From positions 5,360 through 69,359 of the forward strand of contig JAPKZA010000272.1 of the NCBI GenBank assembly GCA_026394015.1: a stretch of 64,000 nucleotides of DNA, read 5' to 3'. The notes under the pieces were generated by a model. The model saw only the letters and a program-made list of their open reading frames with translations, had not been told where the DNA came from and made no database searches. This document shows positions 1 to 64,000 of this stretch, piece by piece. Made by a program: the position numbers and the translations under genes. Position 1 is the first letter of the stretch. The number at the start of each line of letters is the position of its first letter. The stretch comes from Acidobacteriota bacterium. Lineage in GTDB: Bacteria > Acidobacteriota > Terriglobia > Bryobacterales > Bryobacteraceae.

Positions 1-1298
1 AAGCTGTACTGGTCGCTGCGGATGAAGCGGCGTTGTTCGGGGGTGGGATCGGGGAGGATGGGGAGGTCGAATTCTTTGGCAACGGTGCGGGCGGTATCGC
101 CGAGGGTGGATTCGTCGATGCCGAGGAGGGTGAGGAACTTGAGGGGATGGAGCGGCATGAACATATCCATGTTGCAGTCGGCTACGATTTGTTTGGCGGG
201 GACGGTTGGGTTTTCGGCGAAGTAGCGGGAGCCTTGGAGACCTTTCTCTTCTCCGGTGACGGCGACGAATAGGACGCTGCGGTCGAGGGGTTTACCGGCT
301 TTTAGTTGGCGGGCGACTTCGAGCATAGCGGCGATGCCGGAGGCGTTATCGAGGGCACCGTTGAAGATGCCGTCGCCGGCGAAGGACGTTGTTTTGCCGA
401 GATGGTCGAGGTGGGCGGAGATGACGACGAATTCGTTTTTGAGTTTGGGGTGGGAGCCGATGAGCTTGGCGACGACGTTGGGGCTTTCGAGTTCGCCGCG
501 TTTGACGGCGATGGTGGCGGCGAGTTCGCCCTGGAGATTGAACTTAGGAAGGGGCTGTTCGGCGGCGGCGAGAGCGAGGAGTTCTTTGGCGGTATGGCCG
601 GAGCCCGTAAAGAGCATTTCGGCTTGTTCGGGATGGAAGGTGAGGGAGACTTGTTGGCCGGCCTCGTCGGCGATGGCGGACATGGAGGCTTGGAGGCGAG
701 CGGCGGAGGCGCGGGGCCAGGGGACGGTTTGGACACGGGGGATGGAGATGACACCGATGGCTCCGAGTTTGCGGAGGGCTTCCCAGCGGACGTTATCGGA
801 TTGGACGTGAGCCGAGAGCGGCCCGGGCCAGCCTTTGGGACCGCCGGAGAGGATGACGACGACTTTGCCTTTGAGTTTTAGGCCTTTGAGATCGTCGTGC
901 TTCATTTCCGGGACGCGGAGGCCGTAGCCGACGAAGATCATGGGGGCTTTCACGCTGGGGGCGGGGTTGGTACGGAGGTTGAAGTAGGCTTGTTTGCCGA
1001 GTTCGATGGGTTGGGTTTGGCTGTTGCGGAGGAGGGCGAGGCTGGAGTTGGGTTCGTCGATTTGGCGGGTCTGGAACTTGACGGGTTGCATGTAGCCCTG
1101 GGTTCCGGCGGCGGCGAGGCCGAGGCGTTCGAACTGTTCGGCGACGTAGGCGGCGGCTTGGCGATGGCCTTCGCTGCCGGTGTTGCGGCCTTCGAGTTTG
1201 TCGTCGGCGAGGAACTGAACATGCTTCCACCAAAGCTGGCCATTATTTTCGGCGGAGAGAGAAGCTACAGAGAGGACGAAGCAAAAAACGCGGCGCAT
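1..1298 (-). CDS. M28-family zinc aminopeptidase with PA domain, C-terminus cut off by window edge
   Basis: The reverse-strand frame opens with an ATG at 1298 and a signal peptide (MRRVFCFVLSVASLSAE) and stays open to position 1, about 432 residues. An inserted PA-like segment is followed by the M28 metal-binding pattern: VVISAHLDHLG (His ligand), GALDNASG (bridging Asp), TGEEKGLQGS (catalytic Glu and Glu ligand) and ADCNMDM (Asp ligand). Family members are two-zinc exported aminopeptidases that trim peptides outside the cytoplasm. The last ligand, a His near the C-terminus, should lie beyond the window. It is divergent from the gamma-glutamyltransferase gene across 63 nt, which must hold both promoters. 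Confidence 0.88.
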   Translation of the reverse strand, partial: MRRVFCFVLSVASLSAENNGQLWWKHVQFLADDKLEGRNTGSEGHRQAAAYVAEQFERLGLAAAGTQGYMQPVKFQTRQIDEPNSSLALLRNSQTQPIELGKQAYFNLRTNPAPSVKAPMIFVGYGLRVPEMKHDDLKGLKLKGKVVVILSGGPKGWPGPLSAHVQSDNVRWEALRKLGAIGVISIPRVQTVPWPRASAARLQASMSAIADEAGQQVSLTFHPEQAEMLFTGSGHTAKELLALAAAEQPLPKFNLQGELAATIAVKRGELESPNVVAKLIGSHPKLKNEFVVISAHLDHLGKTTSFAGDGIFNGALDNASGIAAMLEVARQLKAGKPLDRSVLFVAVTGEEKGLQGSRYFAENPTVPAKQIVADCNMDMFMPLHPLKFLTLLGIDESTLGDTARTVAKEFDLPILPDPTPEQRRFIRSDQYS

Positions 1299-1361
1299 GA
1301 GTATCCTTAAGGTTTCGGCCAGGTTGCTGACGGAATCTCCCATTATAGTGAGGGCACTGGA

Positions 1362-3194
1362 ATGAAGCGCATTTGGATCGGGCTAACGGTAGTCGGCGTG
1401 CTGGGTGTGGTGTGGGCGCAACGGCGTCCGCAGCCGGAGCGGCCGCAGCGGTTCGCGGCGCGCGGAACGAAGGTGGCGATTGGCGCCGGGACCGATGCCG
1501 CGGCGGACGCGGGAATGCGATTGGCGTTTGCGGGGGGGAACGCGGTGGATGCGGGGGTGGCGACGATGTTCGCGGCAAGCATCGTCGAATATTCGCATTT
1601 TGGCTTTGGCGGCGAAGCGCCAATTTTGATTCGGACAAAGGAAGGCAAGGTCGTCTCGATCGCTGGCGTGGGGACGATGCCGAAGCTGGCGACGGCGGAG
1701 ATGTTTCGGAATCGGCGGCTGTTGCCGGGCGAGATTCAGAACCTGGAGCCGAATGGGTTGAAGGGGATGGTTCCAGTGGCGGGGATGATGCCGGCGCTGG
1801 TGCCGGGGATGGTGGAGGCGGGGTTGGTGGCGCTGCGGGAGTACGGTACGAAGTCGTTTGCGGAGGTGATTCAGCCGGCGATTGAATTGGCTGACGGCGC
1901 GCCGCTGGACGAGATGCGGGCGGGTTCGATTGCGCGGTCGCGGCGGTTTTTTGAGATGTGGCCGACGTCGAAGGCGGCGTATCTGCCGCCTGGGTTTACG
2001 CCGATTCCGAGTGCGATTTTCCGGCAGCCGGACTTAGCGCGGACGTTGCGGGCGATGGCGGCGGCGGAAGCGCGGGCGACCAAGGGCGGGGCGGCGCGGC
2101 AGGGCGGGATCGACGCGGTGCGGGATTATTTTTATCGCGGCGAAATTGCGCGGAAGATCGATGCATTTAGCAAGCAGAACCAGGGGTTGCTGCGGTATGA
2201 AGATATGGCGGCGTTTCGGTTGGAGCCGGAGGAGCCGACGTCGACCACCTATCGGGGCTATACGGTTTACAAGCCAGGGTTCTGGAGTCAGGGGCCGATT
2301 TTTCTGGAGACGTTGAATCTGCTGGAGGGGAGTTCGCTCGGGGAGATGCAGCACAATTCGACGGCGTATCTGCACACAGTGACGGAGGCGTTGAAGTTGG
2401 GCTACGCGGACCGGGATACTTACTACGGCGACCCGAAGTTTTCGAAGGTGCCGGCGCAGACGTTGCTTTCGAAGGAGTATGCGGCGGAGCGGCGGAAGCA
2501 GATTGGGGCCCAGGCTTCGATGGAGTTTCGGCCGGGGTTGATTGATGGGAAGAAGGGGCTGCATCCATCGCAGAGCGAGATTGTGCGGCACAAGATTGAC
2601 GATGAGTTGATGGCGCGGGACACGACGTCGGTGGCGGTGGCGGATGCGGATGGAATTATTTTTGCGGTGACGCCTTCGGGGTCTTGGTTGCCTTCGGTGG
2701 TGGCGGGGGATACGGGGATTCCGCTGACGCAGCGGGCGCAGAGTTTCTTATTGGTGGAAGGGCATCCGAACGAGTTGGCGGGGGGGAAGCGGCCGCGGGT
2801 GACGTTGAGCCCGACGATTGTGACGCGGGATGGGAAGCCGTACTTGGCGCTGTCGACGCCGGGCGGGGATAACCAGGACCAGGCGTTGCTCCAACTGTTT
2901 TTGAACGTGGTGGAGTTTGGAATGAACGCGCAGATGGCCGTGGAAGCGCCGCGGTTGCAGACGCGGCATTTGGTTTCGAGCTTCGACAACCATGCGATGA
3001 GCCCGGGCGACTTGATGCTGGATGAACGGGTGGCACCGAACGTGGTGCAGGAGTTGGCGCAGCGGGGCCACCAGGTGAGCACGCGGTCGAAGTGGGCGAG
3101 CGGGTCGGCACCGGTGCTGCTGCGGTATGCGCCGGGCGGGACGATTGAGGCGGGAGCGGACCCGTATGGGTACCGAACGGCGCGGGCTTGGTAA
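1362..3194 (+). CDS. ggt: Gamma-glutamyltransferase family Ntn-hydrolase
   Basis: 610 residues, close to the usual size of about 580. An N-terminal hydrophobic segment (residues 3-19) directs export. The large-subunit signature (GTDAAADAGMRLAFAGGNAVDAGVA) is near residue 50. The self-processing and catalytic Thr lies in RDTTSVAVADADG, with the first Thr at about residue 421, so cleavage there would give a C-terminal subunit of about 190 residues. Later glycine-rich motifs (TLSPTIV, STPGGDNQDQ) fit the small subunit. Such enzymes hydrolyse or transfer gamma-glutamyl groups, typically of glutathione, in the periplasm. Family members also include cephalosporin acylases, so the substrate is not certain. 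The stop overlaps the next gene by 7 nt. Confidence 0.88.
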   Translation: MKRIWIGLTVVGVLGVVWAQRRPQPERPQRFAARGTKVAIGAGTDAAADAGMRLAFAGGNAVDAGVATMFAASIVEYSHFGFGGEAPILIRTKEGKVVSIAGVGTMPKLATAEMFRNRRLLPGEIQNLEPNGLKGMVPVAGMMPALVPGMVEAGLVALREYGTKSFAEVIQPAIELADGAPLDEMRAGSIARSRRFFEMWPTSKAAYLPPGFTPIPSAIFRQPDLARTLRAMAAAEARATKGGAARQGGIDAVRDYFYRGEIARKIDAFSKQNQGLLRYEDMAAFRLEPEEPTSTTYRGYTVYKPGFWSQGPIFLETLNLLEGSSLGEMQHNSTAYLHTVTEALKLGYADRDTYYGDPKFSKVPAQTLLSKEYAAERRKQIGAQASMEFRPGLIDGKKGLHPSQSEIVRHKIDDELMARDTTSVAVADADGIIFAVTPSGSWLPSVVAGDTGIPLTQRAQSFLLVEGHPNELAGGKRPRVTLSPTIVTRDGKPYLALSTPGGDNQDQALLQLFLNVVEFGMNAQMAVEAPRLQTRHLVSSFDNHAMSPGDLMLDERVAPNVVQELAQRGHQVSTRSKWASGSAPVLLRYAPGGTIEAGADPYGYRTARAW

Positions 3195-4144
3195 CGAACA
3201 TTTCTCTTTTTGCGGCGGAGCCGACGGCGCTGGCGTTGAAGCTGGCGCGGTTGGCCGAGCGGGGCATTTTGATTGGGACTAGTTCGTGGAAGTACGAGGG
3301 TTGGCTGGGGCAGATTTATACGCCGGACCGGTATTTCACGCGGGGGAAGTTTTCGGCGAAGAAGTTTGAGGACACGTGTCTCGAAGAGTACGCGGAGACG
3401 TTTCCGATTGTGTGCGGGGACTTTAGTTTTTATCAGTTTCCTTCCGAGGAGTTTTGGCGGAAGCTGTTTGCGAGTACGCCGGGTTCGCTGCGGTTTGCAT
3501 TTAAGGTGCCGGAGGAGATTACGGTGAAGGTGTTTCCGTCGCATCCGCGGTACGGGCGGCGGGCGGGGCTGGAGAATCCGAATTTCCTCGATTTCGAGTT
3601 GTTTCGGGCGATGTTTTTGGAGATGCTGCGACCGCATAGTAAGCGGGCGATCGTATTGATGTTTGAGTTCGGCCAGATGTCGAAGAAGACGATGCCGGAT
3701 GTGGACGCGTTCCTGGAGCGGCTGGTGCCGTTTTTGGATCAGTTGCCGGAGGGGCCGCGGTACGCGATTGAGCTGCGGAACGCGGAGTTTCTGACGCGGG
3801 ACTATTTCGAAGCCTTGCAGGAGCGAGGGGTGGCGCATATTTTTAATGCGTGGACGCGGATGCCGGATTTGCCGACGCAGACGGCGCTGCCGCAGGCGCA
3901 TACGGCCGAGTTTACTGTGGTGCGGGCGTTGCTGCGGCAGGGGCGGGCGTATGAAGACGCGGTGAAGAGTTTCTCGCCGTACGAGCGGATTCAGGATCCG
4001 AATGTGGAGTCGCGCGATGCGTTGCGGGCTTTGATTCAACGGTCCTTGGGTTTGGGGCAGCCGGCGTATATATTTGTGAATAACCGATTCGAGGGGAATG
4101 CTCCTTCGACGATTGAAGCGGTGATTGAGGGGATCGACGTATGA
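3188..4144 (+). CDS. DUF72 (YecE-like) family protein
   Basis: 318 residues with the DUF72 opening ILIGTSSWKYEGWLGQIYTP after a short N-terminal extension, then a TIM-barrel-like body including FKVPEEITVK and YAIELRNAEFL. The biochemical role of the family is unknown; I recall no solid function. The start taken is a TTG that overlaps the stop of the gamma-glutamyltransferase gene, and no ATG lies near the conserved N-terminus, so initiation by coupling with the upstream gene is likely. The 3' end overlaps the sulfatase gene by ATGA. The three genes therefore look co-transcribed even though their families are functionally unrelated. Confidence 0.85.
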   Translation: MVTNISLFAAEPTALALKLARLAERGILIGTSSWKYEGWLGQIYTPDRYFTRGKFSAKKFEDTCLEEYAETFPIVCGDFSFYQFPSEEFWRKLFASTPGSLRFAFKVPEEITVKVFPSHPRYGRRAGLENPNFLDFELFRAMFLEMLRPHSKRAIVLMFEFGQMSKKTMPDVDAFLERLVPFLDQLPEGPRYAIELRNAEFLTRDYFEALQERGVAHIFNAWTRMPDLPTQTALPQAHTAEFTVVRALLRQGRAYEDAVKSFSPYERIQDPNVESRDALRALIQRSLGLGQPAYIFVNNRFEGNAPSTIEAVIEGIDV

Positions 4145-5589
4145 TGACGCGCCGGGAGTTGTGGGCTGCGCCGGCCTTGCTGCAGCGGGTGCCGACGCGG
4201 ATGAACGTGTTGTTCGTGATGGCGGATCAGCATCGGGCGGATTGCGTGGGCGGGTCGGCACATACGCCGAATCTGGATCGTTTGGCGCGGGAGGGGGCGA
4301 CGTTTACGAGCGCCTATTCTTCGACGCCGACGTGCACACCGGCGCGGGCTTGTTTGTTGACAGGGCTGTCGCCGTGGAACCACGGGATGTTGGCTTATGG
4401 GAAGGTGGCGGGGCGGTATGCGTACGAGATGCCGACGGCGATGAACGAGTTGGGGTATTTCACGGCGGCGATTGGGAAGCTGCACTATACGCCGCAGCGA
4501 AACGCGCATGGGTATCAGATGGCTTTGCTCGATGAGAGTGGACGGGTGGAGTCGGGGGATTTTCGGAGCGATTACCGGAGTTGGTTTGCCTCGCAAGCGC
4601 CGTTGCTGGATCCGGATGCGACGGGGGTGGGGTTTAACGATTACAACGCGAAGGCGTATGTGTTGCCGGAGCGGTTGCATCCGACGCGATGGACGGGGGA
4701 CTGCGCGGTGCGGTTTCTTGAAGACTATCAACGGCCGGAGCCGTTTTTTCTGAAGGTGTCGTTTGCGCGTCCGCATAGCCCTTATGACCCGCCGCAGCGG
4801 TGGATGGATTTCTATCGGGACCGGGCGTTGCCGGGAGCTTCGGTTGGGAAATGGGCCGAGGGGAATCGGGCGCGGAACACGGAGAAGAATGACTTGTGGC
4901 GGGGGGAGTTGGGGGCGGCGGCGATAAGGGAATCGCGGCAGGGGTATTGGGGGTCGGTGTCGTTTGTGGATGAGCAGATTGGGAGGATTGTTGAGTCGCT
5001 GGAGAAGCGGGGGATGCTGGAGAATACGCTGATTGTGTATGCGTCCGACCATGGGGACATGCTGGGTGATCATCACCTTTGGCGGAAGTCGTATGCGTAT
5101 GAGGGGTCGACGCGGATTCCGATGATTATCCGTTTGCCGGGGGCGAAGAAGGGGCAGGTGATTGCGCAGCCGGTGGAGTTGCGTGATATTTTTCCGACGG
5201 CGCTGGATGCGGCGGGGGCGGGGCCGAGTCGGCCGATTGACGGGCGGTCGATGCTGCCGTTAGTGAAGGGGAAGACGGAGGGTTGGCGGGAGTGGATTGA
5301 TCTGGAGCATGGGGTTTGCTACGACCAGACGAACCAGTGGACGGCGTTGACGGATGGGAAATGGAAGTACATTTTCCATGGGTTTTCGGGGGAAGAGCAG
5401 TTGTTCGATTTGGTGGGTGACCGGGGGGAGTTGGTTAACCGCAGCGACGATGGGGCGAGGCTGCGGCTATGGCGGGGTCGGATGATTGCGCATTTAGAAA
5501 CCCGGGGGGAGGCTTGGGTGAAGGGCGGGAAGCTGGCGACGCGGGAGAAGATGGTGCAGTACTCGCCGCTCTATCCGCGAAGTCGTTAG
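4141..5589 (+). CDS. Sulfatase (alkaline phosphatase superfamily), formylglycine type
   Basis: 482 residues. The core motif NVLFVMADQHRADCVG supplies the metal-binding Asp, and TCTPARACLLTG carries a CxPxR sequence with Cys65 as the predicted formylglycine precursor. HGDMLGDHHLWRK near residue 300 is the second metal-site region. These enzymes remove sulfate esters from carbohydrates or related substrates. The N-terminus MMTRRELW resembles a weak twin-arginine start but lacks a convincing hydrophobic stretch. An internal ATG at 4201 would give a leaderless protein, so location is unclear. It overlaps the DUF72 gene by ATGA, and its stop interlocks with the stop of the convergent SDR gene (TTAG, 4 nt). 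Confidence 0.88.
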   Translation: MMTRRELWAAPALLQRVPTRMNVLFVMADQHRADCVGGSAHTPNLDRLAREGATFTSAYSSTPTCTPARACLLTGLSPWNHGMLAYGKVAGRYAYEMPTAMNELGYFTAAIGKLHYTPQRNAHGYQMALLDESGRVESGDFRSDYRSWFASQAPLLDPDATGVGFNDYNAKAYVLPERLHPTRWTGDCAVRFLEDYQRPEPFFLKVSFARPHSPYDPPQRWMDFYRDRALPGASVGKWAEGNRARNTEKNDLWRGELGAAAIRESRQGYWGSVSFVDEQIGRIVESLEKRGMLENTLIVYASDHGDMLGDHHLWRKSYAYEGSTRIPMIIRLPGAKKGQVIAQPVELRDIFPTALDAAGAGPSRPIDGRSMLPLVKGKTEGWREWIDLEHGVCYDQTNQWTALTDGKWKYIFHGFSGEEQLFDLVGDRGELVNRSDDGARLRLWRGRMIAHLETRGEAWVKGGKLATREKMVQYSPLYPRSR

Positions 5590-6338
5590 CGGCGCTGCCA
5601 GCGGCTGTCGCGGAAGTCGGCTTCGGCGTCGCGCCAGGGGCCGAACTTGCAGGCCATCTGGCCGCCGTCGACGAGGAGAGTGGTGCCGGTGATGTAGCTG
5701 GCCCAGTCGCTGGCTAGGAAGACGGCGGCTTTGGCGACCTCTTCGGGTTGGCCGCCGCGGCCCATGGGGATGGCGCGGAAGTATTCCTTGATGACGGCAT
5801 CATTGTTGAAGGAGTCGGCGGTGAGGCGGGTTTGGATGAGGCCGGGGTTGACGGCGTTGACGCGAATGCCGTAGGGGCCGAGTTCGTTGGCGGCGGTGTG
5901 GACGAGGCCGAGAACGCCGGCTTTGGTGGCGTTGTAGGCGATGAGCTTTTCTTCGCCGTCGTAGGAGTTGGTGGAGGCGGTGAGGACGATGGCGCCGGGG
6001 CGGCCGGCGGCGCGCATGCGGTTGGAGGCGGCCTGGAGGGTTTCGAAGACGGCGGTTAGATTGAGGGCGAGGGTTTTGTCCCAGACTTCGCGGGTGGTGT
6101 CGGGGATGGGCCGGAGGTAGGCGGTGCCGGCGTTGATCATGACGATGTCGGGGATGGGGGAGCGGTCGAAGGCGGCGTCGAGGCTGGCGCGGTTGGTGAC
6201 GTCGACGGGGGTGGGGGCGGCGAGGTCGAAGACGGTGACTTGCGCGCCGCAGGCGGTTAAAGTTTGGGCCATGGCGAGGCCGATGCCGTGGGAGCCGCCA
6301 GTGACGATGGCTTGGCGTCCGGAGAGATCTATCTGCAT
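5586..6338 (-). CDS. SDR-family NAD(P)-dependent oxidoreductase
   Basis: 250 residues, classical short-chain dehydrogenase length. It has the cofactor motif TGGSHGIG near residue 15, an NAG-type motif (INAGTAYLRP), catalytic Ser in LTASTNSYDG and the Tyr-Lys pair in YNATKAG, followed by RVNAVNPGLIQT and the C-terminal ITGTTLLVDGGQ. Substrate cannot be deduced; many close relatives act on sugars, polyols or acyl chains. It faces the sulfatase at 6363 across a 24-nt divergent gap and ends tail to tail with the sulfatase at 4141. Being between two sulfatases suggests carbohydrate catabolism, which is inference only. Confidence 0.88.
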   Translation of the reverse strand: MQIDLSGRQAIVTGGSHGIGLAMAQTLTACGAQVTVFDLAAPTPVDVTNRASLDAAFDRSPIPDIVMINAGTAYLRPIPDTTREVWDKTLALNLTAVFETLQAASNRMRAAGRPGAIVLTASTNSYDGEEKLIAYNATKAGVLGLVHTAANELGPYGIRVNAVNPGLIQTRLTADSFNNDAVIKEYFRAIPMGRGGQPEEVAKAAVFLASDWASYITGTTLLVDGGQMACKFGPWRDAEADFRDSRWQRR

Positions 6339-6362
6339 GTAAATAGGCTATCCTGTTCGCAG

Positions 6363-7685
6363 ATGACAGGGCCAACTCGACGCGGATTTCTGGCAACGAC
6401 GGCGGCTTTGGCGCAGACGCCCGCGGCGCCGCCGAATATTGTTTTTCTGCTTTCCGACGATCACACGGCGGCTGACCTGGGGTGCGCGGGGAACGTGGGA
6501 ATCCGCACGCCGAACCTGGATCGATTGGCGCAGCGGGGGACGCGGTTTTCGAACTGTTTTGTGACTTCGCCGCAGTGCAGTCCGAACCGGTCGGCGATCT
6601 TTACGGGCTGCACCGCGCATACGACGGGCACGTCGCGTTTACACACGCCGATGCCGCCGTGGGAGCAGAGCTTTCTGGATCTGTTGCAGTCACGCGGCTA
6701 CTATACCGGTGGGTTTCGGAAGGTTCATCAAGGGGCCGCGTTTAATCGGCGGTTTGATTTTTATCGGGCGGAGAAGACTGCTTCGTTCGCGGAGTTTTTT
6801 GATCAGCGGCCGGCGAATCGGCCATTTTTTCTGCATGTCGGTTTCACGGACCCGCATCGGCCATACGTGGGAAAGGCGTTTGACCCGCCGCATGATCGGG
6901 CGAAGGTCCGGGTGCCGAAGTTTTTGCCGGACACTCCGGAGATTCGCGAAGACTTGGGGATGTACGCCGACTACATCGCGCGGATGGACGCCGAGTGCGG
7001 GCAGATCCTGGAACTGCTGGAGAAGCGGGGCCTATCGGAGAATACGATTGTGTTCTTCAGCGGGGACAACGGCATGCCGTTTCCTGGGGCGAAGGGGACG
7101 TGTTACGACCCGGGGATCAATGTGCCGCTGCTTGTGGCTCGTCCGGGCCAAGCCGGGGGTGTGGTGCGGAAGGAGTTGATTTCGCACGTGGACTTGCCTG
7201 CGACATGGCTCGACTTGGCCAACGTTCCGGTTCCGGCGAAGATGCAGGGGGTGAGTTTCCGGGGGTTGTTGGATGGGTCGGCGTATCGCCGGAGGGATGC
7301 CGTGTTCAGCGAACGGAACTGGCACGACAACTTCGACCCGATCCGGAGCGTGCGGACGGAGCGGCACAAGCTGATTTTTAACGCGGCGCCGCATTTTCCC
7401 TACCGCCCGGCTTGGGATTTGGAGGGGAGCCCGACTTGGAAGACCTATTTGGAGCTCGGGCGAAGAGGGAAGCTTTCGGCGGCGCATGGGAGGCTGTTGC
7501 AACCGACCCGACCGATGGTTGAGCTTTACGATTTGGAGACGGATCCGGACGAGTTTCAGAACCTGGCGACGAGCGCGGCGCATGCGGGGGTTCGGCAAGA
7601 TTTGCAGCGAAAGTTGGGCGAATGGATGGAGCAAACGTACGACTATTTGCCGCCGACGGCCCCGGGGTGGCCCGGGCGGCTATAG
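6363..7685 (+). CDS. Secreted sulfatase, formylglycine type, Tat signal
   Basis: 440 residues from the ATG at 6363. That start follows a TATCCT box closely and places a twin-arginine signal TRRGFLATTAALA at residues 5-17; earlier in-frame starts would run into the divergent SDR gene. Sulfatase motifs are NIVFLLSDDHTAADLG (metal Asp pair), QCSPNRSAIFTG with Cys72 as formylglycine precursor, HVGFTDPHRPY, and FFSGDNGMPF. Closest in style to iduronate-2-sulfatase-like or choline-sulfatase-like enzymes of Planctomycetes and Acidobacteria, with the exact substrate unknown. Folding with the modified Cys before Tat export would be expected. Confidence 0.9.
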   Translation: MTGPTRRGFLATTAALAQTPAAPPNIVFLLSDDHTAADLGCAGNVGIRTPNLDRLAQRGTRFSNCFVTSPQCSPNRSAIFTGCTAHTTGTSRLHTPMPPWEQSFLDLLQSRGYYTGGFRKVHQGAAFNRRFDFYRAEKTASFAEFFDQRPANRPFFLHVGFTDPHRPYVGKAFDPPHDRAKVRVPKFLPDTPEIREDLGMYADYIARMDAECGQILELLEKRGLSENTIVFFSGDNGMPFPGAKGTCYDPGINVPLLVARPGQAGGVVRKELISHVDLPATWLDLANVPVPAKMQGVSFRGLLDGSAYRRRDAVFSERNWHDNFDPIRSVRTERHKLIFNAAPHFPYRPAWDLEGSPTWKTYLELGRRGKLSAAHGRLLQPTRPMVELYDLETDPDEFQNLATSAAHAGVRQDLQRKLGEWMEQTYDYLPPTAPGWPGRL

Positions 7686-7733
7686 CTTTTAGGGTTGACT
7701 GGAGCAGTCATTGGGTGATAGGGTGAAAAATGC

Positions 7734-7769
7734 GACACACCCCTTGAGTCGTTTGGACTCGGGCGTGTC
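7734..7769 (+). other. Imperfect hairpin between sulfatase and M23 peptidase genes
   Basis: GACAC-A-CCC-CTT-GAGTC pairs with GACTC-GGG-C-GTGTC around a GTTTG-type loop. There is no U tract after it, so it is not a clear intrinsic terminator. It lies 26 nt upstream of the peptidase start and could be part of its 5' leader. A TTGACT box begins at about 7695, upstream of the hairpin, with a weak GATAGG box 16 nt later. Confidence 0.4.
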
Positions 7770-7794
7770 TCATGCGTCCGGAATTGAATCGAGC

Positions 7795-8682
7795 ATGAAG
7801 CAACCCCATTTCGTAGTCGTCATTGCCCACTCCGTCCACGGTCGCCTACGGCGCGTGCATTTATCGCATACCGTGCTCTACACCGTGCTGATGTTGGCGT
7901 TGATTGGTTCGTTTACGGTCGTCGGATTTGTTTCGTCCTACGCCCGGATGGCGTGGAAGGTAACGAACTACAACAGTCTGCGGGATGAAGTTTCTTCCTT
8001 GCAGCGGCGGTATCAGGATTTGCAGCGGTCGACCGAGCAGACCAAAGAGCAGCTCGCGACTTTGCAGATGCTGGCGTCAGAAGTTTCGATGGTTTACGGA
8101 ATCAAGGAACGGATGGACGGGCCCACGTCGATTGCTGGGGAAGGGAAGCTGATGCCGACCTTTCAAGAGTCGATTGAGCAGTATGACCTGTTGCGGACGG
8201 CGCGGGTATACAACCCGGGCACGCGGCGGATCAATCAGCTTTGGCAGCAGAATGTGGTGCCGAGCATTTGGCCGACGAATGGCCGTTTGCTGAGTTCGTT
8301 TGGATCGCGGACGGATCCGTTTACGGGTGGCTCGGCGTTTCATCCGGGCGTGGATATTTCGTGTACGACGGGCACGCCGATCAAGGTTGCCGCAGACGGG
8401 ATTGTACGTTTGGCTGGTTGGAGCGGTGGGTACGGCAAGTTGATCGTGATCAGCCACGGCGGCAATCTGGAAACCTACTACGCGCACATGTCGGCCTTTG
8501 AGGTGATCCCCGGGCAGGAGGTTCGCCGCGGTCAGGTGATCGGGCGGAGCGGTAGCACGGGTCGGGCGACGGCTCCGCATCTGCATTACGAAGTTCGTCA
8601 GGGCGGTGCCCCGATTAACCCGTACAAGTACTTGGCAAAGTCGCTCGTGGTGGGGACCGTGCAGAAGGACCTCCCTTTCTAA
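7795..8682 (+). CDS. Membrane-anchored M23 (LytM-type) metallopeptidase
   Basis: 295 residues from the ATG at 7795. That start is preferred because the hydrophobic anchor (about residues 26-48) then follows a short basic cytoplasmic tail; an upstream in-frame start at 7711 would add 28 unconserved residues. Residues 58-100 are a predicted coiled coil. The LytM domain occupies about 160-285, with zinc ligands His183 and Asp187 in FHPGVDIS and His264 in PHLHYEV. Such proteins cut or help cut peptidoglycan cross-links, or act as non-catalytic activators of amidases. Here the full ligand set suggests activity. The closest architecture is the NlpD/DipM or MepM-like group with a coiled-coil spacer. 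Confidence 0.9.
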   Translation: MKQPHFVVVIAHSVHGRLRRVHLSHTVLYTVLMLALIGSFTVVGFVSSYARMAWKVTNYNSLRDEVSSLQRRYQDLQRSTEQTKEQLATLQMLASEVSMVYGIKERMDGPTSIAGEGKLMPTFQESIEQYDLLRTARVYNPGTRRINQLWQQNVVPSIWPTNGRLLSSFGSRTDPFTGGSAFHPGVDISCTTGTPIKVAADGIVRLAGWSGGYGKLIVISHGGNLETYYAHMSAFEVIPGQEVRRGQVIGRSGSTGRATAPHLHYEVRQGGAPINPYKYLAKSLVVGTVQKDLPF

Positions 8683-8716
8683 TAGAATCGTCGAGGGTAG
8701 TAGAAGGGCCCTTGAG

Positions 8717-9745
8717 ATGAATTCGAACCAACTGCGATTGATGGCCGCCTCGACAGGGGCGTTGCTGCTGGTGGCCGCCAGCTATAGAACACAGACGCCG
8801 CGCGTGATGTCGGACACCGCGAACGCTTTTTTGGCTTCCTTAACTGCCGAGCAGAAAGGGAAAGCCGTGTTTGCTTTCGAGGACGATGAGCGCAAGAACT
8901 GGCACTTCATTCCGAAGGTGCGCAAGGGATTGCCGTTGAAGCAGATGTCGCACGAGCAGCGGCACTTGGCGCACGCTTTGCTGAGCGCGGGTGTGTCGCA
9001 GCAGGGCTACCAGAAGGCGATGAGCATCATGAGCCTCGAAGATATTCTGCGGCAGTTGGAGAAAGACACGACGGGTCGGCGGGATCCGGAGCAGTACTTC
9101 TTTTCGATCTTCGGCACGCCTTCTGAGGGTGGAACCTGGGCGTATCGGGTGGAAGGGCACCATTTGGCTTTGAACTGGACGATTGCGAAGAACCGTGTGG
9201 CTTCGAGCCCGATGTTCTTTGGAACTAACCCGGCGGAGATCAAAGAGGGGCCGCGGAAGGGTTTGCGGGTATTGGGCCGGGAAGAAGATTTGGGCCGAGA
9301 TCTGCGGGTAGCGTTGACCGCGGAGCAGGTGAAGACGGCGGTGGTGGCGGAGGTAGCCTACAAAGACATCTTCACGATGGCCGATCGGGTGGCGGCATTG
9401 AAGGGCCAGCCGAATGGCTTGTCGGCGGCGAAGATGACGGGCAAGCAGCGGGAGATGTTGGCGGGGTTGCTCGATGAGTACGTCTCGAACGTTCCGGAGC
9501 AGGCGGCGGCCACGCGGGCGGCGCAGGTGAAGGCGGCGGGGACGAACCTGTATTTCGCTTGGGCGGGTACGGCGGCGAAGGGCGAAGGCCATTACTATCG
9601 TGTGCAGGGCCCGACGTTCCTGGTGGAATACGACAACACGCAGAACAACAACAACCACGTGCACTCGGTTTGGCGGGACTATGCGGGGGACTTTGGGGTG
9701 GACCTGCTCGGCGATCACGTGAAGGCCAACCACTCGAAGGAGTAA
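8717..9745 (+). CDS. DUF3500 family secreted protein
   Basis: 342 residues from the ATG at 8717, which gives an N-terminal export or anchor segment (residues 6-22). The earlier in-frame start lies inside the peptidase gene. The body matches DUF3500: TAEQKGKAVFAFEDDERKNW, a run containing HFIPK and RKGLPLKQM, YFFSIFGTP, WAYRVEGHHLALNW, and the C-terminal VEYDNTQNNNNHVHSVWRD with clustered His and Asn. DUF3500 has no established function that I know of; the conserved His, Asp and Glu residues hint at a metal site. It follows the M23 gene by 34 nt and is probably read with it. Confidence 0.85.
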   Translation: MNSNQLRLMAASTGALLLVAASYRTQTPRVMSDTANAFLASLTAEQKGKAVFAFEDDERKNWHFIPKVRKGLPLKQMSHEQRHLAHALLSAGVSQQGYQKAMSIMSLEDILRQLEKDTTGRRDPEQYFFSIFGTPSEGGTWAYRVEGHHLALNWTIAKNRVASSPMFFGTNPAEIKEGPRKGLRVLGREEDLGRDLRVALTAEQVKTAVVAEVAYKDIFTMADRVAALKGQPNGLSAAKMTGKQREMLAGLLDEYVSNVPEQAAATRAAQVKAAGTNLYFAWAGTAAKGEGHYYRVQGPTFLVEYDNTQNNNNHVHSVWRDYAGDFGVDLLGDHVKANHSKE

Positions 9746-9764
9746 GCCAAGTTAGAATAGAGAG

Positions 9765-10850
9765 ATGGTTTCTCGCCGCGCGCTTTTCGTTTTGATGGGC
9801 GCGCGGCCTATTCTCGCGGCGAGCGGTAAGGGGCAGGAGACGGCGGGAGATCGGCAGCGGTTTCTGGATCCGACGACCGAGTTTGAAGTAGTCCGGCTGA
9901 CGAGCCCGGAGTTTGTGAGCATCCTGCCTTCGAACACGGGGCGGACGGTTTCGCGGCGGGCGGAGTTTTTGATTTGTGGCTCTGATCGCGGGCAAGGGAT
10001 GCAGGCTTACCGGATTGACGTGAAATCTGGCAAGACGCGGCAGTTAACGGAGCTTGCGGCCTTGGAGCCGGAGACGATGACGCTGGCCGGTGGGGACCGG
10101 TGGTTGTACGCGATCGATGGGACTCGATTCCTGCAAATTAATTTGGGCACGTTGCGGGAGCGGGTGATCGCGGAGATGGGGGAGAGCGGGCGGAAGTTGA
10201 GCGTGTCGGAAGACGGGCTGAACGCGGTGTTCGCTGAGAAGGCCGGTGCGATGACGCGGTTGCGGTTTACGCCGACGGGGAAGCCGGGGTTGCAGACGGT
10301 GGCGGAGTTTGAGGGTCTTTTGACCGAGGTGGGGGTGCGACCGAAGCGGGCGGGGCTCTTTTATGTGCGGGACGGTGGGCTGTGGCTCGCCAGTTTCGAT
10401 GGAAAAGAGAATCGCCAGTTGAAGACGCCGAGCGGGCAGGTGCTGGAGGCGCAGTGGTCTCCGGATGGCCGGACGATTTTGTATTTGTTGCAGCCGGGGG
10501 ACGGGGTAGGGCGGCTGAATGAGATTCACGAGTACGCTCCGGATGCGAACACGGATTTGATGCTGGCGAAGACGAGCCAGTTTGTACGGTTCGCGCCGAA
10601 CGGCGACGCCACGGTGTTTCTGGGGGCGAGTGGGAGCAAGGCACAGCCGACGCTGCTGCTGCTGCTGCGGGCGGTACGGCGCGAGTTGACCGTGTGCGAG
10701 CACAAGTGTTCGGACCCCCGGCTGGCGAACCCGACGTTTGCGCCGAACTCGCAGCGGATCTTTTTTCAGACTGACCGGCACGGGAAGATGGTGATCTACT
10801 CGATGGTGGTGGATCGGTTGGTGGACCCGACCGAGGATGCGACCCAGTAG
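9765..10850 (+). CDS. Secreted TolB/oligogalacturonate-lyase-like beta-propeller protein
   Basis: 361 residues. A short hydrophobic N-terminus (MVSRRALFVLMGARPILAAS) suggests export. The rest shows repeated propeller blades typical of PD40 and oligogalacturonide-lyase-like proteins: VVRLTSPEF, FLICGSDRGQGMQAYRIDVK, a SGKTRQLTEL turn, QWSPDGRTILYLLQPGDG and FAPNSQRIFFQTDRHGKMVIYSM. The Mn-binding His set of true family 22 lyases is not obvious, so I would not claim lyase activity. It may be a binding or signalling propeller. The gene starts 19 nt after the DUF3500 stop. Confidence 0.7.
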   Translation: MVSRRALFVLMGARPILAASGKGQETAGDRQRFLDPTTEFEVVRLTSPEFVSILPSNTGRTVSRRAEFLICGSDRGQGMQAYRIDVKSGKTRQLTELAALEPETMTLAGGDRWLYAIDGTRFLQINLGTLRERVIAEMGESGRKLSVSEDGLNAVFAEKAGAMTRLRFTPTGKPGLQTVAEFEGLLTEVGVRPKRAGLFYVRDGGLWLASFDGKENRQLKTPSGQVLEAQWSPDGRTILYLLQPGDGVGRLNEIHEYAPDANTDLMLAKTSQFVRFAPNGDATVFLGASGSKAQPTLLLLLRAVRRELTVCEHKCSDPRLANPTFAPNSQRIFFQTDRHGKMVIYSMVVDRLVDPTEDATQ

Positions 10851-11088
10851 CTGGGCCGGGCCGTACCGATAGTGCTTGTGGTACTTGGCTGGACGCTTTG
10901 ACGCAGTGCTTTGGAGTGGGGTTGGAGGGGAGGGGCTTGTATTTCGTCGCAATTTGTTCAAGAATTTAGGCGATGGGCCGAAGTGTTAAATAGCGGAGCG
11001 TTGGATTTGGTAGCAGTACTGAGTCTTCTAGTGGTCTGCCAAAGCCATGCTGCTTTTTGCGACGGAAGCGTTACTTGAGGAGTGTCCT

Positions 11089-11451
11089 GTGCAGTTCACC
11101 TCACAAATTGCCCGCTTGAATGGCGCTGTAGCGCTAGAGCGTTTGGGCGGCGACGAAGAGCTTTTGCGCGAAGTGGCGCGATTGTTCTTGGAAGAGTATC
11201 CGGGGCTTCTGTTGGAGATTCGTCAGGCTGTGGCCGCGCGCGACGCGGATGCATTGCAGCGAGCGGCTCATAGCTTGAAGGGGTCGGTGTCGAACTTCGG
11301 AGCCGACGCGGCTTACAACGCGGCGTTCGTGTTGGAGATGATGGGGCGTACGCGGGATTTGGAGCACGTCGAGCGGGGACTGGCCGAGCTTGACGAGGCG
11401 TTGCTGTACATTCATCCAGCGTTGTTGGAATTGGCACTTGAGAGCGCATAA
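11089..11451 (+). CDS. Hpt (histidine phosphotransfer) domain protein
   Basis: 120 residues as a stand-alone Hpt domain. The phospho-accepting residue is His61 in AAHSLKGSVSNFGA, the classical Hpt helix motif. The GTG start at 11089 is chosen because GAGGAG at 11077-11082 sits 6 nt before it; an in-frame ATG at 11047 lacks such a site and would add 14 residues. Hpt proteins shuttle phosphoryl groups between hybrid kinases and response regulators. No hybrid kinase is nearby, so its partners are elsewhere. The 238 nt upstream hold no gene I can support. Confidence 0.87.
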   Translation: MQFTSQIARLNGAVALERLGGDEELLREVARLFLEEYPGLLLEIRQAVAARDADALQRAAHSLKGSVSNFGADAAYNAAFVLEMMGRTRDLEHVERGLAELDEALLYIHPALLELALESA

Positions 11452-11506
11452 TATCTTTCTTTCTTGCGTGGGGTAAACGGCCCGTTTGCTATAGTTAAAG
11501 TTCAAT

Positions 11507-12343
11507 ATGGCGGTTATGGACGTAGTTTGCGCGCACAGCCCTGATTCCGATGATGCGTATATGTTTTACGGTTTGGCGACGAAGAAGATTCGTTCCAAGC
11601 TAGTAAATTTTAAGCATGTCCTCGATGACATCCAGACGCTGAACAAAAAGGCGATGGTGGGTGAGTACGAGTTGACGGCGATTTCGTACCACGCTTATCC
11701 GTATGTGGCGGATAAATACTTCGTGATGGCGTCGGGATCGAGCGTGGGCGACGGCTACGGCCCTGTGATCGTGTCGAATCACCCGATGACCCCCGAGGAT
11801 TTGAAGGGCAAGCGGATCGCGATTCCGGGGCGGATGACGACGGCGTTTTTGACGCTGAGCATTTTTCAACCCGACTTTATTCCGGTGGAAGTGCCGTTCG
11901 ACAAAATTCTGGATGTGGTGAAAGACGGGGCGGCGGATGCCGGCTTGGTAATTCACGAAGCACAGTTGACCTATGCCCGGGGCGGTTTTCATCAGATTAT
12001 CGATTTGGGGAAGTGGTGGAAGAAGACGCAAGGGATGCCGCTGCCGCTCGGTTGCAACATTCTACGACGGGACCTGGAGCCGGAGATTCGGACCGAATGC
12101 TGCCGGTTGATGCGGGAGAGCATTCAGTACGCACTCGACAACCACGAAGAGGCGTTGACGTACGCGATGCAGTTTGCTCGGGACATGGAGGCTGACCTAG
12201 CCACCAAGTTCGTCGGGATGTACGTGAACCACTACACGGTGGATGCGGGCGATCTGATTCCGAAAGCGGCGCAGCAACTGCTCGATATGGGCCATGACAT
12301 TGGGTTGATCCCGAACCGGGTGCAGCTCGAGTTTATCCGGTAG
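11507..12343 (+). CDS. mqnD: MqnD-like menaquinone biosynthesis protein (MqnA/MqnD/SBP family)
   Basis: 278 residues. The fold is the periplasmic-binding-protein-like one of MqnA and MqnD: AHSPDSDDAYMFYGL at the N-terminus, an ISYHAYPYVADKY strand, GPVIVSN, LKGKRIAIPGRMTTAFLTL and AGLVIHEAQLTYA. The last resembles MqnD, which converts cyclic dehypoxanthine futalosine to 1,4-dihydroxy-6-naphthoate in the cytoplasm. There is no signal peptide, arguing against an ABC-transporter binding protein. Other mqn genes are not in the window, so assignment between MqnD and a paralogue is not settled. A TG-extended TATAGT box at 11490-11495 lies only 11 nt before the ATG, implying a very short leader. Confidence 0.72.
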   Translation: MAVMDVVCAHSPDSDDAYMFYGLATKKIRSKLVNFKHVLDDIQTLNKKAMVGEYELTAISYHAYPYVADKYFVMASGSSVGDGYGPVIVSNHPMTPEDLKGKRIAIPGRMTTAFLTLSIFQPDFIPVEVPFDKILDVVKDGAADAGLVIHEAQLTYARGGFHQIIDLGKWWKKTQGMPLPLGCNILRRDLEPEIRTECCRLMRESIQYALDNHEEALTYAMQFARDMEADLATKFVGMYVNHYTVDAGDLIPKAAQQLLDMGHDIGLIPNRVQLEFIR

Positions 12344-12374
12344 ACTTTCGGGGCGCGGCGGACGTCCTAGAAGC

Positions 12375-13652
12375 ATGCGGATTGCTTTGCTTCTCGTCCT
12401 TTGTTCTCTTTGGTTACCGGCTGCTCAGACTTCTTCTGCGAAGGAGCGGCAAAAGTACGCCAAGTCGATGGCAAAGGAAGGAGCGGGCGGCATTCCGAAG
12501 CTGCTGCCGTATGCGCAGGATCCTGATGCCGAGGTGCGTCGGGAGGTCGTCCGTTCGATGGTGGCGATTGGGGGGCCTGCGTCGCTGGAGCCGCTGACGC
12601 AGGCGCTGTCGGATAGCGACGAAGAGGTCCAGATTCGGGCGACGGACGGGGTCGTGAACTTCTATCTGCCGGGGTATTGGGAGAGCGGGCTGAGTGGGAC
12701 GATGAAGCGGGCGGGGACGCGGGTTTTGAGCCGCTGGACGGACACGAACGATCAGGTGATTCCGGGGTATGTCGAGGTTCGGCCGGAGGTCGTGGCGGCG
12801 CTGGGGAAGATGACGAACAGCAGCGAGTCGATGGTGGCGCGGGCGAACGCGGCGCGGGCGGTGGGGGTCTTGCGGGGGAAGGCGGCGTTGGGGGACTTGG
12901 TGCAGGCGATGACGGCCAAGGACGGGAAGTTGATTTATGAGGTGCTGATCGCGTTCGAGAAGATTCGGGATCGGGGTGTGGCACCGAAGATTCACTATCT
13001 GCTGCGGGATCTGGATGAGAAGGTGCAGTTGGCGGCGCTGGAGACGGTGGGTCTGCTGATGAACCCGGAGTCGGTGGCTCCGTTGCGGGAGGCCTATGAA
13101 CGGGCCAGGAATGAGCGGGTGCGGCGGGCGGCGTTGAATGCAGTGGCGTTGATTCCCGATGAGGGGTCTCGCCCCTTGTTTATGGCTCAATTGGATTCGC
13201 CCGATGAGTATTTGCGGGCGGCGGCGGCTGAGGGGTTGGCGAGGTTGGGTAAGGCGGAGGACGAGGTGGCGCTGCGGGAGAGGTTCGATAAGGAAGTGAA
13301 GATGCGGGCGAGGTTGGCGCAGGCATTCGGGGCGGCGAGGTTAGGGGCGGCGGGAATGGGGGAGTTCGATGCGCTGCGGTACCTTGTGAATACGCTGAAC
13401 CAGAAGGCTTGGAAGGGGATGGCGGAGGGGTATTTGGTGGAGTTGGTGAGAGTGGAAGCGGTGCGGGCCGCGCTTATGCCGGTGGTGGCGCAATCGACGA
13501 AGACCGAGAAGCTCGCTTTGGCACAGGTCTTCGGACGCAGCGGGAGCCGAGATCTGGAGCCGGCCTTGGAAGGATTGGCGAAGGACGCCGATACCGAGGT
13601 GGCGAGCGAAGCGCTGAGAAACTTGCGGAGCCTGCGAACACTGGCCCCGTAA
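12375..13652 (+). CDS. Secreted HEAT-repeat protein
   Basis: 425 residues. A signal peptide (MRIALLLVLCSLWLPAAQ) precedes an array of about ten helical HEAT or PBS-lyase-like repeats, for example AEVRREVVRSMVAIGGPASL, EEVQIRATDGVVNFY, EKVQLAALETVGLLM, ERVRRAALNAVALI and EYLRAAAAEGLARLG. Such solenoids are protein-binding scaffolds; nothing indicates catalysis. The gene is 31 nt downstream of mqnD and ends just before a strong bidirectional terminator. Confidence 0.85.
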   Translation: MRIALLLVLCSLWLPAAQTSSAKERQKYAKSMAKEGAGGIPKLLPYAQDPDAEVRREVVRSMVAIGGPASLEPLTQALSDSDEEVQIRATDGVVNFYLPGYWESGLSGTMKRAGTRVLSRWTDTNDQVIPGYVEVRPEVVAALGKMTNSSESMVARANAARAVGVLRGKAALGDLVQAMTAKDGKLIYEVLIAFEKIRDRGVAPKIHYLLRDLDEKVQLAALETVGLLMNPESVAPLREAYERARNERVRRAALNAVALIPDEGSRPLFMAQLDSPDEYLRAAAAEGLARLGKAEDEVALRERFDKEVKMRARLAQAFGAARLGAAGMGEFDALRYLVNTLNQKAWKGMAEGYLVELVRVEAVRAALMPVVAQSTKTEKLALAQVFGRSGSRDLEPALEGLAKDADTEVASEALRNLRSLRTLAP

Positions 13653-13656
13653 AGAC

Positions 13657-13684
13657 AAATGGCCCCGCCTGCGCGGGGCCATTT
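13657..13684. terminator. Perfect 12-bp hairpin, bidirectional terminator
   Basis: AAATGGCCCCGC and GCGGGGCCATTT pair perfectly around a CTGC loop. The stem begins 4 nt after the HEAT-gene stop and ends 13 nt before the stop of the convergent small gene. The flanking A and T runs are symmetric, so it can act on both strands, though the U tract is only three bases. Confidence 0.85.
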
Positions 13685-13697
13685 GCGGCAAAGCGAA

Positions 13698-13907
13698 CTA
13701 CTTCGCTTTCTTCTGTTTCTGCTGACCGACGCGGACTTTGGTCAACGACGCTTTCTGGTCGGTCCAAGACTTCCAGTCGAACCGAGCGGAGGCTTCTTTC
13801 AAAAAAACTTCGTGGTCGGTACCCTTGGGGACCACGGCCATGAGGGTAGCCGTATTGAGTCCATCGGGGCTCACGACACGGAAGCGCTTAACATTCGTAA
13901 TTGCCAT
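13698..13907 (-). CDS. Small basic conserved-looking protein of unknown function
   Basis: 69 residues, starting MAITNVKRFRVVSPDGLNT and ending in a lysine-rich tail (VGQQKQKKAK). It reads as a real protein: ordered hydrophobic pattern, a clean ATG and a terminator 13 nt beyond its stop. No family is recognised. The basic tail could bind nucleic acid, but this is a guess. It is 23 nt beyond the stop-side end of nothing on its own strand; its upstream neighbour on the same strand is the epimerase gene transcribed toward it, so the two may share a transcript. Confidence 0.65.
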   Translation of the reverse strand: MAITNVKRFRVVSPDGLNTATLMAVVPKGTDHEVFLKEASARFDWKSWTDQKASLTKVRVGQQKQKKAK

Positions 13908-13929
13908 AACCGTCTTATCATAGCATGCG

Positions 13930-14826
13930 CTACGGGTAAATAGTGGCCAAGGCGGCGGGCAGTTGCGGGAATTGGAACTGAAAGCCGGCTTTGAGGGCGG
14001 CTTGAGGTTGGACGCGTTGGGAGGCGAAGAGAATTTGAGCCATTTCGCCATAAAGGAGCTTGACGGCGAACTCCGGCGCGGGCAGAAAAGCGGGGCGGTG
14101 GAGGGCGCTGGCGAGATCGCGGGTGAACTCGCGGTTGGTGACCGGGTTGGGGGCGACGCCATTGAGCACTCCGGAGACGGACTCGTTTTCAGCGGCGAAT
14201 CGAATCATGCCGACGAGGTCGTCGACGTGGATCCAGCTCATCCACTGTTTGCCGTTGCCGAGTACGCCGCCGACGCCGGCGCGGAAGAGCGGGGTCATGG
14301 ACTCGAGGGCTCCGCCGTCGGCCCCGAGGACGATGCCGATGCGGATTTTGACGACGCGGAGGCCGTGTTCGGCCGCTCGGTCGGCTTCGGCTTCCCAGGC
14401 TGTACAGACATCGGGTAAGAAGCCAGAGGCGGCCTTAGCGCTTTCGCCCAGGACTTCGTCTCCGCGATCCCCGTAGATGCCGACGGCGGAGGCGCAGATG
14501 AGCGTTTTGGGGCGGTGGAGGAGCTTGCCGATGGCGGAGACCAGGTTTCTCGTGCCGATGACGCGGGAGTCGCGGATGCTCTGTTTCGCTTCTGGGGTCC
14601 AACGTTGGGCGACCGGTTCACCGGCGAGGTGGATAATTACCTCTGAGCGCTGCAGGAGTTCGCGGCTTGGCTCCGCGGCGGTGGGGTTCCAGTGCCCGAA
14701 CTGAAAGAGGGGGCTGAGGTCCGGGTTTTTCCGTCCCAGGATGATGACCGAGTGCTTATCCGGTGGGTAGATTTTGAGAAGACGGCGGCCGATGAAGCCG
14801 GTGGCGCCGGAGATGGTCAGAAACAT
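13930..14826 (-). CDS. TIGR01777-type sugar-nucleotide epimerase-like SDR
   Basis: 298 residues from the ATG at 14826. ISGATGFIGRRLL is the NAD(P)-binding motif; IHLAGEPVAQRWT, RDSRVIGTRNLV, SASAVGIYGDRGDEVLGE-like sequence, and RIGIVLGADGGAL with FRAGVGGVLGNGKQWMSWIHVDD define the TIGR01777 (SDR39U1-like, YfcH) family. The family's reaction is not known with certainty. The start codon overlaps the end of the photolyase gene by 10 nt, so translation is probably coupled. Confidence 0.88.
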   Translation of the reverse strand: MFLTISGATGFIGRRLLKIYPPDKHSVIILGRKNPDLSPLFQFGHWNPTAAEPSRELLQRSEVIIHLAGEPVAQRWTPEAKQSIRDSRVIGTRNLVSAIGKLLHRPKTLICASAVGIYGDRGDEVLGESAKAASGFLPDVCTAWEAEADRAAEHGLRVVKIRIGIVLGADGGALESMTPLFRAGVGGVLGNGKQWMSWIHVDDLVGMIRFAAENESVSGVLNGVAPNPVTNREFTRDLASALHRPAFLPAPEFAVKLLYGEMAQILFASQRVQPQAALKAGFQFQFPQLPAALATIYP

Positions 14827-16244
14827 AGTTGCGAAGCTCCAGGAGCCGCGTCGAGGCCGGTTCGTTGCATCTGGGTGATGTCGCGAAGGTAGGAGTCGAC
14901 GTCGGTTTTTCTTTTCATGCCATCGAAGCCCATGAATCGCACCATGCCGAAGATGCTCCGTTCCTGCCAAGGGCGGTCGTGGAGTCCGAAGCACCAAAGG
15001 ACGCCGGTGTAGGTGTTCGGGTCGCGACCGTCGAGGGCGTAGATGTCGTGGATCTTGATCATAGTGCAGAGTGCATCGGCATGAGAGGCGGACCACTCGA
15101 TGATCTTCTTGCCCCAATACATACGGTAATAGCCATGGATTTTGCCTCGGAGAAGCATCTCCTGCTGACAGGCGTTCCAGAGCGGGTCGTGGGTTTGGGC
15201 GTTAAGAAACTGCTCTTTAGTGTAGACGTATTCTCGGTGGTCGGGGGCGTGCTTGGCCAAAGTCTTTTGAGCCCAGTCCGGAAGGCATTCCAATTGATCG
15301 TAGTTGGGGGTGAACCGGGTGAAGTTGAAGGCGAGTTCCCGGCGGACGATCAACTCTTCCAGGAACTCTCCAGCCATGAGTTTGTGTTGGGCGGCGTAGC
15401 CTTCGACGGCGAGGGCGATTTCGAGTGAGCTGATGATGCCGAAGTGGAGGTAGGGGGAGAGTTCGCTCGTGACGTGGTTGGAGGGCGAGTTCTTATCGCG
15501 GGCGTAGCGGGAGAGGCGGTCGACGAGGAAACGCTGGAGGGCTCGTTCTGCGGCGGCGCGGCCGCCGGGGAAGGCGATGGAAGGGGCGACGGAATGGTCA
15601 ATGGCGCAGGCGGCGACGAGGGCGGCGACGTTGGTGGGAGTGACGTTGGTGTGCCAGGCTGGGCGGGGGGCGGAGAAACGATGTTGGGGGCGCAGAGGGG
15701 GGACGGCTTCGAGGTGATCGGGGAGCATGCGCTTCACTTTCGGGCGCATGGAGTAGGCGGCCCACTCGCGCTTGTCGTAGCGATTCATTGGGATGATGCA
15801 ACTGGAATCGACGGCGTGATAAGCGAGGCCGAGTTTGGCGGGGACCGAGGAGTTGTGCCAGGAGGCGATGAAGGTGGGGTAATCGTCGGTGACGAGGAGG
15901 GCGGCGTGGGCGGCGAGCTGGTAGAGGACGTCGTTCGGGTCGGAGGGTTGCTGGCGGAGATAGAAGCAGTAGCCGATGCCGAGTGCGTCGAGCGTTTGCT
16001 GGGTTTCGGGAACACCGGCGACGACGAAGGAGTGGATACGGTCGTTGGCGTGGGGGTAGGTGAACGTGAGGCCTTCGTAGACGAGAACGGGGAGGCCGAG
16101 TTCGTTGGCTTTTTCGACGGCGTAGTAAAGTGCGTGGTTCGATTCGACGCGCCGGTTCATCTGAGACCAGTAGAGGACGTACTTTGATCCGGTTGCGCGG
16201 AGCGGGGCATCGTTGAGGGGGCGGACGCGATGTTCGAGGATCAC
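14817..16244 (-). CDS. phr: Class II CPD photolyase
   Basis: About 475 residues, the usual class II size. Class II features run in order: an N-terminal RVRPLNDAP segment, VLYWSQMNRRVESNHALYYA, ANELGLPVLV, then the FAD-domain signatures LSPYLHFGIISSLEIAL, EELIVRRELAFNFTRF, a DPLWNACQQEMLLRGKIHGY region and DPNTYTGVLWCFGLHDRPW. The enzyme splits cyclobutane pyrimidine dimers with blue light using FADH-. A GTG at 16244 is taken as start because it falls just before the conserved RVRPLN; a TTG at 16280 is possible. It is divergent from the radical SAM gene (48 nt) and overlaps the epimerase gene. Confidence 0.9.
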   Translation of the reverse strand: MILEHRVRPLNDAPLRATGSKYVLYWSQMNRRVESNHALYYAVEKANELGLPVLVYEGLTFTYPHANDRIHSFVVAGVPETQQTLDALGIGYCFYLRQQPSDPNDVLYQLAAHAALLVTDDYPTFIASWHNSSVPAKLGLAYHAVDSSCIIPMNRYDKREWAAYSMRPKVKRMLPDHLEAVPPLRPQHRFSAPRPAWHTNVTPTNVAALVAACAIDHSVAPSIAFPGGRAAAERALQRFLVDRLSRYARDKNSPSNHVTSELSPYLHFGIISSLEIALAVEGYAAQHKLMAGEFLEELIVRRELAFNFTRFTPNYDQLECLPDWAQKTLAKHAPDHREYVYTKEQFLNAQTHDPLWNACQQEMLLRGKIHGYYRMYWGKKIIEWSASHADALCTMIKIHDIYALDGRDPNTYTGVLWCFGLHDRPWQERSIFGMVRFMGFDGMKRKTDVDSYLRDITQMQRTGLDAAPGASQLCF

Positions 16245-16292
16245 CCCCGATAGATGCTTCGTCTTCGTCGTGCGCTGCAATAATGGAAGCTG

Positions 16293-17372
16293 ATGCGGAT
16301 TTGGAATCGCGCGAAATTGCTGGGGGCTTACCTGCGCGGTCAGGAGCGGGTGGACGCGCTGCCGGTGGAATACATCGTGGAGACGACGGCGAAGTGTAAT
16401 CTGTATTGCCCGATGTGCCCGCGGGAGACGCATAAGCAGCCGAAAGAGGATATGACCGGGGAGATTTTTGAGCGCTTGGTGGAAGAGGCGGGGCAGACGG
16501 GCGAGCATATGATGCTGATCGGGTTGGGGGAGCCGTTCCTGGATCCGAAGATCTACGAGCGGATTGAGTTTTGCGAGCGGCATCAGGTGTACACGTTGCT
16601 GTCGACGAACGGGACCTTGCTGGACGCCGAGGCTACCGAGCGGATCCTGAAGAGCACGCTGGAGCACCTCACGTTGAGCTTCGATGGGTCAACGAAAGAG
16701 AGCTTTGAGTTTTATCGGAAGGGCGCGAAGTTCGAGCGGGTGCGCGATAATTTTCTGCACTTTTGCCGTCGGAAGCACGAGACTAAGGCGAAGATACAGG
16801 TGGTCGTGCAGATGGTCCGGATGGAGAAGAACTGGAACGAAGTGGGCGATTTCATGCGGTTCTGGTCGGCGGTGCCGGGGGTGGACCAGGTGCGGGTGAA
16901 GGCGGACGAGACGAATCTGATGCGGCCGGAGGCGGGCCATGCGGCGGCGGATTGGGCTCATCCTTGCCACTATCTGTGGCGGGGGGCGATGTATGTGAAG
17001 CACAACGGGGACGTCTACCCGTGTTGCCAGAGCTACATGCTGGACGGGAAGCCGATGGGGAATATTGGCACGGAATCGTTGCCGGAGATTTTCAATGCTC
17101 CGGAGATGCGGCGGATGCGGCGGCTGCATACGCAGGGCAAGGCGGGCGAGATTGATATTTGCGCGCGCTGTTGCACGACGATTCCGCATCCGCTGTTAGT
17201 GGCCGGGAGCCTGTTGTTTCACGGCCGGACGGTGCGAAAGCTACTGCCGTTCGTCGAGCGGCTGGTTTATTTGACGAAGCTGCCGGGACGGTGGTTGAAG
17301 CCGCAGGCTCCGCTGCCGCCCAAGAGCGGAGATGACCTGGTGCAGATTAGCGGGACCCGAGAATCGCGGTAA
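16293..17372 (+). CDS. Radical SAM/SPASM domain enzyme
   Basis: 359 residues. The SAM-cluster motif is AKCNLYCPMCPRE with Cys35, Cys39 and Cys42. Then come LIGLGEPFLDP (SAM-binding GE-type motif), LSTNGTLLD and TLSFDGSTKESFEFYRK. The C-terminal SPASM region has VYPCCQSYML and ICARCCTTI cysteines able to hold extra Fe-S clusters. Members modify peptides, proteins or sugars. The CxxxCxxC spacing and tail are not those of anaerobic sulfatase-maturating enzymes, so I do not link it to the sulfatases here. The 3' end overlaps the convergent fusion gene by 26 nt. Confidence 0.85.
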   Translation: MRIWNRAKLLGAYLRGQERVDALPVEYIVETTAKCNLYCPMCPRETHKQPKEDMTGEIFERLVEEAGQTGEHMMLIGLGEPFLDPKIYERIEFCERHQVYTLLSTNGTLLDAEATERILKSTLEHLTLSFDGSTKESFEFYRKGAKFERVRDNFLHFCRRKHETKAKIQVVVQMVRMEKNWNEVGDFMRFWSAVPGVDQVRVKADETNLMRPEAGHAAADWAHPCHYLWRGAMYVKHNGDVYPCCQSYMLDGKPMGNIGTESLPEIFNAPEMRRMRRLHTQGKAGEIDICARCCTTIPHPLLVAGSLLFHGRTVRKLLPFVERLVYLTKLPGRWLKPQAPLPPKSGDDLVQISGTRESR

Positions 17373-20300
17373 CCGGTTGGGTGAACCAGGCGAGCAGGGG
17401 GCCGGGTTGGAGCCCGAGCCAGAAGATGCCGATGACGAAGGGGGTCATCATGGTGATTTCGCGGAGGTTGAGATCGGCTAGGCCCGTTGGCTTCGTTTCG
17501 CCGAGCATGGTTCGTTGATAGAGCCAGAGGAGGTAAGCGGCACCGAGAAGGATGCCGAGGACGGCTCCGGTGGCCCAGAGCGGCGAGACCGAGTAAACGC
17601 CTTGGATGAGGACGACCTCGCCGACGAAGCCGTTTAACGGGGGCATGCCCATGGAACTGAGTATGGCGACGAGGAAGAAGGTGGCGAAGATCGGCATCGA
17701 TTTGCCGAGACCGGTGTAGACGGCGATGAGGCGGGAGCCGTGGCGGTCATAGACGGCGCCGACAAGCAGGAAGAGCAGGGCGCTGGCGAGGCCGTGGTTG
17801 ACCTGTTGGAAGAGTGACCCGGCGAGCCCGTTCGGGGTGAAGGAGAAGATGCCGAGGGTGCAGAAGCCCATGTGGCTGATGGAGGAGTAGGCGATGAGGC
17901 GCTTCCAATCGGTCTGCATGAGGCAGACGAGGGCACCGTAGAGGATGGCGATGACGGAGACGGCAGCGAGCAGATCGGCGGACTCGCGGGCGGCGAGCGG
18001 GAAGAGGGGAAGGGAGAAGCGGAGGAGGCCGTACGTGCCGAGTTTGAGCAGGAGCGCAGCCAGCATGACCGAGCCGGCGGTGGGGGCTTCGGTGTGGGCG
18101 TCGGGGAGCCAGGTGTGGAAGGGAAACATCGGGATCTTGACGGCGAAGCCGGCGAGGAAGAGCCAGAAGAGCCAGCGTTGGGTGGCCAGGGGGAGCGGTG
18201 TCGCTAGCAGGGCAGGGAGGGCGAAGGTTCTCTGTTGGGTAAGGAGGAAGTGTTGGTGATGGAGGGCGATGATTCCTATGAGCAGGAAGACGGAGCCGAG
18301 GACGGTGTACAGAAAGAACTTCATGGCGGCTTGGGGGGCGCGTTCTCCGCCGTACCCGGCGATGAGGAAGTACATGGGGACGAGGACGACTTCGAAACAG
18401 AGGAAGAAGAGGAAGAGATCGAGGGAGACGAAGGTGCCGAGGACGGCTGATTCGAGGAGGAGGAACCAGGCGTAGAAGGCCTTGTCTCGGTTGGGGAGGA
18501 GTAGAGTGAGGAAGGAGACGCTGGTGGTCAGAAGGACGAAGGCGAAACTGATGCCATCGACTCCGATGAGGTACTGCGCGCCGAGGGACGGGATCCAGGG
18601 CGCTTGTTCGACCCATTGGAGGCCTCGTGCGGGATCGAAGTGGGAGAGGAGGGAGAGGGAAAACGCGAGTTCGGCCGCTGCGATGGCGGTGGCAACCAAG
18701 CGGGAGACTGTGGCGGGGAGGAGGCGTACGAGGAGGAGACCGACAAGCGGCCCGGCCAGGAGGGCCGAGAGGGGATGGTCCATGGGGTAACTACTCAGTG
18801 TGAAGTTCAGGGCGGTGTGGAGGAACAAGCCGAAGTCGAGGTTCGGGGCGGTGAAGCGGGTGGGGTCGGTTGCGACGCCGACACCGATCTGGCCGGTGGG
18901 GACGAGATCTCCGCCGGCTCCAGGAGCCGCCGTGTTGCGGGGCAGCGCCAGCAAGATGGATGCTGGGATGGCGAAGCGACCCGCACCGCCTCGTTCATAG
19001 CAGTAGAAGCCGGCTCCGGCTTTGTTCGCGCCATCGAAGGAGAAGCCGAAGATGAAGACGGTCGAGTTGGCTCCGGCCCCGCTCCAGGTGATTTCTTGGC
19101 CGTTGGCCCGGTTTACGTTGGTGACCGTCCCTTCGTTTTGCCATCTGAAAGTGTCTGGGATGTTTAATGTTGAGGTGAAACGACCGACCGTCGCTCCCGC
19201 GCCGTTGTCGACGGTGTAGTTGCCGCCGTCAAGAAACGGCCCTGCTCCGCCGCCGGGCAAACCGGGGATACTCGGCAAGCCGGGAATGGAGGGAAGCCCG
19301 GTAGAGAATGTGGCGAAGTAGCCGCCGGTGGTAGCGTCCTTCAAGATTTCACGAGTTCCGGTCGGGCCGGTGACGTTGAGTTTTGGGCCGGCATCGAGGA
19401 GGGTACCGACGATGGGATCGGCGGGCAAGCCGCTAGCTTGTTCGCTGCTGGCGAAAGTGAGGCATGTGCCGGGGGGCAAAGACTCATTCGCGGCGAACTG
19501 CGAGGCGGCGAGTTGGGCGGCGTTGTAACGATAGAACGTCCCGCTGCCGGCGTCGATCTTGATTTCCTGGGTGCCGAGCGGGCCGAGCGACAGCTTCGAA
19601 GAAATTCGGGAGAGGCTGACGTCGCCGATGCTCAGGGTGCCACCGCTCAACACCTTCTGCAGATCGGAGTCAGAGAAGGGGGTGCCGGTTGAGCAGAGTC
19701 CGCCGCGCTCGCTGATGGCGAGGTAGGTGGAGTTGCTGACGATGTTGCCGATTTTCACGGTCAACGGGGTATAACAGCCGAGAATGCCTCCGGGAACGTC
19801 GAAGACGATTTGATCAATGGCGGCGCAACAGCCCGAGCGGCCGCGATACCGGACGACCGCGGGACGGCCACCGACGAGAACTTCGACGGGGACATTCTGA
19901 TCGCCGGCGGCGGGGCCGGCGGCATCGTCACCCGCGATGGGGCCGAGGCCAGTGCCCCAGAGGGTGATCGTCTGGCCGGGCCGGGCCGAGGCCAGGATCG
20001 AGTTAATGGGCTGATCGGTTTGGGTATTGAAATTCTGAGCGATGGCTGGGCCGCTGCCGCCCTGGTTCGACGTAAAGATGCCGAAGCTGGAACGGACGAT
20101 GTTGACCGGGAAGTTGGCGCTGGTCTGGCCGCCGAAGCTGACGGTGAGTTGGCCCGCGCCGATCGGGGTGTTGGACGGGATGATAGCCCCCACCTGCGTG
20201 GCGAGGCTGTAGGCCAGGATCAGGTCGACGGTGGTGCCGCCGGAGGTGAGCTTCGCCGAGGTGCCGCCGAGAGTTCGGGGCAGGGGAAAGCTTCCGGCTT

Positions 20301-20487
20301 GGGCAATGGCCGCTGGGCCGATGTTGCGGCCGAAGATAGCGATCATTGAGCCCTGGGCCAAACTGCCGTTGGGCAGGGCCGCCAGGGCGTAGCTTGCGGT
20401 GTTTAGGGCGCCGGTGACAACGGGTTGCGCCGCGGCGGTGGCCGCCAGAAGGCCCACCATGCCGAGGAGAGGGAGTATGCGTCTCAT
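17347..20487 (-). CDS. nuoM: Fusion frame: secreted TIGR03437 protein joined to complete NuoM (complex I subunit M)
   Basis: One uninterrupted 1046-codon frame. Residues 1-21 are a signal peptide. About 22-265 match the TIGR03437 domain of Solibacter-type secreted proteins (GALNTASY, SMIAIFGRNIGP, LILAYSLATQVGAIIPSN, ITLWGTGLGP). About 266-568 are a second extracellular part with a GLPSIPGLPSIPGLPGGG linker. From Met569 (nt 18783) the 478 residues are a full NuoM with CFEVVLVPMYFLIAGYG, FAVKIPMFPFHTWLPDAHTE, KLGTYG and PPLNGFVGEVV, so the proton-path Glu and Lys residues remain. The junction reads ACACTGAGTAGTTACCCCATG with no clear ribosome site. A lost stop (TAA or TAG to TAC) or a sequencing error would create exactly this. 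No other nuo gene is nearby. Confidence 0.85.
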   Translation of the reverse strand: MRRILPLLGMVGLLAATAAAQPVVTGALNTASYALAALPNGSLAQGSMIAIFGRNIGPAAIAQAGSFPLPRTLGGTSAKLTSGGTTVDLILAYSLATQVGAIIPSNTPIGAGQLTVSFGGQTSANFPVNIVRSSFGIFTSNQGGSGPAIAQNFNTQTDQPINSILASARPGQTITLWGTGLGPIAGDDAAGPAAGDQNVPVEVLVGGRPAVVRYRGRSGCCAAIDQIVFDVPGGILGCYTPLTVKIGNIVSNSTYLAISERGGLCSTGTPFSDSDLQKVLSGGTLSIGDVSLSRISSKLSLGPLGTQEIKIDAGSGTFYRYNAAQLAASQFAANESLPPGTCLTFASSEQASGLPADPIVGTLLDAGPKLNVTGPTGTREILKDATTGGYFATFSTGLPSIPGLPSIPGLPGGGAGPFLDGGNYTVDNGAGATVGRFTSTLNIPDTFRWQNEGTVTNVNRANGQEITWSGAGANSTVFIFGFSFDGANKAGAGFYCYERGGAGRFAIPASILLALPRNTAAPGAGGDLVPTGQIGVGVATDPTRFTAPNLDFGLFLHTALNFTLSSYPMDHPLSALLAGPLVGLLLVRLLPATVSRLVATAIAAAELAFSLSLLSHFDPARGLQWVEQAPWIPSLGAQYLIGVDGISFAFVLLTTSVSFLTLLLPNRDKAFYAWFLLLESAVLGTFVSLDLFLFFLCFEVVLVPMYFLIAGYGGERAPQAAMKFFLYTVLGSVFLLIGIIALHHQHFLLTQQRTFALPALLATPLPLATQRWLFWLFLAGFAVKIPMFPFHTWLPDAHTEAPTAGSVMLAALLLKLGTYGLLRFSLPLFPLAARESADLLAAVSVIAILYGALVCLMQTDWKRLIAYSSISHMGFCTLGIFSFTPNGLAGSLFQQVNHGLASALLFLLVGAVYDRHGSRLIAVYTGLGKSMPIFATFFLVAILSSMGMPPLNGFVGEVVLIQGVYSVSPLWATGAVLGILLGAAYLLWLYQRTMLGETKPTGLADLNLREITMMTPFVIGIFWLGLQPGPLLAWFTQPVTAILGSR

Positions 20488-20507
20488 ATGGTGATCATAA
20501 TCCCAAA

Positions 20508-21857
20508 CTAGTCCTTTGGCGCAATCCCCAATGCCTTCATTTTTCGATAGAGATGGCTTCGCTCGAGTCCGAGTAGCTCGGCTGTGCGACTGACGTTGCC
20601 TTTGGCTTCTTCCAGCTTTTTGACGATGTACTCTCGCTCGGCGGCTTCGCGAACTTCCTGGAGGCTGGAGAAAGTTTCGACGGGAGCGCGGCGGGAGGTG
20701 GGCAAGGGGATGTGCCGAGCGTCGATCTTGACCTGCGGATTCATGATGACAATTCGCTCGATTAGGTTACGGAGTTCCCGCACGTTGCCGGGCCAGGCGT
20801 AATCCTGGAGCAGACCGACGGCGTCAGCCGAAAGTTCTTTCGGCTTGCGGCCATAGGCGGTGGTGAACTCGCGCAGAAAATGCAGGGCGAGGAGGGGGAC
20901 ATCTTCGACGCGGTCGCGCAGCGGCGGGACGTAGAAGGGGATGACGTTGAGACGATAGAAAAGATCTTCGCGGAAGTTCCCGCGGTCGATTTCCTGTTCC
21001 AACTGCTTGTTGGTGGCGGCGATGACGCGGCAATCGACTTGAATACTTTCGTTGGCACCGAGCGGTTCGACCCGCTGTTCGTCGAGTACACGGAGAACTT
21101 TGGCTTGCGTGCGGAGACTCATGTCGCCGACTTCGTCGAGAAAGAGCGAGCCGCCGTCGGCCTTTTGGATTTTGCCGATTTTGTCTTCGCTGGCTCCGGC
21201 GAACGAACCGCGGCGGTGGCCGAAGAGTTCGCTTTCGATCAAGTCTTCCGGGATGGCGGCGCAATTGACTTCGACAAACGTTTCTTTCGCTCGCTGGCTG
21301 AGTGCGTGAATGGAATGTGCGACTAGTTCTTTGCCGGTGCCACTTTCGCCGAAGATCAGGACACGGCCATTGGTGGCGGCCATGAGGCCGAGTTGTTGGC
21401 GTACGGCCTTCATGGGGACGCTGTCGCCGATGATGGGGTAGCGGGCGGCGGACTCGCCGAGGCGGGAGAGTTCGCCCGCCATGCGGCGCTGTTGGATGGC
21501 GTTCCGGATGACGACGAGAACTTTTTCGATGGTGAGTGGTTTTTCGAGGAAGTCGAAGGCTCCGAGCTTGGTGGCGCGAACGGCGGATTCGATGGTCGCG
21601 TGCCCGGAGATCATCACGACGGCGGGGCGGTCGGCCTCGGTGCGTTCCTGGATACGGTTGAGGACCTCCATGCCATCGAGGCCGGGCATCCAGACGTCGA
21701 GCAGGACGCAGTCGAAAATCTGTTCGGCCATGCGCGCAAGTCCTGCCTCTCCGCTGGAGGCGGACTCGGTGATGTAGCCTTCATCTTCAAGGACGGCGCA
21801 CAGGGTTTCGCGTATGCCGGGCTCGTCGTCAATGACCAGAATGTGATGGCGCTTCAT
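20508..21857 (-). CDS. ntrX: NtrC/NtrX-family sigma54-type response regulator with altered GAFTGA loop
   Basis: 449 residues in three domains. The receiver has Asp10-Asp11, phospho-acceptor Asp54 (LLDVWMPG) and Lys106. The AAA+ domain has Walker A GESGTGKE at 170-177, Walker B LFLDEVGD and the arginine-finger region NFREDLFYRLNVIPF. The C-terminal Fis-type helix-turn-helix ends VSRTAELLGLERSHLYRKM. The sigma54-contact loop reads GSFAGA (217-222) where GAFTGA is usual; the central Thr is Ala. It would activate sigma54 promoters if that loop still works. It overlaps the kinase gene by ATGA, so the pair is coupled. NtrX is the best guess because of the NtrY-like partner. Confidence 0.87.
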   Translation of the reverse strand: MKRHHILVIDDEPGIRETLCAVLEDEGYITESASSGEAGLARMAEQIFDCVLLDVWMPGLDGMEVLNRIQERTEADRPAVVMISGHATIESAVRATKLGAFDFLEKPLTIEKVLVVIRNAIQQRRMAGELSRLGESAARYPIIGDSVPMKAVRQQLGLMAATNGRVLIFGESGTGKELVAHSIHALSQRAKETFVEVNCAAIPEDLIESELFGHRRGSFAGASEDKIGKIQKADGGSLFLDEVGDMSLRTQAKVLRVLDEQRVEPLGANESIQVDCRVIAATNKQLEQEIDRGNFREDLFYRLNVIPFYVPPLRDRVEDVPLLALHFLREFTTAYGRKPKELSADAVGLLQDYAWPGNVRELRNLIERIVIMNPQVKIDARHIPLPTSRRAPVETFSSLQEVREAAEREYIVKKLEEAKGNVSRTAELLGLERSHLYRKMKALGIAPKD

Positions 21858-23831
21858 GCGCTGGTGGTAACCTCTTCCGCTACAAGCAGCGGTATCTCAA
21901 TAATAAAGCGAGCGCCGGACGGAGCGTTATCCTCGACGCGAATCTGCGCGTGATGATCGCTGAGAATATGGTTGACGATGGCGAGTCCCAGGCCGGTGCC
22001 GCGATCCTTGGTGGAGAAGTAGGGGAGGAACAGTTTCTCCTTATCTTCGGCGGAGATGCCGCAGCCGGTATCGGCGATGGTGAGTTCGACCGATTCCGGT
22101 GTGGGGGAGGAAGTCGAGACAAGTAGGCGGCGCAGGGGCGCGTTCTCCATGGCTTCGGCGGCGTTGTCGATGAGGTTGACGATCACCCGTTTGAACTGCT
22201 CGCGGTCGATATTCAACGGAGGTGGGCGCCAGGCTTTTGGTGATGGCGATGGAGTCGAGCCGTCCGGCGAAGACGGCGAGCGCGGTTTCGACGACTTCGT
22301 TGAGATCGGACGATTGCGGCTGCGCGGCGGGGAAACGAGCGAATTGGGAGAACTCGTCGACCAGGGTTTTCACGGTTTCGACCTCGTGAGCGATGGTGCG
22401 GGTGGATTCCCGGATGACGCGGGCGAACTCGGCCGTGGTGGGGGATTTATCCAGATGACGGGCGATGCGTTCGGCGCTGAGGGCGATGGGGGTGAGCGGG
22501 TTCTTGATTTCGTGGGCGATGCGGCGGGCGACCTCGTGCCAGGCGGCGGCTTTTTGGGCGCGCAGGAGTTCGCTCGTATCTTCGAGGACGAGCACGAAGC
22601 CGGAGGTGACGCGTTGGTCGATGGGGGCGACGGTGACGGAGAGGTGGAGGGTACGGCCGTTGAGGGCGAGATCGAGTTGGCGGGAGGCGACGCCGGTGCG
22701 GCGGGCGCGATTCATCAGGTAGCGGAGTTCGGTTGCGTCTTCGGGGCCGAAGAGGTGCTCGAGGCGCGTCGAGTCCGTGACGCGGACGCCGGGCAACATT
22801 TGCTGCAGGGCGCTGTTCACGGTTTGAATCCGTCCGTCGGGAGTGATGCTGATGACGCCGGTGGGGATAGACTCCAGGATCGTTTCGGTGAAGCGGCGCC
22901 GGGCTTCGAGTTCGCGGCTCGAAGTTTCCAGGGCTTGGGTCATCTCGTTGAAGGCGCGGATGAGCGTCGCGAGTTCGTCGATGGCTCCGACATTGATGCG
23001 GTGGTTCAGATTGCCGGCGCGGACTTCGCGGGCGGCGGTAAGGAGGGCGGTGATCGGTTCGGTGATCTGCCGGGAAAGGAAGAGGGCGACCCAGGCGGCG
23101 ACGAAGAGGATGAAGAGCGTGATGAGGGCGAGGTAGGTGAGGTAGAGTTGGCGGGTCTCTTTTCGGTTGACGCTGAGTTGGTCGTAGTCGGCGACGTAGC
23201 GCGAAATATCGCGCTCGGTGGTTTCGAGATCGATGGGGAAGAGAGCGGCCACGACAAGGGTGCTTCCGGAGCGAAGGGCGACGCGGAAGACGGTGGGCTT
23301 GCTGCTTTCGGCTCGCCCGCGGCTATCGTAGCCGCAGACGGTGAGGCGGGCGGCTTGCTGGGTGATCAGGTAGGCTTCGGCGATGTCGTTATCCGCACAG
23401 AACCGATCAAAGACTTTGGACGCTTTCTCGCCGCCGGTGGCGTAGGCTTCCAGTTCCGGCAAGCGGGCGAGCCATTGGCCCTGGGCGCTGAGGCGGAGTT
23501 GGAACTCGTTTTTGACCGAGCTGCCGAGCTCGATCAGCTCCAGGCGGACCCCCTCGGCCGGCCGGCTGAACCACTGCTTAATATTCAGGTTGAGCACCTG
23601 ATAGCTCCACAACACCATGAAGATGACGGGAAGGAAGCTTAAGATCATGGCTCCCATGACCAGCTTGGCCTTGATGCCGGAACCTTCCCGCTCTTTACTC
23701 CGCTCGATGTAGAGCTTGATCAGAATGCGAAACAACAAGAACGCCATCGTCACCATGAGCAGGAAAACGAGCGTGCTCATGGCCCAAAACAAGAGGACTT
23801 GATCGGTGGAGGACGGACCAAACTTGCCCAT
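21854..23831 (-). pseudogene. ntrY: NtrY-like sensor histidine kinase interrupted by a one-base frameshift
   Basis: The frame from ATG 23831 encodes three membrane segments (about 12-36, 57-78 and 231-253), a periplasmic sensor region, HAMP, PAS and a dimerisation domain with His440 (RRIAHEIKNPLTP). Near nt 22225, after AITKSLAP, the kinase sequence leaves this frame. It continues in the next frame as LNIDREQFKRVIVNLIDNAAEAM with the N, G1 (DTGCGI), F (LFLPYFST) and G2 (GTGLGLAIV) boxes. The combined length is one base over a multiple of three, so one extra base is present. The first frame runs on to 22041 with nonsense sequence. Either the gene is broken, or it is a sequencing error. Programmed slippage at GCGCCCACC is less likely. 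Confidence 0.85.
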
Positions 23832-23880
23832 GTTGAACGAGCCCTGCCAAACGCAAAACTATTAGCGGAGAATCAAAGGA

Positions 23881-24216
23881 TTAGTCTTGGGCCGCCTTGG
23901 CGGTGCGGAACTCGTACTGCTGAATTTCCATGGCGGCGCGTCCTTCCTCATAGCGGATGATTCTGCCGCGGGCGACGAGCTTGAGGGCCGTCTGGTTGTT
24001 CAACTGCGCTGGCCAACTGATGGCTAGTTCCAGGCGTTTGCCCGGTAACAACATGTGCTCAGTGGTGAAGTAAACCCCATTGCTGCTCATATTCACGGTC
24101 TGCCCGACCCCCATCTCGTCCGAGTTCTTCTTGTTGAGAACCTTGTATCGGACTTCCCGCTCGATGGGAAACCGGTCGCCGGTCCGCCGGTCGCTCTTGT
24201 TTTTGTCTTGAATCAA
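23881..24216 (-). CDS. Single-domain PilZ protein
   Basis: 111 residues from a TTG at 24216. That start is chosen because a strong AGGAGG site (reverse complement at 24224-24229) sits 7 nt before it; an ATG at 24264 in the same frame lacks such a site. The PilZ c-di-GMP signature is visible: the RRTGDRFPIEREVRY arginine motif near residue 10 and NMSSNGVYF (N-x-S-x-x-G) near 42. Stand-alone PilZ proteins bind c-di-GMP and act on motility, export or kinases. It lies 49 nt upstream of the ntrY start on the same strand and may be read with ntrYX. Confidence 0.85.
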   Translation of the reverse strand: MIQDKNKSDRRTGDRFPIEREVRYKVLNKKNSDEMGVGQTVNMSSNGVYFTTEHMLLPGKRLELAISWPAQLNNQTALKLVARGRIIRYEEGRAAMEIQQYEFRTAKAAQD

Positions 24217-24570
24217 AATACACCCTCCTAAATCTTTGGCCCGCAGCAAAGGCCCGATCCTCATGCTCCTGTTCCGGAGCGCGATGAAGACGTCGTTAAC
24301 GTCTTCACTAGGTTCCTACGGGGCGGGAAAGCGAACAATGGAACCCCGGGTTCAATGTGAACTGGTACGAGAGCAACCGGGGTACGTGGTACGCAAATTC
24401 GTTTCGGGTAGTACGTCGCACGGGCGGAATTCCAGGGGACAGAAAGTCCTTTTATTGCATCAGCTTAGCATTTAGCAGGGGCGGCCGCTGGCCTTGTCTC
24501 CGTAGTACTGCTGCTCCTAGACCATGGTTCTAAGTATTCCTGCGCATAGGTGGGGTATCCTACACTCAAC
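24217..24570. other. 354-nt non-coding stretch between divergent PilZ and RidA genes
   Basis: No plausible reading frame was seen. It holds the PilZ ribosome site, an 8-bp hairpin at 24286-24306 and, near the RidA side, a TATCCT box at about 24556. GC is lower than in the surrounding genes. I compared the minus-strand leader with the c-di-GMP riboswitch (GEMM) core by eye and found no match. Confidence 0.6.
24286..24306. other. Perfect 8-bp inverted repeat in PilZ leader
   Basis: GAAGACGT and ACGTCTTC flank a CGTTA loop. It lies about 70 nt upstream of the PilZ start. No U tract follows on either strand, so an operator or leader structure is as likely as a terminator. Confidence 0.5.
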
Positions 24571-24990
24571 ATGCGCATATTCCTCCTTCTTTTGATGGTT
24601 ACCACCTTCCTCACCGCGGCAGACAAGAAAGTCGTGGTTCCCAAAGACGCTAAACCCAGCCGGAATTTTTCTCCCGGCATCCTCAGCGGGGGCACGCTTT
24701 ATGTCTCCGGCCAGACGGGCGCGGACAAGACAGGCGCCTATCCAGAGAAGTTTGAAGACGAAGTGAAGCAGACGCTTGCTAACGTCGAGGAGATTCTGAA
24801 GGCAGGCGGCTGTACCTTTGCCGATGCCGTGGCCGTGCAGGTTTATCTGACCGATATGGAGATGTTCGCGCGGATGAACACGGTCTACACGAGCATTATC
24901 CCGGAACCTCGTCCGACGCGGACGACGGTTGGCGTTGCGAAGTTGGTGGGCAAGGCGCGGATTGAGATTACGGTGACGGCGCGCAAATAA
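24571..24990 (+). CDS. RidA-family protein with signal peptide
   Basis: 139 residues from the ATG at 24571. The N-terminus MRIFLLLLMVTTFLTAAD is a clear export signal, unlike classical cytosolic RidA (about 128 residues). The RidA core follows: SPGILSGGTLYVSGQTGADK, QTLANVEEILKAGGCTFADAV, VQVYLTDMEMFARMNTVY, and the active-site Arg in EPRPTRTTVGVAKL. RidA hydrolyses reactive enamines and imines formed from serine or threonine. A periplasmic copy must have another substrate or role. Its stop lies 6 nt from the stop of the convergent rarA gene. Confidence 0.88.
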   Translation: MRIFLLLLMVTTFLTAADKKVVVPKDAKPSRNFSPGILSGGTLYVSGQTGADKTGAYPEKFEDEVKQTLANVEEILKAGGCTFADAVAVQVYLTDMEMFARMNTVYTSIIPEPRPTRTTVGVAKLVGKARIEITVTARK

Positions 24991-24996
24991 GCGGCG

Positions 24997-26280
24997 CTAC
25001 GGTTTTTTCGATTCGCGGATTTCGCGAAGACGTTCGGCGATTTTCTTTTCGACGCCCCGGTCGTTGGGTTGGTAGAACTCGCGACCGGCCAGGGACGGCG
25101 GCAGGCATTCCATGCCCGTGACGGCGTCGGCGTATTGGTGGGCGTGTTTGTAGCCGGTGCCATAGCCGAGGCCCTTCATGAGCTTTGTAGGGGCGTTGCG
25201 GAGGTGCAGGGGGACGGGTTCGGCAACCGCCTGGCGGATTTCGGCGCGGACGGTGTTGAGGGCCTGATAGGCGGCGTCGGATTTGGAAGCCAGGGCGAGG
25301 TAGAGGGTGATCTGCGCCAGGGCTTGATCGCCTTCCGGGATGCCCAGAAAGTGCGCGGTCTGTTGGCAGGCGATGGCATGTTCGACGGCGCGGGGATCGG
25401 CCAGGCCGACGTCTTCGACGGCCATGCGGACGAGACGGCGGGCGATGAACATGCGGTCTTCCCCAGCTTCGAGCATACGGCCGAGCCAGTAAAGGGCGGC
25501 GTCGGCGTCGGAGGCGCGGACCGATTTTTGCAGGGCGGAGGCGAGATTGTAGTGTTCTTCGCCGCCCTTGTCGTACAGCAGCACTTTGCGCGAGAGGACC
25601 TCTTCGAGCACGGCTTCGGCGATTTCGGGGCCATCGACGGCGCTGGCGGCGAGGTCGAGGATGTTGTAAGCCGTCCGCGCGTCGCCATTCGAAAAGACGG
25701 CGATCTGTTCGAGCAGGTCATCGGTGGCGGTCTTTTCGAGTAGCGCGAGGCCGCGACGCAGGAGCGTGACCACTTGGGTAGTGGAGAGGGCTTGCAGCGT
25801 GAAGACGCGCGAGCGGGATAGGAGCGCGCCGACGATTTCGAAGGACGGATTTTCGGTGGTGGCGCCGATGAGGGTGACATCTCCCTTTTCGACGTAGGGG
25901 AGAAACGCGTCCTGCTGAGCCTTGTTGAACCGGTGGATTTCGTCGACGAAGAGCACGGTGCGGCGGCCGAGGCGATGGGTCTGTTCGGCGCGGGCCATGA
26001 CTTCACGAATTTCCTTGATGCCGCTGAGGACGGCGCTGAAGGGAACGAAGTCGCCCTTCGTGGTCTGGGCGATGATGGAGGCTAGCGTCGTCTTGCCGAC
26101 GCCGGGCGGGCCCCAGAGGATGATGGACCCGAGTTGGTCGTTCTCAATGGCGCGGCGGAGCGGTTTGCCCGGGCCGAGGATATGCTCCTGGCCGATGTAG
26201 TCATCGAGGGAGTGGGGGCGGAGCCGTTCGGCAAGCGGACGCCGGGAGGAGTCCGGTGCCGGGTTGCCGAACAGGCTCAT
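24997..26280 (-). CDS. rarA: Replication-associated recombination protein A (RarA/MgsA) AAA+ ATPase
   Basis: 427 residues, the normal length. An N-terminal PLAERLRPHSLDDYIGQEHIL leads to Walker A WGPPGVGKTTLA, Walker B FVDEIHRFNKAQQDAFLP, sensor IGATTENPSFE and the arginine-finger region LLSRSRVF. The C-terminal tetramerisation part contains LYWLGRMLEAGED, RRLVRMAVEDVGLADP and KLMKGLGYGTGYKHAH. RarA acts at stalled replication forks with single-strand binding protein. It overlaps the upstream methyltransferase gene by 4 nt. Confidence 0.93.
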   Translation of the reverse strand: MSLFGNPAPDSSRRPLAERLRPHSLDDYIGQEHILGPGKPLRRAIENDQLGSIILWGPPGVGKTTLASIIAQTTKGDFVPFSAVLSGIKEIREVMARAEQTHRLGRRTVLFVDEIHRFNKAQQDAFLPYVEKGDVTLIGATTENPSFEIVGALLSRSRVFTLQALSTTQVVTLLRRGLALLEKTATDDLLEQIAVFSNGDARTAYNILDLAASAVDGPEIAEAVLEEVLSRKVLLYDKGGEEHYNLASALQKSVRASDADAALYWLGRMLEAGEDRMFIARRLVRMAVEDVGLADPRAVEHAIACQQTAHFLGIPEGDQALAQITLYLALASKSDAAYQALNTVRAEIRQAVAEPVPLHLRNAPTKLMKGLGYGTGYKHAHQYADAVTGMECLPPSLAGREFYQPNDRGVEKKIAERLREIRESKKP

Positions 26281-27047
26281 GGGCGATTCCGCTGGCGGCG
26301 GGCTTCGTAGAGGACGATTCCGGCCGCGACGGCGGCGTTGAGGCTTTCGACGGTGCGGGTGGGGATGGTGACGGGCCGGGTGACAGCGAGGATCTCTGGC
26401 CGCACGCCGTGGCCTTCGCTGCCGATAACAATGCCGCAGGGTTGGCGCCAGCCGACCGCATCGATGGGTTCGGCATCCGCTTTGGCGGTTGCGTAGAGCG
26501 GGAACTCAAAATCGGGGAGCCCAGGGGCGGGGACGAACGGAATACGGAACAGCGACCCGGCGGCGGCGCGGAGGGTTTTGGGGTGATAGGGGCTGGCGGA
26601 ACCCTTCAGGAAGACAACTCCTGTAGCTCCGAACGCCTCGGCGGCGCGGACGACGGCACCGGCGTTGCCGGGGTCCTGGAGGCCATCGAGAATGACGACG
26701 AGCGCGGGAAAGCTGAGGAGGTCTTCCATTTCCCATTCCGGGAGACGGACGAGGGCGAGGATTCCCTGTGGCGTCTCGGTAGTCGAAAACGTAGAAAACG
26801 TGACGGAATCAACCGAAAAGACACGCGTAGCGGTGTAGGCCTCGCGCGGGGCTTGCCAGTTCTGGAGCGCGGAGTCGGTGCCGATCACGGTGTCGACGAG
26901 GAGATTACTGCGATAGGCCTCGTCCACCAGATGGAAGCCTTCGACGACGGCGAACCCGTCCTCGGTGCGGATCCCTTTCTGGATCGCTTTGCGGATGGTG
27001 GTGCAGAGGGGGTTGCGGGCGCCGAGGGGAGTTACGTTGACGAACAT
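26277..27047 (-). CDS. TrmH/SpoU-family RNA 2'-O-methyltransferase
   Basis: 256 residues. The N-terminal substrate-binding part (EGFHLVDEAYRS) is followed by the SPOUT knot with its three motifs: ILDGLQDPGNAGAVVRAAEAFGA, CGIVIGSEGHGV and ESLNAAVAAGIVLYEA. It is the RlmB/TrmH-like type that methylates ribose in rRNA or tRNA; the exact target is unknown. Translation of rarA is coupled through a 4-nt overlap. It is divergent from the YdcF-family gene. Confidence 0.9.
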   Translation of the reverse strand: MFVNVTPLGARNPLCTTIRKAIQKGIRTEDGFAVVEGFHLVDEAYRSNLLVDTVIGTDSALQNWQAPREAYTATRVFSVDSVTFSTFSTTETPQGILALVRLPEWEMEDLLSFPALVVILDGLQDPGNAGAVVRAAEAFGATGVVFLKGSASPYHPKTLRAAAGSLFRIPFVPAPGLPDFEFPLYATAKADAEPIDAVGWRQPCGIVIGSEGHGVRPEILAVTRPVTIPTRTVESLNAAVAAGIVLYEARRQRNRP

Positions 27048-27080
27048 TCCAGTAGAATGCTAAGGATACCGCACAAGCAC

Positions 27081-27668
27081 ATGCAACGATCGATTCGTTT
27101 GGCGCTCGCCCTGGCCGTGGTCGGCCTCTTGGGCTGGCTGGGCCGAATCACGTTCGAAATTCATAAGCAGTCGGTAGTGGATGAGGCGGCGGCGGCGGAC
27201 GTGATTGTGATCATGGGCGCGGCCGAGTATCGGGGCAAACCCTCGCCGGTATTGCGGGCGCGGTTGGACCATGGTTTGGATCTGTTTCAGCAGGGGCTGG
27301 CGCGGCGGATTCTGACGACGGGGGGCGCCGGTGGGGACCCGGTGTTTACCGAAGGGGTGGTGGGGCGGAACTACCTGATGAACCACGGGGTGCCTCCAGA
27401 GGCGATCCTGCTGGAGGGCGAAGGGGAGACGACGGCGCATTCGACGACGGTGGCGGCGGAAATAATGAGGCGCTCGGGGCTGAAGAGCTGCATCTTAGTG
27501 AGCGATGGGTATCACATCTATCGAGCTAAGAAAATGCTCGAATTCCGCGGTTTGCAAGTTTTCGGTTCGCCGCGGGCGATCAAGCAGGAGGCCGGCTTGC
27601 AGGATTGGTGGCTGTACTTCCGGCAGGCGGTCGGGTTCGTTTTGTGGACGGTCGGCATTACGATTTGA
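27081..27668 (+). CDS. YdcF/SanA-family (DUF218) membrane protein
   Basis: 195 residues with one N-terminal membrane segment (about 4-20) and the DUF218 core: ADVIVIMGAAEYRGKPSPVLRARL, RILTTGGAGGD, GVPPEAILLEGEGETTAHSTTVAAE and CILVSDGYHIYRAKKML. Members such as SanA and ElyC affect envelope integrity in enteric bacteria. The ATG at 27081 is taken; another in-frame ATG at 27057 would add 8 residues. The start region is divergent from the methyltransferase gene, and the next gene begins 12 nt downstream. Confidence 0.85.
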   Translation: MQRSIRLALALAVVGLLGWLGRITFEIHKQSVVDEAAAADVIVIMGAAEYRGKPSPVLRARLDHGLDLFQQGLARRILTTGGAGGDPVFTEGVVGRNYLMNHGVPPEAILLEGEGETTAHSTTVAAEIMRRSGLKSCILVSDGYHIYRAKKMLEFRGLQVFGSPRAIKQEAGLQDWWLYFRQAVGFVLWTVGITI

Positions 27669-27680
27669 GGCGCTAGGCCG

Positions 27681-27824
27681 GTGAAGGGCGTGAAGAAACA
27701 ACACCTGCCGAGCAAGGTGTGCAAGACCTGCGGGCGCCCTTTTGTTTGGCGCAAGAAGTGGGAGCGGGATTGGGAGCGGGTGGTTTACTGCAGCGATCGT
27801 TGCCGGGGAGGCAAAACGAAATGA
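27681..27824 (+). CDS. DUF2256 small zinc-ribbon-like protein
   Basis: 47 residues from GTG 27681, beginning [20 protein letters not shown]. Four cysteines in two pairs, [14 protein letters not shown] and YCSDRCRGG, fit the DUF2256 pattern, a short protein usually of 40-60 residues. From memory, DUF2256 is often next to or fused with photolyase/cryptochrome genes, and that is the case here. The stop overlaps the following FAD-domain gene by ATGA. A role in metal or partner binding for the photolyase-like complex is inference. Confidence 0.85.
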
Positions 27825-28588
27825 TGCGACGCGAATTCGGTTCTCGCGAGGAGATGGTCGGGTATTTGAAGGCCGAGTTTCCGGAGGCACTCGTGCACGG
27901 GGAAGCCGTGAGCGAGACGCGCGGCGGTCGACGGGCGGCCCGGGCGCTGTTCGATCGGGTGAATCCGGACCGGTACGCGCGGAGCCGGAACTTTTTGAGC
28001 GGCGCGGTGACGCGGTTGGGTCCGTACCTGCGGCACGGGGTGTTGACGATGGGCGAGGTTCGGCGCGGGGCGCTGGGGCAGCCGAACCCCGAAAAGCTGG
28101 TTCAGGAGTACGCGTGGCGCGATTACTGGCGGCGGGTTTATGGTCAGATTGGCGAGGGCGTTTGGGAGGACCGGGAGGAGCCGAAGCGCCAAGGCCGGGT
28201 CGCGCAACAGCGGGAGTTGCCGGCTGAGGTGGCGGCCGCGGAGACGGGTCTGGCCTGCATGGATGGGTTTGTGGCCGAGCTGAAGGCGACCGGCTACCTG
28301 CACAATCACGCGCGGATGTGGTTTGCCGCCTACGTGATCCATTGGCGGCGGGTTCGTTGGCAGGCGGCGGCGCAATTCTTTCTGACGCATCTGTTGGACG
28401 GCGACCCGGCGAGCAATAACTTATCGTTTCAATGGGTCGCGTCCACGTTTGGCTCGAAGCCGTACATTTTCAATCGCGAAAACCTCGAAAAGTATACGGC
28501 TGGGGAGTATTGCCGCGGTTGTGGACGCAACCAGGATTGCCCTTTTGGAAAGTCCTACGAAGCGATCGATCAGGAGCTATTTCGATGA
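27821..28588 (+). CDS. FAD-binding domain of photolyase/cryptochrome family encoded as a separate protein
   Basis: 255 residues from ATG 27821. It contains only the helical C-terminal half of a photolyase: [32 protein letters not shown], then [41 protein letters not shown] and [19 protein letters not shown], ending with Cys-rich [17 protein letters not shown]. The N-terminal antenna domain found in full photolyases (about 470 residues) is absent. A candidate for it is encoded by the next gene, in swapped order. ATGA overlaps join it to both neighbours. It may repair DNA, sense light or do neither without the partner. Confidence 0.88.
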
Positions 28589-28956
28589 AGACGGTCGTTT
28601 GGATGCACGAAGACGGGCTGCGGCCGCTGTTGCCGGGGGCTCCGGCGATCTTCGTTTTCGAGGACAAAGGGCATTCGCTGAAGCGGATCGTCTTCCTCTA
28701 CGAATGTCTGTTGGAGTTGGACGTCGTGATCGCGAAGGGCGACGTCGAGATGCTCGTGCGGAAGTTTGCGGCGGAGCACGGAGCGGAGCGGATTGTGACG
28801 ACCTTTACCGAGTGCCCGCGCATCACGGCGCAGGCTCGGGAATTGGGCGCGGAGATGGTGAACGACGACCCGTTCATCGCCGCCGCCGGGCCGTACGACC
28901 TGAAGCGATTTTCGCGCTATTGGCAGCGGGTGGAGCGGAAGGCGCTACAGCTTTAA
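28585..28956 (+). CDS. Stand-alone photolyase N-terminal-like alpha/beta domain
   Basis: 123 residues from ATG 28585. The sequence opens with a VVWMHEDGLRP strand-loop resembling the VWFRxDLR start of photolyases. It continues FVFEDKGHSLKRIVFLYECL (compare SLKRLxFLxExL), a GDVEMLVRKFAAEHGAERIV helix-strand, and a closing NDDPFIAAAGPYDLKRFSRYW. It is shorter than a full antenna domain (about 130-170). The gene follows the FAD-domain gene by ATGA. I read it as the missing half of a split photolyase or cryptochrome; fold prediction would settle this. Its 3' end overlaps the convergent LytTR gene by 12 nt. Confidence 0.7.
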   Translation: MKTVVWMHEDGLRPLLPGAPAIFVFEDKGHSLKRIVFLYECLLELDVVIAKGDVEMLVRKFAAEHGAERIVTTFTECPRITAQARELGAEMVNDDPFIAAAGPYDLKRFSRYWQRVERKALQL

Positions 28957-29730
28957 CAGCGTTCGGAGTTTCTTCGTCTGGACCCGGCTGGCCGGGACTT
29001 CGGTGCCGCGCTTGTCGTCCATCTTCAGTTGGAAGCTGGATTTGAACCACGGGATGACTTCCTTGATCCGGTTGGTGTTGACGAGCCAAGACCGGTGTAC
29101 CCGCCAGAAGGTTTCGGGGTCGAGGGTGGATTGCAGCTCTTCAATCGTCTTGTAGGTGGATTCGCCTTCGATGCCCTGGCAGACGACGGTGATGAGTCCA
29201 TCGTCGATGGTGGCGTAGATGATGTCCTGCGAATCGACGATGAAATTGCGGTTCTCGCGGCGGACGAGGATTTTGGCTCGGACGGGCCCGGCCCGGACGA
29301 TGGTAGGCGATTCGGCCAGCGGCTTCTGCCGTTCGGCGATGTTGCGGCGGGCCCGTTCGACGGCGCTGGCGAGCCGTTCTTTTTCGATGGGCTTCAGTAA
29401 ATAGTCCATCGCCTCCAGCTGAAACGCTTCGACGGCGTAGTTGTCGAAGGCCGTGGCGAGGACAAAATGGGGCAGCGGGATATTCTTTTCGCGAAGGCGT
29501 TTGATCACGCCAAGGCCGTCCAGGCCGGGCATCTGCACGTCCATAAAGACAAGGTCGGGTTCGATGTCTTCGATGAGCTTGACGGCTTCGATGCCGTTGG
29601 CGGCGGTGGCGGCGATCTCGATTTCGGGGAAATCGCGGAGCAGGAACGCGAGTTCATCGCGGGCCAAGGCCTCATCATCCACGAGGATGGTGGTGATGGT
29701 TTGCACGGGAGCAGTGACGCGACTTTGCAT
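28945..29730 (-). CDS. LytTR-family response regulator
   Basis: 261 residues. The receiver has VDDE near 17-20, Asp64 (VFMDVQMPGLDG) as phospho-acceptor, and a Lys in LLKPIEKE. The C-terminal LytTR DNA-binding domain starts near 155: ILVRRENRNFIVDSQDIIYATIDDG, then FWRVHRSWLVNTNRIKEVIPW and a RVQTKKLRTLL tail. Such regulators bind paired direct repeats and usually pair with a 5TM-type histidine kinase, which is not in the window. It is divergent from the epimerase gene. Confidence 0.92.
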   Translation of the reverse strand: MQSRVTAPVQTITTILVDDEALARDELAFLLRDFPEIEIAATAANGIEAVKLIEDIEPDLVFMDVQMPGLDGLGVIKRLREKNIPLPHFVLATAFDNYAVEAFQLEAMDYLLKPIEKERLASAVERARRNIAERQKPLAESPTIVRAGPVRAKILVRRENRNFIVDSQDIIYATIDDGLITVVCQGIEGESTYKTIEELQSTLDPETFWRVHRSWLVNTNRIKEVIPWFKSSFQLKMDDKRGTEVPASRVQTKKLRTLLKL

Positions 29731-29784
29731 TCCGATGCTAGGATAGCAGGGCGGGAGGATTTTTTCCCTGCGCGTCTTTTTTAC

Positions 29785-30768
29785 ATGAAAGTTCTGGTTA
29801 TTGGCGGCACGCTTTTCATTGGACGCTTACTGGTAACCGAGCTGGTGAAGGCTGGTCATGACGTCACGGTGCTGCATCGTCGCGCCACGCACGACCTGGG
29901 TTCGGTGGGCAAAAAGACGATCGCCAACTTGATGGCGGACCGGAACGATCCGGCGCAGATCCGCGCCGCACTGGCCGGGCAGAAGTTCGAAGTGGTCTTC
30001 GATAACGTCTACGACTGGGAACGGGGCACGACGGCGGCGCAGGTGGAGGCGACGGCGTTGGCCGTGGGCGATACGCTGCAGCGGTACATTTTTGTTTCGA
30101 GCGTGGCAGCGTACGGCGAAGGGCTCAACCACTACGAGGGCGACGGCTTGGCGCAAGAGAACCACCCGGATGCTTACGTCCGGAATAAGGCGATGAGCGA
30201 GCGGATGCTGTTTCGGCTGCATCAGCGCTATGCCATGCCGGTGGTGACGCTGCGGCCGCCCTACATCTACGGGCCGGGAAATCCGTTTCATCGGGAGTCG
30301 TTTTTCTGGGAGCGTTTTCGCGATAACCGGAAGATCGTGATCCCGGGCGATGGGCGGCGACTGATGCAGTTCGTGTTTGTGAAAGATATGGTGACCGCCG
30401 CCATGGCCGCGATGACGATTCCGGCAGCGGTGGGGCACGCGTTCAATATCGCCAGTCCGAAGGCGATCACGCAGATCGAGACCGTGCAGGCGCTGGCCGA
30501 AGCCGCGGGCAAAAAGGACGTCGAGCTGGTGAAAGTTGCCCGCGAAAAACTGCTGAAGGCGGGCGGTCATCCGCTGGGGCCGAAGCTTTACTTCGGCTTC
30601 TACTTCGACCTGCCCCCGATCACGATGCTGGTGACCAAAGCCCAGCGGGTGCTGAAGTTCAAGCCGACCGAGTTTGGGGTCGGTTTGAAGGACACGTACA
30701 AGGCATGGAGGGCGATCTCGGGGACGTTGCCGGTGCCTGACTATGGCTACGAAGACAGCGTTTTGTAG
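29785..30768 (+). CDS. NAD-dependent epimerase/dehydratase (extended SDR)
   Basis: 327 residues from ATG 29785. The N-terminal motif is VLVIGGTLFIGRLLV. The active-site region has FVSSVAAYGEG and a Tyr-Lys-like DAYVRNKAMSER. Later motifs are VVTLRPPYIYGPGNP and QFVFVKDMVTAAMAAM. In family terms this resembles chloroplast stem-loop RNA-binding-type or UDP-sugar epimerase-like SDRs; a substrate cannot be named. The 3' end overlaps the convergent deacetylase gene by 22 nt. Confidence 0.85.
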   Translation: MKVLVIGGTLFIGRLLVTELVKAGHDVTVLHRRATHDLGSVGKKTIANLMADRNDPAQIRAALAGQKFEVVFDNVYDWERGTTAAQVEATALAVGDTLQRYIFVSSVAAYGEGLNHYEGDGLAQENHPDAYVRNKAMSERMLFRLHQRYAMPVVTLRPPYIYGPGNPFHRESFFWERFRDNRKIVIPGDGRRLMQFVFVKDMVTAAMAAMTIPAAVGHAFNIASPKAITQIETVQALAEAAGKKDVELVKVAREKLLKAGGHPLGPKLYFGFYFDLPPITMLVTKAQRVLKFKPTEFGVGLKDTYKAWRAISGTLPVPDYGYEDSVL

Positions 30769-31631
30769 GCTTCGCGGGCGGTGTTGACGTGGATGGAGAC
30801 GGTGTCTTCGACCCGGCGCGCGTAACCGCCGGCGAGGGCGGTAACCGAGGGGATTCCCGCGCGGCGAGCGGCGGAAAAAACCACCCCGTCGCGGGCGGCT
30901 AGCCCTTCGATCGAAAGCGCGAGACCGCCGAGTTGATCGTCGTAGTAGGGATCGGCGCCGGCGACGTAGAATAACATGTCCGGGACGAAATCGGCGATGG
31001 CCTTCGCCACGGCGGGTTCGAGCACGGCGAGATACTCGTCGTCTTCGACGCCGTCCGGGAGATGGATGTCGAGAGTGGAGGGGGCCTTTTGCGCGGGGTA
31101 GTTGTGAAGCTGATGGATGGAGAGCGTGAACACGCTCGGGTCGCTTGCGAAGATGGCCGCGGTGCCGTTGCCGTGGTGGACGTCGGTATCGACAATCAGA
31201 GTCCTGCGGATCAGCCCATCGGCCTGGAGCTTACGGATGGCGACAGCGACATCGTGGATGGCGCAGAAGCCTTCGCCGTGGTTGGGGAAGGCGTGGTGGA
31301 AGCCGCCGCCGATGTTATAGGCGGCACCGGCTTTGAGCGCCAACTGTGCGGCCAGAATCGTTCCTCCAGCGGCGAGCCAGAAGCCGCGCGCCATGGCGGG
31401 GGACCAAGGGATTTCCAGGGTCCGGATCTGCTGCGGGGTCAGGGTGCCGTCGCGCAGGGCGATGGTCCAGGCGGGCGAGTGCACGCGGAGAATGTCTTCG
31501 TCGGTGGCCGGTTCTGGCGTGTGGACGGCCCAATCGGCTAGGGCTTCGCGGATCAGGCGATACTTCTGCGCGGGGAAGACATGCGCGCCCAGGTTGAGAT
31601 CGTAGTCGGGATGGTAGACGAGGGGAAGCAT
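30747..31631 (-). CDS. Histone-deacetylase-superfamily hydrolase (AcuC/acetylpolyamine amidohydrolase-like)
   Basis: 294 residues. Zinc-site and catalytic motifs are NIGGGFHHAFPNHGEGFC (paired His), LIVDTDVHHGNGTA (Asp and His ligands), FTLSIHQLHNYP, and YVAGADPYYDDQLGG (Asp ligand). It should remove acetyl groups from lysine side chains, polyamines or small molecules. The start codon shares one base with the stop of pta (TGATG), so the two are probably translationally coupled. That pairing links deacetylation with acetyl-phosphate and acetyl-CoA metabolism. Confidence 0.9.
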   Translation of the reverse strand: MLPLVYHPDYDLNLGAHVFPAQKYRLIREALADWAVHTPEPATDEDILRVHSPAWTIALRDGTLTPQQIRTLEIPWSPAMARGFWLAAGGTILAAQLALKAGAAYNIGGGFHHAFPNHGEGFCAIHDVAVAIRKLQADGLIRRTLIVDTDVHHGNGTAAIFASDPSVFTLSIHQLHNYPAQKAPSTLDIHLPDGVEDDEYLAVLEPAVAKAIADFVPDMLFYVAGADPYYDDQLGGLALSIEGLAARDGVVFSAARRAGIPSVTALAGGYARRVEDTVSIHVNTAREAYKTLSS

Positions 31632-32551
31632 CAGGATTGCAGGGCGGTGACGAGGGCGACGGCGTAAACGTCGTCGGCGGAGCAGCCCCGGGAGAGGTCG
31701 TTGACGGGCTTGGCGAGCCCTTGGAGAAAGGGTCCGTACGCGGCGGCCCCCGCGAGACGTTCGACGAGTTTGTAGCCGATGTTGCCGCTGCCAAGATCCG
31801 GGAAGATCAGGGCGTTGGCACGACCGGCGACGCGAGAGCCCGGGGCTTTGCTTTGTGCGACGGAGGCCACCAGGGCGGCGTCCACTTGCAGTTCGCCGTC
31901 AATCTGCAAATCGGGGGCGCGTTCGGCGACGATGCGGACCGCTTCCTGGACCCTCGATACCGAAGAGTGCTGGGCGCTCCCTTTGGTGGAAAAGGAGAGC
32001 ATGGCGATGTACGGTTCTTCCTTCATCACGGCACGGACGCTGGCCGCCGTGGCGATGGCAATTTCGGCGAGTTGGACGGCGGTGGGCTCGGCGATGATGG
32101 CGCAGTCGGCGAAGGCGTAGACGCGATCAGGAGCGCAGACGAACATGACGCTGGAAACGGTGCGGACGCCGGCCCCGGGGCCGACGCATTGGAGAGCGGC
32201 CCGGACGGTGTCCGCGGTCGTCGTTGCCGCGCCGCCTACGAAGCCGTGGGCATCTCCCGCGGCGACCATCAGGGCTGCGTAATAGAGCGGCGTGCGGGCC
32301 AGGGCGCGGGCTTCGAGTTCGGTCGAGCCCTTCGCGCGACGTCGTTCGTACAGGATCCTCCAGTAGCGATCGTCCTGCAGGCCGGAGACGAGGATCGGTT
32401 CGATGAGCTGTTCCTGCCGAAGGCGGCTGGCCGCCTGGATGACCCGCGGGTCGTCGCCTTCCGGGAAGACAATTTTTCGAGTGGGGCGGAGGTTTCGAAC
32501 TTGCGCTCTTTGCTGCTCGAGGAATCGCTGCGCGGTAGCGGGTAGGTTCAT
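31631..32551 (-). CDS. pta: Phosphate acetyltransferase
   Basis: 306 residues, close to the short single-domain Pta form of about 330. Motifs: KIVFPEGDDPRVIQAA at the N-terminus, AAGDAHGFVGGAATTTADTVRAAL, EPTAVQLAEIAIATAASVRA, MLSFSTKGSAQHSSVSRV and ALIFPDLGSGNIGYKLVERLAGA. It interconverts acetyl-CoA and acetyl phosphate. Phosphate butyryltransferase is a less likely alternative. No acetate kinase gene is adjacent; instead the deacetylase gene follows with a one-base overlap. Its promoter should lie in the 59-nt divergent gap that holds an 8-bp inverted repeat. Confidence 0.88.
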   Translation of the reverse strand: MNLPATAQRFLEQQRAQVRNLRPTRKIVFPEGDDPRVIQAASRLRQEQLIEPILVSGLQDDRYWRILYERRRAKGSTELEARALARTPLYYAALMVAAGDAHGFVGGAATTTADTVRAALQCVGPGAGVRTVSSVMFVCAPDRVYAFADCAIIAEPTAVQLAEIAIATAASVRAVMKEEPYIAMLSFSTKGSAQHSSVSRVQEAVRIVAERAPDLQIDGELQVDAALVASVAQSKAPGSRVAGRANALIFPDLGSGNIGYKLVERLAGAAAYGPFLQGLAKPVNDLSRGCSADDVYAVALVTALQS

Positions 32552-32554
32552 AGG

Positions 32555-32589
32555 CTATTTTCATTGTAGAGTGCCCGAAACGAAAATAG
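32555..32589. promoter_or_regulatory. 8-bp inverted repeat in pta divergent promoter region
   Basis: CTATTTTC and GAAAATAG, separated by 19 nt, occupy most of the 59-nt gap between pta and the secreted protein gene at 32611. Its placement allows it to act on both. It could be a regulator binding site or simply AT-rich promoter sequence. Confidence 0.4.
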
Positions 32590-32610
32590 ACTCTGCTACG
32601 TTTCTAGTAC

Positions 32611-33444
32611 GTGCGCGTTTCCATCGTCATTTTCTTCTTCGCATTCGCTGCGTTCGGACAGGATCCGAAAGACATTTTTCGCCGTGCCGTCGAAAAGGAC
32701 GAACGAAACTACGCCGTCCGGGACCAGTACACGTTTCGCGAGGACTCGACGGTTGAGTTCTTCGACAAAGACGGTAAGAGTAAGTCTGTCGAACGAACGA
32801 CCAAGGACGTTCTGTTTTATGACGGGACCCAACTGGAAAAGGTCGTCGCCCGGAACGGCAAGTCGCTGACCGAGCGGGAACTCCGCGAGGAAAAAGAGAA
32901 GATCGACAAAGAGATTGCCAAGATCAAGAAAGAGACGCCGGCCGCCCGGGCCAAGCGCCGGGGGGAATCCGCCGCCGCCCAAAAAGAGGAGTTGGAGGGG
33001 CGACGGCAACTGCTCGAAGCGTTTGATCTCAAGCTGCTGGGTGATTCGGTTGTAAATGGTCGACCGTGCTGGCTGATCCGGGGTGTGCCGCGGGACGGAT
33101 TCAAACCCAAAGGTCGGCGGGCCGACCAGCTGAAGAAATTCCAGGGCGAAGCGTGCGTCGATAAGGAGACGTCGGACTGGATGCGGCTCGATATGAAGAC
33201 GACCGATACGATCTCGTTCGGCCTTTTCATCTTGCGTTTACAGCCGGACGCATCCGTGAAGATCGACCAGACTCGCGTGAATAACGAAGTCTGCTTCCCG
33301 CAGACGGTGAAGATCTCCGCCAACGCACGGCTACTCGGCGTGATGAAGCGCGTGCGGATCGAAGTGAACTACAGCGACTTTAGGAAATTCTCGACGGAAT
33401 CGACGATTACCTTCGAAGAGCCGAAAACATCTTCCCAGAACTAA
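32611..33444 (+). CDS. Secreted protein of unknown function with charged coiled-coil segment
   Basis: 277 residues from GTG 32611. A signal peptide (MRVSIVIFFFAFAAFGQ) precedes a segment typical of outer-membrane lipoprotein-sorting-like folds (YTFREDSTVEFFDKDGK, a central CWLIRGVPRDG and a FGLFILRLQPDASV strand), interrupted at about 85-140 by a highly charged helix (REEKEKIDKEIAKIKKE). I recognise no definite family. Its stop interlocks by 4 nt with that of the convergent gene. Confidence 0.75.
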   Translation: MRVSIVIFFFAFAAFGQDPKDIFRRAVEKDERNYAVRDQYTFREDSTVEFFDKDGKSKSVERTTKDVLFYDGTQLEKVVARNGKSLTERELREEKEKIDKEIAKIKKETPAARAKRRGESAAAQKEELEGRRQLLEAFDLKLLGDSVVNGRPCWLIRGVPRDGFKPKGRRADQLKKFQGEACVDKETSDWMRLDMKTTDTISFGLFILRLQPDASVKIDQTRVNNEVCFPQTVKISANARLLGVMKRVRIEVNYSDFRKFSTESTITFEEPKTSSQN

Positions 33445-34364
33445 CGAACGCAGCCTCGGACGGCGGCACCGTCGAACCGCTGGGCCGAAAGGCAACCCTT
33501 GGCTGCACCGCTGAAGACGATCTTCTGATTGCCTTCGCCAATCGAGAAACCACGCGGTGCGGCTCCGTTGACGCGGACCGTGGCGGGATCGATCTGCGCG
33601 GCGAGTGCACCACGAACGGCGAGTTGGCCTTCTTCGACCGTCACTTCCGCGTCCAGATGCGCGAAGACCTGCACGTTGAGGTCAGCGCCCTTATTCCATG
33701 TTTTGCCGCTGGCGACGTACTCGCCGGCGAACTTCCCTTCGGTGTCGTACAGGAATAGCTTGTCGTCGGCCCCGTCCTGACGAGCGGCGCTCTTGGCGGC
33801 GTTGGCGCCGTGCGTGAACCATGCCTGCTTATCGCGACCGGTGCCGAGGGGTCCGAAGCGATAGGTGTCGCCACCGGCTACCGGAACGTTCAAATCCGTG
33901 AAATCGACCTGCCAGATGCGGTAGTGGGCACCGAAATCGTCGTAGAGCGGTGCACCCTCCATGACGCCATCGGCGATCCGAACTTGCGCGGACCCTTCGT
34001 TGCTGCCGGGCTGCAGATCGGCGCTGGCCACCTTGCTCAAGTCGCCGGCCGCCGGGCCGAGGTAAAGACGGACGTTGGAATAAAAGTCGCCGAGCGTGGC
34101 CGGGTCAACGCCGCGGGCGCCAGGGACGGTCCACACGCGGACCTTGTCGACCACCCACCTCTCGCCGGGTTCGCCGAGGCGAATCTCATCGGCGACAAAG
34201 CCTTGTTCATAAAGCGTCCAGCGAACATTGCTGCGTTCGGTGACGCCGGCGGCGTTGTTCCAGTTGGCTTGCGGCAGGCCGCGATCAACGACCAGGGTGG
34301 AAGGATCGGCCGCGGTGGCCGCCATCGTCGCGGCGGCGAAGAAAGTGACAAGCTTCATATTCAT
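33441..34364 (-). CDS. Secreted protein of unknown function
   Basis: 307 residues with a signal peptide (MNMKLVTFFAAATMAATAAD). The body is rich in beta strands: STLVVDRGLPQANWNN, YRIWQVDFTDLNVPVAGGD, FLYDTEGKFAGEYV. It resembles extracellular proteins of Acidobacteria that describe a delimited, propeptide-like jelly-roll, but no named domain is evident. The C-terminus carries two Cys about 15 residues apart (KGCLSAQ, RGCVR), possibly a disulfide. It is preceded on the same strand by another secreted unknown gene 11 nt upstream, suggesting an operon. Confidence 0.75.
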   Translation of the reverse strand: MNMKLVTFFAAATMAATAADPSTLVVDRGLPQANWNNAAGVTERSNVRWTLYEQGFVADEIRLGEPGERWVVDKVRVWTVPGARGVDPATLGDFYSNVRLYLGPAAGDLSKVASADLQPGSNEGSAQVRIADGVMEGAPLYDDFGAHYRIWQVDFTDLNVPVAGGDTYRFGPLGTGRDKQAWFTHGANAAKSAARQDGADDKLFLYDTEGKFAGEYVASGKTWNKGADLNVQVFAHLDAEVTVEEGQLAVRGALAAQIDPATVRVNGAAPRGFSIGEGNQKIVFSGAAKGCLSAQRFDGAAVRGCVR

Positions 34365-34375
34365 ATCCTAGCAAT

Positions 34376-34951
34376 TCAATTGGCTCCGCTGACTTTGCCT
34401 AAGTCGGTGCGGATGGTTTGCAGGCCGAAGGGGAGCGGGACAGGCTTGGTCGTATCGAACTTTTCCGCTTGGCGCGAAGCGACCACGGCGATCATCTGCT
34501 CGACGACGAAGGCCGGAATACGGACACTCTCAAACGACGCCTTCTCGACGGAAAACGTGGCGGTGCCCGCCTGGGGTTGTAGTCGGACATCAACCTGAAT
34601 CGCGCGTTTGCCATTTAGGATCGGCCGCAGGAGCATCGGCACGGTGCCGGGACGAAAACGTTCGACGGCGTCAAAGTCGACGGTGACCAGCGTGGCCAAG
34701 TAGTTACTCGGGTAAAACTGCACCCGCATGGCATTGAGGCCGGGCCGAGGATTGACGGTAAGAGCGTGGCGCAGATACTCATTGAGTTCCCCATCGGTGA
34801 GGGTGAAATTGACTTTCTTCACGCGGCCAGCGGCCTTCTCGTTCTTGGCCGTATTCAGGTCGTTGAACAGCGTCAGAACTTTGGTCACGGCTGGGGACTC
34901 AGCTTGAATGGCGACCGACAACACGAGGGCGGAGAGGATCAGATTGCGCAT
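34376..34951 (-). CDS. Secreted protein of unknown function, possibly LmeA/DUF2993-like
   Basis: 191 residues with a signal peptide (MRNLILSALVLSVAIQAE). The pattern of VNFTLTDGELNEYLRHAL, MRVQFYPSNYLATLVTVDFD and KRAIQVDVRLQPQAGTATFSVEKAS is like that of lipid-binding YceB or DUF2993-type beta proteins, and the match is weak. It is the first gene of a likely two-gene operon with the secreted unknown downstream. It is divergent from the aldolase gene (69 nt apart). Confidence 0.7.
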   Translation of the reverse strand: MRNLILSALVLSVAIQAESPAVTKVLTLFNDLNTAKNEKAAGRVKKVNFTLTDGELNEYLRHALTVNPRPGLNAMRVQFYPSNYLATLVTVDFDAVERFRPGTVPMLLRPILNGKRAIQVDVRLQPQAGTATFSVEKASFESVRIPAFVVEQMIAVVASRQAEKFDTTKPVPLPFGLQTIRTDLGKVSGAN

Positions 34952-35020
34952 GCTCTACTATCTTGTGATATCTTTCCCCCCGGCGGCTACTGTGTCCGCC
35001 AAGGAGACAGAACAGTCGAT

Positions 35021-35866
35021 ATGAAATGGACAGCAGCACTTTGGGCCTTGACGCTTCCGCTGGCCGCGCAAGAGCTTTGGGAGAATCCCGTCAAGAAGTT
35101 GATTCGGGAAGGGAAGCCGGTGATCGGCGCCACCGTGACCGTGGCCAGCGCGGACGTTGCGGCGTCGTTGGCAAACATGGGTTTCGATTTTTTGTGGATC
35201 GAGATGGAGCACTCGCCAATTACGCTGGAGACGGCGCGCAACATGGTGTTGGCGACGCGGGGGCTGAAGGCCGTGCCCTTCATTCGCGTGCCGGTGAACG
35301 AGCTGTGGACCGCGAAACGGGCCCTGGACGCGGGGGCCCTGGGGGTCGTCTTCCCTTTCACGTCGACGCCGGAGTTAGCCAAGCAAGCGGCCGATTCGAC
35401 GAAGTATCCGCCGAATGGCCGTCGCGGTTCTGGCCCCGGTTTGCCGTCGCTCCGCTGGCCGGCCCCGGAAGGCTACGCCGATTTTGCTGACCGCAACGCG
35501 GTGACCATCATCATCATCGAAGAGGTGCGGGCGCTCGACCGGATCGACGAGATCACGGCAACCAAAGGCGTCGACGTGATCTTCATCGGAACGAATGATC
35601 TTTCCTATTCGATGGGTTTTCGCGGGAAGACGGACAACCCGGCCTATCAAGCCGCGCTGAAGAAAATCGTCGCTTCTGCCAAGAAAAACGGGAAGCCGGT
35701 GGGCCGGCCCGCCGGTACGCCCGAGCAGATCAAGCAGTACATGGACGAGGGCTTCACCTTCTTCCAAGGACCGAGCGACCTCGTCCTGATGCGCACCGGG
35801 GCCGAAGCGTTGCTCAAATCGCTGGGTAAGACCGGCTTCGATAGCAAAGATAAACCGCTGTACTAA
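35021..35866 (+). CDS. HpcH/HpaI-family aldolase with signal peptide
   Basis: 281 residues from ATG 35021. The N-terminus MKWTAALWALTLPLAAQE is an export signal. The HpcH/HpaI core is complete: VIGATVTVASADVAASLANMG, FDFLWIEMEHSP, VPFIRVPVNELWTAKRALDAGALGVVFPF, IIIIEEVRALDRIDEI, and VIFIGTNDLSYSMGFRG. Class II enzymes of this family cleave 4-hydroxy-2-oxo acids, normally in the cytosol, so a secreted copy is odd. The metal-binding Glu and Asp appear present. An AAGGAG lies 14 nt before the start, rather far. Its stop interlocks with the convergent gene (CTAA). Confidence 0.87.
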   Translation: MKWTAALWALTLPLAAQELWENPVKKLIREGKPVIGATVTVASADVAASLANMGFDFLWIEMEHSPITLETARNMVLATRGLKAVPFIRVPVNELWTAKRALDAGALGVVFPFTSTPELAKQAADSTKYPPNGRRGSGPGLPSLRWPAPEGYADFADRNAVTIIIIEEVRALDRIDEITATKGVDVIFIGTNDLSYSMGFRGKTDNPAYQAALKKIVASAKKNGKPVGRPAGTPEQIKQYMDEGFTFFQGPSDLVLMRTGAEALLKSLGKTGFDSKDKPLY

Positions 35867-36282
35867 GCCAGTTGGGCCAGCCGGATCTCGTCTTCGATCT
35901 CGTAGATTTTGTCTTCTAGATTCTTGGTCGGTGATCCGGCCGCCTTCGCCGCTTCGAGCTTTTTGCGGGCGGCGGCGAGGCGCCTTTCGAGGGGCCCCAG
36001 CTTCGGGTTGGGAGCCGACGGCGGAGCCGGGACCGAGGCGGGGGCCACGACGGCCGGCGCGGCCGGTTTCGCCTTCTTCCCGCCTCCGGCTTTAAACTCA
36101 AACGCGGCCACGCCGGCGGGCAGCTTCAAGGCAACGCCGAAGTCAGCCCGATACTCCTCGGCAATCTGAATGGCTTCCGTCAGCAGTTCGCGATAGCGCG
36201 ATTCCATCGCTCGCATCGCTTCTGTGCGCAAACCTTCTCCCTGGGCCTTCCAATGGTGGTACTCAGCAATCACATCTTTCAT
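35863..36282 (-). CDS. Cytoplasmic coiled-coil protein of unknown function
   Basis: 139 residues, no signal. An N-terminal helical part (MKDVIAEYHHWKAQGEGL, RYRELLTEAIQIAEEYRADF) is linked by an Ala/Pro-rich spacer (about 78-98) to a second helical hairpin (ERRLAAARKKLEAAKAA, LEDKIYEIEDEIRLAQ). No family is recognised. It lies 6 nt after hemH on the same strand and is likely read with it. The 3' end interlocks with the aldolase stop. Confidence 0.72.
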   Translation of the reverse strand: MKDVIAEYHHWKAQGEGLRTEAMRAMESRYRELLTEAIQIAEEYRADFGVALKLPAGVAAFEFKAGGGKKAKPAAPAVVAPASVPAPPSAPNPKLGPLERRLAAARKKLEAAKAAGSPTKNLEDKIYEIEDEIRLAQLA

Positions 36283-36288
36283 CGCTCT

Positions 36289-37293
36289 TTATCGTACCCC
36301 TGGACGACCGGCCGGGCGAGGGCAGCAATCCACGGGGCAGACCATGGGGCGGGGAGGTAGGATGCCGACCGACAGCGGCGGCGCGCCGTGCAAGTACTCG
36401 GCGACGAGTTCCCGCACCATCGTGACGAAGCGCGGGTGCGTCCCGGCCGTCGCGGCCCGGAGAAACGGCAAGCCCAGCTGCTCGGCCAAATGCTTCGCCT
36501 CGTAGTCGAGATCGAACATCACTTCCATGTGGTCGCTGATGAAGCCGATGGGCTGCACGACGACAGCGGCGGTGCCGGCGGCCTTCTCGGTTCGCAGCGC
36601 GTCAAGAATATCCGGTTCGAGCCAGGGCTGGGTTGGCGGGCCGCTGCGGCTCTGATAGGCGAGGCTCCAGTCGGAAACGCCGGCACCTTCCGCTACCAGG
36701 CGGCAAGCCTCCTGCAATTGACCCGTGTAGGAGCACGTATCGGCCATCGAGTTCGGAATGCTGTGGGCGGTGAAGAGGATCTTTGCGCCCGGCAGGGCGG
36801 CCATGGCGTCCTTGGCGCTTTCGATCATCACTTCGATGAAGCCGGGGTGATTGAAGAAGCGGCGGATGGTGGTTACTTCGATGTCGCCGACGGCGGTGAC
36901 GGCGTCGGCTAGGTTCTCCCGATACTGGCGACAGCCGCTGTAAGAGCTGAAGGCCGAAGAGGGGAATGCAAGGACGCGCTTGATGCCGGCGGCCTTCATG
37001 GTGGCCATCGTGTCGGGAAGGTAGGGGTCCCAGTTCCGGTTGCCCCAGTAGAGCGGCAGGTCGACGTTGTGGGCGGCGAAATCGGCGGTGACGGCGGCGA
37101 GAAGCTCCCGGCAATGGGTGTTGATGGGGCTCACCCCGTCGAAGTGGTAGTAGTGCTCGGCCACCTCGAGCATCCGTTCGGGGGGGACGTTACGCCCGCG
37201 CAGGACGTTCTCCAGGAAGGGGATTACGTCCTCCCGCTTCTCGGGTCCGCCGAAGCCAACGAGCAAAAATGCATCAAACTTTTGATCTGCCAT
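36289..37293 (-). CDS. hemH: Ferrochelatase
   Basis: 334 residues, normal length. The start FDAFLLVGFGGPEKREDVIPFL and the metal/porphyrin-site motifs LFTAHSIPNSM (His) and FISDHMEVMFDLDYE (Glu) are clear. It inserts iron into a porphyrin: protoporphyrin in most bacteria, coproporphyrin in some lineages, which I cannot distinguish by eye. A Cys cluster at the C-terminus (MVCPVDCCPR) may bind a [2Fe-2S] cluster, as in several bacterial ferrochelatases. An AGGAAG site lies just before the ATG. The coiled-coil gene follows. Confidence 0.9.
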   Translation of the reverse strand: MADQKFDAFLLVGFGGPEKREDVIPFLENVLRGRNVPPERMLEVAEHYYHFDGVSPINTHCRELLAAVTADFAAHNVDLPLYWGNRNWDPYLPDTMATMKAAGIKRVLAFPSSAFSSYSGCRQYRENLADAVTAVGDIEVTTIRRFFNHPGFIEVMIESAKDAMAALPGAKILFTAHSIPNSMADTCSYTGQLQEACRLVAEGAGVSDWSLAYQSRSGPPTQPWLEPDILDALRTEKAAGTAAVVVQPIGFISDHMEVMFDLDYEAKHLAEQLGLPFLRAATAGTHPRFVTMVRELVAEYLHGAPPLSVGILPPRPMVCPVDCCPRPAGRPGVR

Positions 37294-37300
37294 ATTCTTC

Positions 37301-38071
37301 CTAAAGGGATGCTGGAATGCCGGTTCGGTAGCTAGGATATTCGAGAGTGATGCCGAGCCGGGCTCGAATCGCCCGACCGTCCACGCGGCGGTCGGCTCGG
37401 CGGGTCTCGTCGAGCGAACCGGGCGCGACCGATTCGGGAATCGGCAGGCCCAGCAACTCGCAGCAGAATCGGGTGATTTCGATGGTAGTGCAGGGCTCTT
37501 CGTCGGCGACCGGCCAGGCTCCCGTAACGTCGCTCGTCAGGGCGGCCAGCGCATGCGTGGCCAGGTCGTCGACGTGGATGCGCGAGACGAAGTTGCTGCC
37601 GTCGCCTCCGATTTTCCACTTGCCCTCTTGCATCGAAACGTGGGCACCACGACCGGGTCCGTAGATGGCGGCCGGCCGGAGGATGCAACTGGACCATGGG
37701 CCTTCGGCGACCGCCTTTTCGGCTTCCAGACGGAGCGTTTCGCGCGGCGTGCGGCCGTTGACCGGGGTCGTTTCGTTCACCTCGCGGGCATCGCCGTAGA
37801 CGCCGGTGGTGGAGATGTAGACGACCCGCCGAGCCTTCCCGCGTAAGGCTGGGACGAGGAGTGGCGTCGGCTCCCAGGGGCCTTCGGGTTGCCGGATGAC
37901 GGGGATCGAGTGCAGCACCACCCAGTCGTCGCCGCCGAGGGTGTTCAGAAACGAGACGTCGGGCAGCGGCAGGTTCTGCGAATTCGTGCAGAGAACCTCG
38001 TGACCAGCGGCTTGCAGGCGGCGGGCGACGCGGGCACCGGTAAATCCAGCTCCGAGTATGAGAGCGCGCAA
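37301..38071 (-). CDS. NAD-dependent epimerase/dehydratase-like protein
   Basis: 256 residues from TTG 38071. The cofactor motif LRALILGAGFTGARVARRL lies right at the start, which fixes initiation close to the TTG; the only stop-proximal alternative upstream is in the RraA gene. YISTTGVYGDARE is the Tyr region, and VSRIHVDDLATHALAAL is the extended-SDR motif. It is closest to YeeZ-like or sugar-epimerase-like SDRs; no substrate is known. It starts 2 nt after the RraA-family gene stop and ends 7 nt before the hemH start, so these genes may form one transcript. Confidence 0.82.
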   Translation of the reverse strand: MRALILGAGFTGARVARRLQAAGHEVLCTNSQNLPLPDVSFLNTLGGDDWVVLHSIPVIRQPEGPWEPTPLLVPALRGKARRVVYISTTGVYGDAREVNETTPVNGRTPRETLRLEAEKAVAEGPWSSCILRPAAIYGPGRGAHVSMQEGKWKIGGDGSNFVSRIHVDDLATHALAALTSDVTGAWPVADEEPCTTIEITRFCCELLGLPIPESVAPGSLDETRRADRRVDGRAIRARLGITLEYPSYRTGIPASL

Positions 38072-38073
38072 AC

Positions 38074-38742
38074 CTACATCACCCCGTATTTGGCGAACGC
38101 CTCGACGGTGCTCATCCCATTCTGGATGGCGACGCGAACCAGGTTTTCGCCCTCGAGTTTTTCGAGCGCCAGGCGGATGCATTCCTCTTCGGCGGCCCGC
38201 GGGACGACCAGCACCCCATCTCGGTCGCCGAAAATCAGATCGCCAGGGGCAACGCGGACGCGGCCAAATTGCACGGGCACCCGGAAGTCGGCGACCTCGC
38301 CCCGGGGGCCTTGATCCTGGGCGTAGCAACCGGTGGAGAAGACGGGCATGCCGACTTCGAGGATGCCGGCCGTGTCGCGGGAGTAACCGTCCATCACTGC
38401 CCCGGCGGCGCCGAGTTGGTGGGCCCGGGTGGACATGAGCACGCCCCACAGCGCATAGGGGGGCATGCCCGCCGCGGCCACGTAAACTTCGAGCGGCTTC
38501 AGATCATCGAGCGCTTCGAGCATGAGCCCAAACGGCTTGCGGAGCGGGTCGGCCGCCTCCGGCAAGGTCACTTCGAGCACCGGCATCGCGCGGCCGACGA
38601 CGATCATGTCGTCTCGCAGCGGCCGGACTTCTGGCGGCAGAAACTGGTGCAAAAAGCCCATCTTGTCGAGCACATCGCCCAAAAGGGCGCTGAACACGCG
38701 TTGGCGCAGCATCGGCATCAATTCAGAATCATTCGGCAACAT
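38074..38742 (-). CDS. RraA-like / HMG-CHA aldolase family protein
   Basis: 222 residues. Family motifs: SALLGDVLDKMG near the N-terminus, ALWGVLMSTRAHQLGAAGAVMDGYSRDT (the Gly-rich pyruvate site with a metal-binding Asp) and VAPGDLIFGDRDGVLVVPRAAEE. The family includes 4-hydroxy-4-methyl-2-oxoglutarate aldolases and the RNase E inhibitor RraA. The conserved Arg and Asp suggest aldolase or decarboxylase activity rather than RNase regulation. It sits between the ankyrin gene upstream (18 nt) and the epimerase gene. Confidence 0.88.
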   Translation of the reverse strand: MLPNDSELMPMLRQRVFSALLGDVLDKMGFLHQFLPPEVRPLRDDMIVVGRAMPVLEVTLPEAADPLRKPFGLMLEALDDLKPLEVYVAAAGMPPYALWGVLMSTRAHQLGAAGAVMDGYSRDTAGILEVGMPVFSTGCYAQDQGPRGEVADFRVPVQFGRVRVAPGDLIFGDRDGVLVVPRAAEEECIRLALEKLEGENLVRVAIQNGMSTVEAFAKYGVM

Positions 38743-38760
38743 GGTCAGTTTGGCTTCCTT

Positions 38761-39930
38761 TTAGAGGATTTCGGCTAGTTCCGCATATCCATTTTCCTTC
38801 GCAATCTCGCGGGGCGTTTTGCCTGCTTTATTGCGGAGGAGTCGATTGGCCCCGCGCTCCAGCAAAAGCTCCACCACGGTTAGCCTACCCCAAGAAGCGG
38901 CAAGAAACAGCGGGGTGGCGCCGGTCTCGCGCTCTTTCAGGTCGATCGCCGCTCCCCGATCCAGGAGTAGCGCCGCCGCCGAGCGTTGGCCGGCGAGGGC
39001 GGCATCATGCAGCGCGCTCGCCCCGCTCGCGTTCAGCGTGGTGACTTTGCTGCCCGCTCCGAGGAGCACTTGCAGCACCTCCAAATGGCCCTTCAGAGCC
39101 GCGTCGTGGAGCAACGTGGAACCGAGCGCAGTGAGGGAGTCGCCGCGGCCTCCGTGGCGTAGGTACCAATGCACCAACTCGATCTGCCCGGCGACCACGG
39201 CCCCTTCCAGACGACTCTGCACTTTGTCCAGCTTGGTGCCGCCCTCCAGTAGGACGTCGGCTACGGAAACCTGCCGAAAGCGCAGCGCCAGATCGAGCGG
39301 CAGCGTCCCTTCCCCGTCCAGTTCGGTCGCCGATGCCCCGGCGGCCAACAATAGTTTGGCCGCTTCGGGGTGGCCCTTCTGCGCGGCGGCGTGCAAGGGC
39401 GTCGCCTTCGTGCGAGGGTTCCGATGATTGGCGTCGGCTCCGTGCTGCAACAGAATCGCGACGATGGTGGCCTGGCCCTTCCAGGCGGCCTCTTCCAACG
39501 GCGTGACGCCGCTCTCGTCTTCCTGATTAACCTTGGCACCCTTGGCGATCAGAAAGTCCACCAGTTCTTCGTAGCCGCGATTGGCGGCGAGGTGGAGCAC
39601 GGTGGACCCGGCGCGGTCGCGCGCCGCCAAATCCGCACCCCGCTCGAGCAGTAGCTTCACGATCGGTCCTCGATTGGTGATGATGGCGTAATGGAGCGGC
39701 GTCGAACCACCCTCGGTGTGACGGGCGTTGACGTCGGCACCCGCTGCCAGCAGCGCTTCAATCACTTCCTTGTGGCCGCTCCACGCCGCGTCGTGAAGCG
39801 CAGTACCCCCGAGCGTATCGGGTGCCGAAACCGGCACCCCGGAACGCAGCAATTCGAGTACGCGCTGGACGTCCCCGGCGCGTGCTGCCGTGTGCAGTTC
39901 ACTCGCCAGAGCCGGCACCAGCGCCAGCAA
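38761..39930 (-). CDS. Secreted ankyrin-repeat protein
   Basis: About 389 residues containing roughly ten ankyrin repeats, each with the TPLHxAA pattern (GTALHDAAWSGHKEVIEALL, TPLHYAIITNRGPIVKLLL, TVLHLAANRGYEELVDFLI, TPLHAAAQKGHPEAAKLLL). A hydrophobic LLALVPALAS near the N-terminus suggests export. The start is uncertain: no good start lies between the gltA stop at 39935 and the signal. I use TTG 39930; a TTG at 40005 inside gltA is in frame and has a longer upstream part. Ankyrins bind proteins; no partner is known. Five nt separate it from gltA. Confidence 0.85.
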   Translation of the reverse strand: MLALVPALASELHTAARAGDVQRVLELLRSGVPVSAPDTLGGTALHDAAWSGHKEVIEALLAAGADVNARHTEGGSTPLHYAIITNRGPIVKLLLERGADLAARDRAGSTVLHLAANRGYEELVDFLIAKGAKVNQEDESGVTPLEEAAWKGQATIVAILLQHGADANHRNPRTKATPLHAAAQKGHPEAAKLLLAAGASATELDGEGTLPLDLALRFRQVSVADVLLEGGTKLDKVQSRLEGAVVAGQIELVHWYLRHGGRGDSLTALGSTLLHDAALKGHLEVLQVLLGAGSKVTTLNASGASALHDAALAGQRSAAALLLDRGAAIDLKERETGATPLFLAASWGRLTVVELLLERGANRLLRNKAGKTPREIAKENGYAELAEIL

Positions 39931-39934
39931 TCCG

Positions 39935-41206
39935 CTACTTACGATTCTCCAAAGTGACGTAGTCGCGCTTCCCTTCGCCCAGGAAAATCTGTCGTGGGCG
40001 GCCAATCTTCTGATCCTCGTCGCCGAGCAACTCTTCCCACTGGGCCAGCCAGCCGGACGTCCGAGCCACCCCGAACAACACCGTGAACATGTCCGCCGGG
40101 AAGCCCATCGCTTCGTAAATCAAGCCGGAGTAGAAATCGACGTTGGGGTAAAGCTTACGCTTAATGAAGTATTCGTCGCTGAGGGCGATCCGCTCGAGTT
40201 CGACGGCCACGTCGAGCAGCGGATTCTTGCCCGTGACTTCGAACACCGATTCCGCGGTCTGCTTCACGATTCTGGCGCGCGGATCGTAGTTCTTGTACAC
40301 CCGATGGCCGAAGCCCATCAAGCGGCCTTCGCCGGCTTTCACACGAGCGATGAACTCGGGAATGTGTTCCACGCTGCCGATCTGGCGAAGCATCTTCAGC
40401 ACGGCCTCGTTCGCCCCGCCGTGCAACGGGCCAAATAAGGCTCCAGCTGCGGCAGAAAGAGACGTGAACGGATCGGCCTGCGAACTGCCCACGAGACGCA
40501 TCGTGGAGGTCGAACAGTTCTGTTCGTGGTCGGCGTGCAGAATAAACAGGACATCCAGGGCGCGCACGAGAACCGGGTGCGGCTCTTTCTCGAAGAGCAT
40601 GTGGATGAAATTATCGACGAGACCCAGCCCGGCCTTGGGCCGAATCAGGGGCAGGCCCTGGCCGCGGCGATAGGCGTAGGCCGCCAGCGTCAGGACCTGA
40701 GCAATCGCCCGCAGAATATATTCCTTCCGGACGGACGCCTCCAACACCTTGCGCGACTCCGGATAAGCGGCCGAGAGCGCCGCCAGGCCGGCCATCCACA
40801 TCGACATCGTGTGGGCGTGCGGCTCAAATCCATCGAAAAACCGATCAAAAAAGGCGGGCAATTCCACCCGGGAGAGCAGCTCGGCATTGAACTCAGCCAG
40901 TTGTGTGGCATTGGGGAGTTCTCCGTGCAACAACAGGTAGGCGGTTTCGACGTACGAACCCTCGTCGAGTTGCTCGATCGGATAGCCCCGATAGTTCAGG
41001 ATTCCTTTGTCGCCGTCGATGAAGGTGATCCGGCTTTTGCACGCCGCCGTGTTCATGTAGGCGGGGTCGTAGGTCATCATGCCGAAATCATCGGCGTCGA
41101 CTTTGACTTGCCGCAAATCGGTGGCCTTGATAGTGCCGTCTTTAATAGGAAGCTCGTAGGTCTTCGCGGTTCGGTTGTCGATCAGGGTAAGTGTGTCTGC
41201 AGGCAT
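39935..41206 (-). CDS. gltA: Citrate synthase
   Basis: 423 residues, normal for type II citrate synthases. Active-site residues are in ADPFTSLSAAAGALFGPLHGGANE (His), GFGHRVYKNYDPR (His) and a following Asp/Arg region, with SMWMAGLAALSA, ILHADHEQNCSTSTMR and GLIYEAMGFPADMFTVLF in place. It condenses acetyl-CoA with oxaloacetate in the citric acid cycle. The ankyrin gene follows within 5 nt, so it may be carried by the same transcript. Confidence 0.95.
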   Translation of the reverse strand: MPADTLTLIDNRTAKTYELPIKDGTIKATDLRQVKVDADDFGMMTYDPAYMNTAACKSRITFIDGDKGILNYRGYPIEQLDEGSYVETAYLLLHGELPNATQLAEFNAELLSRVELPAFFDRFFDGFEPHAHTMSMWMAGLAALSAAYPESRKVLEASVRKEYILRAIAQVLTLAAYAYRRGQGLPLIRPKAGLGLVDNFIHMLFEKEPHPVLVRALDVLFILHADHEQNCSTSTMRLVGSSQADPFTSLSAAAGALFGPLHGGANEAVLKMLRQIGSVEHIPEFIARVKAGEGRLMGFGHRVYKNYDPRARIVKQTAESVFEVTGKNPLLDVAVELERIALSDEYFIKRKLYPNVDFYSGLIYEAMGFPADMFTVLFGVARTSGWLAQWEELLGDEDQKIGRPRQIFLGEGKRDYVTLENRK

Positions 41207-41250
41207 GCCGGTAAGAGTCTCTGACAGCTTATCGAATTTTTAGGAATGAA

Positions 41251-41790
41251 CTACTTCTTTTTCGCGGCGGGCTTCGGCGCAAGGGCTTTATCGATCTCGG
41301 CATCGAGCCCAGAACCTTCAAAGATGCTCTTCGTCGCGTCCGAGTGGCCAAAATCATTTCGAATAAATCCGTTCTGGTCGATGACGAAAAGGTGAGGAAC
41401 GCTGAGCGAAGGCCGCTGCGGCGTGATCATCATGTACGAAGCCGCTACTTGCCCGCAATCGAACAGCATCGGCGAAGTGACGCCGTTCTCCGTCATGTAC
41501 TTTTTCACCGTTCCCTGGTTATCCGGGGGATTCACGATGTGCAAAACTGCGATCTTGTTGCCGTACTTTTGCCTCGCCTTCTCAAGGGTCGCCGTCAGGG
41601 TTTTGCAGTGCGGGCAACTGGTCTGCATGATCTCGATCAAAACCACGCGACCCCGCAAATCGGCGATGTCGTGATAGTTCAGATTTAAGTCCGGGAGAGC
41701 AAACCCGGGGGCACGTCGCCCGGAGAGTTCGCCCGCCGCCAGCAGGGGCAGAAGCGTCAGCATGAGTACGGCCGAGAGTCGGAAGAGCAT
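41251..41790 (-). CDS. Secreted TlpA/redoxin-type thioredoxin-fold protein
   Basis: 179 residues. A signal peptide (MLFRLSAVLMLTLLPLLAA) is followed by the redoxin start APGFALPDLNLNYHDIADLRG, the strand VVLIEIMQTSCPHCKT with a CPHC active site, and cis-Pro-like PSLSVPHLFVIDQNG. CxxC with His suggests an oxidising or isomerase-like redox potential. The C-terminal KPAAKKK tail is basic. It acts in the periplasm on thiols or metal-cofactor proteins. It stands alone between gltA and the tRNA terminator. Confidence 0.85.
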   Translation of the reverse strand: MLFRLSAVLMLTLLPLLAAGELSGRRAPGFALPDLNLNYHDIADLRGRVVLIEIMQTSCPHCKTLTATLEKARQKYGNKIAVLHIVNPPDNQGTVKKYMTENGVTSPMLFDCGQVAASYMMITPQRPSLSVPHLFVIDQNGFIRNDFGHSDATKSIFEGSGLDAEIDKALAPKPAAKKK

Positions 41791-41849
41791 AATACCCCTT
41801 CAGTGTACCTCTGGCTACCTCGCCGAGTCCTCCCTCTTTCCAAGAAATG

Positions 41850-41879
41850 AAAAAGGCCACCCCGAAGGATGGCCTTTTT
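41850..41879 (-). terminator. Rho-independent terminator after tRNA-Leu
   Basis: On the minus strand GGCCATCC and GGGTGGCC pair around a TTCG tetraloop and are followed by a run of five T. It begins 6 nt beyond the tRNA 3' end. A matching A run upstream makes it usable on the other strand as well. Confidence 0.88.
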
Positions 41880-41884
41880 AAAGA

Positions 41885-41971
41885 TGGTGCGGAGGAGGGG
41901 ACTTGAACCCCTACGAGATTGCTCCCGCTAGCACCTCAAGCTAGTGCGTCTGCCAATTCCGCCACCTCCGC
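41885..41971 (-). tRNA. tRNA-Leu (anticodon GAG)
   Basis: 87 nt with CCA encoded. The acceptor arms GCGGAGG and CCTCCGC pair fully. The anticodon stem CTAGC/GCTAG encloses TTGAGGT, giving anticodon GAG (complement of plus-strand 41935-41937). A long variable arm (GGGAGCAATCTC) and the T arm GGGG-TTCAAGT-CCCC are typical of leucine tRNA. It lies 17 nt beyond the secG stop and may be processed from the same transcript. Confidence 0.97.
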
Positions 41972-41988
41972 AGTGGAGAAAACACGAT

Positions 41989-42435
41989 TTACTTCTTCTG
42001 CTGTTGAGTCTTCGGCGCGTCCGGATTGGTCAGGTCAAGCTTCTGCTCACCAACCTTCTCGCCCTTCTCATTAAACAGTTCCACTTTCGGCTCAGCCCCG
42101 GGAACGGTTACCGATGTCGACGGCATGCCCTTGGTCTGCGCTGCCCCCGGATCCTTCGTCGTTTCCAATACTGATTTCGAACCGCCACCGCTGCCCTTTC
42201 TCGTCGAAATAATCGATAGAGAGAGCGAGGTCACCAAGAAGCAACCCGCGGCGATCGTGGTCGCCTTGCTCAACACAGTAGCTGCCCCGCGCGGCCCAAA
42301 GACCGTCTGGGAGCCCATGCCCCCAAATGCTCCGGCCAGATCGGCCGCCTTGCCGCTCTGCAGCAAAACCACGATCATCAGGAACAAGCAAACAATGACA
42401 TGAATCACTGTCAAGACGTAAAAGAGTATCGGCAT
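41989..42435 (-). CDS. secG: Preprotein translocase subunit SecG
   Basis: 148 residues from ATG 42435. Two membrane segments (about 3-22 and 54-74) flank the conserved LLQSGKAADLAGAFGGMGSQTVFGPRGAATVLSKAT-type loop (only parts listed: LLQSGKAADLAG, GGMGSQTVFG, RGAATVLSKAT). The usual SecG is 75-115 residues; here an added polar tail of about 60 residues is rich in Lys, Pro and Thr. SecG assists protein export with SecYE and SecA. tRNA-Leu follows on the same strand. Confidence 0.93.
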   Translation of the reverse strand: MPILFYVLTVIHVIVCLFLMIVVLLQSGKAADLAGAFGGMGSQTVFGPRGAATVLSKATTIAAGCFLVTSLSLSIISTRKGSGGGSKSVLETTKDPGAAQTKGMPSTSVTVPGAEPKVELFNEKGEKVGEQKLDLTNPDAPKTQQQKK

Positions 42436-42467
42436 GGAACGAACTACCTCACAACAGTATAGGCCAC

Positions 42468-43634
42468 CTACCGGTAAGCCGCAACACCCGTCACACGTTC
42501 GCCGATCACCAAAGTGTGAATGTGATCGGTGCCCTCGTAGGTTTTCACCGTTTCCAGGTTGCACAGATGGCGCATGATCGGGTAATCGTCCATGATCCCG
42601 TTCGCCCCCAGCAGGTCTCGCGCGATCCGCGCACAGTCCAGCGCGATGGCCACATTGTTCCGCTTCAACATCGAAACATGCGCCGCTTCCAGCTTGCCCT
42701 GGTCCTTCAACCGGCCTGCATGCAACGCCAACAACTGCGCCTTCGTGATCTCGCTGATCATGTTCGCCAGCTTCTCCTGCACCAACTGATGCGACGCCAG
42801 CGGCCGGTCGTCGAACTGCTTGCGCAGAATCACATACTGGCGCGCTACCTCGTAACACTCCATCGCCGCTCCCAGCGCTCCCCAGCCGATGCCGAAGCGC
42901 GCCTGCGTCAGGCAGGCGAGCGCCCCTTTTAACCCCTTCGCCCCGGGCAACATCGCCGAAGCCGGAACCCGACAGTTCACCATCGACAGCGACGAAGTCA
43001 CCGAAGCCCGCATCGAAAGTTTGCCATGCAGGTCGGAAGCGGAAAACCCGGGCGTCCCCTTCTCCACCAGGAACCCGCGAATGCCCTCTTCCGTCCGTGC
43101 CCACACCAGCGCCACGTCCGCCAGCGAGCCGTTTGTAATCCAAGTCTTCTCGCCGTCCAGAATCCAGTCGTCTCCGTCGCGTCGCGCCTTCGTCTTCATC
43201 CCGCTCGGGTTCGAACCGAAATCCGGCTCCGTCAGCCCAAAGCAACCAATCGCCTGGCCCGTCGCCAACCGAGGCAGCCAACGATCCTTCTGCTCCTCGC
43301 TGCCGAATGCATGGATCGGGTACATCACCAGCGCTCCCTGCACGCTAACGAAGGATCGGAGCCCCGAATCGGCCCGCTCCAACTCCTGCATCATCAGGCC
43401 GTACTCGACGTTGCTGACGCCCGCGCAGCCGTAGCCTTGCAGGTTGGCCCCGAAGAAACCCATCCTGCCCAACTCCGGAACCAGCTCCATCGGGAACTGA
43501 GCGTTGTTGTAGGCGTCTTTGATCAACGGCACGACCCGCGCCTCCACGAACTCCCGCGTCGAACGACGCACGAGCAACTCGTCTTCGGAAAACGAAGAGT
43601 CAATCAGGAAGTAATCCACACCAGCGAAGGCCAT
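42468..43634 (-). CDS. Acyl-CoA dehydrogenase, glutaryl-CoA-dehydrogenase-like
   Basis: 388 residues. Family motifs: RSFVSVQGALVMYPIHAFGSEEQK, IGCFGLTEPDFGSNPSGMKTKA, ILDGEKTWITNGS, RFGIGWGALGAAMECYEVARQY, and the catalytic Glu in KTYEGTDHIHTLVIG near residue 370. The RSF...SVQ and TYEGT pattern is that of glutaryl-CoA dehydrogenase, which oxidatively decarboxylates glutaryl-CoA to crotonyl-CoA in lysine and aromatic degradation. The Arg that positions the carboxylate cannot be verified by eye. It starts divergently from the TPR gene at 43690. Confidence 0.88.
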   Translation of the reverse strand: MAFAGVDYFLIDSSFSEDELLVRRSTREFVEARVVPLIKDAYNNAQFPMELVPELGRMGFFGANLQGYGCAGVSNVEYGLMMQELERADSGLRSFVSVQGALVMYPIHAFGSEEQKDRWLPRLATGQAIGCFGLTEPDFGSNPSGMKTKARRDGDDWILDGEKTWITNGSLADVALVWARTEEGIRGFLVEKGTPGFSASDLHGKLSMRASVTSSLSMVNCRVPASAMLPGAKGLKGALACLTQARFGIGWGALGAAMECYEVARQYVILRKQFDDRPLASHQLVQEKLANMISEITKAQLLALHAGRLKDQGKLEAAHVSMLKRNNVAIALDCARIARDLLGANGIMDDYPIMRHLCNLETVKTYEGTDHIHTLVIGERVTGVAAYR

Positions 43635-43689
43635 CTCTCTATATTGCCTGAGAGAATTCCGCGCTTCGCCGCACTACCGTCGCAAAGCC

Positions 43690-45723
43690 ATGCAAACAAG
43701 AGTAATCGCAATGTGGCTAGCGGCCGTCGCCGGCGCGGTTGCCGCTGATCCTGCGTATGCCGTCCTCGAAAAGGCGTACGCCGCCCTTCGCTCTCACCAG
43801 TTCGACCAAGCCGCCAGCTACTTCGAACAGGCCACCAAACTCGCCCCGGAACGAGGAGCCATTCGCAAGGACCTCGCCTACACCCTGCTCAAGATTGGGG
43901 AAACCGCCGCCGCGCGCGACCAGTTCCGCCAAGCGATGGAACTCGACCCCGCCGACCATCACGTCGCCCTCGAATATGCCTTTCTGGCGCACGAAACCCG
44001 CCAAGTCATCGAAGCCCGCCGCGTTTTTGACCGCGTCCGCAAGTCCGGCGATCCTGCCAGCCGCCAGACCGCCGAGCAGGCCTTTCAGAACATCGATCAG
44101 CCGCTCCGCGACGGCATCGCCCGCTGGCAAAAGGCTGTGGCCGCGCTGCCGGAGAACTACTCTGGCCACGAGGAGCTAGCCAAGCTCGCGGAGCAGCGCG
44201 AGGAACTCCCGCTCGCCGCCACCCACTTCGAAAAGGCTTGGCAGCTCAAACCGATCCTGCGCATCTTCCTGCTCGATCTCGGTCGCGTCTGGAAGGCCCT
44301 CGGCCGGGCCGAGGACTCGACCTCCGCCCTGTTGGCCGCCAGTCGCGGCACCGAGCCCCGGGTAGCGGAAGCCGCTCGCGAACTGCTGCCCCAGCGCTAT
44401 CCCTACGTCTATGAGTTCCGCAAAGCGCTCGCACTCGACGACGCCAACGTCGAATTACGCCGTGAACTCGCCTACCTTCTGCTCGAAATGGGCAACAAGC
44501 CCGAGGCCGAAGACGAGTTCCGCCGCATCGTCAGCGCGGCTCCGGAGGATCTACTCTCGGTCGCCCAGCTCGGCTTCCTCCGCCTCAACCGCAGCGACTT
44601 GGCCGGTGCCATGCCCTTGCTCGATCAGGTGCTGAAAAACGACGACACCGAGCTGGCCGACCGCGTTCGCTTTGCCCTCAAACTGCCCCGCACCCTGCGC
44701 AAACGCCCCGAGGCCCCCCAAGCCGAGCGGCGCATCGAAGCGAAAGTGCTCGCTGGAAAATCCTTGGAAAAGGGTTACATGAAGGACGCCCTGAAGTACC
44801 TCGCGATCGCCCACGAAACCGATCCGCTCGATTTCGATATCATGCTCAAACTGGGATGGGCCCACAACGTCACCAAGCAGGACGCGGTCGCAGCGCGGTG
44901 GTTCGACCTTGCCCGTCGCAGCCCCGATCCGAAGGTAGCCCAGGAAGCCAACAAGGCCTATCACAATCTCCACGCCGCCACCGCCCGCTTGCAGACCACC
45001 TTCTGGCTCTTCCCCATGTACAGCTCCCGCTGGCAAGACGTCTTCGCGTATGGACAACTCAAGACGGTCGTCAAGGTTAAGGGCCCCCTACGTCCTTATT
45101 TTTCGGCCCGCTTCGTCGGCGACGCCCGCAGCGGAACCATGGATCGAAGCCAACTGGCCGCTTCGAGCCCGCTGTATCTCTCCGAAAGCGCCGTCATCCT
45201 CGGGCTCGGCGTCGCCACCCCCGTCCATCGAGGCATCTTCGCCTGGGCCGAAGCAGGCACCGCGCTCAGCTACCTTCGCCGCGACGATGTGCCCCGCGCC
45301 ATGTCCGACTATCGGGCCGGCCTCAGCCTAACCCGTTTCTACGGCCCCACCATTCTCAACACCAAGCCCGGTTGGTTCACCGAAACGGCCAACGATGCCG
45401 TCTACGTCAGCCGCTTTGACCACAACACCATTTTCCAAACCCAAAACAAGTTTGGCCGCAACTTTGGCGGTAGCGAGGATGAAAACACCCTCCGCGCCCA
45501 GCTCTTTTGGGCGATGAATCTGAACGCGGACGTCAAACGGCAATACTGGGCCAACACGGCCGAAACCGGTCCCGGCGTGCGGTTCCGCTGGTCCGCTATG
45601 CCGCCCTCCATGGTTTTCACCGTGCAGGCGCTCCGTGGCGCTCATCTCGTCAACACCGGCAATCCCCGCCGGCCCAACTACTTCGATATTCGGGCGGGCT
45701 TCTGGTATGCGCTTACTCGTTAG
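43690..45723 (+). CDS. TPR-rich outer-membrane protein with C-terminal barrel, PgaA/PelB/NfrA-like
   Basis: 677 residues. A signal peptide (about 1-19) precedes roughly ten TPR units (AYAALRSHQFDQAASYFEQA, LLKIGETAAARDQFRQAMEL, LGWAHNVTKQDAVAARWF) to about residue 430. The C-terminal 250 residues are beta-barrel-like, with alternating aromatic strands (LRPYFSARFVGD, AWAEAGTALSYL, YFDIRAGFWYALTR) and an aromatic end. TPR scaffold plus barrel is the layout of exopolysaccharide export porins. The next gene, for a TIM-barrel enzyme, overlaps by 17 nt. No synthase gene is nearby. Confidence 0.8.
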   Translation: MQTRVIAMWLAAVAGAVAADPAYAVLEKAYAALRSHQFDQAASYFEQATKLAPERGAIRKDLAYTLLKIGETAAARDQFRQAMELDPADHHVALEYAFLAHETRQVIEARRVFDRVRKSGDPASRQTAEQAFQNIDQPLRDGIARWQKAVAALPENYSGHEELAKLAEQREELPLAATHFEKAWQLKPILRIFLLDLGRVWKALGRAEDSTSALLAASRGTEPRVAEAARELLPQRYPYVYEFRKALALDDANVELRRELAYLLLEMGNKPEAEDEFRRIVSAAPEDLLSVAQLGFLRLNRSDLAGAMPLLDQVLKNDDTELADRVRFALKLPRTLRKRPEAPQAERRIEAKVLAGKSLEKGYMKDALKYLAIAHETDPLDFDIMLKLGWAHNVTKQDAVAARWFDLARRSPDPKVAQEANKAYHNLHAATARLQTTFWLFPMYSSRWQDVFAYGQLKTVVKVKGPLRPYFSARFVGDARSGTMDRSQLAASSPLYLSESAVILGLGVATPVHRGIFAWAEAGTALSYLRRDDVPRAMSDYRAGLSLTRFYGPTILNTKPGWFTETANDAVYVSRFDHNTIFQTQNKFGRNFGGSEDENTLRAQLFWAMNLNADVKRQYWANTAETGPGVRFRWSAMPPSMVFTVQALRGAHLVNTGNPRRPNYFDIRAGFWYALTR

Positions 45724-47701
45724 TCTTTTACTCTCGTGCCTGGCTCTGGAAGCTGGCCGCCCCGCGTTTCAATATGCCTTTCACGTGGTCGGAGACGAGC
45801 CGACCTCCTGGCCCGCCATTCTCGGCTCTATCGGAATGACGCCCGCGGCCGATGGGTCGTCCAGCCTCATCGTCCTCCCCGGCGGAACCGCTGCCGCCCC
45901 GGCTTCCTGGCTCCCGCGCATTGAAGCCGGCGCACTGGTCATCATCGAAGGCGAAAGCCCCCTCGCCGAGGCCCTGGGCATCCGGCCCACCACCAAGCGC
46001 GTCCCCACGCGAAGCGTCATCGATCGCGCCGATCCGAAACTCCCCATCGTCTGGGAAAAATCGATCGACCTGCCGCGATTTGAACTGCCGCCCGATGCGA
46101 AGGTCTACGCCCACGAACGCTGGTCGAGCGCCCCTCTCATGGCCGGCGTCCGGCGCGGCGCCGGGGCGGTGCTCTGGCTCGCCGTCACCCCCGGCAAAGA
46201 AGGCCACGAACGCTTTCCCTACGCCCTCCAAGCCCTTACCGACCTGGGCCTCCAGCCCCCCTATCGCAGCGGTCGCCTCTGGGCCTTCTTCGATTCCTCC
46301 TACCGGCTCCGCGTGGACCCGGACTACTTCGCTGAACGCTGGCGGCGCGCCGGCATCGGAGCCCTCCACGTCGCCGCCTGGCACTATCACGACCGCGACG
46401 CCGGTCGCGACGAGTACCTCCGCAAGCTCATTGAGGCCTGCCACAGACGCGCGATCCTAGTCTACGCCTGGGTCGAACTCCCCCACGTCAGCGAACAGTT
46501 CTGGCACCAGTATCCCGAGTGGCGCGAAAAGACGGCCCTGTTGCAGGATGCCCAACTCGACTGGCGGAAGCTGATGAACCTCCAGCACCCCGATTGCGTA
46601 AAAGCCATCGCCGGCGGCCTCTCGGACCTCGTTCGCCGCTTTGACTGGGATGGCGTCAATCTCGCCGAACTCTACTTCGAATCCCTCGAAGGCATCGACA
46701 ATCCTGCCCGCTTCACGCCTTTCAACGACAACGTCCGCGCCGCCTTCCAAAGTCGTCACGGCGTCGATCCGCTCGCCATCGTCAAGGAAAAGAACCACGA
46801 ACTCCGCAGCGCCTGGCTTGACTACCGAGCCCATCTCGCCCAACAGATGCAGGAAGAATGGCTCTTCCGCATCGAAGCCGAGCGCAAGCAAAAGCCCTAT
46901 CTCGATATCGTGCTCACCCACGTCGACGACCGGTTCGATACCCGCATGCGCGAACTCATCGGTGCCGACGCCGGTCGTCTCCTGCCGCTCCTCGAAGACC
47001 ACGATTTCACTTTCCTCATCGAAGATCCCGCCACCATCTGGCACCTCGGGCCGCAACGCTATCCGCAGATCGCCGAGAAGTACCGTCCCCTCACCACGCA
47101 TCGCGAAAAGCTGGCCATCGACATCAACATCGTCGAACGCTACCAGGACGTCTACCCCACCAAGCAGCAAACCGGTACCGAACTCTTTCAACTCGTGCAC
47201 CTCTCCTCGAAGGCCTTCAGCCGCGTCGCCCTCTATTTTGAGAATTCGATTCTGGCGCAGGACCTGCCGCTGCTCGCCTCCTCCTCTGCCGATGTCCAAC
47301 GCGTTGAAAGAGTCGCCAACCGCCTTGTCCTAGAAACCCAGCGGGGCGTTGGCATCCCCTGGCATGGCCCGGCCATGGTCAACGGCCGCGTCTGGCCCAT
47401 CGCCGACGAAACAACTTTGTGGCTTCCCCCTGGACCCGTCGCGGTCGAAACCTCGTCCACGGAACCGCCCCTCCGCGTACTCGATTTCAATGGCGATCTA
47501 AAATCCGCCGCCGTCCAGGGCGGTTCCGTGGATCTGGCTTACCAAAGTGCCGGCCGGGCCATCGCGATCCTCGATCGGAGGCCAGTCAGCATCGAGATCG
47601 ATGGTGCCCCGGCCCAACCGACGCTTCTCGAGGCCGCTCCCGGACGTTATGCCCTTTTACTCCCCCGTGGCCAACACTTAGTCACTTTCTGCGCCCGCTA
47701 A
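45707..47701 (+). CDS. Secreted TIM-barrel glycoside-hydrolase-like protein (PgaB/PelA C-domain type)
   Basis: 664 residues from ATG 45707, overlapping the TPR-barrel gene by 17 nt. After a signal peptide, about 20-190 form a Rossmann-like part (LIVLPGGTAAAPASWLP, ALVIIEGES). Residues 195-520 look like a family 13/10-like TIM barrel: IGALHVAAWHYHD, RRAILVYAWVELPHVSEQFW, WRKLMNLQHPDCVKAIAGGL, WDGVNLAELYFES (candidate catalytic Glu), DIVLTHVDD and LAIDINIVERY. The barrel resembles the hydrolase half of exopolysaccharide enzymes. A C-terminal beta domain follows. Polysaccharide trimming together with the TPR-barrel export protein is the likely role. Confidence 0.72.
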   Translation: MRLLVSLLLSCLALEAGRPAFQYAFHVVGDEPTSWPAILGSIGMTPAADGSSSLIVLPGGTAAAPASWLPRIEAGALVIIEGESPLAEALGIRPTTKRVPTRSVIDRADPKLPIVWEKSIDLPRFELPPDAKVYAHERWSSAPLMAGVRRGAGAVLWLAVTPGKEGHERFPYALQALTDLGLQPPYRSGRLWAFFDSSYRLRVDPDYFAERWRRAGIGALHVAAWHYHDRDAGRDEYLRKLIEACHRRAILVYAWVELPHVSEQFWHQYPEWREKTALLQDAQLDWRKLMNLQHPDCVKAIAGGLSDLVRRFDWDGVNLAELYFESLEGIDNPARFTPFNDNVRAAFQSRHGVDPLAIVKEKNHELRSAWLDYRAHLAQQMQEEWLFRIEAERKQKPYLDIVLTHVDDRFDTRMRELIGADAGRLLPLLEDHDFTFLIEDPATIWHLGPQRYPQIAEKYRPLTTHREKLAIDINIVERYQDVYPTKQQTGTELFQLVHLSSKAFSRVALYFENSILAQDLPLLASSSADVQRVERVANRLVLETQRGVGIPWHGPAMVNGRVWPIADETTLWLPPGPVAVETSSTEPPLRVLDFNGDLKSAAVQGGSVDLAYQSAGRAIAILDRRPVSIEIDGAPAQPTLLEAAPGRYALLLPRGQHLVTFCAR

Positions 47702-48573
47702 CGGACGACCGCTTCCAGTTGCAGCAAGGACGACGCCGGCGCCGGAGCAGCACCCAACTCCTCCGCCCGATCCACACCCTTCACCGTAATCGTGAATCGC
47801 CCGCTATCGTTGCGCACGATGAATCCCTGTTCTTTCAAATACCAAATCGTGAATTCGAGGTGCTCGCGAGGAATCCCCAACATCTCCTCCATCTCCTGAA
47901 TCGGCACGCCGGGCTGGTCCGGTTCCCGCATCCGTTTCAGGTACAACATGGACAAAATCCCTTGCCGCTTCTCCTTCTCCGCGCCGACCCCGCCGGAAGC
48001 CGTTTGGGAGTTAAATATCCGCCACTGCTTCTTCTCCATGCGCGTCCGTTCCACATCGTACGCCGCCCGTTGCACCGGATCCGCCAACACCCGATACGCC
48101 CGGACCAAAGCCCTGAATAGCTCCTCCCCGCCGGTCTCCAGATTGTCCGGATGGTAACGAGACGCCAGAATGCGATACACGCGATGGACCGTCTCCGGCT
48201 CCGCCTTCGGATGGATCTGCATGAATTCGTAGAGGTCTAACTCCTGCTCCGGAGCATTTGCCGCCGCGTGCGCGTGGAACGAGATCCCCGCCTTATAAAG
48301 CTTCCCCACCGGACTCGCCCACATCACGACGCCCTGCGGTCGGCCCGGTCCGGATGCCACAGACGTCGGCGCGCCTTCCACCAGCACCGTCTGCCCGACC
48401 CGCAACTCTACCGGCGCCAGGATCCCTAACCCGCCCTGCGAGAAGTTCTCCACCCGCGCCGGAACCCGCTGCCACTTGCCAGTCGTGAGCTCCAGCCAGA
48501 GCTGAATCTCCATACTCGCAGGGGCCGGAAGCCGGGAGCGACGACGGCGTTCTTCGACCGATTCTTTGTCCAT
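47698..48573 (-). CDS. PilZ-J-domain-winged-helix fusion protein
   Basis: 291 residues with no signal peptide. About 10-105 is a PilZ-like domain with an RRRRSR N-terminal motif and NFSQGGLG (N-x-S-x-x-G at 43-48), suggesting c-di-GMP binding. About 114-175 is a J-domain with the Hsp70-activating HPD at 141-143 (RYHPDNLETGGEELFRALVRAY) and DPVQRAAYD. About 200-270 looks like a winged helix (EMEEMLGIPREHLEFTIWYLKEQGFI). The combination would connect a second messenger to chaperone recruitment. It lies alone; its stop interlocks with the TIM-barrel gene, and a GntR gene ends 61 nt upstream. Confidence 0.85.
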   Translation of the reverse strand: MDKESVEERRRRSRLPAPASMEIQLWLELTTGKWQRVPARVENFSQGGLGILAPVELRVGQTVLVEGAPTSVASGPGRPQGVVMWASPVGKLYKAGISFHAHAAANAPEQELDLYEFMQIHPKAEPETVHRVYRILASRYHPDNLETGGEELFRALVRAYRVLADPVQRAAYDVERTRMEKKQWRIFNSQTASGGVGAEKEKRQGILSMLYLKRMREPDQPGVPIQEMEEMLGIPREHLEFTIWYLKEQGFIVRNDSGRFTITVKGVDRAEELGAAPAPASSLLQLEAVVR

Positions 48574-48634
48574 TTCCCTTCACTTCGGCAAACTCTCGCA
48601 AAACGTGAGGGAATAGGGCCAACCTCCAAGCGGC

Positions 48635-49267
48635 CTAAGGTTGAACAATCCTCTGCACTTGCACCTTGTCCCCCGGGCAGAGCGAAACCCGATGCGCCAG
48701 CGGTCGCTGCGAGGAATCAAAAAAAGTTTGCGTGATTCGAAGAAAGGCACCGCCCTGCACCACCACCGCCTCGATCGTCTCCTTCGCAAAAACCCCCTCC
48801 ACGCTTAACCAACCGAGCAGCGGCGTCGATCCGATCTTCCGCAACTCCCGCTCGTTTGCCACCGGAAGCCAAATCTGCTCCTCGATCATTCGCGTCGTCC
48901 CGGAACTCCAAACCCGCGCCACCAGGCCGCAAGTCTGGCCCGCCATCGGCTCCGGAATCACCGCCCCCGCCGCGAACATCTGCGTCGCTACCAGCCGCCC
49001 CGTGAGTTTACCCTTGAACAGGTCATGGGGGTCCTGCAGCCGTTGCCCCCCGGTTGTGCTGGGCGCGACAAACGTCCCGGATCCAACCCGACGGATCACG
49101 AAGCCTTCTTGCTGCAACATCAAAACGGCATGCCGGGCGGTCATCAGGCTGACTTCATACTTTGTCGCCAAGTCCCGCTCGGACGCTAATTTGTCCCCGG
49201 GTTGGAGCTTGCCGGAACGAATTTGCTCCAGAATTATTTGATGGATTCGAACATAAGCGGCCGCCAT
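48635..49267 (-). CDS. GntR-family transcription regulator, UTRA-type
   Basis: 210 residues. The winged helix-turn-helix has IHQIILEQIRSGKLQPGDKLASERDLATKYEVS, followed by TARHAVLMLQQEGFVIRRVGSGTFV (DNA-recognition and wing). The C-terminal UTRA-like ligand domain spans about 95-205. Such proteins are sugar or amino-acid-derivative sensors. The palindrome between this gene and the sugar isomerase gene (49277-49291) is the natural operator; both genes may be controlled by it. Confidence 0.9.
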   Translation of the reverse strand: MAAAYVRIHQIILEQIRSGKLQPGDKLASERDLATKYEVSLMTARHAVLMLQQEGFVIRRVGSGTFVAPSTTGGQRLQDPHDLFKGKLTGRLVATQMFAAGAVIPEPMAGQTCGLVARVWSSGTTRMIEEQIWLPVANERELRKIGSTPLLGWLSVEGVFAKETIEAVVVQGGAFLRITQTFFDSSQRPLAHRVSLCPGDKVQVQRIVQP

Positions 49268-49276
49268 GAGGAAAGT

Positions 49277-49291
49277 GCTATAGAGTATAGC
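49277..49291. promoter_or_regulatory. GCTATA-GAG-TATAGC palindrome, likely GntR operator
   Basis: Two perfect 6-bp arms with a 3-nt centre, placed 9 nt after the start codon of the GntR gene and 12 nt before the start of the isomerase operon. The position in a 36-nt divergent gap and the spacing fit a regulator binding site. It also overlaps TATA-like promoter elements. Confidence 0.6.
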
Positions 49292-49303
49292 TAATTACGC
49301 CTC

Positions 49304-50194
49304 ATGTCCACCATGCCCCTTTTATTGCACTCCGTCAGCTACTCCGGTTCCTGGGGACAAGCGGCGCTCTCCACCGAACAGTTCGTCGCCAAGGCCGCCT
49401 CTCTTGGTTTCCAGGGCACCATGCTGATGGCCAAGCGTCCCCACCTCAGCTTGCTCGATTTTGACGTCGCCCGCCGTCGCGAACTGCGGCAACAGCTCGC
49501 CGCCGCTGGCCTCACCCACAACGTACTCGCCGGCTACACCAACTTCACGGCCGACCTCGAACACGCCGAAATCCCGCAGCGCGAAATGCAGATTCACTAC
49601 GTCGAATCGCTCGCGCAGCTCGGCGCCGACATCGGCGCGCCGCTCGTCCGCATCTTTACCGGTTACGAACACCCCGCCCTGCCCTTCACCGCCCAATGGC
49701 GCCTGATTGTAGATGCGCTCCGCGAATGCGCCCGCCGCGCCGCTCCCCACGGCGTCACCCTCGTCCTCCAGAATCACCACGACGTCGCCGTCGGCTATGA
49801 AAGCTTCCGCGATCTTCTCCTCGAAGTGAACGAACCCAATCTCCGCGCCGGCTTTGACGCCTGGGCCCCGGCCCTGCACGGCGACGACCTCGCCCAAGCC
49901 GCCGCCAGCCTAGCCCCTCTGATGGTCCACACAACCGTCGCCGATTACCTCCGCAAGCCCCGCTATCGTTACGAACCCCAACTCGTTAACTACGTCGCCA
50001 CCACCCCCTACGTCCAGGCCGTCCCCTTCGGCGAAGGGTTCATCGACTACCGGGCCTTTTTCGCCGCAGCCATTCGCGGTGGCTTCGCCGGCAGCGTCGC
50101 TTACGAAATGTGTTCCCCCCTCGTCGGAGGCGGCAGCGAAGAAAATCTCGATCGTTATGCCCGCTCGTTCGTCGAGTGGATGCGCCAAGCATGA
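49304..50194 (+). CDS. Sugar phosphate isomerase/epimerase-like TIM-barrel protein
   Basis: 296 residues. The AP-endonuclease-2 (xylose isomerase-like) family is shown by KAASLGFQGTMLM, LAQLGADIGAPLVRIFTGYE, VTLVLQNHHDV (catalytic His region), RAGFDAWAPAL and FAGSVAYEMCSPL with Glu ligands. Substrate unknown; relatives include hydroxypyruvate isomerase and inosose isomerases. First gene of an operon with the antiporter gene, which overlaps its stop by ATGA, and controlled by the adjacent GntR protein. Confidence 0.85.
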   Translation: MSTMPLLLHSVSYSGSWGQAALSTEQFVAKAASLGFQGTMLMAKRPHLSLLDFDVARRRELRQQLAAAGLTHNVLAGYTNFTADLEHAEIPQREMQIHYVESLAQLGADIGAPLVRIFTGYEHPALPFTAQWRLIVDALRECARRAAPHGVTLVLQNHHDVAVGYESFRDLLLEVNEPNLRAGFDAWAPALHGDDLAQAAASLAPLMVHTTVADYLRKPRYRYEPQLVNYVATTPYVQAVPFGEGFIDYRAFFAAAIRGGFAGSVAYEMCSPLVGGGSEENLDRYARSFVEWMRQA

Positions 50195-51387
50195 GTGCTC
50201 AGGGCAGTTCCGAACTGCCGATGGCGATGCTGCTCGTCTTCGGCACCGCGAAGATCATGGGCGAGATCTTCGAACGGCTCCGCATGCCGAATATCGTCGG
50301 CGAAATCATCGCCGGAGTCGTGCTCGGGGCCAGTGTGCTCAACTGGGTTGACCCCCGCCAAACGGCCGAGCTCGCCGACCTCGGGGTGATCTTCCTGCTG
50401 TTCCGTGTCGGGCTCGAAGTGAAAGCCTCGGATCTCGTCAAGGTCGGTCGCGTCGCCTCCCTTGTCGCGCTCCTGGGTGTACTCCTGCCGTTAGCCATGG
50501 GCTACGGCATCTACATCTACAACGGCTCCAACCAGATCGAGGCGCTCTTCGTAGGCACCGCCATGGTGGCGACTTCGGTCGGTATCACCGCCCAGGTTCT
50601 CGCCTCCAAAGGCCTGCTCAACGTCCGCGCCAGCCGCATCATTCTCGCCGCCGCGGTGATCGACGACATCCTCGGCCTCATCGTCCTCGCCATCGTTTCC
50701 AGCCTCGCCAAAGGCGAAATCAACATCCTCCAGTTGACGACCACGGCCGGCATCTCCATCGGCTTCACCATCTTCGTGCTCAGCGTCGGCACGAAGACGA
50801 TGGAGCGTCTTCTGCCCCGCGTGCAGAAGCGGCTTCGCGGCGGCGAGTCGCAGTTTTCGCTGGCCATGATTCTGCTCTTCGCGCTGGCCGTTTTCGCTAC
50901 CTACGCCGGCGTCGCCGCCATCATCGGCGCGTTCCTGGCCGGCGTCGCGCTTTCTGATTCGGTCTCCCGCCGCGTGCACGATCTCGCGCAGGGCGTCACT
51001 GAACTGCTCGTGCCCTTCTTCCTCGCCGGCATCGGGATGGCGCTGGACGTCCGCGTGCTCCAGCATCCGCAAACGCTCCTGCTGGCTGCCGTCATCACCG
51101 CCGCCGCCGTCGTTTCGAAAATCCTCGGCTGCGGCCTGGGAGCCCTTTCGCTCGGCTGGCCGGACGCCCGCCGCATTGGTGCCGGCATGGTCCCGCGAGG
51201 CGAGGTCGGCATGGTGGTCGCGCAGATCGGCGCCGGCATCGGCACCGTCTCCCAAACCACCTACAGCGTCGTTGTCATCATGGCCGTCATGACCACCCTC
51301 ATCGCCCCTCTACTCATCAACGTCACCTTTCGTTCCCTCGGCCAGATGCCCGTCGACCCCGACGACGTCCCGATTAGAATTGAATAA
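50191..51387 (+). CDS. CPA2-type cation:proton antiporter
   Basis: 398 residues from ATG 50191. About 12 membrane segments. Conserved Na+/H+ exchanger motifs are PNIVGEIIAGVVLGASVLNW near the N-terminus, LGVIFLLFRVGLEVKASDL, TSVGITAQVLASKGLL, and VIDDILGLIVLAI with the paired Asp of the ion site. The C-terminal PRGEVGMVVAQIG loop matches the TrkA-less KefB/CPA2 type. It exchanges Na+ or K+ for protons. Overlapped with the isomerase gene and followed at 3 nt by a gene of unknown role. Confidence 0.9.
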   Translation: MSAQGSSELPMAMLLVFGTAKIMGEIFERLRMPNIVGEIIAGVVLGASVLNWVDPRQTAELADLGVIFLLFRVGLEVKASDLVKVGRVASLVALLGVLLPLAMGYGIYIYNGSNQIEALFVGTAMVATSVGITAQVLASKGLLNVRASRIILAAAVIDDILGLIVLAIVSSLAKGEINILQLTTTAGISIGFTIFVLSVGTKTMERLLPRVQKRLRGGESQFSLAMILLFALAVFATYAGVAAIIGAFLAGVALSDSVSRRVHDLAQGVTELLVPFFLAGIGMALDVRVLQHPQTLLLAAVITAAAVVSKILGCGLGALSLGWPDARRIGAGMVPRGEVGMVVAQIGAGIGTVSQTTYSVVVIMAVMTTLIAPLLINVTFRSLGQMPVDPDDVPIRIE

Positions 51388-51390
51388 CGC

Positions 51391-52095
51391 ATGTTGATCG
51401 AACTGGCGACGCTCACAGCATTAGGGTTCACCAACCTCGTCGGCCCCACCCATCACGTCCAAGGCATCGATGTCGAAGGCGAGTTCGTCTGGGTCTCGGC
51501 TGTCGAAAAAGCCACCCACAAAGGCTTCCTCTCCCGCTTTAACGCTAAGACCGGCCAGCGCCTCGCCATGGTCGAAGTGCAGGACGGCGAACGCTACCAT
51601 CCCGGCGGCCTCCAACTCTCGGGCGACTCGATTTGGCTGCCCGTCGCCGAATATCGGCGCGAGTCCAGCGCCTGGATTCAGAAGCGCAACAAACACACCC
51701 TGGCGCTCGAAGCCCAGTTCCCCGTCGCCGATCACATCGGCTGCGTCGCCATCAGCAACGGCGTCATCTGGGGCGGCAACTGGGACTCCCGCCACTTCTA
51801 TCGCTGGCGTCCCGACGGCTCTCTGATCGACAAGCGCCCCAATTCAACGGGAACCGGCTTTCAAGATTTAAAGCTCCGCGACGGATCCCTGATCGGCAAC
51901 GGAGTGAAGACCCCAACCTCCGGCACGATCGAATGGCTTCATCCGGAGTCGCTCACCGTCCAACGCTCGATCTCGACCGGAAGAACCGATCGCAACGTCC
52001 GCTACTCGAACGAAGGCATGGCCATCGACAAAGACATTCTGTATCTCCTCCCCGAAGACGATCCCAGTCGTCTGTTCCGCTTCCGCCTACCCTGA
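51391..52095 (+). CDS. DUF6454-like secreted beta-propeller protein
   Basis: 234 residues. Repeating strands HHVQGIDVEGEFVWVSAVE, KGFLSRFNAKTG, RYHPGGLQLSGDSIWLPVAEY, HIGCVAISNGVIWGGNWDSRHFYRW and YSNEGMAIDKDILYLLPEDD fit a five- to seven-bladed propeller. The nearest label I know is DUF6454. The weak hydrophobic start (MLIELATLTALG) is not a firm signal. The gene follows the antiporter by 3 nt, so it is the third gene of the isomerase operon. Possible role: binding a calcium or carbohydrate ligand. Confidence 0.7.
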   Translation: MLIELATLTALGFTNLVGPTHHVQGIDVEGEFVWVSAVEKATHKGFLSRFNAKTGQRLAMVEVQDGERYHPGGLQLSGDSIWLPVAEYRRESSAWIQKRNKHTLALEAQFPVADHIGCVAISNGVIWGGNWDSRHFYRWRPDGSLIDKRPNSTGTGFQDLKLRDGSLIGNGVKTPTSGTIEWLHPESLTVQRSISTGRTDRNVRYSNEGMAIDKDILYLLPEDDPSRLFRFRLP

Positions 52096-52110
52096 TATTC
52101 TTACCAAGCC

Positions 52111-53754
52111 ATGCTCAACCGCCGCCAATTCCTCGCCGCCGCTTCCGCCGCTGCATCCGCCGCCCCCTCCTCCCGCCCTAACGTCATCCTCATCATGAGC
52201 GACGACCAAGGCTACGGAGACCTCTCCCTCCATGGCAACCCAAACCTGCAGACCCCCGGTCTCGATGCGATTGCCAAGGCCGGAGCCCAGTTCACCCAGT
52301 TCCAAGTCTGCCCCGTCTGCTCGCCCACCCGCTCCAGCCTGCTCACCGGGCGCTATAACTACCGCACCGGCGTCGTCGATACCTACCTCGGCCGCTCGCT
52401 GATGGACCCCAAGGAAACCACGATCGCCGAAGTCCTCCGCGGCGCCGGCTACCGCACCGGAATCTTCGGTAAATGGCATCTCGGCGACAACTATCCGATG
52501 CGCGCCATCGACCAGGGCTTCGACGATTCCCTCGTCGCTAACGGCGGCGGCCTCGCTCAGCCCGGCGACCCGCCTCCCGGCAACAGCTACACCGACCCCG
52601 TGCTGCGCCGCAACGGCAAGTACGAAAAGACGAAGGGCTACTGCACCGATATCTTCTTCCGCGAAGCCGCCCGTTTCGTCGAAGCAAACCAAACGAAGCC
52701 ATTTTTCCTTTACATCCCCACCAACGCGCCCCACACCCCGCTGCAAATCGACGAGAGCTACGTGAAATCGTTTCGCGGGCAGGGCCTTGACGACACCACC
52801 GCCAAAGTCTACGGCATGGTCAGGAACCTCGACGAAAACGTCGCCCAACTCCAAAGCCTGCTCACCCGTCTCAACCTGCGCGAAAACACGCTCTTCATCT
52901 TTCTCACCGACAACGGCCCCCAGCAAAAACGCTATAACGCCGGCATGCGCGGCCTGAAAGGAACCGTCTACCAGGGCGGCATCCGCGTCCCCTGTTTCGT
53001 CCAATGGCCCGCCAAGGTGAAGCCCGGTCTCATGATCGACCGCATCGCCGCCCATATCGACCTCTTCCCCACCATCCTCGCCGCCTGTGGGGTGAAGGCT
53101 CCCAAGGTCGCTCTGGATGGTCGCAGCCTGCTCCCGCTCCTCAGTGGAGCTACCCCCGCGTGGCCCGATCGGACCCTCCACACGCAGTGGCACCGCGGCG
53201 ACGAACCCCAACTCTTCCGCGACCATGCCGCGCGCACCCAGCGCTGGAAACTGGTCAAGGGCAAGGAACTCTACAACCTCGATGCCGACCCCGCCGAGGC
53301 CAACGACATCGCCGCCAAACAGCCCGAAGTCGTCGCCCGCCTCCGTCGCGAAACGGAGGAATGGTTCCGCAGCGTCTCCGCCTCCCGCGGCGGCTACGCC
53401 CCTCCCCGCATCGCCATCGGCGCCCCGCAAGAAAATCCCGTGCTCCTCACCCGGCAGGATTGGCGCGGCCCTCGGGCGAGTTGGGACGCCGAAGGCATCG
53501 GCTACTGGGAAGTCGATGTCCGGCGCGCGGGCACCTACGATATGGAACTGAAATTCGTCGCCGCCGCCGCCGCCGGCCAAGCCGTCGTCAAGCTGGGTGC
53601 CACCGAAAAAACAGTGTCCTTCCCCGCGGGGGCCTCGAGCGCCATGTTGACCGGCGTCAAGCTCCGCCCCGGCCCCGGTCGCCTGGAGCCGGTCCTGCGC
53701 ATCGACGGGAAAGATCGTGGCGTCCAGTACGTCGAGATAAAGAAGCTAACCTAG
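52111..53754 (+). CDS. Tat-exported arylsulfatase with C-terminal beta-sandwich
   Basis: 547 residues. NRRQFLAAASAAASAAP is a twin-arginine signal. Arylsulfatase motifs are NVILIMSDDQGYGDLS (metal Asp pair), CPVCSPTRSSLLTGRYNYRTG with Cys70 as formylglycine precursor, GIFGKWHLGDN, and FLTDNGPQQ. About 430-547 is an extra beta domain (EGIGYWEVDVRRAGTYDM, VVKLGATEKTVSFPAGAS) like carbohydrate-binding or DUF-type sandwiches. It starts 15 nt after the DUF6454-like gene. Confidence 0.92.
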   Translation: MLNRRQFLAAASAAASAAPSSRPNVILIMSDDQGYGDLSLHGNPNLQTPGLDAIAKAGAQFTQFQVCPVCSPTRSSLLTGRYNYRTGVVDTYLGRSLMDPKETTIAEVLRGAGYRTGIFGKWHLGDNYPMRAIDQGFDDSLVANGGGLAQPGDPPPGNSYTDPVLRRNGKYEKTKGYCTDIFFREAARFVEANQTKPFFLYIPTNAPHTPLQIDESYVKSFRGQGLDDTTAKVYGMVRNLDENVAQLQSLLTRLNLRENTLFIFLTDNGPQQKRYNAGMRGLKGTVYQGGIRVPCFVQWPAKVKPGLMIDRIAAHIDLFPTILAACGVKAPKVALDGRSLLPLLSGATPAWPDRTLHTQWHRGDEPQLFRDHAARTQRWKLVKGKELYNLDADPAEANDIAAKQPEVVARLRRETEEWFRSVSASRGGYAPPRIAIGAPQENPVLLTRQDWRGPRASWDAEGIGYWEVDVRRAGTYDMELKFVAAAAAGQAVVKLGATEKTVSFPAGASSAMLTGVKLRPGPGRLEPVLRIDGKDRGVQYVEIKKLT

Positions 53755-53765
53755 AGGTTCCACCC

Positions 53766-54467
53766 ATGCTCTCTCTGAACCTCGAAGGCAAAGTCGTCAT
53801 CGTAACCGGGGCCAGCGGCGCGCTCGGCGTCGCCGTCACCAAAGCGTTTCTCGAAGCCGGTGCCCGCGTCGTCGGCGTCGACCGGCTCCCCCGCTCGAAA
53901 AGCCCCGATCACCCCGCGCTCACCCACGTCGCCGTGGCCCTCGAAGACTTCGCCGCCGTCGATCATTTGGTCAACGACGTCATGCTCATTCGCGGGCGCA
54001 TCGACGCCGTCGTCCACCTCGTCGGCGGCTTCGCCGGCGGGCTACGGATTGAAGAAACCGGCGACGACGTTTGGGACAAAATGTTCGCCGTCAACCTCCG
54101 CCCCGCCATCCATCTGGCCCGCGCCGTCATCCCCGTCATGCGCACCGCCAAGCGAGGCGCGTTCCTCGCCATCGGCAGTCCGGCCGCCATCGACGCTACC
54201 CCCAACGTCGGTGCCTACGCCGCCGCCAAGGCCGGCCTCATCTCCCTCATCAAAACCATCGCCGTCGAAAATCGCGACCGCCAAATCCGCGCCAACGTCA
54301 TCGCCCCCGGCACCCTCGATACCCACGCCAACCGCACCGCCGACCCCGACTACGATTCCACTCGCTGGGTCCAACTCCCGAACCTCGCCAGCCTCCTCGT
54401 CTGGCTCGTCAGCGACGCCGGCTCGGAAGTCACCGGGGCCGTGCTACCCCTGCCCGGAAGAGAATAA
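53766..54467 (+). CDS. SDR-family oxidoreductase
   Basis: 233 residues from ATG 53766. Motifs: KVVIVTGASGALGVAV, VVHLVGGFAGG in place of the usual NNAG, an active-site Ser in FLAIGSPAA, YAAAKAGLISL (Tyr-Lys) and RANVIAPGTLDT. A Leu-Pro-rich loop follows and the C-terminus is VTGAVLPLPGRE. Reductase-like; substrate unknown. It begins 11 nt after the arylsulfatase gene and ends 11 nt before the three-enzyme fusion, so all three are probably co-transcribed. Confidence 0.87.
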   Translation: MLSLNLEGKVVIVTGASGALGVAVTKAFLEAGARVVGVDRLPRSKSPDHPALTHVAVALEDFAAVDHLVNDVMLIRGRIDAVVHLVGGFAGGLRIEETGDDVWDKMFAVNLRPAIHLARAVIPVMRTAKRGAFLAIGSPAAIDATPNVGAYAAAKAGLISLIKTIAVENRDRQIRANVIAPGTLDTHANRTADPDYDSTRWVQLPNLASLLVWLVSDAGSEVTGAVLPLPGRE

Positions 54468-54478
54468 ACTCGTCTTCT

Positions 54479-57151
54479 ATGCGGTTCCTGTTGTTGCTGG
54501 CGGCCCTGCCGCTGCTCGCCGCCGAGTTGCGCGTCATGACCTTCAACGTCCGCTACCCGAACCCCTCGGACGGACCCGACATCTGGGAGAATCGGCGCGA
54601 TCTCCTCGTCGAAACAATCCGCGAAGCCACGCCCGACGTCATGGGCACGCAAGAGCTCTTTTACCTCCAGGGCCAGTACATCGCCGAAAAACTGCCTGAA
54701 TATGCCTGGTTCGGCCTCAGCCGCCGCGGCAACAAAGAGGACGAACACATGGGCGTCTTCTACAAAAAAGCGCGTCTCCGCGTCGAAGACTCCGGCAACT
54801 TCTGGCTCTCGGAAACGCCCAACGTCCCCGGCTCCAGCTCCTGGAACATCTCCCTGCCCCGCATGGTCACGTGGGCCGTCTTTACCGATCTCCAAACCCA
54901 GCGCCGCTTCACCTACTACAACACCCACTTCGCCCACCGCGGCCAACTCGACGAACCGGCCCGTATCGAATCCGCCAAACTCATCGCCGCGCGGATCGGC
55001 CTCGCCGCGCCCTTCATTCTCACCGGCGATTTCAATGCCCCGCCCACGAGCGAAGCCTATCGCGTCCTCACCGCCACCCTCGCCGATGCCAAGACCGCTG
55101 CCGCCGCCTCCAGCGGCCCCGAAGGCACCTTCCACGGCTTCAAAGGCACCGTCGGCCCCGCCCGCATCGACTGGATCCTCTTCCGTGCCCCGCAGTGGAA
55201 AGTAAAGCGTGTCGACGCCCTCACGAAGAACCGCGCCGGCCGCTATCCCAGCGATCACCTCCCCGTCCTCGCCATCTTTGACACCGGCACCGAACCCGAG
55301 TTCGACCTGCTCCTCAAAGGCGGCACCGTCATCGATCCCAAGAACCAGCTCAACGCCCTCCGCGACGTCGCTATCACCGGCAAAACCATCGCCGCCGTCG
55401 CCGAAAACATCCCCCGCGAAAAAGCCAAGCGCGTCGTCGATGTCAGCGGCCTCTACGTCGTACCCGGGTTGATCGACATGCATACCCATGTCTACACCGG
55501 CTCAAACGGCCCCGTGCTCGCCGGCGGCGATAGCTCCGTGCCCGCCGACATGCACAGCTTCCGCGCCGGAGTCACCACCGTCGTCGACGCCGGCAGCTCC
55601 GGCTGGAAAAACTTCCCCGACTTTCGGGACAGACTGATCCGTCCCGCCCACACCCGCATCCTGGCGTTCCTGAACATCGCCGGTGGAGGTATGGGCCCGG
55701 CCAACGAACAGGATCAACAGGACTACGACCCCGTCGCCGCGGCCCAAATGGTCGAAGCCAATCGCGATCTCCTAGTCGGCATCAAAACCGCCCACTGGGC
55801 CGCCCCCGATTGGACCGCCGTCGATCGTGCCGTAAAAGCGGCCGACCTCGCCAAAGTGCCGCTGATGGTCGATTTCGGCATCATCCACATCGAACGCCCC
55901 CATCGCGATCTCTTCCTCGATAGGCTCCGCCCCGGCGATATCTACACCCACATGTACCGCCCCTTCGATCCCGTGCTCGATGCGGACGGAAAGCTGCGCC
56001 CCTACTACCGCAACGCCCGCGATCGCGGCATCTTGTTCGACGTCGGCCACGGCTCCGGCTCCCTGCTTTTCAAATGGGCCGTCCCCGCCATGCGCCAGGG
56101 CTTTGCGCCCGATACCATCTCCACTGACCTCCACGTCAGCAGCGCCAACGGAGGCATGAAAACCATGCTCGGGACCATGTCGAAATTCCTGAACCTCAAC
56201 ATGCCCCTCGCCGACGTCATCCGCGCCTCCACCTGGGCGCCCGCCCAAGCCATCCATCGTCCCGCCCTCGGCCATTTGACCGTCGGCAGCGAGGCGGACG
56301 TCGCCGTCCTCCGCCTCGAAAAAGGCCAGTTCGGCTTCCTCGACGTCGGCGGCTCCAAAATCGTCGGCACCCGGCAACTCGCAAGCGAACTCACCCTCCG
56401 CGCCGGAAAAATCGTCTGGGATCAAAACGGGATCGCCGCCGACCCCTGGGAAAAGCAAACCGCCGAAACCTTCGAATACAAGCCCGGACTCTCGCTCACC
56501 ATGCTCGGACGCGGCGCCGTCCCCCGTCCCGCCGTCCTCTGGATCCATGGCGGCGGTTGGACCGGCGGACGGCCGGAGATGTTCCTCCCGGCGGTGGAAT
56601 ACACGGCGTCCCAAGGCGCCGTGGGCTTCACCCTCCAATATCGCCTCGGCTCAGTCGGGCCCGCCGTCGAAGACGTCGAAGCCGCCCTCATCTGGATCCG
56701 CCGCCATGCCACTGAATTCGGAGTCGATCCCCAGCGCATCATCGCCGCCGGCGACAGCGCCGGGGGCCATCTGGCGCTCGCCTTGGGCACGGTCACGCGG
56801 GAGCGCGCCAACGCTATCGTCGCCTTCAACCCCATCCCCGACCTCACCGGGAAATGGGCCAACCGCGCGAGCTCCCCCGAACAGGCCCGCCGCCTCTCGC
56901 CCCTCTTCCAGATCGACGCCCAAACCCCGCCCGTCCTCATCCTCCACGGCCAGAAAGATACGGTAGTGCCCTACCAGGAAGCCGAACGCTTTCGCGCCGC
57001 CCATCCCAAAACGAAGCTGATCCTTTATCCCGATTCGCAGCACGCCTTCGTCGTACCCGGCTACACCGCGACCCCGCAAGAAGTAGACCGCGCCATGAAC
57101 GACGCCTTCAACTGGCTCCGCGAATCCGCCCTGCTCCCCCGCCAGCACTAG
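54479..57151 (+). CDS. Three-enzyme fusion: EEP nuclease/phosphatase + amidohydrolase + alpha/beta-hydrolase
   Basis: 890 residues after a signal peptide (MRFLLLLAALPLLAAE). About 16-265: endonuclease/exonuclease/phosphatase fold with TFNVRYPN, GTQELFYLQGQY, YNTHFAHRGQ, LTGDFNAPP and PSDHLPVLA. About 274-660: metal amidohydrolase with DLLLKGGTVIDPKNQLN, VVPGLIDMHTHVYTGS, GIKTAHW, FDVGHGSGS and TISTDLHVSS, like the Atu3266-type deacetylase/esterase group. About 680-890: alpha/beta-hydrolase with VLWIHGGGW (oxyanion), GDSAGGHLALALG (nucleophile), LHGQKDTVVPY (Asp) and DSQHAF (His), like acetyl esterases. The frame is continuous with no stop or restart at either join. It follows the SDR gene by 11 nt. 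Confidence 0.9.
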   Translation: MRFLLLLAALPLLAAELRVMTFNVRYPNPSDGPDIWENRRDLLVETIREATPDVMGTQELFYLQGQYIAEKLPEYAWFGLSRRGNKEDEHMGVFYKKARLRVEDSGNFWLSETPNVPGSSSWNISLPRMVTWAVFTDLQTQRRFTYYNTHFAHRGQLDEPARIESAKLIAARIGLAAPFILTGDFNAPPTSEAYRVLTATLADAKTAAAASSGPEGTFHGFKGTVGPARIDWILFRAPQWKVKRVDALTKNRAGRYPSDHLPVLAIFDTGTEPEFDLLLKGGTVIDPKNQLNALRDVAITGKTIAAVAENIPREKAKRVVDVSGLYVVPGLIDMHTHVYTGSNGPVLAGGDSSVPADMHSFRAGVTTVVDAGSSGWKNFPDFRDRLIRPAHTRILAFLNIAGGGMGPANEQDQQDYDPVAAAQMVEANRDLLVGIKTAHWAAPDWTAVDRAVKAADLAKVPLMVDFGIIHIERPHRDLFLDRLRPGDIYTHMYRPFDPVLDADGKLRPYYRNARDRGILFDVGHGSGSLLFKWAVPAMRQGFAPDTISTDLHVSSANGGMKTMLGTMSKFLNLNMPLADVIRASTWAPAQAIHRPALGHLTVGSEADVAVLRLEKGQFGFLDVGGSKIVGTRQLASELTLRAGKIVWDQNGIAADPWEKQTAETFEYKPGLSLTMLGRGAVPRPAVLWIHGGGWTGGRPEMFLPAVEYTASQGAVGFTLQYRLGSVGPAVEDVEAALIWIRRHATEFGVDPQRIIAAGDSAGGHLALALGTVTRERANAIVAFNPIPDLTGKWANRASSPEQARRLSPLFQIDAQTPPVLILHGQKDTVVPYQEAERFRAAHPKTKLILYPDSQHAFVVPGYTATPQEVDRAMNDAFNWLRESALLPRQH

Positions 57152-57204
57152 GTGGAAGCGGAAACGAAGTGCTAAGATCGCTCAATATTGACGAGGTGGA
57201 ATCT

Positions 57205-57891
57205 ATGCCGTCTTATTCACTTACCCAGTTTTCCAGCGATGTCGTGAAGCCCGAAAATGCCGCGGGCGTCGTTTCTATCTGCCGAAAGCTACAAATGGAC
57301 GTAGCGTTGGCGAATTGGTCTGCAGGCATTGAAGCCAAGCTGCAAAAGGGTGAAGCGTATTGGGACCTTGCCTGCGCGTTACGGCAGATTGCGACTGGCC
57401 TGCAGCCCAGGAACTATTTGGAGATCGGCGTACGGCTCGGAAGTTCGACGGCAATGGTGGCCGCGACGGTACCACAGGTAAACATTGTCGCCTTCGATCT
57501 TTGGATCTCTCCCTATGCGGGGCTAGATAATCCAGGCCCGGACTTTGTAAGGAGCCAGTTAAAGGGCGTAGGTCATCAGAACGAAGTGACGTTTGTCGAT
57601 GGGGACAGCAAAGTAACGGTACCCCTCTACTTGGCGACGCATCCCGACGTTCGTTTCGACGTCGTAACCGTCGATGGGGACCATACCGACGAAGGAGCTT
57701 GGGCCGACTTGACGTCTGTGGCCGAAGTGGTTGTCGCAGGTGGCTATCTGCTCATCGATGACCTGGTGCTTCCGTGCCACACTCTGCTGCGCGTCTGGCG
57801 GCGGTTCCAGGAAGAGTATGGTGACCGGTTTGAGTTCCTTGAGAATCTCACTGACCATTACGGCACCGGGGTGGCTCGGCGGAAGGAGTAG
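57205..57891 (+). CDS. Class I SAM-dependent methyltransferase-like protein
   Basis: 228 residues from ATG 57205, chosen because GAGGTG lies about 6 nt before it. The SAM-binding fold is visible: NYLEIGVRLGSSTAMVAA (motif I), IVAFDLWISPYAG (motif II acidic end), VTFVDGDSKVT, FDVVTVDGDHTDEGAWADL and GGYLLIDDLV. It resembles class I methyltransferases such as CmcI or TylF-like. Spot GC counts of 53-55% contrast with 62-68% in the preceding gene, which may mean recent acquisition. It ends 8 nt from the convergent receptor gene. Confidence 0.82.
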   Translation: MPSYSLTQFSSDVVKPENAAGVVSICRKLQMDVALANWSAGIEAKLQKGEAYWDLACALRQIATGLQPRNYLEIGVRLGSSTAMVAATVPQVNIVAFDLWISPYAGLDNPGPDFVRSQLKGVGHQNEVTFVDGDSKVTVPLYLATHPDVRFDVVTVDGDHTDEGAWADLTSVAEVVVAGGYLLIDDLVLPCHTLLRVWRRFQEEYGDRFEFLENLTDHYGTGVARRKE

Positions 57892-57899
57892 GCCGGACT

Positions 57900-60410
57900 T
57901 TACCACTGCAGCGACACGTTAAATCGAAACGCCCGTCCGTCGTTCAAAGTATTCGTAATGAACCCAAACTCCGGGGTGCCCAGAATGCTCCCCGGTTCGG
58001 CGAACTGCGGCGTGTTCAACAGGTTGATCGACTCTGCGCGGAGCAGCAACTGCCAATCGCGCCGCAGCTTCCACGTCTTCGCCAACGCCGCGTTCACGTT
58101 CCGTATGGCCCCCTTGCGGAAGACGTTCGCACCCAGGTTCCCCGCCTCCGCGCCCGGCGAGATGGTCGCAAAAGCGCTCCGCGGCAGCCGCGCTACCGAC
58201 GTGTCGGGATTACCGAAGCTCCGGCCCAAAATCGAAGGATCAACCAAGTTCGGTCGGTCCCCGCCATTCCCGTCCACGTTGCCAAACCCGGGACCATCCA
58301 ACGTCGTCAGATTGAACGGCGTACCTTGCTTGAGTAGCGCCACCATGCTGATCGTCCAACCCTTCGGCAGGTCGTAGCTGACCCGCGCCAAAAAGGCATG
58401 GGGCTGATCAAACTGGCTGCGGGATTTCCGATCTCGATGCGTCTCAAACTCGCTCTGGCTCCGCGACAGACGCGAGTCGGCGTCGTAGGCTGTGTTCGTG
58501 TAGTCGGCCCCCAGGTCCATCGCTTTACTGAACCAATACGCCGTATCCACAGTGAACCGCTTCACCTTCGGCGCCACCAGCGTCACCCGGCCCGCGTCAA
58601 AATAGCCCCGCGATCCGTTCAGCACCCACCGCACATCCGCCAGCACGGCATTGGCGCGGCGCTCGTTGATCGTCGCCGTCGTCAGCGGAATCCCCGGCGT
58701 CGGATGGGCTCGATTCAAGTACCACATGATCGGCAGTTTGTGCGCCCGGCTGCCCACGTAGCCGGCCTGCATCCGCCAACCCCCGCCCAGCTCCCGCTCC
58801 CAACTGAAGTTGTACTGGTAGTGGTAGGGAGTCGCCAACTCCGGATCCAGCAGATACAAATTCCCCTTCGGCGTCCCATTAATCCCGCTCCCCAGCGGGT
58901 TCAACAGATCCGGGGCCAGAATCACCAGCTTCACGCTCCGGGGCGGCGAAAAACGAACCTGCGAATACGACACCGGCAAAATCTCGCCGAACTGCACCCC
59001 CGCCGCCCCGCGCAGAACGCCCGCCTTCCCCGGCAACTGGTAGGCAAACCCCACCCGGGGTGCCAGATTGTTCCGGTCAGCGCCATACGGGATCTCGTTC
59101 AAGCCATGGACCTCGTTCGGTCGACCCACGAACTCCCATCGCAGGCCAAACTGAACCGTCAGGTTGGTCGATACCTTCCACGAATCCTGTGCGTATAGCA
59201 CGCCCATCGTCTGCCGAAACCCGCGGTGGACATTGCCCACCGATGCCAAATACTGCGACGGAGTGCCGAGCCGCAAGTTCTCAATCCCCGTCCGCCCAAA
59301 ATCGTTCGAAAACGTAACCACCCCCCGATGGGCGTCACTTTCAATGCCGTTGAACTGCCGGCGCGTCAGCCCCCCGCCCGCGCTTATCGTGTGCCGGCCA
59401 AAGCTCGCCGCATATTGCGCCTCCTGCCGGAAAATATTCTGCGCCCGGTCGATCGGGATCGCCGCCAACGGCCCTAGCGTTCCCAGCCCCGCCGTCGATA
59501 CCATTGCGCCCACCGCGTTCGGCTCCGGCACGAGCAATGAGCCCACCCGGTCAAAGCCCGTCGAAAGCTGCAGCTTGCCTCCATAATTCCACGTCAAACG
59601 AGCCCGATGCGAACGCGTCGTCGTGTCTGGATTCTGGCCCGCGATCAGTTGAAACGCGTCAACAGTCTGCCCGGTGAACTGGTACGTTCCGAAAACTCGA
59701 TTCTTCGCCCCCAAGTCTTGCTCCCAGCGAACGCCCCCGTCGTTACTATCCACCCGCTGCGGCGCGTTCGTATTCAGTTGCCGCGTCCCGTTATTGCGGT
59801 TTGGCAACTCCGGCCCAAAGGCGTTGAGATACCGTTGCACCAATTGCCGTCGCGCGGGCTCCATCACGAGCGCCGTCCGCTCGTCCGCGTAGGGCACCAA
59901 AACGTTGCCGTTCACCTGTCCCCGCAGCTTCTCTTGCGTGCCCTGCAACGAAACGAACGCGTTCCGCCAAGGGCTCCAGCCTGTCTGGAATCCGTAGCGA
60001 TTCTCCCGCGCCGGCTTCACGTCACCGACCTGAAAAAAGGCCCGCGCCGAAAAAATGCTGTTCTGGTGATTGGCAAATGCGTTGCCGTGCCATCCCGCGC
60101 GCCCCTGCGCCGCGACCGTTAACGGCCCTGCCGACCCAAGCCCAAACTCCGACCCGAAATATCCCCGCTCTGCCCGAAACTCCTGCACCAGCGTCGCCGT
60201 CGCGCCCAGGCGAACGTTCAGCTCTTTCAGCGCGTTGTTGTCCACCAGATTGAACTGGATATTCTCGTTGCGCCGACTCTCGCCCTTGGCCGCGTCCTCT
60301 TTCCCGAGCAGATTCAACTCCACTCGCTTCTGCGCCTCATTGGCCTCGGGCTTCTGGGCCCAAATGGCCCCGGCGGCGCTCATCAGGAAAAACAAAAGTG
60401 AGTATTTCAA
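57900..60410 (-). CDS. TonB-dependent-receptor-like outer-membrane barrel (Oar-type)
   Basis: 836 residues with a signal peptide (MKYSLLFFLMSAAGAIWAQ). Long amphipathic strands and aromatic ends are typical of barrels: YAQDSWKVSTNLTVQFGLRWEF, YQYNFSWERELGGGWRMQAGYVGSRAHKL, RAESINLLNTPQFAEPG, FGFITNTLNDGRAFRFNVSLQW. The usual N-terminal carboxypeptidase-regulatory-like domain of Oar receptors is missing, and no plain TonB box was seen; the plug is at best divergent. It likely transports an organic polymer fragment or chelate. Its start overlaps the regulator gene by 4 nt, so both are expressed together. Confidence 0.82.
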   Translation of the reverse strand: MKYSLLFFLMSAAGAIWAQKPEANEAQKRVELNLLGKEDAAKGESRRNENIQFNLVDNNALKELNVRLGATATLVQEFRAERGYFGSEFGLGSAGPLTVAAQGRAGWHGNAFANHQNSIFSARAFFQVGDVKPARENRYGFQTGWSPWRNAFVSLQGTQEKLRGQVNGNVLVPYADERTALVMEPARRQLVQRYLNAFGPELPNRNNGTRQLNTNAPQRVDSNDGGVRWEQDLGAKNRVFGTYQFTGQTVDAFQLIAGQNPDTTTRSHRARLTWNYGGKLQLSTGFDRVGSLLVPEPNAVGAMVSTAGLGTLGPLAAIPIDRAQNIFRQEAQYAASFGRHTISAGGGLTRRQFNGIESDAHRGVVTFSNDFGRTGIENLRLGTPSQYLASVGNVHRGFRQTMGVLYAQDSWKVSTNLTVQFGLRWEFVGRPNEVHGLNEIPYGADRNNLAPRVGFAYQLPGKAGVLRGAAGVQFGEILPVSYSQVRFSPPRSVKLVILAPDLLNPLGSGINGTPKGNLYLLDPELATPYHYQYNFSWERELGGGWRMQAGYVGSRAHKLPIMWYLNRAHPTPGIPLTTATINERRANAVLADVRWVLNGSRGYFDAGRVTLVAPKVKRFTVDTAYWFSKAMDLGADYTNTAYDADSRLSRSQSEFETHRDRKSRSQFDQPHAFLARVSYDLPKGWTISMVALLKQGTPFNLTTLDGPGFGNVDGNGGDRPNLVDPSILGRSFGNPDTSVARLPRSAFATISPGAEAGNLGANVFRKGAIRNVNAALAKTWKLRRDWQLLLRAESINLLNTPQFAEPGSILGTPEFGFITNTLNDGRAFRFNVSLQW

Positions 60411-61036
60411 AAGTCGATCGCTTCCAAAACTTCGGACGGTTTCTTGTCAAAGGCTTTCGAGATGGAAAGCAGGCTCTCCATGCTCGGCAGATGCGTACCC
60501 CGCTCAATCGCGCTGATCTGCGACACGCTCAATTTCGTCGTCGCCGCCAAGTCCTTCAGCGACCAATCCCGCTCCACCCGCAGCATCTTGATCCGGTGCC
60601 CGAGCCGCTCCCGCAGTCGGTCCTGCGGCGTCTTTCCGAGTCCAAACGTGTCGATCGCATTCCGCAACGTCTGCCGCAACTGCGCCAGCGAAAACGGCTT
60701 CGACAGATAGTCGAAAACGTTCATCTTGAACGTCAACCGCATATCTTCGAGTGAGGGATAGCCCGTGACCACAATCACGCATAACCCCGGCCATCGGGTC
60801 TGCAACTGCTCCAACACCCGATCGCCTTTGAAATCCCCCATCTTCATATCCAGCAGCACAATGTCCGGTAGGTGCTGCTCGTTAAACGCAAACAAATCGT
60901 CCGGGTGCGCAAACAGACGGACCGTGTAACTCCCCTCGTCCGTTAGGAAATCTTCCATGTAGTTGCGGAAGTCAAGGTCGTCGTCGAGGATGGCAATCTC
61001 AATCTTGAGGTCTGTGTGCGGGGCCTCAGCGGGCAT
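60407..61036 (-). CDS. Response regulator with XRE-type helix-turn-helix output
   Basis: 209 residues. The receiver has DDD at 18-20, phospho-acceptor Asp63 (IVLLDMKMGD) and Lys113 (YLSKPF). About 146-205 is a Cro/C1-type HTH: IKMLRVERDWSLKDLAATTKLSVSQISAIERGTHLPS. This output domain is unusual for a response regulator. It overlaps the receptor gene by 4 nt downstream and the kinase gene by 11 nt upstream, so a three-gene kinase-regulator-receptor unit is likely, with the receptor as probable target. Confidence 0.9.
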   Translation of the reverse strand: MPAEAPHTDLKIEIAILDDDLDFRNYMEDFLTDEGSYTVRLFAHPDDLFAFNEQHLPDIVLLDMKMGDFKGDRVLEQLQTRWPGLCVIVVTGYPSLEDMRLTFKMNVFDYLSKPFSLAQLRQTLRNAIDTFGLGKTPQDRLRERLGHRIKMLRVERDWSLKDLAATTKLSVSQISAIERGTHLPSMESLLSISKAFDKKPSEVLEAIDF

Positions 61037-62528
61037 AAACGTTGCCTTCCTCCGTTGGATTGGCAGGGATCATCACGGGTGCCTCCGGCAATCGAATCTC
61101 GAGCCGGGCGCCCCCTCCGATCTTGTTGCAGGCCGTGATAGTCCCGCCATGCTGCTGCACGATTCCTTCCGATACCGTCAAACCCAAGCCGGTTCCTTTG
61201 GAGTCGAGCTTCGTCGAAATAAACGCTTCGAAAATATCGGGCAAAACATCCGGCGAAATTCCAGGTCCATTGTCCTCGAAAGCCAGAACCCACCAGCGTT
61301 CGGCGTTCTTCATCTCTAATGTCGCCTGCACAACAATTTCTCCTGCGCCGTCCGGCACCGCCTGCAAAGCGTTCCGTACCAAGTTGACAAACACCTGCGT
61401 CAGTCGGTCCGCGTTGCCATAGATCCGGCACTCAGGCGGAACCCGATCTTGAAAGGCCGTTCGACTCGCCTTCTCATCCAGCGAAACCAACTGCCACGCC
61501 TCCTCCACGAGCTCCCTCACCGCTACCTCTTGCTTCTCCTCCCGACGCACCCGCGAAAAATCCAGCAGCCCCTCGCTAATCGTTTTCAACCGCGCCGCCA
61601 CCCGCTGCATCCTCCGCAGGCGATCCTGCGCGGCTACCCCTCCCACCGTCTCCAGTAGCTTTTCAATCGATCCCTGCAGAACCGCCAACGGCGTATTCAA
61701 CTCGTGCGCCACCCCGGCGCTCAACATGCCCAGACTCACCAGACGGTCCTGGTCCGCCATCTTCCGCTTGGCCGCTTCCAATCGCTCCAGGGCCCGTTCC
61801 AACTCCTCTTCCTGGCGCCGCAGTTCGGCCACCGTCGCGTTCCTCGATCGCATAATCTGCCCAATCTCATCGCCAGGTATCGCTTCGGCCGGAATCATCT
61901 CCTGCGCCCGGTTGCCCGTTTGGGACGCATGATCGGCATTCAGCATCGCATGCAGTGGACGATACACGTACAAAGGCATGATCAAGGTCTCCAGCAGGAC
62001 GACTGCCAAAACGTAGATGATCCCCAGAACAGCGAACAGCGCAACCCGAACCAGGTCCAGCGATCGCTCATAATACGCGTCCGGCATCCGGATTTTTCTG
62101 TATATACCTTTTCGAGGAAGCCGACGATAAGAAACTGTGCCGGAATTGGCTGCCTCCGTTTCGGCACCCGAATATACCTCTCCTGGATGTTCGTCCAACC
62201 ACCGCTGGATATCCGCTGAGATTCCAAGCGCCTCCGCCCCACCTTCTTCAAAGGAATACCGATCCAGAATTGGAGATTTTCCTGCGCCTACCCACGGGTT
62301 TTCGGCTTCGAACAACGCCATGACCAATGCCACCTCCCTAGCCCGATCGTTCTGTACCCGTTGCCCCAGCAGCGGAAAGACAGTAAAATATACAGCACTC
62401 GATAGAACCAGGAAGAACAGGTTGTGGAGGATAATGAGTTTTAACCGCAGCTGCAAATTGCCGAATCGGCGGCCGATATACCCGGGAGGCCGTGCCTCCG
62501 GGAGTCGAACTGTCCAGCCGGAACTCAT
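61026..62528 (-). CDS. Membrane sensor histidine kinase
   Basis: 500 residues from ATG 62528, which has AAGG 9 nt before it; a TTG at 62567 lacks a site. Membrane segments near residues 33-58 and 157-185 enclose a periplasmic domain. A HAMP-like coiled linker leads to the dimerisation domain with His275 (AGVAHELNTPLAVLQGS). The ATPase has NLVRNALQAV, FEDNGPGISPD and KGTGLGLTVSEGIVQQHGG. It phosphorylates the REC-HTH protein encoded next. Overlap of 11 nt supports coupled translation. Confidence 0.9.
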   Translation of the reverse strand: MSSGWTVRLPEARPPGYIGRRFGNLQLRLKLIILHNLFFLVLSSAVYFTVFPLLGQRVQNDRAREVALVMALFEAENPWVGAGKSPILDRYSFEEGGAEALGISADIQRWLDEHPGEVYSGAETEAANSGTVSYRRLPRKGIYRKIRMPDAYYERSLDLVRVALFAVLGIIYVLAVVLLETLIMPLYVYRPLHAMLNADHASQTGNRAQEMIPAEAIPGDEIGQIMRSRNATVAELRRQEEELERALERLEAAKRKMADQDRLVSLGMLSAGVAHELNTPLAVLQGSIEKLLETVGGVAAQDRLRRMQRVAARLKTISEGLLDFSRVRREEKQEVAVRELVEEAWQLVSLDEKASRTAFQDRVPPECRIYGNADRLTQVFVNLVRNALQAVPDGAGEIVVQATLEMKNAERWWVLAFEDNGPGISPDVLPDIFEAFISTKLDSKGTGLGLTVSEGIVQQHGGTITACNKIGGGARLEIRLPEAPVMIPANPTEEGNVYAR

Positions 62529-62669
62529 TTCTAATACCTTAATGCATTCTGCCTCCCCCAGCCTCAACCAAGTGTATCAGTCACGGAAAAATTCCTGTGA
62601 AACTAGAATTTTTGACGATATTGCAGAATCTGTACTGCTATGGTAGACCTAGAAGGTGAGAGTAGTGAC

Positions 62670-62740
62670 GGTCTTCAAGCGAGTCTGCTGCCTTGGCTGC
62701 CATATGAGTAGGAAATTGCGTTTAACCCTTTTTGAAGACC
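62670..62740. promoter_or_regulatory. 9-bp inverted repeat upstream of act operon
   Basis: GGTCTTCAA (62670-62678) and TTGAAGACC (62732-62740), 53 nt apart, lie in the 243-nt divergent gap between the kinase and actA. The right arm is 32 nt before the actA ATG. It could be a looping operator pair or a leader stem. No transcription start can be fixed. Confidence 0.45.
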
Positions 62741-62771
62741 ATTCTGGCCGTCAGGAGTTGCTGTAACGACC

Positions 62772-63419
62772 ATGGAACTTAAATTTTCCAAGAAATCGGA
62801 TCGAATATTAAGAACAGTCGGTTTGGTCATCGCTTTAACGGTGATCGGCGGAGCGAGTACGCTTTACTACGCTACCCTGCCAACCACCCTGGAGCCGGGG
62901 TACCAGCCCAAGCAACCGGTCCCCTACAGCCACAAGCTTCACGCCGGCAACATGGGAATGGATTGCACCTACTGCCATACTTCAGTCTTGAAGGCCGCTT
63001 ACGCTGCCATCCCCCCCACCCAGACGTGCATGAACTGCCATACGAAGGTGAAGGAAAAGAGCGTCGTCCTCGAACCGGTTCGCGCCAGCTGGGCCTCCGG
63101 AGAGTCCGTGCCGTGGGTTAAGGTCCACCGCCTCCCGGACTATGTGTACTTCAATCACAGCTCCCACACCACCGCCGGCGTTAGTTGCGTCAGTTGTCAC
63201 GGTCGAATTGACCAGATGGTAGAAGTGAAGCAGGTTCAGACTCTGGCCATGAGCTGGTGTCTGGAATGCCACCGAAATCCCGCGCCGAATCTCCGCCCCG
63301 TTCAGTTCGTTACCAAACTGGATTGGAAGCCCGAGGGTGACCCGGCGGTCCTCGGACGGGAAATTATCGCGAAGAAGGGCATTAACCCGCCCGTAAATTG
63401 TTCAGGGTGTCACCGATGA
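62772..63419 (+). CDS. actA: Alternative complex III subunit A, pentahaem cytochrome c (ActA)
   Basis: 215 residues. A membrane segment at about 15-35 anchors the protein facing the periplasm. Five CxxCH haem-binding motifs are at residues 65 (CTYCH), 86 (CMNCH), 139 (CVSCH), 163 (CLECH) and 210 (CSGCH). Extra His residues (YSHKLH, FNHSSH) may be distal ligands. ActA with ActB-F oxidises quinol and passes electrons to cytochrome c or a terminal oxidase. The stop overlaps actB by ATGA. Confidence 0.9.
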   Translation: MELKFSKKSDRILRTVGLVIALTVIGGASTLYYATLPTTLEPGYQPKQPVPYSHKLHAGNMGMDCTYCHTSVLKAAYAAIPPTQTCMNCHTKVKEKSVVLEPVRASWASGESVPWVKVHRLPDYVYFNHSSHTTAGVSCVSCHGRIDQMVEVKQVQTLAMSWCLECHRNPAPNLRPVQFVTKLDWKPEGDPAVLGREIIAKKGINPPVNCSGCHR

Positions 63420-64000
63420 TCCAGATCGAAGGAATTGGCAATCAGACCGGTAAGAAGTTCTGGCGGAGCCTGAACGAACTCTCCTCCACTCCGAAGTTCC
63501 GACAGTGGTTGGGTCAGGAATTTTCCGAGGGTGTCACGGATTTGCTCGACACCGGTTCCCGGCGTCGCTTCATGCAGCTCATGGCCGCCTCGATGGGTCT
63601 TGCTGGCCTCACCGCCTGCCGACGCCCCGTCGAGAAGATCCTCCCGTTCGCGAAAGGAGTCGAAGGTCTCGTTCACGGTACACCGCAGCACTACGCCACC
63701 GTGATGGCCTTGGGTGGCCAAGCGCACGCTGTCGTTGTGGAAGCGATTGACGGTCGCCCCATCAAAATCGAAGGCAACAAGAACCATCGGTTGTCCAACG
63801 GTGCCGCCAACGTCTGGGCCCAAGCCTCTGTTCTCAATCTCTATGATCCCGATCGGTCCCAAAAGGTCATCGAAAAAGGCAAAGAAACTACCTGGGAGGC
63901 CTTCCAGGTCGCCTTTAAGGGAATGAATCTTGCTGATGGCGATGGTCTCCGGGTCCTTTCCGGCGCCGTCGTCTCGCCGACTTTAGCCGGGCTCCGCGCT
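63416..64000 (+). CDS. actB: Alternative complex III subunit B (ActB), molybdopterin-oxidoreductase-like, 3' end beyond window
   Basis: The first 195 codons are present. An N-terminal extension (FWRSLNELSSTPKFRQW, QEFSEGVTD) precedes a twin-arginine-like SRRRFMQLMAASMGLAGLTA and CRRPVEKILPF. That is the special Tat-type start of ActB, typical of Acidobacteria and Bacteroidetes. The following HYATVMALGGQAHAVVVEAIDGRPIKIEGN is the molybdopterin-type fold entry. The full protein is usually about 950-1050 residues and carries Fe-S clusters without molybdenum. Overlaps actA by ATGA. Confidence 0.9.
   Translation, partial: MIQIEGIGNQTGKKFWRSLNELSSTPKFRQWLGQEFSEGVTDLLDTGSRRRFMQLMAASMGLAGLTACRRPVEKILPFAKGVEGLVHGTPQHYATVMALGGQAHAVVVEAIDGRPIKIEGNKNHRLSNGAANVWAQASVLNLYDPDRSQKVIEKGKETTWEAFQVAFKGMNLADGDGLRVLSGAVVSPTLAGLRA

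Follow-up and report, generated by a model that had tools for sequence, protein, structure and literature searches.

The stretch of DNA from a soil acidobacterium analysed here (the window, 64,000 nucleotides) carries, at positions 27681-28956, three genes arranged head to tail that encode a DUF2256 protein, a photolyase FAD-domain protein and a putative photolyase alpha/beta protein. The first gene (27681..27824, + strand) starts with GTG and encodes a 47-residue DUF2256 protein (PF10013, E 5.6e-22) whose four cysteines (C14, C17, C37 and C41) form a pattern that resembles a zinc ribbon. The second, a phr4-type gene (27821..28588, +), encodes a 255-residue protein, and the third, a phr5-type gene (28585..28956, +), a protein of 123 residues. 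ATGA stop-start overlaps, read from the sequence, join the first gene to the second (27821..27824, +) and the second to the third (28585..28588, +). Both downstream genes have their own possible ribosome-binding site, likewise read from the sequence, with GGGGAGG (27805..27811, +) 5' of the FAD-protein gene and AGGAG (28572..28576, +) 8 nt 5' of the third gene, consistent with separate proteins made by coupled translation. The initial annotation of this DNA had described the same three genes, both overlaps and a four-cysteine DUF2256 protein of 47 residues, and its coordinates proved exact. Upstream, a DUF218 (PF02698) gene (27084-27668, +) ends 12 nt 5' of the DUF2256 gene; it is kept in only 15 of 96 loci, all from the window's own lineage, and is therefore probably a local operon neighbour. 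At the other end, a gene for a LytTR response regulator (28945-29730, -) is convergent with phr5 and overlaps its end by 12 nt.

A complete class II photolyase, which had been placed 12 kb away, is indeed encoded in the vicinity (14820-16238, -), about 11 kb from the unit. It matches TIGR00591 over its whole length (E 5.1e-131), with a score of 438 bits that lies below the naming cut-off of 550. In seven genomes of the same genus a weak photolyase match lies about as far from phr4, which suggests a conserved neighbourhood. A third photolyase-family protein in the window's own genome (contig C537; L001), of ~450 residues, combines PF00875 and PF03441 and does not have the CPD-type residues seen in canonical class I enzymes. 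Elsewhere, full-length photolyase genes adjoin the phr4/phr5 unit itself, downstream in L012, L014, L019 and L045 and upstream in L026 and L057; they encode two-domain proteins (PF00875 and PF03441) in L012 and L045 and DPRPs in L026 and L057. The label class I is used loosely here, as it also covers L012, L045, L001 and L114, which have a different active site.

Sequence features of the two photolyase proteins

The sole Pfam match of the 255-residue protein is FAD_binding_7 (PF03441, E 1.8e-18), with the best stretch covering profile positions 3-121 of 203, and a sequence search of the PDB returned photolyases with E values down to 2.6e-13; the earlier reading of this chain as a photolyase FAD domain only is upheld. 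The protein stops right after its cysteine motif and has no C-terminal Z-domain of the NewPHL kind. Residues E96, W99, N162, M166 and W205 align with E283, W286, N349, M353 and W392 of the A. nidulans photolyase (1owl), which we take to be dimer or FAD contacts in class I. All five are present in 92 of 96 homologues (the window protein, 15 relatives and 80 loci); of the other four, three have L for M and one has Q for E. The same pocket is seen in L113, a canonical class I sequence, and in NewPHL-like sequences (a label inferred for L122, L165 and L167 from their length and layout), whereas in all four Fe-S bacterial cryptochrome/photolyase (FeS-BCP) sequences compared Q, H and L take the place of E, N and M.

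Four cysteines, the putative iron-sulphur ligands, are found in 96 of 96 homologues: C146 (codon 28256..28258, +) and C231, C234 and C240 (codons within 28511..28540, +). Aligned cysteines also occur in the four FeS-BCP sequences, and judging by these alignments the FAD protein has cysteines like those of FeS-BCPs together with a pocket of CPD type. Position 203 (codon 28427-28429, +), which aligns with the FAD-proximal Trp of class I, is Phe in the window protein and its nearest relatives (15 of 96) and Trp in the others. The window protein also has no tryptophan aligned with W314 of 1owl, so the photoactivation path of this lineage must differ. A FAD-domain tree was built from 30 rows, including the acidobacterial fusions described below and a Deinococcus fusion (L170) and leaving out the picocyanobacterial fusions. 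In this tree the Phr4 and Phr6 rows formed one group (91/86), apart from the FeS-BCP branch (100/100). The window grouped with the picocyanobacterial rows L071 and L098 with a support (91/86) below the 95 mark, and the rows included no named Synechococcus sequence. The window proteins gave no match to PF04244 (DPRP) up to E 10.

The split layout has a published counterpart. In marine Synechococcus, phr4 and phr5 were described as a reversed, split photolyase with iron-sulphur cysteines (Haney 2022, mBio, PMC9426592), Phr6 of Cyanobium as the fused form and Nostoc punctiforme as a carrier of the same gene set; whether Phr4/Phr5 is one frameshifted protein or a heterodimer was left open there (PMC9426592). 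The split and reversed order described in the initial annotation had thus been published in 2022, and the open-licence literature yielded no further paper on Phr4 with Phr5 and, among the matches listed, no further case of a split or two-subunit photolyase. Synechococcus and the window share an adjacent FAD-domain gene and photolyase-domain gene in the same order and a cysteine spacing of 85/3/6, in which window C146, C231, C234 and C240 correspond to C169, C254, C257 and C263 of RS9916 Phr4. In a picocyanobacterial pair (L176), the cysteines fall at exactly 169, 254, 257 and 263 when the FAD protein is read from a GTG start, and the FAD and alpha/beta proteins are 49% and 40% identical to those of the window. 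The window differs in its acidobacterial host, in a 4-nt ATGA overlap in place of the 7-bp gap of Synechococcus, in the Phe that replaces the FAD-proximal Trp and in the DUF2256 gene in front, no such gene being mentioned for Synechococcus in the available part of that paper.

In addition, the FAD subunit looks like a short photolyase-like protein (SPL) of the four-cysteine type, an assignment made from descriptions of SPLs (named in PMC9178010, PMC9498864 and PMC13274461) and not from a reference sequence. As in an SPL, the 255-residue chain has no N-terminal alpha/beta domain; SPLs, however, are described as being without one, whereas here and in the surveyed relatives a separate protein supplies it. 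The apparent lack of this domain is why SPLs have been put forward as ancestors of the photolyase/cryptochrome family. Some SPLs reportedly carry four cysteines, and the type is said to be similar to class I CPD photolyases; an SPL of Rhodococcus fascians, with FAD and an iron-sulphur cluster, is said to repair CPDs. These statements are attributed to Xu et al. (Mol Biol Evol, 2021), who are said to have found the R. fascians protein active with no second subunit reported, which counts against a two-subunit reading.

NewPHL, according to what Emmerich et al. reportedly described in 2020, has its FAD domain first, then a second domain, and a CPD-type active site. The window pair shares this order and active-site type; NewPHL differs in being one chain with a C-terminal Z-domain. 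The Phr5 profile had no match in the three NewPHL-like proteins compared, in which the four-cysteine set is incomplete (NewPHL/Phr7 is described in PMC9426592). In the FeS-BCPs (PhrB; prokaryotic (6-4) enzymes) the four cysteines for a [4Fe-4S] cluster align with those of the window, but these proteins are single chains with the alpha/beta domain first, other active-site residues and a separate tree branch.

The third protein falls below the Pfam cut-off. Its match to PF00875 (DNA_photolyase, E=0.11) scores 12.8 bits against a gathering score of 26.6, no NCBIfam family was matched and a PDB sequence search returned only two chance matches (E 1.3). An AlphaFold2 model (pLDDT 86.9, pTM 0.74) was compared with the PDB using Foldseek, and its top 30 matches were all photolyases or cryptochromes, the best at E 4.6e-3 with a probability of 0.99 and none reaching E 1e-3. 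VIA-align placed the model on the PhrB N-domain with Z 9.5 and an rmsd of 2.7 over 96 residues. Universal stress proteins were close behind (best Z 8.5), so the predicted fold alone would not decide the matter, and it is the fusions and co-occurrence described below that do. A profile-profile comparison of the third-protein family with seven photolyase N-domains gave a probability of 96.5 and an E value of 9.4e-10 over 113 columns. At E<=0.01, PF00875 was matched by 24 of 52 family members and Usp by four, the window member matching neither, and one of the 52 matched DPRP (PF04244, E 0.0025). As the gathering score is missed, membership rests on the photolyase-type alpha/beta fold predicted by AlphaFold2, the profile-profile match and natural fusions, which agree in identifying the third protein as a photolyase alpha/beta domain; its resemblance to the N-terminal domain of one-piece photolyases, put forward earlier from the letters alone, is borne out.

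Recurrence, co-occurrence and fusion of the two genes

The third protein is encoded in 17 close-relative loci, the window's included. In 16 of these all three genes are present, two being cut by a contig end, and only the third gene is present in the one remaining locus, L016. The split photolyase proposed in the initial annotation, with the FAD protein ahead of the alpha/beta protein and DUF2256 in front, is thus supported. The FAD-subunit alignment was also scanned against bacterial and archaeal genomes, and the best 80 loci of at least 573 relatives were used. They come from Acidobacteria, Chloroflexi and Cyanobacteria, plus one labelled Tatlockia; 53 of these loci include the alpha/beta gene and 24 include DUF2256, and phr4 and phr5 may overlap by 4 nt or be separated by as much as 2.6 kb. 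The pair is also present in Deinococcus sp. QL22, again overlapping by 4 nt, and there the downstream gene is annotated as hypothetical. The pair therefore recurs as separate genes in Acidobacteria, Chloroflexi, Cyanobacteria and Deinococcus, although the alpha/beta gene is rare in the class of the window bacterium (6 of 121 genomes). A local frameshift or assembly error is ruled out, since 16 of the 17 close-relative loci share the layout and the genes are separate in four phyla. The contig labelled Tatlockia (L058, a MAG) carries a Phr4/Phr5 pair and may reflect wrong binning or gene transfer. Two Phr5 matches (L142 in G197 and L159 in G255) have one TGA flagged inside the aligned stretch; in L159 an intact 132-residue frame with its own start spans the Phr5 gene.

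Whole genomes were searched for Phr5 where the locus itself had no alpha/beta match (27 loci) or a cut phr5 (L035), 28 genomes in total. Phr5 was encoded elsewhere in 27 of the 28, including all 25 cyanobacteria, and the exception (G206) has Phr4 without a detected Phr5, with phr4 near a contig end. For 21 of the 25 cyanobacterial loci the flanks are a complete 4 kb on both sides, so that phr4 and phr5 must lie more than 4 kb apart there or on other contigs; in Nostoc carneum the distance is ~1.5 Mb, if C1 is the chromosome record. Among 61 relatives, Phr4 (>430 bits) was found in 15 genomes and Phr5 in 16, all 15 Phr4 genomes having Phr5, and the 15 genomes with both subunits also carry DUF2256 on the same contig. 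In a picocyanobacterial family of 41 genomes, Phr4 (>358 bits) occurs in 12 and Phr5 in the same 12. Genomes with neither subunit served as controls (45 relatives and 29 of the picocyanobacterial family), and as all these genomes are kin, the counts are not independent trials. One relative counts against pairing: G020 (98% complete) has Phr5 and no Phr4, its orphan gene being that of L016 (1459-1893, -). This orphan Phr5 may be a relic or may work with another photolyase. Co-occurrence across genomes rules out a chance neighbourhood of phr4 and phr5, and, being nearly strict, it makes it probable that SPLs, said to lack the alpha/beta domain, obtain it from another protein. By itself it is no proof of contact between the subunits, and the complex proposed below is to that extent a prediction from sequence.

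Fusions of the two proteins into one chain always have the FAD domain first. They comprise three proteins from two acidobacterial genomes (L074, L067 and L157; MAGs), one from Deinococcus sp. AJ005 (L170) and those of four picocyanobacterial genomes, and so occur in three phyla. The acidobacterial fusions group together in the tree (99/98) and L170 is placed elsewhere with weak support (80/60), with at least two fusion events being likely. A fusion model, made from an alignment of the FAD-subunit rows and three fusions, had a pLDDT of 73; its FAD half matches photolyases (Z ~16) and its alpha/beta half is weak.

Function of the unit and alternative readings

We infer that the second and third genes probably encode a two-subunit iron-sulphur CPD photolyase, on the basis of features computed directly: the arrangement of the genes, the identities of the domains, the conserved cysteines and active-site residues, and the co-occurrence of the subunits. 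The 255-residue subunit would hold FAD and an iron-sulphur cluster, the latter probably on the four conserved cysteines, and would bind a UV-damaged pyrimidine dimer, most likely a CPD, and repair it via light-driven electron transfer. The 123-residue subunit, corresponding to the alpha/beta domain that one-piece photolyases have at the N-terminus, would probably dock beside the FAD subunit, close it off and perhaps carry an antenna pigment. The DUF2256 protein is co-translated and may act as an accessory.

The strongest alternative is a (6-4) photolyase of two subunits, which is what was predicted for Phr4/Phr5 from the cysteines and the UV-C pattern (PMC9426592). In that study, a phr4 mutant of Synechococcus RS9916 was more sensitive to UV-C and not to UV-B, and in an E. 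coli lexA3 strain with phr deleted, phr4/phr5 gave protection against UV-C and had little effect against UV-B; protection in E. coli did not differ significantly between light and dark (PMC9426592), which counts against a CPD photolyase. The four cysteines of iron-sulphur type are indeed those of FeS-BCP (6-4) enzymes, and VIA-align puts the alpha/beta fold nearest PhrB-type N-domains, although the Z differences are small. We nevertheless regard a (6-4) enzyme as unlikely, since the active-site residues are of CPD type, unlike the four FeS-BCP sequences compared, and the FeS-BCPs form a well-supported branch of their own. Moreover, a gene for a DPRP, which is of FeS-BCP type, lies beside the Phr4 unit in L026 and L057, where the function would be duplicated.

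A cryptochrome-like blue-light sensor, with repair lost or minor and DUF2256 relaying the signal, is less probable still. It would account for the light-independent protection in E. coli (PMC9426592), the presence of several other photolyases in the same genome and the replacement of the FAD-proximal Trp by Phe in the window lineage. However, the repair pocket is conserved in homologues across phyla, the Pfam scan of the two proteins revealed no receptor or output domain and the Synechococcus phr4 mutant has a UV phenotype (PMC9426592), so the suggestion in the initial annotation that the unit is not needed for basic repair and may sense light is not supported. Nor do the additional photolyases argue against a repair role: the window genome has a third, and several photolyases per bacterium are common. 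Finally, it is very hard to credit the third protein as an unrelated nucleotide-binding protein of the HUP/universal-stress type placed here by chance: the nearly equal fit of universal stress proteins, the sub-threshold Pfam score and the few Usp matches among relatives are outweighed by the far more frequent DNA_photolyase matches, the profile-profile E value (from a comparison against photolyases alone), repeated natural fusion to the FAD domain and almost strict co-occurrence with Phr4.

While the split layout was already known from Synechococcus phr4/phr5 and the Cyanobium fusion phr6 (PMC9426592), the breadth of its distribution, the co-occurrence of unlinked subunits, the CPD-type pocket, the link to DUF2256 and the fusions in three phyla are new here. 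As phr4 and phr5 are often unlinked, two proteins and not one frameshifted protein are indicated for most lineages. The picture of SPLs also changes in that, in the surveyed genomes, the alpha/beta domain is present as a separate protein. We tentatively suggest, as a possibility still short of an even chance, that SPLs with four cysteines are obligate two-subunit enzymes and not primitive photolyases of a single domain. Their alpha/beta half would be encoded apart, often megabases off, and would have been re-fused C-terminally in at least three phyla, and some members of the family would have DUF2256 as a third component, with a role in, for example, DNA binding or the assembly of the cluster or of the subunits. 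The alpha/beta half would have been overlooked because it scores below the Pfam cut-off. If true, this would speak against taking SPLs as a model for a single-domain ancestor of the photolyase/cryptochrome family. A light-driven repair enzyme in two separable parts would also be a convenient system for testing the role of the antenna domain.

Association of DUF2256 with photolyase genes

DUF2256 lies directly 5' of phr4 in 24 of the 80 loci, with gaps of -35 to +103 nt and a 4-nt overlap in 12. All but one of these 24 (L099) are Acidobacteria or Chloroflexi records, and no DUF2256 was detected in the other 56 Phr4 loci, which are mainly cyanobacterial. Among the 61 relatives, DUF2256 occurs in 17, Phr5 in 16 and both in 15 (Fisher p 3e-11, a value that ignores kinship). 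The open-licence literature yielded no link between DUF2256 and photolyases among the matches listed; the association seen here offers a first lead to the function of this frequent small protein. A general partnership of DUF2256 with photolyases is upheld only in part: DUF2256 also occurs in places without a photolyase, so it is not a strict partner. Ten other Acidobacteriota genomes with DUF2256 (11 of 119, the window's included) had no Phr4/Phr5 match within 1.5 kb. On plasmids, where 10 of 134 records were examined, a photolyase or cryptochrome gene lies within 3.5 kb of DUF2256 in four of the nine that are annotated.
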